A DNA stretch of 46,312 nucleotides from Tychonema litorale BBK16 (GTDB lineage: Bacteria > Cyanobacteriota > Cyanobacteriia > Cyanobacteriales > Microcoleaceae), in the NCBI RefSeq assembly GCF_021648855.1, contig NZ_JAKJHX010000032.1:1-46312 (forward strand), in the 5' to 3' direction. The notes under the pieces were generated by a model. It made no database searches and was not told the origin of the DNA. It worked only from the letters and a program-made list of their open reading frames with translations. The position numbers and the translations under genes were made by a program. Below, in pieces: positions 1 through 46,312 of the stretch (position 1 is the stretch's first letter; every line of letters starts with the position of its first letter).

Positions 1-59
1 ACGGCAGTGCCGTGTCCCACGCAAAATAACATTGTAGGGACACGGCACTGCCGTCTCCT
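1..59. repeat. Composite hairpin repeat, copy A (cut by window start)
   Basis: Two inverted arms built on CGGCAGTGCCG plus TGTCCC surround an AT-rich loop (left arm 1-19, right arm 34-59). The arms pair to form a long hairpin, and each arm also contains its own small palindrome. The same unit recurs at about 16739, 19109, 34775, 41961 and 46218. Confidence 0.85.
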
Positions 60-133
60 CATTTCGGCTACGGAGAAGTGGAACCCCTGCCGGGAAGGGG
101 ATAACTTGGCTCGATCGCAATTTTTGATAAATA

Positions 134-142
134 TGTTAGAAT
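134..142 (+). promoter_or_regulatory. Extended -10 promoter element for tRNA-Cys
   Basis: TGTTAGAAT matches an extended -10 (TG-N-TANAAT) and lies about 50 bases before the tRNA. No good -35 box was found at normal spacing, so this is a weak prediction. Confidence 0.35.
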
Positions 143-190
143 AATCAAGATTTGGTGTACTATGGAACAACGTCAAATTTCTGACGTAAC

Positions 191-261
<71 letters not shown>

Positions 262-281
262 TTTTAGCAGTTAATTCACGG

Positions 282-346
282 TAGGGACACAGAAATGCCG
301 TGTCCCTACGGGGATAGGGTAGGGACACGGCATTTCTGTGTCCCTA
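282..346. repeat. Perfect 27-bp inverted repeat after tRNA-Cys
   Basis: The arms at 282-308 and 320-346 are exact reverse complements separated by 11 bases. The arm starts TAGGGACACAG and ends GTGTCCCTA, so it is a variant (AGAAATGCCG) of the composite hairpin family. It sits between the tRNA and the 3' end of the minus-strand kinase and could act as a terminator for both. Confidence 0.85.
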
Positions 347-389
347 TGGGCATATTGAATATACCTCATAAACCTGCAATTTCCTGTAA

Positions 390-2201
390 CTATTGCAGTG
401 GCAAAAACACCGTCATCACCTCACCCTTTTGAGGACGCTGACGTATTACCAACTTCCCCCCCGCCGCGCGAAATAAATTTTTAGTTACGCTCAAATTTAA
501 ACTCAAACTTCCTGTCTCTGGTTGTACCATCAACAGGGGTCCGATCGACCTTAGAGGAGTATTCACAGCAGGTACAAAAGTTGATTCGCCTTCAGTATCA
601 GATGGATGTTTCGATTCCAACTGTAACTTTAACTGATCCCCCGCCAATATCACCCCTACTTGAATGTGACTCCCAGATGGCAAAGTTCGAGTGAAATTCT
701 CAATCAAACCAGTTAAAACCTGATCTAACATTATCGGATCGCTGACCACCGCAGGCAACTTTTTCGGGATAATTACTTCTAAAGTATGATTCCGCTGGCT
801 TGCCTGTTTTTGCCAGCGTGGAATGCTATTTTGTAGCACTTCGCCGAGAGACATTGCTGTTAGCTGGACAGCAGAATTTTTGGCTTGCGACATTTCCATT
901 TCTACGGCGCGGAAAATTAAGCCGAAGCGATCGATCTGAGCAGTACACTCTGTATCAATCATTTCCAAACGCTTGATTACAACTGCATCGAGTTTGGGGC
1001 GTTTCAGCAGCAATCTAGTGAGAGTGCGGATAGTGGTCAAGGGAGTGCGGACTTCGTGGGCGATCGCCTGTAGCAATTCTACCTCTTTAGTAGCGTGAGG
1101 AATCGGAGATTTGCAGTTGAGATTCTTAGCCTGTAATTTTTCATGTCTTCTCCTCCAACCCTTATCAATTATTTCATCCTTAATTCTGCCTGTTTCTTCT
1201 TTCCAAATCGGTAAATTATTCAAAAGTAAACGGCTGAAATGCGTGACTACTTTATAATCTGGAGCAACAGGTGAAAACTGTTCAAATAGCTCATCTAATT
1301 TAGTTGAATTATGATTTAATTGACTAATAGCTAAATTAATCTCGCCGTCAGAATTTCCTAACAAATTTTCGCTGTCAGTCACTCTGTGTCGCAAAACATC
1401 CCATGCTTTCGCGACTACTTGCGGATCGAAAGAAAATAGAAAAGCTGGAATGCCGATCGCATTTTCGCCTAAAACCATCACGAGGCTGAAACTAGCTGTT
1501 AAAACTAAACAAAACTGCTCGTTAGCTAAGGGATCGCCACTTGCCAAGGCTAGTGCAGGTGCAGCAGTAGGCAATGATATTTCCATATCTGCGGCTGCTG
1601 GAAGCAAAGCTAAACTTTGTCTGGCCCGAAAAGACCACAAAGCGGCATCGTTGTCTGGAATGCTGGTAAAAATCCAATTGGCAAAGCCGTTGGCCAATGC
1701 GGGGTCAGTTAAAACGGAAGATGGGCCCGACAATACTAATCCCTGGCAGGAATTGGGAAGAAGGGAATCTGTTGTTTGTGGTGGTTTTTGCCGATCGAGC
1801 ATTTGATTCAAAGTTGCGATCGCCCCATACCATTCCTGTTCCGCTTTCAGCCGGGAAGCCGCGCGACTCCCCGGACACTTCGGACGGCTATTTTCTGCTG
1901 CTAACCTCGTGTCCCTGGGACTGAGGTCATTTTCTGAGCCTTCGGAGGCTAAAATATCGCTTATTGTTGGTAAAAAGTAAGTATTCACAGTAGTTATAAA
2001 CCCACCTTCAGAGGCACGAAGGATGAAGTATTTATTTAAGTTGATGAATGAGGATTCAGGCACCAAAATGATGAAAAAATTCCGCTGAATTCTTGCGCCT
2101 TCCTCCTGACTCACAGCATATCCATCTTTGTCAATTCGCGATATTGGCAAACCGTACCAAACAAGTCGCAATCTCCGCGCTTGGGCCATATTTTGGATCA
2201 A
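390..2201 (-). CDS. Sensor histidine kinase (soluble, cyanobacterial type)
   Basis: This is a 603-residue kinase with no obvious membrane segment. The H-box AHEVRTPLT holds the predicted phosphorylated His at residue 382. A divergent HATPase region follows, with an N-box-like LTGLIENFTRTL and a glycine-poor C-terminal lid. The N-terminal ~350 residues are an unassigned sensory region containing a low-complexity linker around residues 88-115. The encoded start MIQN overlaps by 21 bases the longest reading of the divergent tldD-like gene; a start at Met5 (2189) is also possible. The cognate response regulator is not adjacent. The ATP-binding motifs are weaker than usual, so kinase activity is likely but not certain. 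I do not recognise a specific Hik orthologue. Confidence 0.85.
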   Translation of the reverse strand: MIQNMAQARRLRLVWYGLPISRIDKDGYAVSQEEGARIQRNFFIILVPESSFINLNKYFILRASEGGFITTVNTYFLPTISDILASEGSENDLSPRDTRLAAENSRPKCPGSRAASRLKAEQEWYGAIATLNQMLDRQKPPQTTDSLLPNSCQGLVLSGPSSVLTDPALANGFANWIFTSIPDNDAALWSFRARQSLALLPAAADMEISLPTAAPALALASGDPLANEQFCLVLTASFSLVMVLGENAIGIPAFLFSFDPQVVAKAWDVLRHRVTDSENLLGNSDGEINLAISQLNHNSTKLDELFEQFSPVAPDYKVVTHFSRLLLNNLPIWKEETGRIKDEIIDKGWRRRHEKLQAKNLNCKSPIPHATKEVELLQAIAHEVRTPLTTIRTLTRLLLKRPKLDAVVIKRLEMIDTECTAQIDRFGLIFRAVEMEMSQAKNSAVQLTAMSLGEVLQNSIPRWQKQASQRNHTLEVIIPKKLPAVVSDPIMLDQVLTGLIENFTRTLPSGSHIQVGVILAGDQLKLQLESKHPSDTEGESTFVPAVNTPLRSIGPLLMVQPETGSLSLNLSVTKNLFRAAGGKLVIRQRPQKGEVMTVFLPLQ

Positions 2202-2261
2202 TTAAACCGATCGCCCTTGCAAAAGTGCAAAATGAAGTCAGTTAAACACCGTGCTTTCCTT

Positions 2262-3665
2262 ATGCCCACCTCGATCGCCGACTCAAAAAATCTGCTGTCT
2301 GACTTAATGGCACGCTACCGCCACCAAGTCGATTATCTAGCAATTCGGCTCGAAGAAGCCGAAGGCACCGACATCCTGCTGCGGGGCGAAAAAATTGAAA
2401 CCCTCAGCGAAGGAGTCTCAATTGGCGGCCAAGTTCGAGCCTGTCACAAAGGCGGCTGGGGCTTTGCCAGTTTTAACCGACTTTCCACCCTCGCCGAAAG
2501 AATCGAAGAAGCCATCGCCGCGGCCAAACTGATCGGTGAGGAAGAAACGATTCTCGCCCCTGTCACCCCCGTACAAGACGTTTGCTTCTTACCACTGACA
2601 GGAACAGACCCCCGTCTGGTTCCGCTGATCGAAAAAAAGCAATTGTGCGATCGCTACGCCAAAATCCTGCGTAGCATAGACCCCTGCATCGCCACCGTCT
2701 CCGTCCGCTACGGCGACAGCACCCAGCGCATCATCCTCGCCACCTCCGAAGGCACAATGCTCGAACAAGGCTGGGTAGACATGGAAATGCGCTTTGCCGC
2801 CACAGCCCGCAGCGGGGAAACCGTACAAACCGGCCGCGAAACCACCGGTTCCCGCAAAGCCTACGAAGACTTAACCGACCTCGATTTGCAAGTTCGTAGC
2901 GCCGCCCAGAGAGCCGTAAACTCCTTAGCCTTACCACCTGTCCAAGGCAACACTTACACCGTCGTCATCGACCCAATCCTCAGCGGATTATTCGTTCACG
3001 AAGCCTTCGGACACCTCTCGGAAGCTGACATGGCCTACGAAAATCCCGACATCTTGGAAGTGATGACTCTCGGCCGCCAGTTCGGGCCAAAAGATTTGCA
3101 AATTTTCGATGGTGCCGCACCTCCGGGACACCGTGGCAGTTATTTCTACGACGATGAAGGCACTCCGGCTACTACTACTCAGTTGATTAAGGATGGTGCT
3201 TTAGTTGGGCGTTTGCACTCCCGCGAGACTGCTGGAAAATTGGGAGAATTGCCCACTGGGAATGCTCGTTGTTTGAATTATCATTATCCGCCGATCGTCC
3301 GCATGACTAATACTTGGATTGAACGGGGTACAACACCGGTGGCTGATTTATTTTCTGGCATCTCTGAAGGTGTTTATGCGAGTAATTGGCAGGGTGGCAT
3401 GACTAACGGCGAAATGTTTACTTTTAGTGCGGGGGAAGCTTGGATGATTCGCGATGGCAAATTGGCTGAACCGGTGCGGGATGTGACTCTTTCGGGTAAT
3501 GTTTTCAGCACTTTAGCGGATATTGAGGCGATCGGCGATGATTTTTATTGGGATGAATCCGGCGGCTGTGGCAAGGGTGGACAAAGCGGTTTGCCCGTGG
3601 GCTGCGGCGGCCCTAGTTTGCGGATTCGGAATGTAGTTGTTGGCGGCGAAGCTGCTGAAGATTGA
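2262..3665 (+). CDS. tldD: TldD/PmbA-family metallopeptidase
   Basis: This is a 467-residue protein of the TldD/PmbA family, which in bacteria processes modified peptides or unfolded proteins. The predicted zinc motif HEAFGH (HExxxH) lies at residues 246-251 in a FVHEAFGHLSEAD context, and the glycine-rich C-terminal domain ends in CGGPSLRIRNVVVGG. The frame is open upstream to 2181, but the first 27 codons look unlike the family and overlap the opposite kinase gene. I therefore chose ATG 2262 (MPTSIADS); 2232 is an alternative, and MARYRHQ further in is also conceivable. It is a stand-alone cytoplasmic protein, and the pmbA partner is not in this window. Cyanobacteria usually carry both partners elsewhere. 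Confidence 0.9.
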   Translation: MPTSIADSKNLLSDLMARYRHQVDYLAIRLEEAEGTDILLRGEKIETLSEGVSIGGQVRACHKGGWGFASFNRLSTLAERIEEAIAAAKLIGEEETILAPVTPVQDVCFLPLTGTDPRLVPLIEKKQLCDRYAKILRSIDPCIATVSVRYGDSTQRIILATSEGTMLEQGWVDMEMRFAATARSGETVQTGRETTGSRKAYEDLTDLDLQVRSAAQRAVNSLALPPVQGNTYTVVIDPILSGLFVHEAFGHLSEADMAYENPDILEVMTLGRQFGPKDLQIFDGAAPPGHRGSYFYDDEGTPATTTQLIKDGALVGRLHSRETAGKLGELPTGNARCLNYHYPPIVRMTNTWIERGTTPVADLFSGISEGVYASNWQGGMTNGEMFTFSAGEAWMIRDGKLAEPVRDVTLSGNVFSTLADIEAIGDDFYWDESGGCGKGGQSGLPVGCGGPSLRIRNVVVGGEAAED

Positions 3666-3704
3666 TCTCGTATCGACTCTGGTTGCACCGTCACAAAAAT
3701 AAAA

Positions 3705-3907
3705 GTAGGTTGGGTAGAACGGAGTGAAACCCAACAATAACAAAGTTCTTATAGCAATCCTAAATGATTCATGAAGATTGTAGGGTTAGTGATCCGTGCC
3801 TACCCCCTATCTATCCGGGCAACCACGGGGGGATTGCCCCTACAAGAATTATGCAAATGATTTAGGATTGCTATAGCTGTTGGGTTTCGTTCCTCAACCC
3901 AACCTAC
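3705..3907. repeat. Outer inverted repeat, split by an inserted palindromic element
   Basis: The left arm (3705-3736, GTAGGTTGGGT...GAAACCCAACA) and right arm (3877-3907) are imperfect reverse complements. This GTAGGTTGGGT/AACCCAACCTAC sequence is a common cyanobacterial intergenic repeat. The 3751-3874 element lies between the arms, so one repeat appears to have landed in another. The right arm runs into the artificial 5' extension of the next reading frame. Confidence 0.75.
3751..3874. repeat. MITE-like element with 19-bp terminal inverted repeats
   Basis: The ends ATAGCAATCCTAAATGATT (3751-3769) and its reverse complement (3856-3874) match at 18 of 19 positions. A second copy with the same ends is at 46084-46184 but has an unrelated middle. 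Both copies show TA at the element edges, which fits a TA target duplication as left by IS630/Tc1-type elements (inference). The interior contains a GGGCAACCACGGGG...CCCCTAC sub-palindrome. There is no coding capacity. Confidence 0.75.
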
Positions 3908-3969
3908 GGCGGAACTCGATTATATTCGTTACAGAATCCGTTGCCAAACCTCCTTTCTTTATAACTAAT

Positions 3970-6804
3970 ATGTCATCCCCAACCAGAAAGCCTTTTATAA
4001 GTAAATTGATCGGTAACGTCCCGCTGCGGGCGATTCTGATCGTGCCATTTATTGTCCAGATTGTCGCAGCCGTAGGAACTGTAGGTTATTTGTCGTTCCG
4101 CAGCGGACAGAAAGCAGTTAACGACATGGCCGTACAACTTCAGAATGAAGTAAGCGATCGCACAAAACAACAAGTTCTCAACTATCTAGAACGCTCTACC
4201 TCAACCTTAAAAACCGTCGCCGCAGCCATTAAAACCGAACAACTAGATTTGAATGACCAAATCAAACAACAACGCTTCTTTTGGCATCTGGTAGATCAGG
4301 GAAATGTCATTGCAATTCAATTAGTTAATCCTGGTGGCAATTCGATTTTGGTAGAACGATTCTCCGACGAAATTCAGGCCAGACTGAAAAATAGCAAGAC
4401 TGAACCATATCGTCCAGTATATCGTCTCGACAATCAAGGCGATCGGGCTGAGTTCCTAGGAGTACAAAGGAACTTTGATGGGCGCACTCGTCCTTGGTAT
4501 CAAGCCGCGATCACAGCCAAAAAACCTGTTTGGACTTCTCTATACATTAGTGTCAATACCTCAGTCGTGGCAATTAGTGTAACCTACCCTGTCTACGATC
4601 GCAAAGGGCAAATATTAGCAGTCCTCAACAGCTATTTTGATATGACTCAAATTAATAAATTTCTGAAAAGTTTGAAAATTGGTAAAACTGGACAAATTTT
4701 TATTATTAATCCTAATGGCGAAATCATTGCCAGCTCTAAAATTGAACAACCTTATATCATCAAAGGTAAAGAATTAAAAACGATTAAAGCCGTTAAAAGT
4801 GAAAATGCGATCATCCAAGCCACAGCCAAACAGTTGACCACAAAATTCGCCGATCTCACTACCATCAATCAGACTCAACACCTTGATTTTGAAATTAACG
4901 GTCAGCGGCAATTTGTACAGATAACGCCGATGAAAGATGACTGGGGTATTGACTGGCTCAGTGTAGTCGTCGTGCCAGAATCAGATTTCATGGCAGAAAT
5001 TAATGCTAATAGGCAAATTACGATTTTTTTGTGTATCGGTACTTTGTTGATTGCTACAATATTGGGCTGGTATACCTCGCGCTGGGTGACTCAACCTTTA
5101 CAGCGATTGAGTCAGGCATCAGAGGCGATCGCGGCGGGGAATCTTGAACAAAACATTGAGCTATCAGGTAAGAATGAACTCGGCAGATTAGCTCAATCCT
5201 TTAACCGGATGGGCCAACAACTCCGGGAAGCATTCAATCATTTGCAAAACACCAACGTCGAATTAGAACAACGAGTAGAAGCGCGCACCATAGAACTCCA
5301 ACAAGCAAAAGATATGGCAGATAGCGCTAACCTTGCCAAAAGCAACTTCCTTGCCAACATGAGCCACGAACTTCGCACTCCCCTAAATGGCGTTTTGGGC
5401 TATACCCAAATCCTCCAGCGCACCGAATCTCTAACTCCCAAAGCACGGAAAGGTATCGATATTATCTATCAATGTGGCTCTCATTTGTTGATGCTAATTA
5501 ACGATATACTCGACCTCTCAAAAATAGAAGCTGACAAACTGGAACTGCATCCTACTTCTTTTCACTTCTCATCTTTTCTGCAAGGTGTTGCAGAAATCTG
5601 TAATATCCGTGCCGAACAAAAGCACATTGCCTTCAATTTTGCGATCGATCCGCAATTACCTGTCGGAGTTAAGGCCGATGAAAAGCGCTTGCGGCAAGTA
5701 TTGATTAATCTTATTGGTAATGCAATTAAGTTTACAGATAAAGGTAGCGTAACTTTCAAGGTAGAAGTAATAGAATACCAGAAATCATATCCTGGGTCTT
5801 CAATTATTCAATCTTCCCTTCCTGAATCTTCAATCAATCAATCTTCAATCGAAAATCCAAAATCGAAAATCCAAAATCGATTGGTTCTTTTTCAGATCGA
5901 GGATACAGGTGTTGGGATGACCCCGGAACAATTAGAAAAAATTTTTATGCCCTTTGAACAAGTTGGTAATACTAAAAAACAGGCTGAAGGTACTGGTTTA
6001 GGATTGTCGATCAGTCAAAGAATTGTGGCGTTAATGAACACCACAATTCAGGTACAAAGTCAAGCAGGAGTTGGCAGCATTTTCTCATTTGAAGTAGAAC
6101 TACCAGAGACCCTAGATTGGGTAGATAATTCTAGGGTGATGCCAGAGGGAACGATCGCAGGTTATGAGGGCAAAAAGCGTAAAATTTTGGTAGTGGACGA
6201 TCGCTGGGAAAACCGTTCTGTTGTGATTCATCTGCTCGAACCTATCGGGTTTGAACTGATTGAAGCCGAAAACGGTCAAGAAGGGATGGATCGAGTGTTG
6301 ACTGAGCAACCCGATTTGATCGTCACCGACTTGTCAATGCCAGTGATGGATGGATTTGAATTTCTTCAGAAGTTGCGATCGCATCCCGAACTCCAAGAAA
6401 TGCCAGTCTTAGTCTCTTCCGCCAGCGTCTTTGAAAGCGATCGCCACAAAAGCTTAGCAGCAGGTGGCAATGATTTTTTGCCAAAGCCCATCCAAGCCGA
6501 TATCCTACTGGAGTTAATCCAAAAATATTTGCAGTTGGATTGGATATATAATGAAAATCAACATAGCAAAGTCAGCAGCAAAGGGAAAATTGCCCCAGAT
6601 CAAATCTTGCCCCCTGCGATCGAAGTATTGCAACAGATTCGAGAATTAGCTAAATTAGGTGATTTAGACGGTATTGCAGAGATTGCTCAGCAGATTCAGA
6701 CTACTAATTCTGAACATTTTGCCTTTGCTCAAGAACTGATTAATCTTGCCGAAAGTTTCCAAACCAAACCGTTGCGGGCATTCATTCAGAAATATATCGA
6801 TTAA
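3970..6804 (+). CDS. Membrane hybrid histidine kinase (Cache-HAMP-HisKA-HATPase-REC)
   Basis: This is a 944-residue hybrid sensor kinase. Order: TM1 (about 20-42), an extracytoplasmic Cache-like sensor (about 50-345), TM2 (FLCIGTLLIATILGWY), HAMP, and a coiled coil. HisKA (NMSHELRTPLN) then has His466. HATPase follows, with N-box LINLIGNAIKFTD, DTGVGM and GTGLGLS. The receiver domain has Asp787 in IVTDLSMPVMDG, and a helical C-terminal tail follows. The frame is open to 3880, but those 30 codons come from a repeat, so ATG 3970 (MSSPTRK) is preferred. The HATPase domain contains an odd Ser/Gln/Asn-rich insertion encoded by a heptamer repeat (5800-5880). The next gene starts 41 bases downstream, suggesting an operon and a phosphorelay. 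Confidence 0.93.
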   Translation: MSSPTRKPFISKLIGNVPLRAILIVPFIVQIVAAVGTVGYLSFRSGQKAVNDMAVQLQNEVSDRTKQQVLNYLERSTSTLKTVAAAIKTEQLDLNDQIKQQRFFWHLVDQGNVIAIQLVNPGGNSILVERFSDEIQARLKNSKTEPYRPVYRLDNQGDRAEFLGVQRNFDGRTRPWYQAAITAKKPVWTSLYISVNTSVVAISVTYPVYDRKGQILAVLNSYFDMTQINKFLKSLKIGKTGQIFIINPNGEIIASSKIEQPYIIKGKELKTIKAVKSENAIIQATAKQLTTKFADLTTINQTQHLDFEINGQRQFVQITPMKDDWGIDWLSVVVVPESDFMAEINANRQITIFLCIGTLLIATILGWYTSRWVTQPLQRLSQASEAIAAGNLEQNIELSGKNELGRLAQSFNRMGQQLREAFNHLQNTNVELEQRVEARTIELQQAKDMADSANLAKSNFLANMSHELRTPLNGVLGYTQILQRTESLTPKARKGIDIIYQCGSHLLMLINDILDLSKIEADKLELHPTSFHFSSFLQGVAEICNIRAEQKHIAFNFAIDPQLPVGVKADEKRLRQVLINLIGNAIKFTDKGSVTFKVEVIEYQKSYPGSSIIQSSLPESSINQSSIENPKSKIQNRLVLFQIEDTGVGMTPEQLEKIFMPFEQVGNTKKQAEGTGLGLSISQRIVALMNTTIQVQSQAGVGSIFSFEVELPETLDWVDNSRVMPEGTIAGYEGKKRKILVVDDRWENRSVVIHLLEPIGFELIEAENGQEGMDRVLTEQPDLIVTDLSMPVMDGFEFLQKLRSHPELQEMPVLVSSASVFESDRHKSLAAGGNDFLPKPIQADILLELIQKYLQLDWIYNENQHSKVSSKGKIAPDQILPPAIEVLQQIRELAKLGDLDGIAEIAQQIQTTNSEHFAFAQELINLAESFQTKPLRAFIQKYID
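5851..5878 (+). repeat. Heptamer tandem repeat inside a kinase gene
   Basis: Four heptamers alternate as AAAATCC/AAAATCG (two 14-mers GAAAATCCAAAATC at 5851 and 5865). They are preceded by TCAATC-rich degenerate units. This kind of tandem heptamer normally lies between cyanobacterial genes; here it is translated as part of an in-frame insertion in the HATPase domain. Confidence 0.8.
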
Positions 6805-6845
6805 TCACAAAAATATGTCAATTAATAACAAAATTTAACCTAATT

Positions 6846-8117
6846 ATGAGTACAAATCAGAAATATATTCTCGTTGTAGACGACAATCCCACCAACTTAG
6901 CCGTCATCTCCCAAGCATTAAAAGCTGCGGGCTATAAACTCCGGGTGGCAAGTGACGGTGAAGAAGCATTGGCAATGGTGGAACGCTGTGCAACTCTGCA
7001 ATCGGGACAAGCACTCCCCGAATTAATCCTGCTGGACGTACAAATGCCCGGAGTTGATGGGTTTGAAACCTGTAGTCGTCTGCAAGCAAATACTGCTACA
7101 AAAGGGATTCCAGTGATTTTTATGACTGCCTTAACAGATGCAGAGAGTAAGGTTAAAGGCTTGTCACTGGGAGCAGTTGATTATATTACCAAGCCCTTTG
7201 AGCAGGAGGAAGTATTAGCACGGGTGAAAGTCCACTGGCGACTCAAAGAATTGACCGATCGCCTGGAACAGGAAGTTGCAGAAAGAACGGCCTCTTTACA
7301 GCATACTCAGTTGCAACTCATACAGCAAGAAAAACTCTCAACTTTGGGACAATTAGTTGCAGGGGTAGCGCACGAAATCAACAATCCCCTGAGTTTTGTC
7401 GTCGGTAACATTACCCCAGCCAAAGAATATTTGGCAGATATCACCGAACTACTAAATCTCTATCAACAGCACTATCCGAAACCTGTTGCTGCTATTGCCG
7501 ACAAAATAAACAATATTGATTTGGAATTTGCCCTAGAGGACTTTGCGAAGATTTTGAATTCTATGCAATTGGGAACTGAACGGATTCAGGATATTTCACT
7601 GTCGCTGCGAAACTTTGCGCGATCGAGTAATGATGCACGCATTAAAACCGACCTTCATCAAGGCATGGATAGTACCTTGATGTTATTGAAACACCGTCTT
7701 AAAGATCAAGGCGATCGGACTGAAATTGAAGTAGTTAAACATTACGGCAATCTGCCCGAAGTGGACTGTTACCCAGGCCCGATGAACCAAGTATTTATGA
7801 ACTTATTCGCAAATGCGATCGATGCCCTAGAAGAAGCGTGGGAAAAAGATGGGCGTTCCCTCAAAATTCAGATTGATACCGAGGTTTCTCAGAGCGATAC
7901 GATCATCATTCAGATTGCCGATAATGCTTTAGGGATGACGGAAGATATCAAACAGAATCTGTTTCAACCGTTGTTTACGACAAAAGATATTGGCAAAGGA
8001 ACTGGGCTAGGATTGTCGATTGCTCAACAGATAGTGGTAGACAAGCATAGTGGTAAATTGCTTTGTGATTCCACTCCTGGCAACGGTACTAAATTTAGAT
8101 TGGAAATTCCATTGTAG
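6846..8117 (+). CDS. Response regulator-histidine kinase (REC-HisKA-HATPase)
   Basis: This soluble 423-residue protein has an N-terminal receiver domain (ILVVDDNPTNLAVI, phospho-acceptor Asp64 in LLDVQMPG, conserved Lys in YITKPFE). A coiled-coil linker and a kinase core follow, with His176 in VAGVAHEINNPLS, N-box MNLFANAIDAL and GTGLGLSIAQQIV. The G1 box reads DNALGM in place of the usual DNGxGM; the missing glycine may lower ATP binding. It follows the hybrid kinase by 41 bases on the same strand and is probably co-transcribed, receiving phosphate from that kinase. Its own H-box is of the soluble AHEINNPL class common in cyanobacteria. The DNA- or enzyme-level output is not in this window. 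Confidence 0.93.
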   Translation: MSTNQKYILVVDDNPTNLAVISQALKAAGYKLRVASDGEEALAMVERCATLQSGQALPELILLDVQMPGVDGFETCSRLQANTATKGIPVIFMTALTDAESKVKGLSLGAVDYITKPFEQEEVLARVKVHWRLKELTDRLEQEVAERTASLQHTQLQLIQQEKLSTLGQLVAGVAHEINNPLSFVVGNITPAKEYLADITELLNLYQQHYPKPVAAIADKINNIDLEFALEDFAKILNSMQLGTERIQDISLSLRNFARSSNDARIKTDLHQGMDSTLMLLKHRLKDQGDRTEIEVVKHYGNLPEVDCYPGPMNQVFMNLFANAIDALEEAWEKDGRSLKIQIDTEVSQSDTIIIQIADNALGMTEDIKQNLFQPLFTTKDIGKGTGLGLSIAQQIVVDKHSGKLLCDSTPGNGTKFRLEIPL

Positions 8118-8165
8118 TTTTTGTTAATTGTTAATTGTTAATCGCTCGTTGCTATCTTGACAATT

Positions 8166-8228
8166 GCCCTATGCCCAATGCCCTATTCCCCATTCCCCAT
8201 TCCCTATTCCCCATTCCCTATTCCCCAG
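8166..8228. repeat. Heptamer tandem array (CCCATTC / CCCAATG type)
   Basis: About nine degenerate seven-base units of the ATTCCCC/AATGCCC type follow the kinase stop codon. It is an STRR-like array. The last units overlap the 3' end of the small ORF on the other strand. Confidence 0.8.
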
Positions 8229-8445
8229 GCCCCATATTAGTGACGACGTTATCTCTCCGAGAACACCCCGGATTCGGAGAAGTATCAGAACATAGTGATT
8301 CCCTACTACTATCTTTCGCTAATAACAATTGTTGAGATGTCGTGAACTTATTTTGCGAGATTAAACTTTTCTCTGGTTTTTGGGGAAAAGCAATGACGGC
8401 AGCTAATACTGTGCTTAATAATACGAATTGCGTCAGAGTAGACAT
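8218..8445 (-). CDS. Small exported protein of unknown function
   Basis: The 75-residue reading frame begins MSTLTQFVLLSTVLAAVIA, which looks like a signal peptide or single membrane anchor, followed by a short polar tail (KDSSRESLCSDTSPNPGCSRR). It lies directly downstream of the patX-like gene on the same strand, about 190 bases away. The tail KDSSRESL resembles ENSSKDSL just before the pentapeptide of its neighbour, so it could be a diverged relative. It has no RGSGR-type ending. The last codons run into a heptamer array. No clear ribosome binding site is visible. I do not recognise the family, and it may be non-coding. Confidence 0.45.
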   Translation of the reverse strand: MSTLTQFVLLSTVLAAVIAFPQKPEKSLISQNKFTTSQQLLLAKDSSRESLCSDTSPNPGCSRRDNVVTNMGPGE

Positions 8446-8500
8446 GGTGAGTTTTCGTTCAAAGTTGCTAATCCCAAATACGGACTTTTTTGGGTAAATC

Positions 8501-8516
8501 CGGAAGTAATTCCGGT
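8501..8516. repeat. Small palindrome CCGGAAGTAATTCCGG
   Basis: Six-base arms with a four-base loop lie in the gap upstream of the 8218-8445 ORF. It may be an operator. It contains TCCGGA at 8500-8505, but no function is claimed. Confidence 0.35.
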
Positions 8517-8634
8517 CAATTTTGACTTTTACAAATTCTAGATTCAGTCGTTATCCGACATGAAAATAGCCAAATTATCGGGTAATAATTCTGTATCTTC
8601 CGCTGCTTTTTAGCACAATTTAAGTGTTTGAGCT

Positions 8635-8850
8635 TTATCTTCCGCTTCCGCGTTCTGGCAAGCTATCTTTACTGCTATTTTCATCGCTATCTGCGTAAAA
8701 GCTCTGATTTTCGACTTGAACTGTTAGCGATTCAGTCACAGATTTGTCTTGAGATAAAAAGGTCGATCGCATTTCTAGACTTTGAGCGTTAACTGCGGTG
8801 GTGCTCAACAACAGGCTTGACATCAGGATAGAAGAGTAGAGACGTATCAT
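8635..8850 (-). CDS. patX: PatX-like secreted peptide precursor ending in ERGSGR
   Basis: The 71-residue ORF has a clear signal peptide (MIRLYSSILMSSLLLSTTAVNA, likely cut after VNA), a polar ~50-residue middle, and the C-terminal sequence PERGSGR followed by TAA. In heterocyst-forming Anabaena the RGSGR pentapeptide of PatS (C-terminus DERGSGR) binds HetR and blocks differentiation. PatX is a distinct exported precursor with a C-terminal RG[ST]GR motif found widely in filamentous cyanobacteria that carry hetR. The layout here (signal peptide, short body, terminal pentapeptide, HetR-like boxes upstream) is that of PatX. It has its own upstream region behind coaE. In a non-heterocystous species its job would be something other than heterocyst spacing (inference). 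Confidence 0.85.
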   Translation of the reverse strand: MIRLYSSILMSSLLLSTTAVNAQSLEMRSTFLSQDKSVTESLTVQVENQSFYADSDENSSKDSLPERGSGR

Positions 8851-8930
8851 AAAGTTTAGTGTTTTTAATTTCCACTTCTTGATACGCAGCCTGTGATCTG
8901 CTATCAGGGTAAAAAATAGAATTTTTGCAA

Positions 8931-8948
8931 AATTACCAGTTGGTAATT
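8931..8948. promoter_or_regulatory. Palindrome AATTACCA-GT-TGGTAATT upstream of patX-like gene
   Basis: Perfect eight-base arms lie about 80 bases upstream of the patX-like start, between the start and the HetR-like boxes. It could be a second operator. The binding protein is unknown. Confidence 0.4.
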
Positions 8949-8983
8949 GATCCTGTTTGCAAGGTTTCTATTTTTAGATATAG

Positions 8984-8995
8984 GGGGTTATACCC
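8984..8995 (-). promoter_or_regulatory. HetR-like binding site 1
   Basis: On the minus strand the sequence is GGGTATAACCCC, one base from the core GGGTCTAACCCC of the HetR site known upstream of Anabaena hetP. It is followed by CCTA and preceded by GAT. It lies 134 bases upstream of the patX-like start codon on the same strand. Confidence 0.7.
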
Positions 8996-9029
8996 ATCAT
9001 CTTTCTAAGGTTTCTATCTTCAGACATAG

Positions 9030-9041
9030 GGGGTTACACCC
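9030..9041 (-). promoter_or_regulatory. HetR-like binding site 2
   Basis: On the minus strand the sequence is GGGTGTAACCCC, again one base from the HetR core. It is 46 bases from site 1, about four to four and a half helical turns, which could allow cooperative binding by HetR dimers. Confidence 0.65.
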
Positions 9042-9135
9042 ATCATCAAGCTATGCTAATTGTAAATTTTTTGTAGTATTCATATTTAATTCATAATTTA
9101 ATGTTAGAAGCATCAGCTTCGTTAATTTAAAGTAG

Positions 9136-9155
9136 GGGCAATTCATGAATTGCCC
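9136..9155 (-). terminator. 20-nt palindrome after coaE
   Basis: GGGCAATTCATGAATTGCCC is a perfect palindrome 12 bases beyond the coaE stop codon. It would form a short hairpin; only a weak T run follows, so termination is plausible but not sure. It would separate coaE from the patX-like gene. Confidence 0.45.
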
Positions 9156-9166
9156 TTACTAAAGAT

Positions 9167-9793
9167 TTAAAATGTATTGACGATCGCATCTACCTGCGAC
9201 AATAGTGATTGGAGGGTTGAAGAGTTATCGAAAACAACATCAGCCTTTTGACACTTTTGATCTAGCGGCAACTGAGTCTGAATGCGGGCATTAGCCCGAT
9301 CGCGATTCAAGCCATCTCGGTGCATTAGCCGTTCCAACTGCACAGCCGGGGAACAGTACACCACCCAGATTTCTGTACACAAATCAGTCATGTTAGCTTC
9401 AAACAGCAGTGGCACTACTAAAACTACAGTCAATGTGTTTGTGGATACAAAATGCGATCGAGCAATATAGCTTTGAGTTGCATCAACTAAGCGGTGGCGG
9501 ACATAAGGATGAATCTGTTGTTCTAGCCATTGCCGTTCCGTTGGGTTACAAAAAATAATATTTCCCAACTCTGATCGATTTAAATTGCCGTCAGAAAGCA
9601 AGATACTAGCGCCGTACCGTTCTTTAATAGAATTCAGGATGGGCGAACCTGGTTGTACAGCTTCGCGGGCGTAAATATCGGCATCTAAAATGGGAAATTT
9701 GTAAGTATCCGCCAGATAATTAGATGTAGCCGTTTTACCCGTAGCGATTCCCCCGGTCAAACCGATGACACGCACAATTCGATCGCTCATCAT
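9167..9793 (-). CDS. coaE: Dephospho-CoA kinase
   Basis: This 208-residue cytoplasmic kinase phosphorylates the 3'-hydroxyl of dephospho-CoA in the last step of coenzyme A synthesis. The N-terminal P-loop reads GLTGGIATGKT (residues 11-21). The CoaE signature DADIYAREAVQPG follows, then LVVPLLFE and the basic HRDGLNRDRANARIQTQ lid segment. The length is normal for the family. It starts MMSDRI, and the second Met is equally possible. It stands alone on the minus strand, followed by a palindrome and then by the patX-like gene, which has its own upstream boxes. Confidence 0.95.
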   Translation of the reverse strand: MMSDRIVRVIGLTGGIATGKTATSNYLADTYKFPILDADIYAREAVQPGSPILNSIKERYGASILLSDGNLNRSELGNIIFCNPTERQWLEQQIHPYVRHRLVDATQSYIARSHFVSTNTLTVVLVVPLLFEANMTDLCTEIWVVYCSPAVQLERLMHRDGLNRDRANARIQTQLPLDQKCQKADVVFDNSSTLQSLLSQVDAIVNTF

Positions 9794-9998
9794 TTTTTCT
9801 CTATAAACCTATGGTGTTTTGACACCTGCTGTTAGTCTTTGCTATCTTGGTGACATACTCAAAATTAAAATTAAAATTTGAGATTTTGCGATCGAGAGTT
9901 AGCGTTAGGAATTGTGAGAATTGGGGTGCGATCGACTGTATTTTACCTAAAATCTGCATTTTAAACTCCAATTAAGGTTTAGGCCGAGGCAAACTTTT

Positions 9999-12900
9999 AT
10001 GAATGCTCAACGTGCTGTACGGTCAATTCTGGCAGCAATTCCCATTGCCGGATTTTGGATATTAGATTTTTTGCCCCATCTGGTTTTTGTCAAAGAAAAC
10101 AGCATCGGATGGGTGATTGTGGCAATTGATCCTCAATCTCAAATTGCTGTGGCACAATCTATTGTTCCAGCCCCAGACAACACTGGTACTGCTGTCACCC
10201 CAGGGTCTACCGGACGCTACGACATTACAGGTGGAAGTCGCTCACAAGATGGAGCAAATCTATTTCACAGTTTTACTCAGTTTGGTCTGAATTCTGGCGA
10301 AATTGCTAATTTCCGGTCAAACCCAGACATTAAAAATATCCTCGGTCGCGTTGTCGGTGGCGATGCTTCGTTAATTAATGGTTTAATTCAAGTTAGCGGT
10401 GGTAATTCTAATCTATTTTTGATGAACCCGGCAGGGGTGATTTTTGGAACTAATGCCCGACTAGATTTGTCCGGGTCTTTTTTTGCCACCACGGCCAGCG
10501 GTATTGGTTTTGATAACCGATGGTTCAATGGTACTGGGGCGAACGATTACACTTCTTTGATCGGAACTCCGAATGCTTTTGCTTTTGGCGCACAATCGGG
10601 CAGTATTGTCAATGCGGGTAAGTTGGTTGTTGCTAATGGGCAAAATTTAACTTTGCTTGGGGGGACGGTGCTCAGTACGGGTGAACTTTCGGCGCCTGGT
10701 GGTCAGATTACGGTGGCTGCTGTACCGGGAGAAAATCTGGTGCGGTTGAGTCAACAGGGAATGTTGCTGAGTTTAGAGGTGGTTCCGTCTTCGGGGGCTG
10801 CGTCTTCGGGTGTTTCGGGTGCGACTGGTTTGCCTTTTTCTCCTTTGAGTTTACCTCGGTTGCTTTCTGGGCGGGGGGTTGAAAATGCTACGGGTATCAG
10901 CACAAATGCTCAAGGTCAAGTGGTACTGACGGGTGGAGATACGGTGATGGCTGTGGCGGGAACTACGGTTGTATCGGGTGCTGTGGATGTTTCGACTGTT
11001 AATGGTACTGGTGGGACGGTGAACGTGTTGGGCGATCGCGTTGGTTTGTTTGGAGCAAATATCAATGCTTCGGGGGCTGAAGGTGGTGGTAAGGTGCGAA
11101 TCGGGGGAGATTACCGGGGTGCGGGGAGTGTGCCGAATGCGAAGATGACTTATGTGGATGGAAAAAGTGCGATCGCACTAAATGCAACTCGATTTGGTAA
11201 TGGCGGTAATGCGATCGTTTGGGCTGACAACACAGCGGCATTTTTGGGTCGTATTAGTGCTCGCGGAGTTTCTTCAACTCCCGGTACATCAGGTGTTGGC
11301 GGGTTTGTGGAAGTTTCCGGCAAGCAAAGATTGGTGTTTAACGGTACTGTGGATACCACGGGTACAAACGGTTTAGGAACTTTGCTGCTAGACCCGGAAA
11401 ATATTGTGATTACGGATGCTGCGACTGGTGCTGACGATGCGACAATTGTTGGCAACAATAATATTTTGGCAACAACAACTTCACAACGGCAAAATGTTTC
11501 GGGACAACAGCAAAATAATTCGGGAGTTTCGCTAACTTCTCAACAGCAAAATAGTGATGGGGCTTCGCTGACAATTTCCGCAACGGCTTTGGAAAGTATG
11601 TCGGCGACGGCAAATGTGGTTCTGGAAGCGCTGAATAATATTACCATTGCTGACTTGGGTGACAATCAATTGAGCTTTCAAGCTACTACCGGTTCTGTGA
11701 CTTTTAGGGCTGATGCCGATCGCAGTGGTACTGGCGCATTTTCGATGAATCCTCAAGATAGAATTAGCACGGCGGGCGGTGCGATCGCAATTTTTGGCAG
11801 CCAAATTACTGCGGGAAATCTGTCAAGCAATGGCGGAAATATTAGTTTAACCAGTCCGGGATCTACCGTGGTAAATAATATTTCGACATCCAATCTCAAT
11901 ACTGGTAACAGTGGTAATGTTTTGCTGGAAGGGCTGAATATAACAACCCTAAACCTTGAGACGACGGGTTCTAAAAATGCGGGTAATGTGAGTTTGACGG
12001 CTCAAAATATTCTGACGGTGAATGGAATTGTGGCGGGTTCTGGAAACATTAGTTTGACTGGGAATGAAATCGATTTGAAAGGTGGCAGTAATTCAATCAA
12101 TGGTACTGGCTTTTTGGTGTTGCAACCTTGGAATCCTGGTCAAAATATCGCGATCGCGGGTAATGGAAATATTGGTACAAATACTTTTTTAAGTCTAACT
12201 GCCAGTGACCTCGAAAGTTTGCGAAATGGTTTTGCAGGAATTACGATCGGTCGTAGTAATAGTAGCGGTGCGATTCTGGTGGCGGACAATTTCACATTTT
12301 TCGATCCGCTAATTATTCAATCGCCTGCGAATTTGGGAACTATTACTACTACGAGTTTGCTGACAGGGGCAGATAATGCTTCACTTACTCTCAAAGCTGA
12401 TGGCAGTATCAGAACTGGTAATATTTTTACTAATGGTCAGGAAATTCGGATCACTAGCCAAACGGGTAATATTATTACCGATCGACTACGCACGGTCACT
12501 ACCGCCACTGTTAGCACGAATACGACTAAGCCTAATTCTGCTCAAATTTCGCGATCGGCGGGAGATGTGACGCTGAACGCAGATGGTAAGGTGACTGTGG
12601 GTGCGATCGACACTAAGGGCGATGTCGCGGGGAATGTGACTCTGACGGGCAGAAATGGGGTGACTGCGGGGGCGATCGAAGCGGTTGGTTCGCAAACACC
12701 GGGAAATATTACTTTAAGTGGTAGCGAGATTGATTTGACAGGTGACAGAAATTCGGTGGCTAGCAACGGTAATCTGGTGTTGCAGCCGATCGATCCGCTA
12801 CACGATATTACGATTGGTGGTTCTGGTAATACAGAGGGTTTGGATCTGACTGCTGCTGAATTGGGGACTTTGCGGAATGGGTTTGTATCGATCGCGATCG

Positions 12901-15206
12901 GGCGTTTTGACGGTAGTGGATTAATCACGATTGCTACCCCAACGCCAAGTTCAACCCCTAGTTCAACTCCAGTTTCGGGAGTGACATTTCAAGATCCGAT
13001 CGTGATTCGATCGCCTTTGGGCACAGGTGCGATCGTGGGTACAGGTGCGATCGCCGGAATTGATAACGCTTCTATTACTTTGATGGCTGGTAGTGTCAAC
13101 GTTGGCGATGTTACCTCGAATAGCGGAATTAATATTACTAGCAGTCGGGGGAATGTGAAAACAGGTGTTGTTTCGTCTCGATCGACCAACGGGGTAGCGG
13201 GCGATATCAACATCCGCAGCGCCGGTTCGATAGAATCGGGCAATGTCGATGCTTTCGGTTCTAAAACTGGCGGAGATATCTCGATTACAGCGCCTGGGCA
13301 CATCGCGACAGGGGTGATTAACTCTGGTTCTGAGTCGGGAAAAGCTGGTTCGAGTAAGATTACTGGACAAAAAGATGTTGAAGTTGCTGCGATAAAAGCT
13401 CGTGGTAATACGGGCGGTGATGTTGATGTTACCGCCGGGGGAGTGTTTCGGGCCCCGGTCACTGCGACAAATACCGATATCGCTTCCGTGAGCATTTCGA
13501 CAGACGGGCAGGTGCGATCGGGTTCACAGACGCTATCGCAAAGCACTTGTAAGTCGGGAACCTGCACTGTGACAGCGTTGGGCACAGGAAGTATCAAGCC
13601 GATCGCGACTACGCCTACAACTTCTAGCGGTTTAATCACGATCGCACCGACTCCAGCACCTACGACAACTGTGAAACTGAAGACTACAGTCAATTCTCAA
13701 GAATTGGTTCCAGTACCAAGTGCGATCGCAATTGAACCAGCGGCAAAAGGTGGCACAATAGTTGTCTCCTCAGAGCCTGCTGCTGGGACTCTGGGTGCAG
13801 CCTCTATTGCAACGGATGGAGGATCACAATCTCTGTCTTCATCGGTGGTAAAAGACAATATAGGCACTTCTGGGAACTCAACTAATGGTAATGGGGGAAC
13901 TACGGCACAAAAGCCTGCTACTCCTGGAAATATCTCTTTGATCGTTCCTGAGAGTTCTCGGATCAATTCGATCAGGCAAATAAATCCGATCGATGCAGTA
14001 CAGCAAAGGGATAAAATTCAGGGCAGAGAATTTGAACGTTATTTTGGCGGTACTCTCTCTGAAAAATCCATTACACAACAGAGTATTCGAGATACTCTCA
14101 GCAGTGTCAATCGCTTAACAGGAGTTAAACCTGCGATCGTTTACGTGTGGGCAAAAGCCGACCATTTAGAATTGGTGCTACTACTCCCAGACGGCAAAAA
14201 CATCTTCAAAAGTGTGCCGATAAATCGCGAAACAGTGCTGCAAGTTGCGAAAGAGTTTACTAATGCTGTACGAACTCCCAAAAGATTAAATGTTGCTGAC
14301 TATAAGGAATCAGCCGAACAACTTTATCAGTGGTTAATTGCACCAATGCAGCCGGAATTGGCAGCTAATAACATTGATACCCTAGTGTTTTCGATGGATG
14401 CAGGTTTGCGAACTTTGCCTTTGGCTGCTCTTTATGACGGCAAACAGTTTTTAGTAGAAAAATACAGTTTGGGATTAATTCCCAGTTTAAGTTTAACTGA
14501 TACTCGTTATGCCGATGTTAAAGGTGCTGAAGTTTTAGCAATGGGTGCATCAAGCTTTCCGGCTAAATACGATCAAAATCCTCTGCCCGCAGTGCCGTTA
14601 GAAATATCAACAATTGTGGGTAAAATTTGGCCTGGTTTATCTTTTATGAATGAGAATTTTACTCTAGAAAACTTGAGGAATAAGCGCAAGCAACCGCAAT
14701 ACAAAATCATTCATTTAGCTACTCATGGTGATTTTCAGCCTGGGGGTGCAGAAAATTCTTACATTCAGTTTTGGGATACTAAATTGCAATTGAATCAGTT
14801 TGATCAATTAAAGTTGTCAAATCCCCAGGTGGAGTTGTTGGTTTTGAGCGCTTGCACTACGGCGGTAGGGGATGAAGAAGCTGAGTTGGGGTTTGCGGGT
14901 TTGGCGGTACACGCGGGGGTAAAGTCGGCTTTGGCGAGTTTGTGGTATGTCTCAGATGCTGGTACTTTGGGGCTGATGACCGAGTTTTATCAGCAGTTAC
15001 GCACGGCACCGATTAAGGCTGAGGCTTTGCGACAGGCGCAGTTGTCGATGTTGCGGGGGGATGTGCGGTTGCAAGATGGTTATCTGGTGCGATCGGGCAA
15101 TAATCAAGCTCTACCTTTACCTGCGGAGTTAGTCGCCCGTGGAGACAAAAATTTGTCCCATCCTTATTATTGGGCTGCTTTCACTATGATTGGTTCGCCT
15201 TGGTAA
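9999..15206 (+). CDS. Secreted filamentous hemagglutinin with C-terminal CHAT protease domain
   Basis: The 1735-residue protein starts with a hydrophobic export signal followed by a two-partner-secretion domain ([26 protein letters not shown] and [13 protein letters not shown]). A long Gly/Asn/Ser/Thr-rich beta-helix repeat region contains a duplicated block with LRNGF...IGR at about residues 745 and 960. The C-terminal ~400 residues form a CHAT (caspase-HetF-TPR) domain with predicted catalytic His1576 (HLATHGDF) and Cys1619 (LSACTTA). The protein would be exported by a TpsB partner, which is not in this window. CHAT domains are caspase-like proteases or signalling modules, so this may be a surface-displayed protease. 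A heptamer array follows the stop. Confidence 0.9.
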
Positions 15207-15210
15207 TTTT

Positions 15211-15300
15211 GAAGGAAGAAGGAAGAAGGAAGATTAATACCCAATTCCCAATTCCCAATTACCAATTCCCAATTCCCAATTCCCAATTCCCAATTCCCAA
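15211..15300. repeat. Two heptamer arrays (GGAAGAA then CCCAATT)
   Basis: About three GGAAGAA units (15211-15232) are followed by about eight CCCAATT/ACCAATT units (15241-15300). They fill the gap between convergent genes and may serve as a terminator region. Confidence 0.85.
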
Positions 15301-15303
15301 TAA

Positions 15304-15942
15304 CTACTGACTAATCACTAATTGAGTCAGCCGTTTGAGGATGCGGAGCACGTCTTGCAAATTATTAGTGCGGTTGCTAATTCCGAATAAATCAGATGTG
15401 CCATATTTGGGTGTTTCTCCTTTCACTAATTTGACAAACATGAAACTGCCACCTGTCGCAATCATGCCATAACTCGGTTTCTCTGGGTTCGGGTTTGCCA
15501 GTAGATAAGCTAAGATTTGTGCCAGTCCCGCTTCAATCGAAAATGAAACTCGTTTCGATTCTATTACCATCAGCCACAATTGGTCTTTTAAAACTAAAGT
15601 ATCCAGGCTACCTTTGATGATAACGCCTTCATCTTCTTCCGAAATTTCCACAGACTTTTCTGGTTTAATATAGAAAGGTTGCAGATAAAATTCCCCAGTG
15701 AATAACAGCGGAGAGACAATCGACAAACTGATAGTTTTTTCCAGCAGCGGCGGATGTTCCAGTAAATTAAAATAGCCCGCTTTAATCTGGTTTAGTTGTT
15801 GTTTCTGAAAGTCTGAAATTTCCGGCAACTCATCTTGCCATTCCCTAAAAAAATCCTCATCTCGAACAAATTGCAGACCAAAAAGAGTTTGTAATTCTTC
15901 TAATGTGACATTCTTAGCTTGAATTGTTTGAACCATAACCAA
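15304..15942 (-). CDS. Stand-alone HsdR_N-like PD-(D/E)XK protein
   Basis: This 212-residue protein resembles the N-terminal nuclease domain of type I restriction R subunits. The predicted active-site pattern is D114 (GSLDTLV) with E128 and K130 in WLMVIESKR. The helicase part of HsdR is absent, and no HsdM or HsdS gene is near. Such short proteins are common in cyanobacteria and usually annotated as restriction subunit R, but their role is unknown. It lies just downstream of another small PD-(D/E)XK-like gene on the same strand (111-base gap), which suggests co-expression. Confidence 0.75.
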
Positions 15943-16013
15943 GTCCGGCTAATCTTATGGATAAATACGATTATAGCACAGAGATTTTTGTCAGAATATT
16001 TATCCCTCTCTTC

Positions 16014-16044
16014 TCTTCCTCTGCGCCCTCTGCGCCCTCTGCGG
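16014..16044. repeat. Short CTCTGCGCC tandem repeat
   Basis: Nine-base units CTCTGCGCC are repeated about three times in the gap between the two nuclease-like genes, ending in GCGGTTAAAAAA. It is a common cyanobacterial intergenic motif. Confidence 0.6.
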
Positions 16045-16053
16045 TTAAAAAAA

Positions 16054-16668
16054 TCATAAACAATTATAGGAAGCAGAAATTTCACTCGATAAAATACCGA
16101 TAATTTTGGGAAGATTCTGCAAGTAGTATTCAACAAAATCGATACTAAGAACTTGTTTCTCTAACTTCATAAACTTCCAAATGTTACCCGATGTGACAAC
16201 CCCATAAATCCTGGGAATATTATTTCCTTCTTGTTCATTAAACAATTGGGCTGCTACCATTTCTGCCGCGCATTGTCCCAAACCACTACTAATATTTTCC
16301 TTCTTGGCTTCGACTAGCATCACAACAGGCGATCGAATAAATAAGAGTTCAGAATCTTGACTGATTAAAAAAGCACAAGTTCCATTTAATCCCAATTCAG
16401 GCGCAACATTAAAATCAGTTCCTGAAAATAAACTAATTCTATCTTGCAATTGCCTTCTCAGTTCTAGCAAAATTGGAGCAATAATTAATTCCGATCGCAC
16501 TTTTTCTGTATTGATGGCTAGGGCTAAAGGTACATTATATTCGAGGGTTTGAAGCAAGATTTCGCTGCATTTAGCTTCATCAGTATTGGCAAATAAGTTA
16601 ATTTTTTCTGATGTAGTTAGGTTAAAGGTTCTCACCACTCTGTCTAGGCTAAATTCGCTGTAAGACAT
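16054..16668 (-). CDS. PD-(D/E)XK-like protein, catalytic Asp apparently replaced
   Basis: This 204-residue protein belongs, by eye, to a cyanobacterial nuclease-like family. The E-x-K part is present as E120 and K122 in VVMLVEAKKENI, followed by the conserved SGLGQCAAEMVAAQLFNE helix. At the position where such proteins usually have Asp before F-L-I-S, this one has Ala99 (GTCAFLIS; codon GCT, one change from GAT). If that assignment is right, the nuclease is catalytically dead or uses another residue. It lies upstream of the HsdR_N-like gene on the same strand. I recognise the fold type but not the function. Confidence is good that it is a gene and moderate for the fold. Confidence 0.72.
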   Translation of the reverse strand: MSYSEFSLDRVVRTFNLTTSEKINLFANTDEAKCSEILLQTLEYNVPLALAINTEKVRSELIIAPILLELRRQLQDRISLFSGTDFNVAPELGLNGTCAFLISQDSELLFIRSPVVMLVEAKKENISSGLGQCAAEMVAAQLFNEQEGNNIPRIYGVVTSGNIWKFMKLEKQVLSIDFVEYYLQNLPKIIGILSSEISASYNCL

Positions 16669-16680
16669 GGCTTAATATAT

Positions 16681-16722
16681 TTGGGCATTGGGCATTGGGG
16701 AATTGGGCATCGGGCATCGGGG
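16681..16722. repeat. Heptamer array (GGGCATT / GGGCATC)
   Basis: About five seven-base units in the opposite sense to the CCCAATG arrays at 8166 and 20908. It sits just upstream of the nuclease-like gene start. Confidence 0.8.
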
Positions 16723-16738
16723 TATACCAAAGAAATTA

Positions 16739-16834
16739 GGAGACGGCAATGCCGTGTCCCTACAATATTACTTTGGGTAGGGAAACGGCACTGCCGTGTC
16801 CTCTATATCATTCCGGTGTTACCGGAATTGATAT
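16739..16834. repeat. Composite hairpin repeat, copy C (complete)
   Basis: Hairpin 1 has arms 16739-16763 and 16777-16803 with a TATTACTTT loop. Hairpin 2 is the palindrome ATATCATTCCGGT...ACCGGAATTGATAT at 16805-16834. This is one of the clearest complete copies and shows both parts in order. Confidence 0.85.
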
Positions 16835-16860
16835 GAGTCCAGAATTACTAATTGCAAATT

Positions 16861-18057
16861 TTATCGCAACTGTTCAATTCTTTTACGTGCGTCTTGATAA
16901 GCACTCGTTCTCCCGCCTTGTTTGTACAATTCTGCTGCTTTTTGAAAGTCGGCAATTGCTTCTGCAATTGCTGCTGGTTTCTCTTTGTTTTCAAGATGGG
17001 CTAACGCGCGGTTGTAGTAGGCGTCAGCAAAACCAGGATTAGCCAAGATCGCCTTTGTGTATGCTTGAATAGCACTAGAACCACGGGTAGTATCAATGTT
17101 GCTAGAGATGAGTGTGCGGGCATTGCCGATGTTGAAGTACAATTCTGGAGTGTAGTTGGGTTTGGAAGCAAGTGCTTTGTTGAAATCGGCGATCGCCTCC
17201 CAAGCATCTCCTTGATCTAACCGCGAAAGTCCTCGAAAATAATAGGCTTGGGCATCTTGGGGATTAGCGCTGGATACCGGGCCTTGGATTGCAGGAGTAT
17301 TGTCTACTTTCAACTCCGATTTGTTCATTCCCGCCGCCACCAGTTTTGCGATAAAAGTATTAATCGGAACTGCTGCATTAAATCCAGTTTTAATCGGGGC
17401 GACTTCGCCGGAACTGGTTTGGGCAAAACCGAATTCGCCTTGTCCGTGTAAGCCGATGACTCGGCCTTCGGAGTCGAAAACGGGCCCCCCACTCATGCCA
17501 CTCCAAGTTACAGCCTGATACCGCAAGGTGTAACCTTCCGGGCGATTGCGTGGGCGGCTGGTGACGAGTCCGGGAGACAGTTCGGGTTCTCGTTCTGCCC
17601 CAAAAAGTCCTCCGGTAGCGGGATAGCCGTAAACGAAGATTTGAGTGCCAATGACGGCTTGATCGGAATCGGCAATAGTGGCGACTGGATATTCTTCTGG
17701 ACTGTCAAATTTGACTACTGCTAAATCGGGATCGGTTGGCGTTGTCTGTAAGCGGGTGACGGAAGTTGCTTGATAGTTTTTGCCTTTGGAAGTGCGGACT
17801 GTATATTTAATATCTGGTTTTTCTACTACGTGATTGACTGTTAAAACGGTGTAAGTTTTGCCGTTTTTGGCGATAATTACGCCGGAACCATCTCCGATCG
17901 CACTATTGACTTGTACTGTCAGTGGGCCAGCAATATTCGCTACTTGTTGTGGAGTTTTGGCGATCGCAGGTTGGCTAATGATTATGGTTAAGGCGGCGAC
18001 AGTAGTTCCTGCTAGCACGCTGCTTAAGGTGTCGAAGCGAGAAAAGTTCCTATTCAT
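16861..18057 (-). CDS. Exported trypsin-like serine protease with TPR repeats
   Basis: This is a 398-residue protein starting at ATG 18057 (MNRNFSRFDTL). A longer frame to 18165 adds an unlikely polar N-terminus. The signal peptide ends LTIIISQPAIA, likely cut after Ala33. The catalytic triad is predicted as His76 (TVNHVV), Asp111 (DPDLAVV) and Ser189 (GMSGGPVF). The C-terminal third has about three TPR motifs (AQAYYFRGLSRLDQGD, ELYFNIGNAR, ADAYYNRALAHLE). This combination is frequent in cyanobacteria as S1-family serine proteases in the periplasm or outside the cell. The TPRs may bring substrate or partner proteins. Confidence 0.9.
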   Translation of the reverse strand: MNRNFSRFDTLSSVLAGTTVAALTIIISQPAIAKTPQQVANIAGPLTVQVNSAIGDGSGVIIAKNGKTYTVLTVNHVVEKPDIKYTVRTSKGKNYQATSVTRLQTTPTDPDLAVVKFDSPEEYPVATIADSDQAVIGTQIFVYGYPATGGLFGAEREPELSPGLVTSRPRNRPEGYTLRYQAVTWSGMSGGPVFDSEGRVIGLHGQGEFGFAQTSSGEVAPIKTGFNAAVPINTFIAKLVAAGMNKSELKVDNTPAIQGPVSSANPQDAQAYYFRGLSRLDQGDAWEAIADFNKALASKPNYTPELYFNIGNARTLISSNIDTTRGSSAIQAYTKAILANPGFADAYYNRALAHLENKEKPAAIAEAIADFQKAAELYKQGGRTSAYQDARKRIEQLR

Positions 18058-18239
18058 ATGGGTTTTGCTAGTTAGTTTTTGGGTAGGGGGAATTGGCGAA
18101 GTGCGATCGACCTTTTGTGTTTTTCGATTTTGACTTTTATAAGTTACTTGACGTAGACTGCACAACTTTTGTTCTTGTTGATAATTTTACTGGCTATTTT
18201 GTTCCCCAATTCTCTATTTTAATCAATCCTAGGTCAATC

Positions 18240-18315
18240 GATTTTAGATTTTAGATTTGAGATTTTAGATTAACCCCACGGATAAATGCTCTTTCTTGAG
18301 GATTTTAGATTTGAG
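18240..18315. repeat. AT-rich tandem repeat upstream of the protease
   Basis: Repeated GATTTTAGATTT(GAG) units at 18240-18271 and 18301-18315 are separated by CCACGGATAAAT. The rest of the gap to the doc gene holds a second CCACGGATAAAT copy (18331-18342). No gene was seen in the gap. Confidence 0.6.
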
Positions 18316-18391
18316 ATGCAAGGATTGATTCCACGGATAAATCCGGGGGCTTGTACCATCAAGAAATTCTTGGTCACATCGGCTTTACTGA

Positions 18392-18784
18392 TTAAAACTC
18401 AACAATACATAATTCAAACTCAGTGCAGAGTTCTTCTTTCGTCATCAATCCCTGTACTACTTGCATAACTAGATTGTAGACTCGATCGTCTGTTAAATTC
18501 AAAGAAAAGCCATTCAAACGCAAAAATGTATCTGTTACCGCAAAAGCCGATCGCTTATTACCGTCAATAAACGGATGATTCATCGCTATGTGGTAGAGAT
18601 AAGCAGCAGCTTGTGCGGCAATTGTCGGATGCAAATATTCACCACCAAAAGTTGCTTGTGGTTGAGCTAAAGCAGATTCTAACAAACCTTCGTCTCTGAC
18701 ACCAGGAGTGCCACCAAAACTAGAAATTTGGTCATCATGAAGTTCTAGCACTTCCTCTAAAGATATAAATTTAGGAGTTTGCAA
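18392..18784 (-). CDS. doc: Doc (death-on-curing) family toxin, Fic fold
   Basis: This 130-residue protein has the Doc/Fic active-site motif HPFIDGNKR at residues 70-78. Doc-type toxins of plasmid and chromosomal TA modules phosphorylate elongation factor Tu and stop translation. The start codon overlaps the end of the upstream antitoxin gene by 14 bases, so the pair is translated together. Full length and an intact motif suggest an active toxin. Confidence 0.9.
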   Translation of the reverse strand: MQTPKFISLEEVLELHDDQISSFGGTPGVRDEGLLESALAQPQATFGGEYLHPTIAAQAAAYLYHIAMNHPFIDGNKRSAFAVTDTFLRLNGFSLNLTDDRVYNLVMQVVQGLMTKEELCTEFELCIVEF

Positions 18785-18962
18785 GGCGACGGTAAACCTC
18801 CTCTCGTTCTTTTTTAGATGCTAAATAGGCTTTCCAAACATCGCTTTTTTGGGTTTTAGCGCTGTGCTTTGTCTGTAAAGTGAGGACAAATTCCAGCACT
18901 TCTGCCATTGCGGATTCTGGCACTTGGTTTAGTTCTTGGAGAATCTGTTCTTTTGTGGTCAT
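18771..18962 (-). CDS. DUF2281-like antitoxin of the Doc pair
   Basis: This 63-residue protein reads MTTKEQILQELNQVPESAMAEVLEFVL, typical of small DUF2281-type antitoxins. The charged C-terminal tail (KKEREEVYRRLANS) would wrap the toxin. It is the first gene of the pair and overlaps doc by 14 bases. GGAGGAAAC at 18964-18972 is a good ribosome binding site. TA antitoxins usually repress their own promoter, which would lie in the repeat-rich region to the right. Confidence 0.82.
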   Translation of the reverse strand: MTTKEQILQELNQVPESAMAEVLEFVLTLQTKHSAKTQKSDVWKAYLASKKEREEVYRRLANS

Positions 18963-19010
18963 GTTTCCTCCTAATTATCTTACAACCAGTTTACAACTTA
19001 TTTCCCTTTC

Positions 19011-19064
19011 TTAGTCCGCGAAGGTGGACTTTGTTTCTGTAGTCGCGGTTTCAACCGCCGAGCG
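19011..19064. repeat. TTAGTCCGCGAAGG...GGTTTCAACCGCCG repeat
   Basis: This unit is repeated at 24185-24234, and its second half recurs at 19206-19241. It holds two palindromic pieces (GTCCGCGAAGGTGGAC and CGCGGTTTCAACCGCCG). It sits between the antitoxin gene and cobA-hemD. Confidence 0.8.
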
Positions 19065-19081
19065 ATCAAATCCGTCTGCAT

Positions 19082-19202
19082 CGGAATGATATAAACGGAG
19101 AAGATGGAGGAGACGGCAGTGCCGTGTTCCCATAATTGATCGTGGTAGGGACACGGCACTGCCGTCTCCTCTATATTATTCCGGCGTAGCCGGAATTGAT
19201 AT
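19082..19202. repeat. Composite hairpin repeat, copy D
   Basis: A half copy of hairpin 2 (CGGAATGATATA) is followed by hairpin 1 (19109-19175, arms on CGGCAGTGCCG) and a full hairpin 2 ending GATAT at 19202. The hairpin-1 loop is altered (ATAATTGATCGTG). Confidence 0.8.
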
Positions 19203-19241
19203 GATTTCTTGTTGTCTGTAGCCACGGTTTTAACCGCCGAG

Positions 19242-20849
19242 TTATCTTTGATTTTCTGCAACCCATTGAACGATCGCATCACTCAACCCATCCAACGTAT
19301 ATTCCTGAGCTTCCACATCTACCTTACCCAATAAATCATAGCAACTTTTGGAAGTTTCCGGCCCGATCGAAGCAATGCAAACATTTTGCAACCAATCCTG
19401 AGAACCGGATAATTCCGGGCTTTGTTCGATGAGCTTACAAAAATTTTGTACAGTTTTGGAACTGGCAAATGTTATAATATTTACCGCCCGATTTTGCAGT
19501 GCAGCTAGGGCGATCGGATCGATAGTTTCGGGACAGCAAGATTGATAAGCTGGTGCTTCAATTACTTGTGCTCCTTTGGCGGTGAATTCTTTAACTAAAA
19601 CCTCTCTACCGCCGCTTTCTACTCTCGGAAATAGAATTTTACAACCCGTAGGGGCGGTGCCCCCGTGCCCGCCCTCCATGTCCCCGTGTCCCCCCTCCCA
19701 AGGGAAGTTTTCGACTAGGGAATCGGCGACAAAATTGGGCGGAATAAAGTCTGGTTGCAAAGAGTGCGATCGCAAACTCTCGGCTGTTTTCTTGCCCACA
19801 ACTGCAATTTTAATTCCGAACAAACTACGGGCATCTTTGCCGTTAGCTTCTAGTCTTTGAAAAAAACAGTCTACAGCGTTGTGGGAAGTCAGGATTAACC
19901 AATGAAAAGTTGACAATTGGTCGATCGCACTATCCAACGCTTCCCAACTCGAAGGCGGCCCAATTACCAACGCTGGCATCTCGATCACGCGAGCACCTTG
20001 TTCCTGGAGGCGATCGGCAAATGGACCCGATTGAGTCGCCGCACGGGTTACTAAAATGGTGTTTCCGGCTAGGGGTAATTGACTATTATTGGTAACAGGT
20101 ACATCAATCTGACTTGTGCTTTTTGGCTGCATGAGATATTCGCGCAATCTGACTACTTCCCCAATAATTATCACACACGGTGACAGAGATTCACCCGTTG
20201 TTTTGTGTACGATATCGGAGAGGATGCCAAGCCAAATTTGTTGTTCGGGGCGACCGCAATCTCGGATAATTGCAATGGGAGTTTGGCTAGATAATCCATG
20301 CTTTTGCAATTGCCAAACTATCTCGCCCAAATTTCGCCCTCCCATCAATATTACCAAGGTTTCTATCTTGACTAAAGCTTCCCATTCCAGATCATCAGGT
20401 TCGTGGGCGCTCATCACTGCGAAACAGCGGCTCATCACCGGATCTGTGATGGGAATTCCTGCTAGCAATGGTGCGGCAAATGCGGATGAGATTCCGGGTA
20501 TTACTTCAAAGTCACAGTCGGCTGCTTTTAATGCTTGAATTTCGGAACTGGATCGTCCAAAAATAAATGGATCGCCACTTTTGAGGCGAACTACTTGTTT
20601 GCCTATGTGACAGTGTTCTACCAGCAAACGGTTGATTTCTTGTTGCTTAGTCGAAGGCTTACCACCGCGTTTGCCGACTGCGATTTTGAGGCAATTTACA
20701 GGGATTAATTCGAGTTGGGGGATGTCGATGAGAGCATCGTAGATTAAGACTTCGGCTTGGGAGAGGAGTTTTTGCGATCGCACTGTCATCAAATCACAAT
20801 CTCCCGGCCCTGCACCAACTAGATAAACTTTCCCTTTTTGGCTTTTCAT
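19242..20849 (-). CDS. cobA-hemD: Uroporphyrinogen-III C-methyltransferase / uroporphyrinogen-III synthase fusion
   Basis: The 535-residue fusion makes the first tetrapyrrole ring (HemD part) and methylates it towards sirohaem and cobalamin (CobA part). Residues 1-255 are CobA-like: VYLVGAGPGDCDLMTVRS, the VGKRGGK site, RLKSGDPFIFGR, and MGGRNLGEIV. Residues about 265-535 are HemD-like (LVTRAATQSGPFADRLQEQGARV ... ITFASSKTVQNF). Inside HemD an unusual Gly-rich insert (PWEGGHGDMEGGHGGTAPTG) is encoded by a palindromic repeat at 19649-19701. The gene diverges from the giant glycosyltransferase gene to its right. Both enzyme parts look intact apart from the insert. Confidence 0.93.
   Translation of the reverse strand: MKSQKGKVYLVGAGPGDCDLMTVRSQKLLSQAEVLIYDALIDIPQLELIPVNCLKIAVGKRGGKPSTKQQEINRLLVEHCHIGKQVVRLKSGDPFIFGRSSSEIQALKAADCDFEVIPGISSAFAAPLLAGIPITDPVMSRCFAVMSAHEPDDLEWEALVKIETLVILMGGRNLGEIVWQLQKHGLSSQTPIAIIRDCGRPEQQIWLGILSDIVHKTTGESLSPCVIIIGEVVRLREYLMQPKSTSQIDVPVTNNSQLPLAGNTILVTRAATQSGPFADRLQEQGARVIEMPALVIGPPSSWEALDSAIDQLSTFHWLILTSHNAVDCFFQRLEANGKDARSLFGIKIAVVGKKTAESLRSHSLQPDFIPPNFVADSLVENFPWEGGHGDMEGGHGGTAPTGCKILFPRVESGGREVLVKEFTAKGAQVIEAPAYQSCCPETIDPIALAALQNRAVNIITFASSKTVQNFCKLIEQSPELSGSQDWLQNVCIASIGPETSKSCYDLLGKVDVEAQEYTLDGLSDAIVQWVAENQR
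19649..19701. repeat. GC-rich palindromic element inside hemD
   Basis: The core GTAGGGGCGGTGCCCCCGTG plus CCCGCCCT (19649-19676) is followed by CCCCGTG/TCCCCC repeats. The same core is at 25451 and 26732 in another gene. Here it is read in a frame giving HGGTAPTG. Confidence 0.85.
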
Positions 20850-20907
20850 AAATCTTTCTCAATAGTATACTTTAAAGAATCAGGAATCAGGAATAAAATA
20901 AACTATT

Positions 20908-20962
20908 CCCAATGCCCAATGCCCAATGCCCAATGCCCAACGCCCAACGCCCAACGCCCAAC
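20908..20962. repeat. Heptamer array CCCAATG / CCCAACG upstream of giant GT gene
   Basis: About eight seven-base units make the 5' extension of the next reading frame (QCPMPNAQCPTPNAQ), which is the reason for choosing the internal start 20979. Confidence 0.9.
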
Positions 20963-20978
20963 TATAAATTTTATATTT

Positions 20979-23900
20979 ATGCAGACTATCATCATCACAG
21001 CCGCCGATGCAAATTACTTTGAACTGGTGCGAGGCACTATTTTATCAGTGCGGGACAAGCCAGAGGGTGCTAATATCGCGATCGGCTTTTTCGATCTCGG
21101 CTGCACTCCCGAACAATTGGAATGGTTAGAAACACAAGTTAACTTCATTAAAACACCAGACTGGGACTTTGATTTTCCTGGTAGAAATGAAGCTCCCGAA
21201 CATTTGAAAGGACTATTAGTTAGACCTTATTTACGCAAATACTTTCCCGATTTTGATATATACCTTTGGATAGATGCGGATGCTTGGGTACAAGATTGGA
21301 AAGCCATTGATTTGTTTGTGAAAGGAGCATTGCGCCGAGGGCTAGCAATTGTTCCCGAAGTTCACAGGGCTAGCTTGCAGCAATACGGTCAACTTCCTGA
21401 ATTTTGGAAATGGGTTTATCAACAATACGAAGCTAACTTTGGTGTGGAAGTTGCCAATAAATTATACAGTTATCCCATATTAAATGCCGGAGTCTTTGCT
21501 CTCCGAAAAGATGCTTTACACTGGGATATCTGGGCAGAAAGAATCAATCAAGGATTGCAGAAATCTGGCTGCATCATGACAGATCAATTTGCTCTCAACC
21601 TTGCCGTTTACAGTGACGAATTGTTCAATCTCACTGAAATGCTCCCAGCATGGTGCAATTGGATTTTCAACGGTTTTCCGGTTTGGGACAAGCAGCGAGG
21701 CTGTTTTGTGGAGCCATATTTGCCACAGGAGGCGATCGGCATTTTGCATTTAGCTGGACGCCAGCAGCTTGACAGAATAGAATTGATGGCAACTGACGGC
21801 GATATACTGGAAATAAGCGTCCGTTACCAAACTAAAAAACAGGAAGCAGTACAAATATTTCAAGAACCCAAAATGACTTACCAACAACCTGAAATTAGCA
21901 AAAATAATTTATTACATCCAGGGGATTATATCTCGCCTGGGCTCCAAATAATTATACCTGACTCCTATTTCCCCAATATGATTGTTGCCGATCCAAATAC
22001 GAGTAACTGGCCTTATTTGCGCCGGGAAATTCCGCACAATTGGTACACAGACAAGCGTTATTCATTCATCGGGTTTTTGAGTCGCGATGAAGCACATATT
22101 CTTTACAATACAGCCTTACAATTTAAAGGTAAAAGAGCTTTAGAAATAGGTTGCTGGTTGGGCTGGTCAGCCTGTCATTTAGCCATCGCAGGAGTTGCCT
22201 TAGATGTCATCGATCCACTATTAGAAAGAGACGATATTAGGCAAAGTGTAATCGATTCAATTCAAGGCGCTCTCAATGCTAGTAACATTCAAACTAGCGT
22301 CGAGCTAATCCCCGGTTACAGCCCTCAGAGAGTAGAACAATTTGCAACTCAATTTAACCGCAAATGGTCGTTAATTTTTATTGACGGAGAACATGGAGGA
22401 TTGGGGCCTTTAAATGACGCAATTGTTTGTGAGAAATTTGCTGAAGAAGACGCGATAATTTTATTTCATGATTTAACTGCTCCCGATGTTGCTAAAGGTT
22501 TAGATTACTTGAAACAAAGGGGATGGCATACTGTAATTTATCAAACAATGCAAATTATGGGTGCTGCTTGGCGAGGCAATGTTGAACCTGTGAAACATCA
22601 ACCAGATCCGAATATTTCCTGGCAGTTGCCAGCACATTTGCAGGGCTATGATGTTAGCAGCAATCCTCAAACAGCCAGCCGAATCAGTCAAAATCAACAG
22701 TCATCTTATACAACAAATTTTTACGAGTTTATCGGACAAGGGACTCCCAGTTCAGCTCTAGAAATTATCCCGTTATTGTTAGAATTGATGCAGCCAGTTC
22801 AGCCGCAAAGCGTTGTAGATGTTGGTTGCGGTACGGGAAGTTGGTTAGCTGCTTTTCACAAGTTGGGAATTGCTGACTGTTTTGGAATAGATGGCGATTA
22901 TGTCGATCGCACTATTTTACAAATTCCTTTAAATCAGTTCCAATCCGCCGATTTAAAGCAACCGCTGCAATTAAACAGAAAGTTTGACTTAGCAATTTCC
23001 CTGGAAGTCGCGGAACACTTACCCAGTATCGCAGCCGAAAACTTTGTTAATTCCCTAACTCAACTAGCACCGATAATTCTGTTTTCAGCAGCAATACCAT
23101 TTCAAGGCGGTGTCGAACACGTTAACGAACAGTGGCCACAATATTGGGCTTATTACTTTCAGCAAAACGGTTTTGTAGTCATCGACTGCTTGAGAAAAAA
23201 GATATGGAACAATGACAAAGTAGAGCCTTGGTACGCTCAGAATATCTTAGTTTTTGTCAAACAAGAATACTTATCTAAATATCCCAGGTTAGTCAATGAA
23301 TATCAAAATACCGATCTGAATCAATTAGCGATCGTCCATCCCAAGATTTATTTTTACAGCTTACAATCTGCTAAAAGTTCGGCAGGAAATTTACAATCAG
23401 AAAGTGTCAAGCAAGTTCCCGATTCGCCACAGCTTGAAAGTCAACCTTTGATATCTGTGATTATTCCCTGTTACAATCAAGCTCATTTTTTGTCGCAAGC
23501 AGTAACTAGCGTTATCAATCAAACATACAAAAATTGGGAAATAATCATTGTCAATGATGGCAGCTTAGATACTACTAGCACAGCAGCCAAAAATTTGATA
23601 GCAGCAAATCCCCAGCATCAAATTAGGCTAATAGAACAAGCTAATCAAGGAACATCAATGGCTAGAAATACTGGCATATCGGCAGCAAACGGCGAATATA
23701 TAATGCCCTTAGATGGCGATGATATTTTAGATTCAAATGCCTTGATTTGTCTTTCAGAAATATGTCTAAAATCCAAAGTACCTTGCATAGCATTTGGATC
23801 TTATCAAATTTTTGGCGGTAATGAAAATCACACAATACCCAGTTATGATTTATATTCACCCGAAAATATCAAGCAATCTAACATGATTCACCCGTCTTCA

Positions 23901-24188
23901 CTGTATCACAAATCAGTTTGGAATTTGGTCAACGGTTACAAAGCAGAGATGAAAGAAGGTTATGAGGATTGGGAATTTTGGGTTAATTGTCACAAACATA
24001 GCATTCCTTTTTTTGGAACGAGAGAAATAGTTGTTAATTATCGTCGCGTTCATGGTTCTAGGAATGAAAAAGCTCAACCATACCATCCTAAATTGGTAGC
24101 ACAAATTGTTTCTTACAACCGGGAGCTTTACGATATCGAAAGTGTTAAAAATGCTGAAAACTTCTTGGAAAATATCGCAATTTCTTAG
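20979..24188 (+). CDS. Four-domain GT-MT-MT-GT2 protein
   Basis: This protein has 1069 residues from ATG 20979 (MQTIIITAADANYFEL). The frame opens at 20838, but the extra 47 codons are a heptamer repeat. Domain order: (1) a GT-A-like domain with the metal-binding D99-A-D101 (WIDADAW), residues about 1-285; (2) a class I methyltransferase of the methyltransferase-24 type (ALEIGCWLGWS about 384, FIDGEHGG); (3) a second methyltransferase (VVDVGCGTGSW about 612, EVAEHLP); (4) a family 2 glycosyltransferase (ISVIIPCYNQ about 825, PLDGDD, and a WEFWVN end). It probably makes or modifies a surface glycan or glycoprotein, with O-methylated sugars possible (inference). It converges on the giant TPR-GT gene with about 50 bases between them. 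Confidence 0.9.
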   Translation: MQTIIITAADANYFELVRGTILSVRDKPEGANIAIGFFDLGCTPEQLEWLETQVNFIKTPDWDFDFPGRNEAPEHLKGLLVRPYLRKYFPDFDIYLWIDADAWVQDWKAIDLFVKGALRRGLAIVPEVHRASLQQYGQLPEFWKWVYQQYEANFGVEVANKLYSYPILNAGVFALRKDALHWDIWAERINQGLQKSGCIMTDQFALNLAVYSDELFNLTEMLPAWCNWIFNGFPVWDKQRGCFVEPYLPQEAIGILHLAGRQQLDRIELMATDGDILEISVRYQTKKQEAVQIFQEPKMTYQQPEISKNNLLHPGDYISPGLQIIIPDSYFPNMIVADPNTSNWPYLRREIPHNWYTDKRYSFIGFLSRDEAHILYNTALQFKGKRALEIGCWLGWSACHLAIAGVALDVIDPLLERDDIRQSVIDSIQGALNASNIQTSVELIPGYSPQRVEQFATQFNRKWSLIFIDGEHGGLGPLNDAIVCEKFAEEDAIILFHDLTAPDVAKGLDYLKQRGWHTVIYQTMQIMGAAWRGNVEPVKHQPDPNISWQLPAHLQGYDVSSNPQTASRISQNQQSSYTTNFYEFIGQGTPSSALEIIPLLLELMQPVQPQSVVDVGCGTGSWLAAFHKLGIADCFGIDGDYVDRTILQIPLNQFQSADLKQPLQLNRKFDLAISLEVAEHLPSIAAENFVNSLTQLAPIILFSAAIPFQGGVEHVNEQWPQYWAYYFQQNGFVVIDCLRKKIWNNDKVEPWYAQNILVFVKQEYLSKYPRLVNEYQNTDLNQLAIVHPKIYFYSLQSAKSSAGNLQSESVKQVPDSPQLESQPLISVIIPCYNQAHFLSQAVTSVINQTYKNWEIIIVNDGSLDTTSTAAKNLIAANPQHQIRLIEQANQGTSMARNTGISAANGEYIMPLDGDDILDSNALICLSEICLKSKVPCIAFGSYQIFGGNENHTIPSYDLYSPENIKQSNMIHPSSLYHKSVWNLVNGYKAEMKEGYEDWEFWVNCHKHSIPFFGTREIVVNYRRVHGSRNEKAQPYHPKLVAQIVSYNRELYDIESVKNAENFLENIAIS

Positions 24189-24234
24189 TCCGCGAAGGCG
24201 GACTTGGTTTGTGTAGACGCGGTTTCAACCGCCG
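24185..24234. repeat. TTAGTCCGCGAAGG...CAACCGCCG repeat between convergent giant genes
   Basis: Second copy of the 19011 repeat. It fills the gap between the two convergent genes exactly, overlapping the stop codon of the first. Hairpin pieces make it a likely two-way terminator. Confidence 0.8.
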
Positions 24235-24236
24235 TC

Positions 24237-27200
24237 TTATCTCACATTGAGTATCACATCAAGAAAGCGCTTAACCTGTTTTTCCCAAGTCCAATCTAAC
24301 ATAAAGTTAGCCGCAGCTAAACCCCGATGTTTGGCTGATTCACGATTAGTATAAATTTGTTCTAAAGCTTCGACAACTTCATCAACATCAGACTCTCCCC
24401 AGCCTTGAATTCCGGGGAAATGAGCAGTCGGTTTAACTCGTCGCTGACTTGATAAAGGATAGCAATTGTTGCTATGAATCAAATCTAAATGACCAGTATT
24501 TGCTGATAAAATAGTAGGAATTCCACAAGCCATACTTTCCATCGCGGCTAAATTAGTGCCACCTTCGCAGCGATTGGTGAAAACGGCGGCATCGGCTTCT
24601 CGCAAAATTTGTCCGGCGAGGTGATTCGGAATTAAACCAATATCGATAAAGGAGTCCATCGGTAAACCGTTAGCAACTAACCATTGGGAAATTCCTAAAC
24701 TTCCGTCGCGGTTAACATTGGGAAGTCCGACAACGTTTCCTACTTGTTCAATTCCCAGCATATATTGAGGCCAAAAGTTGTGCCAAGTTGTTAGTAATAA
24801 TGCTTCGGGATGTTTTTTGTGAAAGCGTTTGAAAGCGGCGACGAAAATATCTTGACCTTTGCGATATTCCAGTTTGCCACCAGAGAAGATGACAAAACGA
24901 TCGCGAAATAGATTAGATTTAGGTGCAGGATGGAAAATTGCGGGGTCAATTCCTTGATTTACCATTGCCACATTTGTCAAGCCGTAGCTTCGTAAAACAT
25001 CGGCATTCCAGTTGGAACCGGCGACAATTACACTATATTTTTTGGATTTTTCGAGTGCTTCTGCTGTGATTCTGGTGTCTTCAAAAAAGATGAGTCCGAC
25101 TTGACAAGGGCTGGTAATTTGATTCTCAATTCCAGAGGATGCTAAATTGTTTCCTAAAGCGTAAAGTACGGGAAAGCTGCAATTTATCTGTTTGTCAGAA
25201 TTGGCTGTTACTAATTCCTGAAAGTTTCTCTGGTTTTCTACTAATGGTAATAACAGGGATTTGTGAAGAGGATTGATAATTTCCGAGATGGAAGGTGGTG
25301 CTAAAAGTGCAACTTCCCAAGCGGGATTTCTCAGTAGTTGCAGGGTTAAATTCATGCCGTAAATTCCCCAGCCGCTGGTGACGCTGACTGGCCAACTAAT
25401 ACCGATTCCTGTTAGTTTTATGGGTGTTTGTACAGGTTCAATCCCAGATTGTAGGGGCGGTGCCCCCGTGCCCGCCCTGTCTTGTATTCCCGTGCGTACT
25501 GTGTCTTGCAACGCTATTTTTATGCGATCGCACACACCACTCCAATCACCCGCTTTTTCCTGCCTAAACAAGCGTACAGTCGGATACCAAGGGCTATCTT
25601 CGCGTTCCAACATCCACCGCCAATCCGGTACAAATGACAACAAAATCCAAACAGGTTTGCCCAAAGCAGCGGCTAAGTGCGCTACTGAAGTATCCACACA
25701 AATTACTAAATCTAGTTGCAAAATAATGGCTGCGGTGTCAGCAAAATCTCCTAACTCTTGGCTCAAATCTGCTATTTGCTGTTGATTTAATAGATTGCGA
25801 TCGCCCGGTAACGCATCTTTCTGAAGGCTATAAAAACTCGTTCCCACAACGTCTAAGAATTGCATGAAATTACTCAATTTACACGATCTATCATGATTTT
25901 TTCGGTGCAGCGGGCCGCCCGCCCAAACAATCCCAACTTTTAGTTGATTGCTGGGTTCTATGGAAAATTTGCTTTCTTGTGGGGGAGCGATATAAGGAAT
26001 ATTAACGGGTATATTTTCCAAAGTCGTTCCCAAAATTCTGGGCAAACTCATCAGCGGCGCTTGTACTTGAAAATCTGGCAAATCCTTCGGTCTTGCTACT
26101 ACATTATCTATTCCTGCAACTCCTTCAAATAAACGCTTCAGCGACTGATGACAAGCAACAATAACTTTGCCACCTTTTTGCTTAACTAAACCTGCGTAGC
26201 GGATAAAATGAATGGTATCACCTAAACCTTGTTCCGGGTGCAGCAAAATTGTTTTTCCCTGCAAATTGTCACCATCCCAAAGCGGTTTGGCAAAATATCT
26301 GGGTTCCAATTCTTGAGTTTTCCAGCGCCATTCATACTCAGCAAAACCCCGCTGCAAATTGCCAGTCAAGAGCAATGCTAACGCTAGTCTTAAATGAGTA
26401 TTAGGCGAGTTTGAAGATTGTTTAATTGCTCGATCTAAATACTCGATCGCCTCTGCAACTTCTCCCTGTTCTTCGAGGGCGAAACCTAAATATAAGTTGG
26501 TTTCACCGTGGTTGGGATTGATTTCCAACGCTTGTTGATAATGGGAAATTGCCTCTGATATTAGCCCGTCTTCTTGTTTGAGATAGCCTAAATAGCTATG
26601 GGCTTCTGGGTACTGGGGATTAATAGCAATTACTTGTTCATATCGGGCTATGGCTGCTGCTTTCTTACCTTGTTTTTGCAGGGCATTTGCTATGTGAAAT
26701 TCTACCTGCGCGGGTGATAATAAATTAGACTGTAGGGGCAGTGCCCCCGTGCCCGCCCTGTCTGGTGGATGGTGCGTGCGGGCCCTCTCTTGCAAAGCTG
26801 TTTTTAGGCGATCGAATACTTCTTCCCAATCACCCACTGTTTGCTGCCGAAACAGGCGCACAGTGGGATACCAAGGACTATCTTCACGCTCCAACATCCA
26901 TCGCCAATCTGGCGCAAAACATAGCAAAATCCAGACTGGTTTTCCCAAGGCACCGGCTAAGTGGGCGACAGCAGTATCTACACAAATTACTAAATCTAAT
27001 TGCGATATCACCGCTGCGGTATCGGCAAAATCGTTTAAATTGTCGCTTAAATCTGTGACTGGAATTTGATTTAATAAAGTGCGATCGCCCGCCGATAATT
27101 CTTTCTGAATATTATAAAAACTCGCTCCTGGAATATCTAACAATTTCAGAAAATAGCTTAAATAAGTCGATCGCGTAAAATCCTTCAAATGTTCCGAACT

Positions 27201-30200
27201 TCCCGCCCAGACTATCCCTATTTTTAAATTATCGTTGGAATCTAGCGAAAAACTCCAGCCAGAAGCAGGCGACAGATAAGGAATATTTGTCGGTATACTG
27301 TCTAAATCTGTCCCCAAAATGTAGGGCAAACTCATTAGCGGTGCTTGCAAGTGAAATTCCGGTAACTCATCTACTGTAACTACTACTTGTTCAATGCCAG
27401 GAATTGCTTTAAATAAACGCTTAAGTTCTTGATAGCAAGAAACGACTACCTTGCCACCTTTTTGCTGGACAATTGGCGCGTAACGTACAAACTGAATCGA
27501 ATCGCCCAAACCTTGTTCGCAGCGCAGTAAAATAGTTTTTCCTTGCAAGTCTGAACCATCCCAAATCGGCTGTTCAAAATGAACCCACTGCATTTTTTTT
27601 GCCTGATCTGTTTTCCATCGCCATTCGTATTCGGCAAAACCCCGTGGCAATTCTCCACTCAACAACAGTGCTATGCCTAAATTGAAATGAGCTTTAGCAC
27701 AATTTTTATCAAAAATTAGAGCTTGATTATAACATGAAATTGCTCTTTGGATATCACCAAATCCTTCCAAAGCACTGCCCAAATTATTCCAAGATTCTAC
27801 ATAATCAGGCTGCAAAAATACGGCTCGTTCAAAGTGAGAAATTGCCTCTGCTAATTTGTGCAATTCTAAGCATAAAGTACCCAAATAATGGTGTCCATTC
27901 GGATTTTCAGGTTCTAGGTCAATTGATTGCTGATAAAAGCGTTTAGCCTCTTCTTGCTGGCATATTGCTTGCATCGCCACGCCCAAGTTTATCAGCGCTG
28001 GCACGTAATTGGAAGTGGCAGAAAGCGCTTGCTTAAAACAAGCGATCGCATTTGGTAATTCCCCCTGGTGCTGGAGGAGTGCGCCGAGATTGTTGAGAGC
28101 TTTGACGTACAGTGGATTTATGGCGATCGCCTTTTGAAAGCAAAAAACAGCCTCATCTATATTGCCCTGAGACTGTCGCAAAAGACCCAAATTATTATGC
28201 CCTTGAGCGGAGTTTGGAGCGATTTTGATTGCTTGCTGATAATATGTTGCAGCCTCTGTCAAATTGCCGATTTGATGTAGCGTTACCGCCAAATTAGTTG
28301 CAGCTTCTATTAAATCTGGCTGACAAACTAAAGCATTTTTAAAATACGCGATCGCCTCGGTAAATTTCCCCTGAGATTTCAGCACATTTCCGCGATTAAA
28401 CTGTTTTTGAGCCAACTCTAAATTAGGCTGATTCCCAACTAAAATTGGCTCAGACTGATGCTGATAAATATTGGCTTTCAGCGCCACACCCAGCCGCTCA
28501 AAAACTTCTTCCCAATCCCCCGCTTTTTCCTGTCTAAATAGTCTTGCAGTCGGATACCAAGGACTATCTTCGCGTTCCAACATCCAGCGCCAATCGGGTA
28601 CAAAAGAGAGCAAAACCCACACTGGTTTACCCAAAGCACCGGCCAAGTGCGCCACAGAAGTATCTACAGAAATCACTAAATCCAGAGCCGATATTACAGC
28701 CGCAGTATAGGCTATGTCTTGCAAATTAGAGCTCAAATCTGTTACGGGCATTTGCTCTAACAAAGCGCTATCGTCTGCTGTCATTTCCTTTTGCAAGCTG
28801 TAAAATTCTGCTCCCGGAATATCTAACAGTTTGGACAACAAATTTAGCGGTAACGATCGCACTTTATTTTGGGAATGTTGAGAATTTCCAGACCACACAA
28901 TCCCTATTTTCAAATTAGCAGTTTGGCGAATAGTACATTCCAAACCGGGCGGCGAAGCTAAATAAGGAACATTCGCCGGTATATTTTCTAAAGTTGTTCC
29001 CAAAAGGTGCGGCAAACTCATTAGATGCGCGCGAACTTGAAAATCCGGCGCATCCTCTGGATTAACTATTAACTCATCGATTCCCGCAACTTGTGCAAAC
29101 AAGCGCTGCAATTGCGGCAAGCACCAAACAATTACCCTACCGCCTTTCTGCTTGACTAAATCTGCGTAGCGGATAAACTGTATTGCATCGCCCAAACCCT
29201 GTTCCGGGCAAAGCAAAATAGTTTTTCCTTGCAAATCTTTGCCGTCCCAAACCGGCTGCTGAAAACTGTAGCCAGGAAACTGTTTTTCTTTAACCAGCAG
29301 TCGCCATTCGTACTCGGAAAAACCGCGCTGAAAATCTCCCGCCAGCAGCAAAGCTAAACCTAAATTTAGGTGCGATTCGGGGCTAGCGACATTGAATTTA
29401 ACTGCTTGGCTGTAGTAGGTGACAGCATCCGCAAATTGTCCGCGATTGTGCAAAGCACTTGCCAAACTGTAGAGGGGATTGAGATAACCGGGCTTGAGTT
29501 CGATCGCACGATAGTAACAGTCGATCGCATTTACCAGTTTTCCCACTTCCTCAAAAGCCTTACCGAGATTGTTCCAAGCTTCTGCAAAGTCAGGTTTCAG
29601 GCTCAAAGCTTGCTGATAGCAGGCGATCGCATTGGCAATTTTTTCCTGTTTGTGTAGGACAATTCCCAAATTGTAATGAGCATCAGCATTGGCGGGAAAC
29701 TGCTGAATCGCTTGCTGACAAATAACTAAAGCCTCATCTAACTTTCCTTGCTCTTTCAGGGCAATTCCCAAATTCAAATAAGCTTCAGCAGAATTTGGAT
29801 TAAGTTGAATCGCTTGCTGGTAGCAACTTATCGCCTCTAATAAATCCCCTTGTTCTTCCCGCGCCAGCCCCAAATTAATCCAAGCTTCCGCGCAATTGGG
29901 GTTTAAACTCAGAGCGCGATCGTATGTTGCGATCGCCTCTGCTGTCTCCCCTGCATCCGCGAGGGCACTCCCCAAATTGCTGAGAGTTTCCGCCAAATTC
30001 GGTTCAATTGCTAGGGCTTGGCGGTAGTATGCGATCGCAGTAGCAAACTCACCTAGCTGCTGCTTGATCACACCCAGATTGCTGTAGGCGATCGCATTAT
30101 TAGGTTCGATCGCGATCGCCCGTTCATAACATTCGATCGCACCCTGAAACTCTCCCTGCTGCTGCAAATCTCGGCCCCGAACCAACTCTGATACCGCCAA

Positions 30201-33200
30201 ATCAGCGTCCACACACTCCATCGGAACCCAACTCTCTAGAGCCTCACTCACCCGCTCAAAAACACCATTCCAGTCGGCTCTCTGAGACTGACGAAACAGT
30301 CGCGCCGTCGGATACCAAGGGCTGTCTTCTCGTTCCAAAAGCCAGCGCCAATCGGGGCAAAACGCCAGCAGAATCCACACTGGTTTGCCCAAAGCGCCGG
30401 CTAAATGGGCAACAGCGGTATCAACAGTGATCACTAAATCCAGTTGGGCGATCGCAGCCGCCGTATCAGCCAAATCACCCAAATGCGGACTCAAATCGAC
30501 GATCGGAGTTTGATGTAACAGCGCGCGATCGGTCTCTGAAAGCTCTTTCTGCAAGCTATAAAAACTTACCCCCAAAACATCCAAAAGTGGTAAGAATGCG
30601 CTCAGATTGCAAGAACGCTGCATATTTTTGCGGTGTTTAGGATTCCCCGCCCAGACAATGCCAACTTTGAAGTTGCGATCGGGCAAAAGCGCAAATTCAC
30701 AATCCGCAGGCGCTGTTAAATAAGCAGTATCTCCCGGTATTGTTTCCACAGTTGTGCCGAGAATGTATGGCAAACTCAACATCGGCACTTGCACATCAAA
30801 TTCCGGGATTGTCTCACCTTTGACTATTAGCAAATCAATACCAGAAACTGTGGAAAACAACCGCGTCAATTGTGAATAACAGCCAACAATTACCCGTCCA
30901 CCTTTACTTTTAACGATCGCAGCATAGCGAACAAACTGAAGCGAATCGCCTAAACCTTGTTCAGCGTGCAGCAAAATCGTTTTTCCATGCAAATCAGAAC
31001 CATCCCAAAGTGGCCGATATTCTCTCGCTGCAACTGTATTATCCGGGCCTGCCAAAAAACTATAATGACCAGTTTGAAATTCTTTAAGTTGCCACCGCCA
31101 TTCGTATTCAGCGAGACCATTTTCTAAATCTCCCACCAACAACAAAGCCAGAGACAAATTGAGGTGAGCGCTAGCGTGTTCTGGACTCAAATCGATCACT
31201 CGTCGGTAACAGGTAATCGCATCTTCTACTGCGCCTTTTTCGAGAAAAGTCCTACCTAAATTGTTAATAGCTTCCACAAAATCCGGCAGCAATTCTAGAG
31301 CTTTGTGATAATATTCCAGTGCCTCTTCTAAGTTGCCCTGTTCTTGCAATACAGTTCCCAGATTATTTAAAGCTTCCCAACTATGAGGTTGAACTTCTAG
31401 CGCTCGTCGATAGAGATTTATAGCCTCTAAAAGTTCGCCATTTTCTTGAAGTGCTACCGCCAAATTGATCAGTGCAGGTACGAAATCTGGTTGAGCTACA
31501 AGAGCTTGTTGGTAATGCTCGATCGCCTCTTTCGCTTGACCTTTTTCCTCAAAAACTTTTGCCAAATTGTAAGCTGTTTGAGGGATATTGGGGTCAATCT
31601 TTAAAGCTTCCCTGTAGTGCGGGATAGCTGCATCTAATTCTCCCTTTTCTTGCTGGAGAAAACCCAAATTAATTCTGGCTTGGACGCAATTTGGAGAAGT
31701 CAGGATTATCTGTTCATAAAGTGCGATCGCTTCTTCTTGATCGCCGATTTCCATTAAGGATTCTGCTTCCTGCAATTGTACTTCTACATTCGTAACCACC
31801 AATAAACTCAAAGCCGTTTTCACCTCGTCAAACAATTCTTGCCAATTTCCCGGCTGACTCTGGCGAAACAGCCTCGCCGTCGGATACCAAGGATTGTCAT
31901 CTCTATCGAGCAACCAACGCCAGTCAGGAGCAAAGGAAAGTAGCACCCAAACTGGTTTTCCCAAAGCACCAGCCAAATGTGCAACGGAGGTATCGACGCT
32001 GATTACTAAATCCAATTGAGAGATAGCAGAAGCCGTATCAGCAAAGTCATTCAGATGCGGGTTCAAATCCGGGACTAAGTGTTGATGCAACAAAGTGCGA
32101 TCGCCCTCCGACAAGTTTTTTTGTAAACTGTAAAAAGCGATTCCCGGAACATCTAGAAACTGAATAAAATCACTCAAAATGCAAGAGCGCTGCTCATCTT
32201 TTGGGCGTTTGGGATTCCCCGCCCAAACAATTCCTACTTTCATTTTCACCTCAGATGAAAGCACAAAATTGCACTCAGCAGGTGGAGCTAAATAAGGAAT
32301 ATTTGCCGGGATTGTTTCCAGAGTTGTGTCTAAAATCCTCGGTAAACTCATCAGCGGTGCGTACACGTCAAACGCTGGCAAATTCTCAAAACTAACTGAC
32401 AAATATTCAACACCAGCAACTGTTGCAAATAACCGCATCAATTCTGGATAGCAAGCCACAATAACTTTCGCCCCTTGATTGCACAGAATCGGCGCGTAGC
32501 GAATAAACTGAATTGAGTCACCGAAGCCTTGTTCCAGGTGGAGTAAAATAGTTTTTCCTTGTAAACTAGAACCATCCCAAACTGGTTGTGTAAATTCTCT
32601 CGGTTTTAGTTGGGGAGTGCGCCACCGCCATTCATATTCAGCAAAACCACGCCGCAAATCTCCGAACAATAACAAACTTAGGGCATATTCCAGGTGTGCT
32701 ATGCTATTTTGTGGCTGCAATTCCAAGGCTCGATAGTGACAAGAAAATGCTGATTGAAATTGTCCTAAATCACTAAAAGCGTGTCCGAGATTATTAATCG
32801 CATCTACGAAATCTGGCTTTAAGTTTAATGCTTGTTGGTAGTAGGATATTGCTGCTTGTGTATTACCTTGTTCGTGGTATACTGCTCCGATGTTGTTGAA
32901 ACATTCGGCATTGTTTGCATCGAGTTTTAGTGCTTGTTGATAACACTCGATCGCTTCTATGGATTGACCTTGTTGTTGTAGTACCGTTCCTAAACCAATT
33001 ATGCTATGAATTGAATTAGGATTAATCTCGAAAGCGCTTTTGTAGCAAGCAATGGCTTCCCGTGTTTGACCTTTTTCTTTGAAAAGATTACCTAAATTAT
33101 GGGCGGTTTCGCTCCAACTTGGTGCGAGTTGGAGCGCTGTTTGGTAGCAGCTAATGGCAGTTTCTATATCACCCAGCAACTGTTTTAGCCCGCCCAATTT

Positions 33201-33566
33201 TTTGTAGGCTAGTGCGGAATTTGGAGCTAGTTGAATGACTTGTTCGTAACAGGCGATCGCACTTTGATGTTCGCCAATATCCAGCAAAACATGAGCCTTG
33301 TTTAAATGTGCTTCTACAAAATCCGGCTGTTGGGCGATGGCTTGTTCATAAAATGCGATCGCCTCTGGAATTTTACCTTGCTGTCTCACAGCGATTCCCA
33401 ACAAACACAGCACGTTTGCCGACTCAGGGTGTACAGCGATGACTTGCCGGTACAAACTTTCAGCTTCTAACAATCGTCCCGCTTGATGGTGTTCCCAAGC
33501 TATTTTCAAAGAGTCTTCTGCGCTCATTTTACTAACAGATTGTCGCGATTTATTTTGAGAAGCCAT
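24237..33566 (-). CDS. Giant modular glycosyltransferase: five TPR+GT9-like modules and a GT4
   Basis: The 3109-residue protein repeats the same plan five times: a TPR array, then RGFAEYEWRW, GKTILL...EQGLGDSIQF(I/V)RYA, PLMSLP-IL, and a GT9-like core D(L/T)-VAHLAGALGKPVW followed by DWRWMLERED-PWYPT-RLFRQ. The EYEWRW markers are at residues about 310, 821, 1419, 1979 and 2411. A GT4 domain starts near residue 2720 (GWGIYGMNLTLQLLR ... GGKLEYRKGQDIF ... EGGTNLAAMESMACG). TPR+GT9-like proteins are frequent in filamentous cyanobacteria, usually with one or two catalytic modules. Substrates are unknown. The linkers before module 5 and before GT4 carry palindromic repeat insertions. With the convergent GT-MT gene it probably forms a glycan or protein glycosylation locus (inference). 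Confidence 0.92.
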   Translation of the reverse strand: MASQNKSRQSVSKMSAEDSLKIAWEHHQAGRLLEAESLYRQVIAVHPESANVLCLLGIAVRQQGKIPEAIAFYEQAIAQQPDFVEAHLNKAHVLLDIGEHQSAIACYEQVIQLAPNSALAYKKLGGLKQLLGDIETAISCYQTALQLAPSWSETAHNLGNLFKEKGQTREAIACYKSAFEINPNSIHSIIGLGTVLQQQGQSIEAIECYQQALKLDANNAECFNNIGAVYHEQGNTQAAISYYQQALNLKPDFVDAINNLGHAFSDLGQFQSAFSCHYRALELQPQNSIAHLEYALSLLLFGDLRRGFAEYEWRWRTPQLKPREFTQPVWDGSSLQGKTILLHLEQGFGDSIQFIRYAPILCNQGAKVIVACYPELMRLFATVAGVEYLSVSFENLPAFDVYAPLMSLPRILDTTLETIPANIPYLAPPAECNFVLSSEVKMKVGIVWAGNPKRPKDEQRSCILSDFIQFLDVPGIAFYSLQKNLSEGDRTLLHQHLVPDLNPHLNDFADTASAISQLDLVISVDTSVAHLAGALGKPVWVLLSFAPDWRWLLDRDDNPWYPTARLFRQSQPGNWQELFDEVKTALSLLVVTNVEVQLQEAESLMEIGDQEEAIALYEQIILTSPNCVQARINLGFLQQEKGELDAAIPHYREALKIDPNIPQTAYNLAKVFEEKGQAKEAIEHYQQALVAQPDFVPALINLAVALQENGELLEAINLYRRALEVQPHSWEALNNLGTVLQEQGNLEEALEYYHKALELLPDFVEAINNLGRTFLEKGAVEDAITCYRRVIDLSPEHASAHLNLSLALLLVGDLENGLAEYEWRWQLKEFQTGHYSFLAGPDNTVAAREYRPLWDGSDLHGKTILLHAEQGLGDSLQFVRYAAIVKSKGGRVIVGCYSQLTRLFSTVSGIDLLIVKGETIPEFDVQVPMLSLPYILGTTVETIPGDTAYLTAPADCEFALLPDRNFKVGIVWAGNPKHRKNMQRSCNLSAFLPLLDVLGVSFYSLQKELSETDRALLHQTPIVDLSPHLGDLADTAAAIAQLDLVITVDTAVAHLAGALGKPVWILLAFCPDWRWLLEREDSPWYPTARLFRQSQRADWNGVFERVSEALESWVPMECVDADLAVSELVRGRDLQQQGEFQGAIECYERAIAIEPNNAIAYSNLGVIKQQLGEFATAIAYYRQALAIEPNLAETLSNLGSALADAGETAEAIATYDRALSLNPNCAEAWINLGLAREEQGDLLEAISCYQQAIQLNPNSAEAYLNLGIALKEQGKLDEALVICQQAIQQFPANADAHYNLGIVLHKQEKIANAIACYQQALSLKPDFAEAWNNLGKAFEEVGKLVNAIDCYYRAIELKPGYLNPLYSLASALHNRGQFADAVTYYSQAVKFNVASPESHLNLGLALLLAGDFQRGFSEYEWRLLVKEKQFPGYSFQQPVWDGKDLQGKTILLCPEQGLGDAIQFIRYADLVKQKGGRVIVWCLPQLQRLFAQVAGIDELIVNPEDAPDFQVRAHLMSLPHLLGTTLENIPANVPYLASPPGLECTIRQTANLKIGIVWSGNSQHSQNKVRSLPLNLLSKLLDIPGAEFYSLQKEMTADDSALLEQMPVTDLSSNLQDIAYTAAVISALDLVISVDTSVAHLAGALGKPVWVLLSFVPDWRWMLEREDSPWYPTARLFRQEKAGDWEEVFERLGVALKANIYQHQSEPILVGNQPNLELAQKQFNRGNVLKSQGKFTEAIAYFKNALVCQPDLIEAATNLAVTLHQIGNLTEAATYYQQAIKIAPNSAQGHNNLGLLRQSQGNIDEAVFCFQKAIAINPLYVKALNNLGALLQHQGELPNAIACFKQALSATSNYVPALINLGVAMQAICQQEEAKRFYQQSIDLEPENPNGHHYLGTLCLELHKLAEAISHFERAVFLQPDYVESWNNLGSALEGFGDIQRAISCYNQALIFDKNCAKAHFNLGIALLLSGELPRGFAEYEWRWKTDQAKKMQWVHFEQPIWDGSDLQGKTILLRCEQGLGDSIQFVRYAPIVQQKGGKVVVSCYQELKRLFKAIPGIEQVVVTVDELPEFHLQAPLMSLPYILGTDLDSIPTNIPYLSPASGWSFSLDSNDNLKIGIVWAGSSEHLKDFTRSTYLSYFLKLLDIPGASFYNIQKELSAGDRTLLNQIPVTDLSDNLNDFADTAAVISQLDLVICVDTAVAHLAGALGKPVWILLCFAPDWRWMLEREDSPWYPTVRLFRQQTVGDWEEVFDRLKTALQERARTHHPPDRAGTGALPLQSNLLSPAQVEFHIANALQKQGKKAAAIARYEQVIAINPQYPEAHSYLGYLKQEDGLISEAISHYQQALEINPNHGETNLYLGFALEEQGEVAEAIEYLDRAIKQSSNSPNTHLRLALALLLTGNLQRGFAEYEWRWKTQELEPRYFAKPLWDGDNLQGKTILLHPEQGLGDTIHFIRYAGLVKQKGGKVIVACHQSLKRLFEGVAGIDNVVARPKDLPDFQVQAPLMSLPRILGTTLENIPVNIPYIAPPQESKFSIEPSNQLKVGIVWAGGPLHRKNHDRSCKLSNFMQFLDVVGTSFYSLQKDALPGDRNLLNQQQIADLSQELGDFADTAAIILQLDLVICVDTSVAHLAAALGKPVWILLSFVPDWRWMLEREDSPWYPTVRLFRQEKAGDWSGVCDRIKIALQDTVRTGIQDRAGTGAPPLQSGIEPVQTPIKLTGIGISWPVSVTSGWGIYGMNLTLQLLRNPAWEVALLAPPSISEIINPLHKSLLLPLVENQRNFQELVTANSDKQINCSFPVLYALGNNLASSGIENQITSPCQVGLIFFEDTRITAEALEKSKKYSVIVAGSNWNADVLRSYGLTNVAMVNQGIDPAIFHPAPKSNLFRDRFVIFSGGKLEYRKGQDIFVAAFKRFHKKHPEALLLTTWHNFWPQYMLGIEQVGNVVGLPNVNRDGSLGISQWLVANGLPMDSFIDIGLIPNHLAGQILREADAAVFTNRCEGGTNLAAMESMACGIPTILSANTGHLDLIHSNNCYPLSSQRRVKPTAHFPGIQGWGESDVDEVVEALEQIYTNRESAKHRGLAAANFMLDWTWEKQVKRFLDVILNVR
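25451..25479. repeat. GC-rich palindromic element in the module 5-GT4 linker
   Basis: GTAGGGGCGGTGCCCCCGTG plus CCCGCCCTG is read in frame as DRAGTGAPPLQS. It lies just after the ALQDTVRT end of module 5. Same core as in hemD but in a different frame. Confidence 0.88.
26732..26760. repeat. GC-rich palindromic element in the module 4-5 linker
   Basis: A one-base variant (GGGGCAGTGCCCCC) is read in frame as DRAGTGALPLQS, after the ALQERART end of module 4. Its position is homologous to the 25451 copy. Confidence 0.88.
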
Positions 33567-33644
33567 AGCTATCTTTGTTGTTTGGGATTTCGCTAATGTG
33601 TAATCATCAAATTGTTGTAATTTGTTAACTCTTCATTTTTTGTA

Positions 33645-33716
33645 CCCTGAGCGTAGTCGAAGGGCTTTCTTCCTTCTTCCTTCTTCCTTCTTCCTTCTTC
33701 CTTCTTCCTTCTTCCT
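33645..33716. repeat. TTCTTCC heptamer array and CCCTGAGCG...CGAAGGG repeat
   Basis: About seven TTCTTCC heptamers (33667-33716) run up to the stop codon of the prenyltransferase gene. A short CCCTGAGCGTAGTCGAAGGG repeat (33646-33665) precedes them and is related to 34891-34927. Confidence 0.85.
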
Positions 33717-34712
33717 TTATCCCAACCAACAAGCTGCTGGAAAAATTATGTACTCTAGAAAAAACAACTTCCAGATCAACTGATAAAATTGAGCTATTTC
33801 CATTTTATCCTCCAAATCAACTTTCACGCTCCAAAACCACATCAAAGCCAGAGCCACCAAATGAGTAATCGCCAGAAATACTAAATTAATATTTGGCAAT
33901 ATTAACACTCCCGCTAAGGCTATGCCTACATAGCAAACCGTTAATACCCAGCGAGACAAATCAAAGACTGCCGGCTTACCCATTTTAATCGTAAACGTCG
34001 TGATATTGTATTGCCGATCGCCTTCCATGTCAGGAATATCTTTAAAAATGGCGATCGCAAATGTAAACACGACAACAAACACTGTCAGCACCGAAACTTC
34101 CGCAGGAATCGCAAAAGACAAACTTTCCAAATCCCAGCCAGAAAAAACACTTTTCGTGCTTCTCAAACCCAACACCCAATTAAAGTGCAGAAACAGCCCT
34201 AAATTCACAATAGCACCCCGCACTGTAAAAATGCACAGCGCCGCCCAAAAAGGAAACCGCTTCAGCCGAATTGGCGGCAGGGAATAAGCGGTGCCAATCG
34301 CCAAACTAATGCCAACTGTAGCCAGCAAAAATGGCCCTTGCAAAACGGCAGTCAAAATTGCGATAATACCAGTGGTGACAACAATTAATTCTCCGGTTTT
34401 ACGAGAAAACTCTCCAGAGGCTACTGGCAAATACGGCTTGTTAATTTTATCTATTTCAACATCTTCTAGTTGGTTCAACCCCACAATATAAATATTACCA
34501 CAAATGCAAGCTAACCAGGCAAAAGCTATGGGTAAAAATACAGAATTTGCCAATATAAAATTGCTTTGGGCGATCGCATACAAAGCCAAAATACTCAAGC
34601 TAGTACCGACAATTGTGTGTGGTCGAGAAAACTCCCAAAACGCCCTGAACCAGCGTTGCGGAACCAATCTATTGTTGTCAATTCCAGACTTGCCAATCGA
34701 ATCATTACTCAT
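33717..34712 (-). CDS. hpt: Homogentisate phytyltransferase (tocopherol pathway)
   Basis: This 331-residue membrane prenyltransferase of the UbiA family joins phytyl diphosphate to homogentisate, the committed step to tocopherol. The two Asp-rich motifs are NQLEDVEID (residues 80-88) and DIPDMEGD (225-232), with about eight membrane segments. The start is ATG 34712 (MSNDSIGKSG); an upstream Met at 34745 adds a poor extension. The next gene upstream on the same strand is a tocopherol-type methyltransferase, separated by about 240 bases of repeats, so the two may be co-transcribed or have separate promoters. Confidence 0.92.
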   Translation of the reverse strand: MSNDSIGKSGIDNNRLVPQRWFRAFWEFSRPHTIVGTSLSILALYAIAQSNFILANSVFLPIAFAWLACICGNIYIVGLNQLEDVEIDKINKPYLPVASGEFSRKTGELIVVTTGIIAILTAVLQGPFLLATVGISLAIGTAYSLPPIRLKRFPFWAALCIFTVRGAIVNLGLFLHFNWVLGLRSTKSVFSGWDLESLSFAIPAEVSVLTVFVVVFTFAIAIFKDIPDMEGDRQYNITTFTIKMGKPAVFDLSRWVLTVCYVGIALAGVLILPNINLVFLAITHLVALALMWFWSVKVDLEDKMEIAQFYQLIWKLFFLEYIIFPAACWLG

Positions 34713-34774
34713 AAACCGCACAACCCGAAAAAAATTAATTAACAAATTGTCTCACTTGGACTATGGTGATTAAT

Positions 34775-34846
34775 TGTAGGGACACAACAGTGCCGTGTCC
34801 TGAGTGTGGGGGTAATATTAATTCCGATGTTACCGGATTTGATATT
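34775..34846. repeat. Composite hairpin repeat, copy E (decayed)
   Basis: The left arm of hairpin 1 (GTAGGGACACAACAGTGCCG) is present but the right arm is lost. Hairpin 2 is still seen as AATTCCGATGTTACCGGATTTGATATT. It is in the gap upstream of hpt. Confidence 0.7.
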
Positions 34847-34890
34847 ACTTCTTCCTTCTTCCTGAAGCGTTCCCTGAGTCATTCGACGTA

Positions 34891-34927
34891 GTTTATCCTG
34901 AGCGGAGTCGAAGGGCTCAGGATAAAC
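34891..34927. repeat. Perfect 13-bp inverted repeat (GTTTATCCTGAGC)
   Basis: The arms 34891-34903 and 34915-34927 are exact reverse complements with an 11-base loop (GGAGTCGAAGG). It lies just downstream of the methyltransferase stop on the minus strand and may end its transcript. Confidence 0.75.
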
Positions 34928-34955
34928 GCCCTGCGTTAGCCTTCTTCCTTCAAAT

Positions 34956-35909
34956 TTATTTCACAGCACAAATCAACCCGAAGCGAATCAATCCACTCTG
35001 ATAACCGCGACTCATTAACGAAAGCGCAAGTGCAGCTTGAATCGTCGTCCAACCGCTAGTCAACAAACCCCAAATCGCACTAGGAGTAAGAGCAGAATCG
35101 ATCACAATATCCCAAAAAGGAGCCACAGCTTTTGACCAGTCAGCAGTGCGAATATTTGTAAAAGGCAAACTGCGAGTAATTTCTTCATATTCCGGCAAAG
35201 AAATTACATAAGGTAAAGCATAAACCCGGTAAATTTCTGCCAATTCCCTTCTCTCTGCATCTGTCAATTCTCCAGCCGTTTCTCCCAGGGGACGATGACA
35301 CCAAGTTGCCAAAATTAAAGTTCCCCCCGGCTTGAGCACGCGGTAACATTCCTGCAAAAATTTAATTTTGTCTGGCATATGTTCACCGCTTTCTAGTGAC
35401 CAAACCAAATCGAAGGAATTATCACGGAAAGGCATATTCAAAGCATCTGCAACCAAAAAATTGACATTACTTTCCAGCCCAGCAATTTTAGCCCGTTCTG
35501 TTGCTCTGTTGGCTTGTACCGGACTTAGAGTAATCCCCGTAGCTGTAACTCTAGTGTCCGTTTTACTTTCTCCAGACGATCGACTAAAACTGCGATCGAC
35601 CTCACTATCCAAACTTAAATTATTTTCAGGTACAGAACTAAACTTCTCAGTCAAATATAAGGTACTGCCGCCGATCCCACAACCTACGTCAAGAATGCCG
35701 TAAGATTCTGGGACTTCTTTTCCGTCAGGTACTCCGGCCCACTCAAGCAGTTCTTCAATCAAATCTATCTGAGCCTGACGACGTTCTTTCTTTAAGCTTC
35801 CATCCGCGCCGTAGTAACCGTGGTGCATATGTTCGCCCCACACCTGTTCCCACAGACCGCTAGAAGCGTCATAAAATTGCTGAATTTGTTGGTAAAGTGT
35901 TGAGGTCAT
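34956..35909 (-). CDS. Tocopherol O-methyltransferase-like protein (gamma-TMT type)
   Basis: The 317-residue protein begins YQQIQQFYDASSGLWEQVWGEHMHHGYYG, the characteristic opening of cyanobacterial gamma-tocopherol methyltransferases. It has the SAM motif ILDVGCGIGGS (about 72-82), WSLESGEHMP and LATWCHRP. The pathway fits with hpt downstream on the same strand; it would methylate gamma- to alpha-tocopherol. A Ser/Asp-rich insert of about 30 residues (91-120, SSVPENN...SKTDTR) lies between the first strands of the Rossmann fold where homologues are short. A related MPBQ methyltransferase role cannot be excluded by eye. Confidence 0.88.
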   Translation of the reverse strand: MTSTLYQQIQQFYDASSGLWEQVWGEHMHHGYYGADGSLKKERRQAQIDLIEELLEWAGVPDGKEVPESYGILDVGCGIGGSTLYLTEKFSSVPENNLSLDSEVDRSFSRSSGESKTDTRVTATGITLSPVQANRATERAKIAGLESNVNFLVADALNMPFRDNSFDLVWSLESGEHMPDKIKFLQECYRVLKPGGTLILATWCHRPLGETAGELTDAERRELAEIYRVYALPYVISLPEYEEITRSLPFTNIRTADWSKAVAPFWDIVIDSALTPSAIWGLLTSGWTTIQAALALSLMSRGYQSGLIRFGLICAVK

Positions 35910-36126
35910 CGCATCGTCGCAAGTTATTAAAGGAATTCTACCGTTCTTTTTCCACGGTTGTCACCTTTTGCGACTCAAGTTCGATCGCAGCTAATTCAAA
36001 GCCAATAAAAATTCCTATCAAACTTAAATTTTAACTGGTGTGGAATCCAGGTGCGCTGTGGCGCACCCCGCAAAGAAGGAAAATTTATAAACATAGTATC
36101 GACACCCAACGATCGCGCGATCGCAA

Positions 36127-36149
36127 TTTTAGGAGTCTTAGTCCTAAAA
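36127..36149 (-). terminator. Hairpin after the small membrane protein gene
   Basis: TTTTAGGA and TCCTAAAA form 8-bp arms around a 7-base loop just beyond the stop of the next gene on the minus strand. The stem is AT-rich, so it is a weak terminator prediction. Confidence 0.45.
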
Positions 36150-36151
36150 AT

Positions 36152-36385
36152 TCATCCCAATCTCAATATATTTTGCAGATAAGCTTTGCCTAAAACCAGC
36201 ACTGCTACTATCAGAGCAAGTTCTACCGGCCAAGGACATACAGCTACAAACCAAATTAAACAACCCATTCCAATGATTGCCGCCAGAGGGGCCGGAATCC
36301 CGTCCAGCGTTCTTCTGTCAGTCCCTGTAGTAATCACCGCAGCCACCAAAAAGAGGGTTAAGGGAATCAAGCAAGTTACGATCAT
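36152..36385 (-). CDS. Small two-TM membrane protein
   Basis: The 77-residue protein has two hydrophobic stretches (IVTCLIPLTLFLVAAVITT and LAAIIGMGCLIWFVAVCPWPVELALIVAVLVLG) separated by a short polar loop (GTDRRTLDGIPA). It looks like a real small membrane protein of the kind often unannotated in cyanobacteria. A hairpin after its stop supports it. I do not recognise the family. Confidence 0.6.
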   Translation of the reverse strand: MIVTCLIPLTLFLVAAVITTGTDRRTLDGIPAPLAAIIGMGCLIWFVAVCPWPVELALIVAVLVLGKAYLQNILRLG

Positions 36386-36556
36386 GGTTTTTGCCCCATC
36401 AGAAATTTATATGTAATCTAGAACACCATATTGTCACAATACATAAAAAACCTCAGAAATCCACAATCGAACAGGATATTCCGAAAAATCATATGTTCAG
36501 TGGTCTGGTGCAAGCTTTGTGATTTTTATTTTCGCTCCCAATTAGGTAAAAAGCAT

Positions 36557-36577
36557 TGGCCAAAAGGCCATATTTTT
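36557..36577 (+). terminator. Terminator-like hairpin TGGCC-AAAA-GGCCA-T tract
   Basis: A 5-bp GC-rich stem with an AAAA loop is followed by TATTTTT on the plus strand; the minus strand also has a T run. It would end an unknown transcript. The stem is short. Confidence 0.4.
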
Positions 36578-36651
36578 GATTCGTCTGCGTGCACGCGCAC
36601 CCGTACCACCTCTACTGAGCATCGCAGTCAGTTACCGTAGAGCGCAAACCA

Positions 36652-36846
36652 ATGCTGGGCAAACTTTTCGGCAAACCAGAGCTCAGATAACAGCGATCGC
36701 ACCTGTAGGCTTGGAAAAGCGCCAAATCGATTAACGGCCTAGAGTTTACCAAAAACAGCCAAATCGGGTGTTTGGGAACGCAACGGCTACCACAAACTCG
36801 GCGAACCCTGGGCTGAGGAACCCTACAGTGGTATGTTCTAATTCTC
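36652..36846 (+). pseudogene. Possible decayed coding remnant
   Basis: Three short coding-like stretches lie close together in different frames. One starts MLGKLFGKPELR and stops (36652). A second reads NGLEFTKNSQIG (about 36736). A third reads SGVWERNGYHKLGEPWAEEPYSGMF and stops (to 36842). Codon choice looks coding, and a frameshifted old gene would explain it. I could not assign a family, so this is a weak call. Confidence 0.25.
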
Positions 36847-37208
36847 CTGCGGTCGATCGAGACTGATGCAGATCCTCTGTAAATCTACCGTATTTCCGCG
36901 TAAGTGTTAGCTATTTTCAGACTCAGATGATCGATTGCAGAAAATATCAACATCAAACCGGTCACGAATAAATTTGATCCGAGCTGCCTCAATGCCTGTC
37001 ATGCCTGAGATAACAAGGCAAAATCCCCATATTGTTGGTGTTTATTTGTAAATAGCGATCGCCAGATAGTCCCTCAGATTAATCGCATTTATAAAGCCTG
37101 TATAAAGTCTGGATGAAGAGTCTGTCACAACTAGCCTGAAGTGCCAACAGCATCGAAAAAATAGGTGATAATCAAGTCATGGAAATCGTCAACTAAAAAC
37201 TAAAAGTT

Positions 37209-37904
37209 ATGAACACCAAATTTCTATCCGCTCTAACTGCCACCGCTGCCGTAACAGCTTTATTGACTGCATCCGCCCCAGCCCAAGCCTTCTCCTTCGG
37301 CACCAACGGCATCACATTTGAACAAGATACAAATGTCAACTTTAAGTTCAAGGAATCTCACGGCGCGTACACTTCGTCTTTGGGAATTTACAATGTGAAG
37401 GACTCGGCAACCTCTCTAGTTAGCACCCTGTTTTCGGAAACTAAATCGTCAGACAACGGTGGCGCTAACGAATGGAAAGGAAGTCTCGGCAACACAGTGT
37501 TGGGATCAGGTTCCGCATTCTTCACATTCCTAGCCAACCAAGTTTACACTTTGGGACTCTCAAGCGGGAAGGCCGGCACTGTCTACTCGACATCGAGCCT
37601 TAATACCCGCTCAGGAGGCAGTCAACAAGCCGTGTTTGGTACGTCATCCTTGTGGACTGCCCTCGACCAAAACACAACTTCCAGATTCCAAGCAGCCGGA
37701 GACTTCACAAGCGGAGTCGGTTCTCTCTCTAACGGAGGCACCCTAATCTCCTTCGACGATCGCGGCGGCGGTAAGGACGCAGACTTCCAAGACTTCACTG
37801 TAAGCGCAGAAGCAGTTCCCGAACCGATTACTATGACTGGTTTGGCTCTTGGTTTGGGCGGCTTGATTTCAGCCCGCCGTCGTCGCAACAAAGCAGCTTC
37901 CTAG
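37209..37904 (+). CDS. PEP-CTERM sorting-signal protein
   Basis: The 231-residue protein has a signal peptide (MNTKFLSALTATAAVTALLTASAPAQA), a Ser/Gly-rich mature part, and a C-terminal PEP-CTERM tail: VPEP, a hydrophobic segment (ITMTGLALGLGGLISA) and a basic end (RRRRNK). Such tails are recognised by exosortase, and the protein is sorted to the cell surface or released, often with exopolysaccharide. The adhesion or matrix role is unknown. It is a single gene ending in a strong terminator. Confidence 0.92.
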   Translation: MNTKFLSALTATAAVTALLTASAPAQAFSFGTNGITFEQDTNVNFKFKESHGAYTSSLGIYNVKDSATSLVSTLFSETKSSDNGGANEWKGSLGNTVLGSGSAFFTFLANQVYTLGLSSGKAGTVYSTSSLNTRSGGSQQAVFGTSSLWTALDQNTTSRFQAAGDFTSGVGSLSNGGTLISFDDRGGGKDADFQDFTVSAEAVPEPITMTGLALGLGGLISARRRRNKAAS

Positions 37905-37960
37905 TGTTTTGTAAGGCTTGCGAGTTAATAAATTAATTCTGAAAGAATTAATAAACTTTG

Positions 37961-38000
37961 AAGGCGCGCCGATCGGATATCGGCTCGCCTTTTAGTTTTT
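37961..38000 (+). terminator. Intrinsic terminator after the PEP-CTERM gene
   Basis: AAGGCG-C-GCCGAT pairs with ATCGGC-T-CGCCTT around a CGGAT loop (37961-37991), followed by TTAGTTTTT. This is the clearest factor-independent terminator in the window. Confidence 0.88.
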
Positions 38001-38099
38001 AATTATCTCAAATCTCAAATCCATTGACTACTGGTCAACTACATCAAGTCCGGGAACTTGCAGCGACCTAGGTTAATCTGGTACAACTGATAAAGTTGA

Positions 38100-39401
<1,302 letters not shown>

Positions 39402-39480
39402 TCAAAGTTTAGAGTTGTATAGGCAATCCCATTGCTGACAACTTAATGTTAAACCGACAGTCTTTCTTGTTTGTGTCGAA

Positions 39481-39571
39481 GTCTAGATCCCCCCTAACCC
39501 CCCTTAATAAGGGGGGAACCGGAATCTTCTCAAAGTCCCCCTTATTAAGGGGGATTTAGGGGGATCTAGAC
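39481..39571. repeat. Large nested palindrome (GTCTAGATCCCCC...AATAAGGGGG)
   Basis: The arms 39481-39516 and 39536-39571 are near-perfect reverse complements and each contains the inner palindrome CCCCCTTAATAAGGGGG. This is a common cyanobacterial intergenic repeat. It lies downstream of ahcY and may end its transcript. Confidence 0.88.
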
Positions 39572-39646
39572 TCAGGTAAAAACGAGATTTATCAGGGCTT
39601 TCAGTCTTAAGTTGTCACCAATTGGCAGAGCCTAGGAACGAGAAAA

Positions 39647-39688
39647 CTAATGACTACTGACTAATGACTACTGACTAATGACTACTGA
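39647..39688. repeat. Three 14-bp tandem repeats upstream of dedA
   Basis: CTAATGACTACTGA is repeated three times exactly (39647, 39661, 39675). The unit is 14 bases, that is, two heptamers. The array lies in the likely promoter region of the next gene. Confidence 0.88.
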
Positions 39689-39716
39689 CTACCTATTACC
39701 AAACTATTAAATCAAA

Positions 39717-40319
39717 ATGGTTGAATGGATTACTAACACAATGCACTCGATGGGTTATCTGGGAATTGCCCTATTGATGTTCTTAGAAAACCTGTTCCCT
39801 CCCATCCCCTCAGAATTGATTATGCCGTTCGCAGGATTCACAGCATCGAAGGGGGATATGCAGTTGGCACCGGCGATCGCAGCAGGGACAATCGGCACCA
39901 TTCTAGGAGCACTTCCCTGGTACTATGCCGGTAAATTATTGAGCGAAGAACGCTTGAGGAACTTAGCAGACAAATACGGTAAATGGATTACAGTATCCGG
40001 TGCAGACATTGACAAATCAAATAGATGGTTTAACAGACACGGCAACAAAGCCGTATTTTTGTGTCGCCTCGTCCCCGGAGTTCGCACCCTGATTTCCCTA
40101 CCCGCTGGCATCAATAATATGCCTTTAATTCCCTTTTTGCTCTATTCAACAGGCGGCACTATTCTATGGGTGAGTTTCCTCACTTTTGCCGGATATGCAC
40201 TAGGCGAAAACTACGCACTTGTCGATGACTATTTGGCTCCAGTTTCCAAAATAGTTGCTGCGACTATTGTCATTGGGTTTATTTTGTGGGTTTTCAAGAA
40301 GAATATGCAAAAAGAATAG
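39717..40319 (+). CDS. DedA-family membrane protein
   Basis: The 200-residue integral membrane protein has the DedA signature ENLFPPIPSELIMPFAGF near the N-terminus, then FLCRLVPGVRTLISLPAGINNMP and a C-terminal WVFKKNMQKE. DedA/SNARE-associated proteins recycle or flip lipid carriers and phospholipids. Length and motifs are normal. It is flanked by the 14-mer array and a hairpin on its own strand. Confidence 0.92.
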   Translation: MVEWITNTMHSMGYLGIALLMFLENLFPPIPSELIMPFAGFTASKGDMQLAPAIAAGTIGTILGALPWYYAGKLLSEERLRNLADKYGKWITVSGADIDKSNRWFNRHGNKAVFLCRLVPGVRTLISLPAGINNMPLIPFLLYSTGGTILWVSFLTFAGYALGENYALVDDYLAPVSKIVAATIVIGFILWVFKKNMQKE

Positions 40320-40324
40320 AATCA

Positions 40325-40365
40325 CAGATAAATGCAGACATCAAAAAAACATCTGCGTTTATCTG
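40325..40365 (+). terminator. Hairpin after dedA
   Basis: CAGATAAATGCAGA and TCTGCGTTTATCTG pair with one mismatch around a CATCAAAAAAACA loop. The T run is poor, so it may be a terminator or a repeated hairpin of the same kind. Confidence 0.55.
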
Positions 40366-40519
40366 CGGTTAAAAATCAATTGAGTTAATCCCTATTTAGT
40401 TACAAGAGATACAGCAGCAGATCGCATATTCAAAACTTAGACAATTATTTAAAATTTGTTGAAGTTTAGACAGACAATCGTGGGAAAATAAGCAGAATTT
40501 CTATCCGCACTATTAAGAT

Positions 40520-41944
40520 ATGTACGAAAAGATTGTAGCCCCGACAACTGGTTCTAAAATTACATTCAAAGACGGTTTGCCGATCGTCCCCAATGACCCC
40601 ATCGTTCCCTTCATTCGCGGTGATGGTACGGGTGTTGACCTGTGGCCAGCATCCCAGAAAGTCATGGATGCTGCGGTAGAAATGGCCTATAGTGGCGATC
40701 GCAAAATCAACTGGTTTAAAATCTATGTAGGTGACGAAGCCTGCGATGTCTACGGTACATACCAATATCTCCCCCAAGATTCCCTAGACGCCATCAAAGA
40801 ATACGGAGTCGCCATCAAAGGCCCCCTGACAACCCCCGTAGGCGGCGGAATTCGATCGCTCAACGTAGCTTTGCGGCAAATCTTTGACCTTTACGCCTGC
40901 GTCCGCCCCTGCAAATATTATGATGGAACACCATCATTGCACAAAACCCCCGAACTGCTAGATGTCATTATTTACCGGGAAAATACAGAGGATATTTACC
41001 TGGGAATTGAATGGGCAAAAGGCAGTGAAATCGGCAAAAAACTAATTGAATACCTCAATAACGAGCTAATCCCAGCCACACCAGAACACGGCAAAAAACA
41101 AATTCGCCTCGATTCGGGAATAGGCATTAAACCGATTAGCAAAACAGGTTCTCAGCGCTTAGTGCGGCGCGCCATTACCCACGCCCTGCGGTTGCCAAAA
41201 GAAAAGCAGCAAGTAACTTTGGTGCACAAAGGCAACATCATGAAATACACCGAAGGAGCTTTCCGGGATTGGGGTTACGAATTAGCAACCACCGAATATC
41301 GTTCAGAGTGCGTCACAGAAAGAGAGTCTTGGATTCTCGGCAACAAAGAACAAAATCCTGACATTAGTTTAGAAGATAATGCCCGCCAAATAGAACCGGG
41401 CTACGACGCTTTGACACCCGAAAAACAAGCCAAAATTCGTCAAGAAGTCGCCGATGTTCTCTTTACAATTTGGGACAGTCATGGAAGCGGTAAGTGGCAA
41501 GAGAAAATCATGATCAATGATCGAATTGCCGACAGCATTTTCCAACAAATTCAAACTCGACCCGGCGAATATTCTATCTTGGCGACAATGAATTTAAACG
41601 GCGATTATTTGTCCGATGCAGCCGCCGCCATTGTCGGCGGATTGGGCATGGGCCCCGGCGCTAATATTGGTGATGAATGTGCAGTTTTTGAAGCAACTCA
41701 CGGCACTGCACCGAAACACGCTGGTTTGGATAAAGTCAATCCCGGTTCCCTGATTTTGTCCGGGGTGATGATGTTGGAATACATGGGATGGCAGGAAGCG
41801 GCAGACTTGATTAAGAAGGGTTTGGCGGCGGCAATTTCTAACGGTGAAGTTACCTACGATTTAGCCCGGTTGATGGAACCGCCGGTGCCAGAATTGAAGT
41901 GTTCGGAGTTTGCAGAAGCGATTATCAAGCATTTCGCAGATTGA
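40520..41944 (+). CDS. icd: Isocitrate dehydrogenase (NADP)
   Basis: This 474-residue enzyme oxidises isocitrate to 2-oxoglutarate, the carbon skeleton for ammonia assimilation in cyanobacteria. The substrate site [18 protein letters not shown] and [14 protein letters not shown] are intact, followed by [15 protein letters not shown] and [12 protein letters not shown] cyanobacterial insertion (about residues 265-340, around [16 protein letters not shown] and [14 protein letters not shown]) makes it longer than the Escherichia coli enzyme. The start [14 protein letters not shown] fits the family. A composite hairpin repeat begins four bases after the stop. Confidence 0.96.
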
Positions 41945-41947
41945 TCG

Positions 41948-42026
41948 CCGGAATGATATAGAGGACACGGCAGTGCCGTGTCCCTACCCAAAATAATATT
42001 GTAGGGAAACGGCACTGCCGTGTCCT
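41948..42026. repeat. Composite hairpin repeat, copy F
   Basis: A half hairpin 2 (CCGGAATGATATA) is followed by hairpin 1 (arms 41961-41987 and 42001-42026, loop CCAAAATAATATT). It fills the gap between the convergent icd and GST genes and is a likely two-way terminator. Confidence 0.85.
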
Positions 42027-42042
42027 AATTTCTGTCAACTGT

Positions 42043-42651
42043 TTAAGAGGCTGGAATTGCCATGCCGCGCTGTACTGCGGGGCGTTCTTGCAAGGTTTCT
42101 ACCCAGCGTTTCAGATGGGGGTGGTTGTCGAGGGTTAATCCTTGAAACTCATAAATGGCAACCCAGGGATAGGTAGCAATATCGGCAATTGAATAGTCGC
42201 CGCAGATGTACTCGTATTTTGCTAGTTGATTGTCTAATACTCCGTAGAGTCGCAAAGTTTCTTTTTCGTAGCGCCCAATTGCATAGGGAATTGGTTCTGG
42301 TGCAAAGCGTTTGAAGTGGTTGAGTTGACCGAACATTGGCCCGACGCTGGCCATTTGAAACATCAACCATTCCATGACTTGAAAGTATTTTTCTTTGTCG
42401 GTGGGTAAAAATCTGCCTATTTTTTCGGCAAGATAGATCAGGATAGCACCAGACTCGAATACCGTGATGCCATTATCGCGATCGACTATAGCAGGGATTT
42501 TGCTGTTGGGATTGATGGCGATGAATTCTGGGCTAAATTGGTCGTTTTTTGTGATGTCTATGACGTGCACGTTGTAGGGTAAGCCTATTTCTTCGAGCAT
42601 GATGGAGACTTTGCGGCCGTTGGGCGTGGTAAAAGTGTAGAGGTCAATCAT
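42043..42651 (-). CDS. Glutathione S-transferase (Ure2/YfcG-like)
   Basis: The 202-residue protein begins MIDLYTFTTPNGRKVSIMLEEIGLPY, with the TPN motif of the YfcG/YghU disulfide-reductase type, then NPNSKIPAIVD and FESGAILIYLAEK. The C-terminal helical domain contains the IADIATYPWV segment. It conjugates or reduces glutathione substrates in the cytosol. The start is ATG 42651; an upstream Met at 42708 adds a poor extension. It converges with icd. Confidence 0.9.
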   Translation of the reverse strand: MIDLYTFTTPNGRKVSIMLEEIGLPYNVHVIDITKNDQFSPEFIAINPNSKIPAIVDRDNGITVFESGAILIYLAEKIGRFLPTDKEKYFQVMEWLMFQMASVGPMFGQLNHFKRFAPEPIPYAIGRYEKETLRLYGVLDNQLAKYEYICGDYSIADIATYPWVAIYEFQGLTLDNHPHLKRWVETLQERPAVQRGMAIPAS

Positions 42652-42789
42652 ACTTGCGATGTTATGTTGTAAGTTGGGAAGGCAGGAAATAAACGGAAAT
42701 TTTATCACAATTTGGCAGAAAATTGCGGAATTTTTTATCGATCGTGTTAAAATTAGCTGATAATAATAGAATCATGCCGATCGCCCGCA

Positions 42790-43182
42790 ATGGACATTAT
42801 TGAAATTCTCAAAGACGACTATCAAAGATTTCCCGAAAATCAGACCTACAGTATTTACGCAAAAGATGTTTATTTTGAAGATCCGGTGAATCGATTTACA
42901 GGAGTCGATCGCTACCGCCAAATGATCGGGTTTATGGGTACTTTTTTTCAGGATATAAATCTAGATTTGCACGGGATTTCGCAATCGGGAGATAGCATAG
43001 ACACCCGGTGGACGCTGAGTTGGACTGCGCCGTTACCTTGGAGGCCGAAAATGGCGATCGCAGGTAGAAGCGAAATGAAAGTCAATTCTGAAAATTTAAT
43101 AGTTTCTCACATCGATTACTGGAACTGTTCGCGGTTGGATGTGCTCAAACAATTGGTATTTCCAGTGAAAGCTAATATTTGA
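42790..43182 (+). CDS. DUF2358 (NTF2/SnoaL-like fold) protein
   Basis: This 130-residue protein has the pattern IYAKDVYFEDPVNRFTGVDRYRQMI, typical of cyanobacterial and plastid DUF2358 proteins with an NTF2-like fold. The C-terminal half ends HIDYWNCSRLDVLKQLVFP. The function is unknown. It is a lone plus-strand gene diverging from the GST gene. Confidence 0.85.
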   Translation: MDIIEILKDDYQRFPENQTYSIYAKDVYFEDPVNRFTGVDRYRQMIGFMGTFFQDINLDLHGISQSGDSIDTRWTLSWTAPLPWRPKMAIAGRSEMKVNSENLIVSHIDYWNCSRLDVLKQLVFPVKANI

Positions 43183-43192
43183 ATTGCTAAAA

Positions 43193-43573
43193 CTATTGCG
43201 TTCCAAAAACATAACTATGGGGCAAATGAATAAGCTGATCTTGATATTCACGTTCAAAAGATGCCTGTGCTAAAAAAATTAACTCATCAACATTTTGCCC
43301 TACAGTTAACTTAACGTTGAGAATAAAAATTCCTGGTATATGACGACCTTCGTTGATGTGATCCACCAAGTGGACAGGCATAGATTTACGATTGTTAGTC
43401 ACCAGGATAAAATTATACTCCTCGCACCAAAGTAAAATTTCTGGATCTAAGGTACCTCTGGGGGGACAGTTAGGTTCACCCACAGCCCAAACGATTAGAT
43501 CCGACTCATTTTTACTTAATCCCACTTTGTAGATCGGATCTACATTTTCATCCAGAATATATTTTAAAGGCAT
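43193..43573 (-). CDS. DUF5615-like PIN-type toxin candidate
   Basis: The 126-residue protein begins MPLKYILDENVDPIY with D8/E9, followed by ILVTNNRKSMP, which fit the DUF5615 PIN-like family. PIN toxins cut RNA. Its ATG overlaps the stop of the upstream DUF433 gene as TAATG, so the two are translationally coupled and likely a toxin-antitoxin pair. The family is a less studied TA type, so the activity is an inference. Confidence 0.78.
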   Translation of the reverse strand: MPLKYILDENVDPIYKVGLSKNESDLIVWAVGEPNCPPRGTLDPEILLWCEEYNFILVTNNRKSMPVHLVDHINEGRHIPGIFILNVKLTVGQNVDELIFLAQASFEREYQDQLIHLPHSYVFGTQ

Positions 43574-43902
43574 TATACTTTCTGAATAACCTCTCTTTCT
43601 GCTCTTAGTTTTCTCATGCGGATAGCAGAGGGGAGCGGGTTAAGTTCTTGTGCTTTCAGTTGCTGATGACTCCAGTCCAACCAGTCAGCAATGTAGCTAC
43701 TAATTACCTCTTGATTGTGCAGATAGTAAAGGATAGTGGCATAAACTTGTTCCAAGTTAAGAGATGGATAAGTTTGAGCAATTTGTTCGGGAGTGCGAGC
43801 GCGATGAATGAAATCATATAGAATAGTTTCAATGCCGATTCGCGTCCCTTTGACCCGAATATCATCGGGCCGCTGAAAGTCAAAATAGTCTTCGAGTTGC
43901 AT
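43573..43902 (-). CDS. DUF433 antitoxin-like protein
   Basis: The 109-residue protein contains RPDDIRVKGTRIGIETILYDFIHRARTPEQIAQTYPSLNLEQVYATILYYLHN, the DUF433 core, a winged-helix-like domain typical of VapB-type antitoxins. It is the first gene of the pair and ends in TAATG with the PIN-like gene. It probably binds DNA and represses its own operon. Confidence 0.82.
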   Translation of the reverse strand: MQLEDYFDFQRPDDIRVKGTRIGIETILYDFIHRARTPEQIAQTYPSLNLEQVYATILYYLHNQEVISSYIADWLDWSHQQLKAQELNPLPSAIRMRKLRAEREVIQKV

Positions 43903-43956
43903 GGGCGAATACTTTTTTTAAAGTTGGTGGAAATTGAGTTCCTAGTTTATATTATA

Positions 43957-44295
43957 TCATGTCCCCTTTTCTTGAACAAGTACATATAAAAAGAATATAG
44001 GAGATAAAACAATGGAACCGGAATACGATCTTTCAAAAATGAAAAAAAGACCTAATCCTTTTGCCAAACAGTGCTCAATCGGTAAAAGCAAATCTAATAA
44101 AAATGTCAAATTATGAGTTTTACTGAAAACAATTCCTGCTTCTTGCAAACGCGCTTTCAGATATTTCTCGACACACTGTTGAGCGTGAAAACACGCCGCA
44201 TCATAGTTTGGAGATTTCCTCGCTCTCAATTCCCGCAAAGCAGTAGTAAAATCCCCTTCCGCTTTATCCACCCATTCAATTGTTAGCGGATTCAT
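43957..44295 (-). CDS. HEPN-domain protein, C-terminus looks altered
   Basis: The 112-residue protein has the HEPN core DFTTALRELRARKSPNYDAACFHAQQCVEKYLKARL and HNLTFLLDLLLPIE, where an MNT-HEPN toxin is expected. The tail after LLLPIE (EHCLAKGLGLFFIFERSYSGSIVLSPIF...) is hydrophobic and unlike the usual final helices with a Tyr-Pro-Gly-Glu segment. Either the gene is truncated by an insertion or frameshift, or it is a divergent family member. It overlaps the upstream MNT gene by 20 bases. Confidence 0.7.
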   Translation of the reverse strand: MNPLTIEWVDKAEGDFTTALRELRARKSPNYDAACFHAQQCVEKYLKARLQEAGIVFSKTHNLTFLLDLLLPIEHCLAKGLGLFFIFERSYSGSIVLSPIFFLYVLVQEKGT

Positions 44296-44587
44296 AAATC
44301 ACCTTTCCTTTTTCGATAATTTCGCGAATAAAAAAATCATTCCAGGCAAGACGCTGCTCTATTTCTACAGGAGTTCTGACTAATAAATCTATGGCAAACT
44401 TCGGTTGAATTTTATTTAAAATTTCCCAAGTTTTGCGAAAACTGCTCCCCTCATAAGGCAAAACGACTAACAAATCTACATCCGAGTCATCTTGAGGTTT
44501 TCCATAGGCATAGGAGCCAAATAAAATAATTTTTTCTGGCTTGAATTCATCATAAATCGCTTTACTTATCTCTAAAATTTTTGCCAT
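44276..44587 (-). CDS. MNT-type nucleotidyltransferase (antitoxin of HEPN pair)
   Basis: The 103-residue protein has the minimal nucleotidyltransferase motif GSYAYG (24-29) and the D36-V-D38 metal pair (DSDVDLLVV). In MNT-HEPN pairs the MNT protein adds AMP to the HEPN RNase and silences it. I took ATG 44587 (MAKILEIS) over an upstream Met at 44596. The overlap with the HEPN gene supports one operon. Confidence 0.9.
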   Translation of the reverse strand: MAKILEISKAIYDEFKPEKIILFGSYAYGKPQDDSDVDLLVVLPYEGSSFRKTWEILNKIQPKFAIDLLVRTPVEIEQRLAWNDFFIREIIEKGKVIYESANN

Positions 44588-44596
44588 GTCTATCAT

Positions 44597-44901
44597 TGCA
44601 AATTCACCCTAGTTTAGGGAATATAATTTAAATAAAAAATACCAGTAAAATCAAAGGTTTTTGGTAGATTTTTACAAAATTATAAGATTTATTTTAGCAT
44701 CAGTATGAAATTTTGAGTATGACTAAATACGATCGCCCTTTAAATTCACCCCACTATTGACATCGCATCAATTTAGTGCATCACAAAAAATTTGCTGTGT
44801 CCGGTGGCTTGTCGCCCAAATTAATTCCCGCACTAAATTAATCTCCGTTACAGAACGTTACAATATAGGAGTAAACAATATTCAAACGAGCTAAACAATC
44901 A
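44597..44901. other. Promoter region between MNT and ArsA-type genes
   Basis: No gene was seen. The region carries TTGACA at 44757 and TACAATAT at 44859, but their spacing is not good for one promoter. AT-rich repeats dominate the left half. Confidence 0.5.
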
Positions 44902-46074
44902 ATGCGCTTAATATTAATGACCGGAAAAGGCGGCGTCGGCAAAACCTCCGTAGCCGCCGCCACAGGGCTGCGATGTGCCGAATTAGGCTACAAAACCCTA
45001 GTGCTGAGCACAGATCCCGCCCACTCCCTAGCCGACAGCTTCGACATGGAACTCGGACACGATTCGCGGCTGGTAAAACCAAATTTGTGGGCAGCAGAAT
45101 TAGACGCTCTCAGGGAATTGGAAGGCAATTGGGGAGCAGTTAAACGCTACATTACTCAAGTCTTGCGCGCCCAGGGACTCGAAGGCGTGCAAGCTGAAGA
45201 ATTAGCCATACTTCCAGGAATGGATGAAATCTTCGGTTTAGTGCGAATGAAGAGGCATTTTGACGAAGGCGAATTTGATGTTTTAATTATCGATTCGGCT
45301 CCGACTGGCACAGCATTGAGACTGCTAAGTTTGCCCGAAGTTGGCGGCTGGTACATGAGAAAATTTTACAAGCCGTTGCAAGGCATATCCGCCGCCCTTC
45401 GACCTTTAGTTGAACCTATTTTTAGACCGCTTGCGGGTTTTTCTTTGCCAGACAAAGAGGTGATGGATGCACCTTATGAATTTTACGAACAAATCGAAGC
45501 TTTGGAAAAGATTTTAACCGACAATACTGTCACTTCCGTAAGGTTAGTTACCAATCCCGAAAAAATGGTAATTAAAGAATCTTTGCGCGCTCACGCTTAT
45601 TTGAGTTTGTACAATGTAGCCACAGATTTAGTCGTAGCAAACCGGATTATTCCTGAAGAAGTAACCGACCCATTTTTCAAACGATGGAAAGAAAGTCAGG
45701 AGCAATACCGTCAGGAAATTCACGCTGATTTCATGCCGCTGCCCGTTAAAGAAGTGCCGCTTTATTCCGAAGAAATGTGTGGTTTGCCAGCATTAGAACG
45801 GTTAAAAGAAACGCTTTACAAAGACGAAGATCCCAGTCAAATTTATCACAAAGAAAATACGATTAGGATTGTTCAGGAAAATAATCAATACAGTCTTGAA
45901 CTGTATTTGCCTGGAATTGCTAAGGATCAGGTTCAGTTGACCAAAACTGGAGACGAGTTGAATGTTCGGATTGGGAATCATCGCCGGAATATGGTTTTGC
46001 CGCAAGCTTTAGCGGCGCTGCAACCTTCGGGGGCGAAGATGGAGGATGATTATTTGAAGATTAAGTTTGCTTAA
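44902..46074 (+). CDS. ArsA/Get3-like ATPase with C-terminal HSP20-like domain
   Basis: The 390-residue cytosolic ATPase has the deviant Walker A motif GKGGVGKT at residues 8-15, then [18 protein letters not shown] and [16 protein letters not shown], typical of the ArsA/Get3 family. The C-terminal ~70 residues ([32 protein letters not shown]) are a small HSP20-like domain often attached to ArsA-type proteins in cyanobacteria. It may target tail-anchored or oxyanion substrates. The function is not proven in cyanobacteria. Confidence 0.92.
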
Positions 46075-46083
46075 CTAGGACTT

Positions 46084-46184
46084 ATAGCAATCCTAAATGA
46101 TTCGTAAATAGTTTTACCCCACCCCAACCCTCCCCTTACTAAGGGGAAGGAGTAAGAAATTCACAAATGATTTAGGATTGCTAT
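46084..46184. repeat. MITE-like element, second copy (see 3751)
   Basis: The terminal arms (46084-46102 and 46166-46184) equal those of the 3751-3874 element, while the interior is GTTTTACCCCACCCCAACCC-type sequence. It lies just after the ArsA-type gene stop. Confidence 0.78.
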
Positions 46185-46312
46185 ATATCAATTCCGGTTG
46201 CACCGGAATGATATAGAGGAGACGGCAGTGCCGTGTCCCTACTGAAAATAATATTGTAGGGACACAAGTCGGAGGCCAAGCGGTCTTAGGAAGACAACCG
46301 CCTCAGACAACT
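46185..46312. repeat. Composite hairpin repeat, copy G (right arm interrupted)
   Basis: Hairpin 2 (46185-46214) precedes hairpin 1 (left arm 46218-46242). The right arm starts GTAGGGACAC at 46256 but changes to unrelated sequence at 46266, where another hairpin (GCGGTCTTAGGAAGACAACC) begins. The window ends there. Confidence 0.7.

Follow-up and report, generated by a model that had tools for sequence, protein, structure and literature searches.

The question raised by this locus is whether a filamentous cyanobacterium, from a genus that is not known to form heterocysts, would keep a secreted inhibitor of HetR under the control of HetR itself. The window, by which the whole 46,312-nucleotide stretch of DNA under analysis is meant, carries on its minus strand, at 8635-8850, an open reading frame of 71 codons with an ATG start, here named patX-B, whose translation ends in LPERGSGR directly before the stop codon, exactly as the original prediction had it. 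The C-terminal ERGSGR (codons at 8638-8655, minus strand) contains the pentapeptide RG[S/T]GR that is typical of PatX, and the precursor scores 50.8 bits against the NCBIfam model of PatX, NF047413, for which the curated cut-off is 30; the assignment to PatX-like precursors of the RGSGR type is thus substantiated. Against the PatS model NF047415, the score is 10.5 bits (cut-off 30), which rules out that patX-B is a PatS. Residues 1-22 (8785-8850, minus strand) form a likely signal peptide; hydropathy peaks over residues 4-21, and the AxA-like cleavage point after AVNA was placed by eye and not with SignalP. A Pfam scan of the protein gave sub-threshold matches only, and PF28278 is seen as a precomputed label among its database homologs.

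These homologs number 115 at E<=0.01. RG[ST]GR is found within 12 residues of the end in 88 of them; 23 of the other 27 read RGxGR, with x being E, D, Q, G, K or A, and the state of the upstream HetR-type box discussed below is known for these 27 only where they match analysed genomes. DNA comparison brought up three named relatives, an Oscillatoriales MAG, "Phorm 6", and Microcoleus sp. CAN_BIN18. The gene was matched at E<1e-12 in 26 of the 28 other genomes of the same genus, missing in G006 and G018, and it is present in all three genomes of genus g10; a lack of conservation in relatives, which would have spoken against the original prediction, is therefore not observed. At the patX-B locus a coaE match accompanies the gene in 24 of 27 same-genus cases and in one of three g10 cases.

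A whole-genome search for DNA encoding ERG[ST]GR followed by a stop codon gave four matches, of which, by reading, only patX-B and an ORF of 59 amino acids spell the peptide. The latter (L004:43-222) is located in the same genome 1.3 kb upstream of hetR and scores 26.3 bits against NF047413, below the cut-off of 30. Nearest to hetR in this genome, 0.7 kb upstream, is a PatX copy with a degenerate motif (L004:621-842). Of the 29 same-genus genomes, 27 allowed such hetR-linked copies to be read, the sequences of G023 and G024 ending too near hetR. Among the 39 linked copies, 29 keep RG[ST]GR, 25 of them with a C-terminal extension and four ending at GR, and at least one intact copy is found in 26 of the 27 genomes; the 27th, G006, has an ERGSGR ORF of 25 amino acids that stands outside this count. 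The shortened hetR-linked PatX of G006, MQTYTPIALLTPQKGDLSPERGSGR (L127, around 2360-2457), is without the long signal stretch and has a PatS-like layout. Loss of RG[ST]GR is seen in 10 of the 39 copies. Comparison of the patX-B profile with the profile of the hetR-linked PatX copies (hhalign probability 96.2%, E 2.6e-9) indicates that the two kinds are related. Judged from its sequence, patX-B is a second, hetR-unlinked PatX paralog of this Microcoleus-like filamentous cyanobacterium.

Upstream of patX-B, a repeat finder located a direct tandem repeat with two copies, at 8950-8995 and 8996-9041, that are 83% identical. The pair of repeats with HetR-like boxes claimed originally is indeed there, with a repeat length of 46 bp in place of the 41 bp given. 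On the gene's own (minus) strand, the gene-proximal copy holds the HetR-type site GGGTATAACCC at 8985-8995, -145 from the ATG, and the gene-distal copy holds GGGTGTAACCC at 9031-9041, -191 from the ATG; the matches to the HetR core read GGGTATAACCCC (8984-8995) and GGGTGTAACCCC (9030-9041). At both places the GGGN5CCC arrangement is found that HetR requires (PMC4649674; PMC4192349). Like the HetR site of hetP, GAGGGGTCTAACCCCTC (PMC4192349), the window sites have a GGGN5CCC core, a GC-capped palindrome, and an A two bases before GGG; 14 of the 17 letters are shared by the GGGTATAACCC copy and likewise 14 of 17 by the GGGTGTAACCC copy, a sequence likeness by which they are candidate sites. An assembly artefact was rejected as the origin of the tandem repeat, the copies being just 83% identical. 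An intrinsic terminator was rejected as the reason for the boxes, the stem having 4 bp and the sequence lying upstream of the gene without a T run.

The exact pattern GGGTNTAACCCC occurs twice in the whole genome of 5,267,439 bases, both times upstream of patX-B, and the backwards-read pattern occurs once. Loose matches carry no meaning, since with up to two mismatches 10 sites in the window compare with 7.67 expected from shuffles, the exact ones being the two patX-B boxes. With one mismatch, 65 strand-matches in the genome stand against 70 for the control, so that the weight of GGGTNTAACCCC rests on its exactness, its duplication, its place, and its conservation. The 17-bp pattern GRKGGGTNNNACCCCYY gives six strand-matches at five places in the genome, two of them upstream of patX-B, and none for the control.

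As to conservation, 20 of the 27 same-genus genomes have a GGGN5CCC between -106 and -158 of patX-B, and in 15 of these 20 it lies 87-91 bp from the -35-like element described below. The gene-proximal copy occupies this conserved place, and a single box is the usual condition within the genus; two boxes are found in the window genome only, among the 27 orthologs. One box-less genome of the genus has GGGN5CCC at -478. The three g10 genomes have no box at the usual place and yet keep ERGSGR, one of them having GGGN5CCC at -181. That a chance ORF would have met chance repeats, for which the ordinary frequency of the one-mismatch core might be cited, has a negligible probability in view of the 115 homologs, a PatX model score above the cut-off, and a site that 20 of 27 genomes have in the same position; such conservation across related genomes rules it out. 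Within up to 2.6 kb before hetR, no GGGN5CCC is present in this genome, and it is present in nine of 29 same-genus rows, eight of the 29 being shorter than 2.6 kb and those of G023 and G024 nearly empty. In three of the nine (G005, G022, G006) a linked patX copy follows it at a distance of 156-191 bp. These sites are sporadic; in the 29 rows, neither hetR nor the linked patX copies showed a conserved GGGN5CCC.

Between box and core promoter, a second palindrome, ATTACC-N4-GGTAAT at 8932-8947 of the window, is partly conserved in the alignment. In five genomes, namely, at L164, L200, L212, L213, and L216 among 32 loci examined, an extended HetR-type palindrome with variable centre (site near 1501) is flanked by a glycosyltransferase-like gene on one side and a protein-kinase-like gene on the other (gene names by eye); it is possibly a further HetR target.

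The core promoter of patX-B would consist of a DIF1-like -35 element, CCTGAT (8903-8908, minus strand), and a -10-like element, GTATCA (8880-8885, minus strand). CCTGAT or CCGGA[AT] followed by GTATCA is found in 30 of 30 patX-B loci; the 39 same-genus hetR-linked PatX copies all have TCC[TCG]GA and, after it, GTATC. The exact DIF1 motif TCCGGA is absent from the -35 position of patX-B, where CCTGAT stands instead, preceded by C (ACCCTGAT). The predicted core promoter is common to patX-B and the linked copies, and it resembles the DIF1 promoter (TCCGGA) described for Anabaena patX (PMC7377430). Being DIF1-like and shared in this way, it implies that HetR need not be the sole activator of patX-B. 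The original view that the parts of a HetR-PatX circuit are visible at this locus thus stands with regard to PatX, the GGGN5CCC sites, and hetR; it needs amendment in that patX-B is not the only RGSGR precursor of the genome and has its type of core promoter in common with the linked copies.

From the same promoter data it could be argued that patX-B is a real PatX gene controlled by its DIF1-like core promoter, with GGGN5CCC being the site of another regulator or a minor modulator. The occurrence of that promoter in every patX-B locus and every same-genus linked copy would agree with this, as would the report that Anabaena hetR is driven by a DIF1 motif and not by its HetR site, patX having a DIF1 promoter as well (PMC7377430). 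In addition, the extended motif GAKGGGTNNNACCCCYT is found elsewhere in the genus (66 strand-matches across 29 same-genus genomes versus six for the backwards-read pattern, which is a crude control for a palindrome), in some cases before genes without a known tie to HetR. Control by the core promoter with such a subordinate box is nevertheless rather unlikely, for the site fits the HetR requirement exactly, and the box goes with constraint on the hexapeptide, though the core promoter is retained in all seven box-less genomes.

The constraint becomes visible when the 27 same-genus patX-B loci are divided by their boxes. RG[S/T]GR is kept in all 20 box-bearing loci; among the seven box-less loci, the S/T position is lost in five and RG[ST]GR is kept in two. 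The 20 box-bearing genomes have a pN/pS of 0.02 over the final six codons, and the seven box-less genomes one of 0.73; the corresponding values are 0.27 and 0.32 for the signal part and 0.70 and 0.64 for the middle part, all of them calculated from pooled pairs, which are not independent. The seven box-less genomes form one group on the hetR tree (support 77/88, not starred), and the box was lost once on that tree. Five of seven hexapeptide changes fall into this clade, which makes up 14% of the tree length (binomial p 0.001, with Fitch counts treated as independent, hence a guide only). These data suggest that the HetR-type box and the RG[S/T]GR peptide are kept or lost together; statistically, the apparent link between operator and peptide is weak, because a single box loss provides one independent contrast.

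A hetR gene, the absence of which would have been fatal to the circuit originally proposed, is present once in the genome (L004:1339-2241), with a single PF03574 match of 257 bits and 576.9 bits against NF009718 (cut-off 489). Twelve HetR positions were checked, these being the ones named in PMC4649674 for contact with DNA or PatS6 or for response to PatS. Eleven of the 12 are retained (R62, H69, E71, K73, R74, K76, R223, E253, D256, D270, D278). Position 254 in Anabaena numbering has Thr instead of Glu in 29 of 29 same-genus genomes; Glu254 is found in all 10 readable HetR sequences outside the genus, the G057 stretch having yielded no hetR by script. In the Anabaena HetR structure residue 254 holds the N-terminus of PatS6, and the E254A exchange raises the Kd for PatS6 from 12 to 91 nM while still allowing release of DNA (PMC4649674). 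In the same structure, the peptide serine is bonded to Glu253, and an acidic residue at the serine position should therefore hurt HetR binding. Arg223 is close to the free C-terminal carboxylate of PatS6 (PMC4649674); such a carboxylate would be offered directly by patX-B without trimming, as the protein ends at ERGSGR. For nifH, no match above the cut-off was obtained in this genome, which is scored 99.92% complete, the best TIGR01287 match having 221.5 bits (cut-off 394.35). Nitrogen-fixing heterocysts are therefore unlikely, and the earlier suggestion that the circuit would control something other than heterocysts is favoured.

From these findings, patX-B is probably a HetR-activated, secreted inhibitor of HetR, so that an activator-inhibitor loop would be formed. 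Acting at the box, active HetR would promote transcription of patX-B in addition to the DIF1-like core promoter, and with the second box HetR occupancy may be higher or the response steeper. The precursor would be exported and then cut, as by PatP in Nostoc, to ERGSGR, with no C-terminal trimming being needed; ERGSGR would reach neighbouring cells and take HetR off the DNA. For Nostoc, it has been reported that PatX is exported, that PatP cleaves it, and that its hexapeptide inhibits HetR (PMC12756182). Without heterocysts, the loop would space another cell fate, for which necridia and filament breakage are a published conjecture (PMC7761841; PMC12756182).

Counting for the HetR-activated loop are the NF047413 score, the conserved box, the constraint shared by box and hexapeptide, the retained HetR contact residues, and Arg223. 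Counting against it are the single box loss, the two of seven box-less loci that keep RG[ST]GR, the box-less g10 genomes that keep ERGSGR, and Thr254. To these are added the DIF1 promoter described in place of a HetR site at Anabaena patX and the dispensability of the HetR site at Anabaena hetR for hetR upregulation (PMC7377430), as well as the transcriptomes of Leptolyngbya BL0902, from which the authors judged PatX effects to be basically independent of HetR (PMC11298460). The opposite sign, with HetR repressing patX-B via the boxes and the peptide being made at low HetR, is very improbable. The position of the boxes, far upstream of the core promoter, leaves the sign unsettled; for simple repression, however, a site 87-91 bp ahead of the -35-like element is unusual. 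HetR has been reported as a repressor of several promoters in vegetative cells, yet in Anabaena both patX and patS increase with HetR activity (PMC7761841).

In comparison with known systems, patX-B shares with PatX of Anabaena/Nostoc PCC 7120 (NF047413; PMC7761841, PMC12756182) the small precursor, the signal peptide, RG[S/T]GR, a coexisting HetR, and a DIF1-like element. Anabaena patX differs in having HRGTGR (PMC12756182) and in being described with a DIF1 promoter in place of HetR-recognition sites (PMC7377430), whereas patX-B combines a C-terminal ERGSGR with conserved HetR-type sites, and the window genome has further PatX copies upstream of hetR. With PatS of Anabaena PCC 7120 (NF047415) patX-B has the C-terminal ERGSGR in common, but Anabaena PatS has 17 amino acids (PMC12756182) and patX-B has 71 with a likely signal peptide. 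Leptolyngbya BL0902 is likewise a heterocyst-less filament with PatX, HetR, and a predicted DIF1 promoter; its patX directly precedes hetR, with which it is believed to be cotranscribed (PMC11298460), so that the counterpart here would be the hetR-linked copies and not patX-B.

Next to patX-B, at 8218-8445 of the minus strand, orf75 encodes a candidate diverged PatX relative of 75 amino acids ending in SPNPGCSRRD.... It has a hydrophobic, secreted-looking start (by eye) and a conserved CxxxSPxPGCSRRD-like end. The exact DIF1 motif TCCGGA is located upstream (8499-8504, minus strand), with GTATTT 17 nt further, at 8476-8481. A search of 79 genomes gave orf75 matches with E<=2.1e-4 in three of three g10 genomes and in 10 genomes of the same genus, the present one counted; database matches comprise eight proteins. 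Five of 10 upstream stretches have exact TCCGGA (G000, G025, G009, G007, G015), G042 has CCCGGA, and four others are without it. Against hetR-linked PatX, the orf75 profile reaches a score of 30.6 (probability 74%, E 2.7e-5). None of 200 column shuffles scored as high (best 23.4), 100 of them having been made with the first 26 columns left in place; against patX-B the match is weak (7.8%). With moderate confidence, this profile comparison and the homologs point to orf75 as a diverged PatX relative.

A broader reading, which we regard as tentative and rather doubtful, is that the PatX family in Microcoleus has diversified into several secreted peptide signals, comprising patX-B, the box-less RGxGR variants, and orf75, as a small peptide code of heterocyst-less filaments. 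patX-B would keep ERGSGR under a HetR operator. Many members of the operator-less clade would have moved to RG[E/D/Q/G/K/A]GR, a form without the Glu253-contacting serine; this peptide may address another receptor, R-G-x-G-R, signal peptide, and promoter being retained. The protein encoded by orf75, with its exact DIF1 motif and with PxPGCSRRD, including a cysteine, replacing RGSGR, may be a new intercellular signal.

PatX was reportedly introduced by Elhai and Khudyakov in 2018. The HetR-PatX pair in heterocyst-less filaments is already published, and the Microcoleus patX-B proteins are already named PatX in databases, many as "heterocyst-inhibiting protein PatX". In the literature covered, to which Elhai and Khudyakov 2018 does not belong, no mention was found of the HetR-type operator of an unlinked paralog, its duplication, the joint decay, or orf75; nor was a paper found on PatX with Microcoleus, on RGDGR with RGSGR, or on PGCSRRD with heterocyst. 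What would be new is patX-B as a hetR-unlinked paralog with a putative HetR-type operator, duplicated here. The role of HetR and PatX in heterocyst-less filaments has been called a mystery (PMC11298460), and very little is said to be known of HetR targets in these organisms (PMC4192349). The patX-B locus is a likely direct HetR target in a heterocyst-less organism, and it would encode the inhibitor of HetR itself; the operator and inhibitor motif that appear to decay together provide a natural experiment, and the locus points to the individual bases and residues that could be altered.
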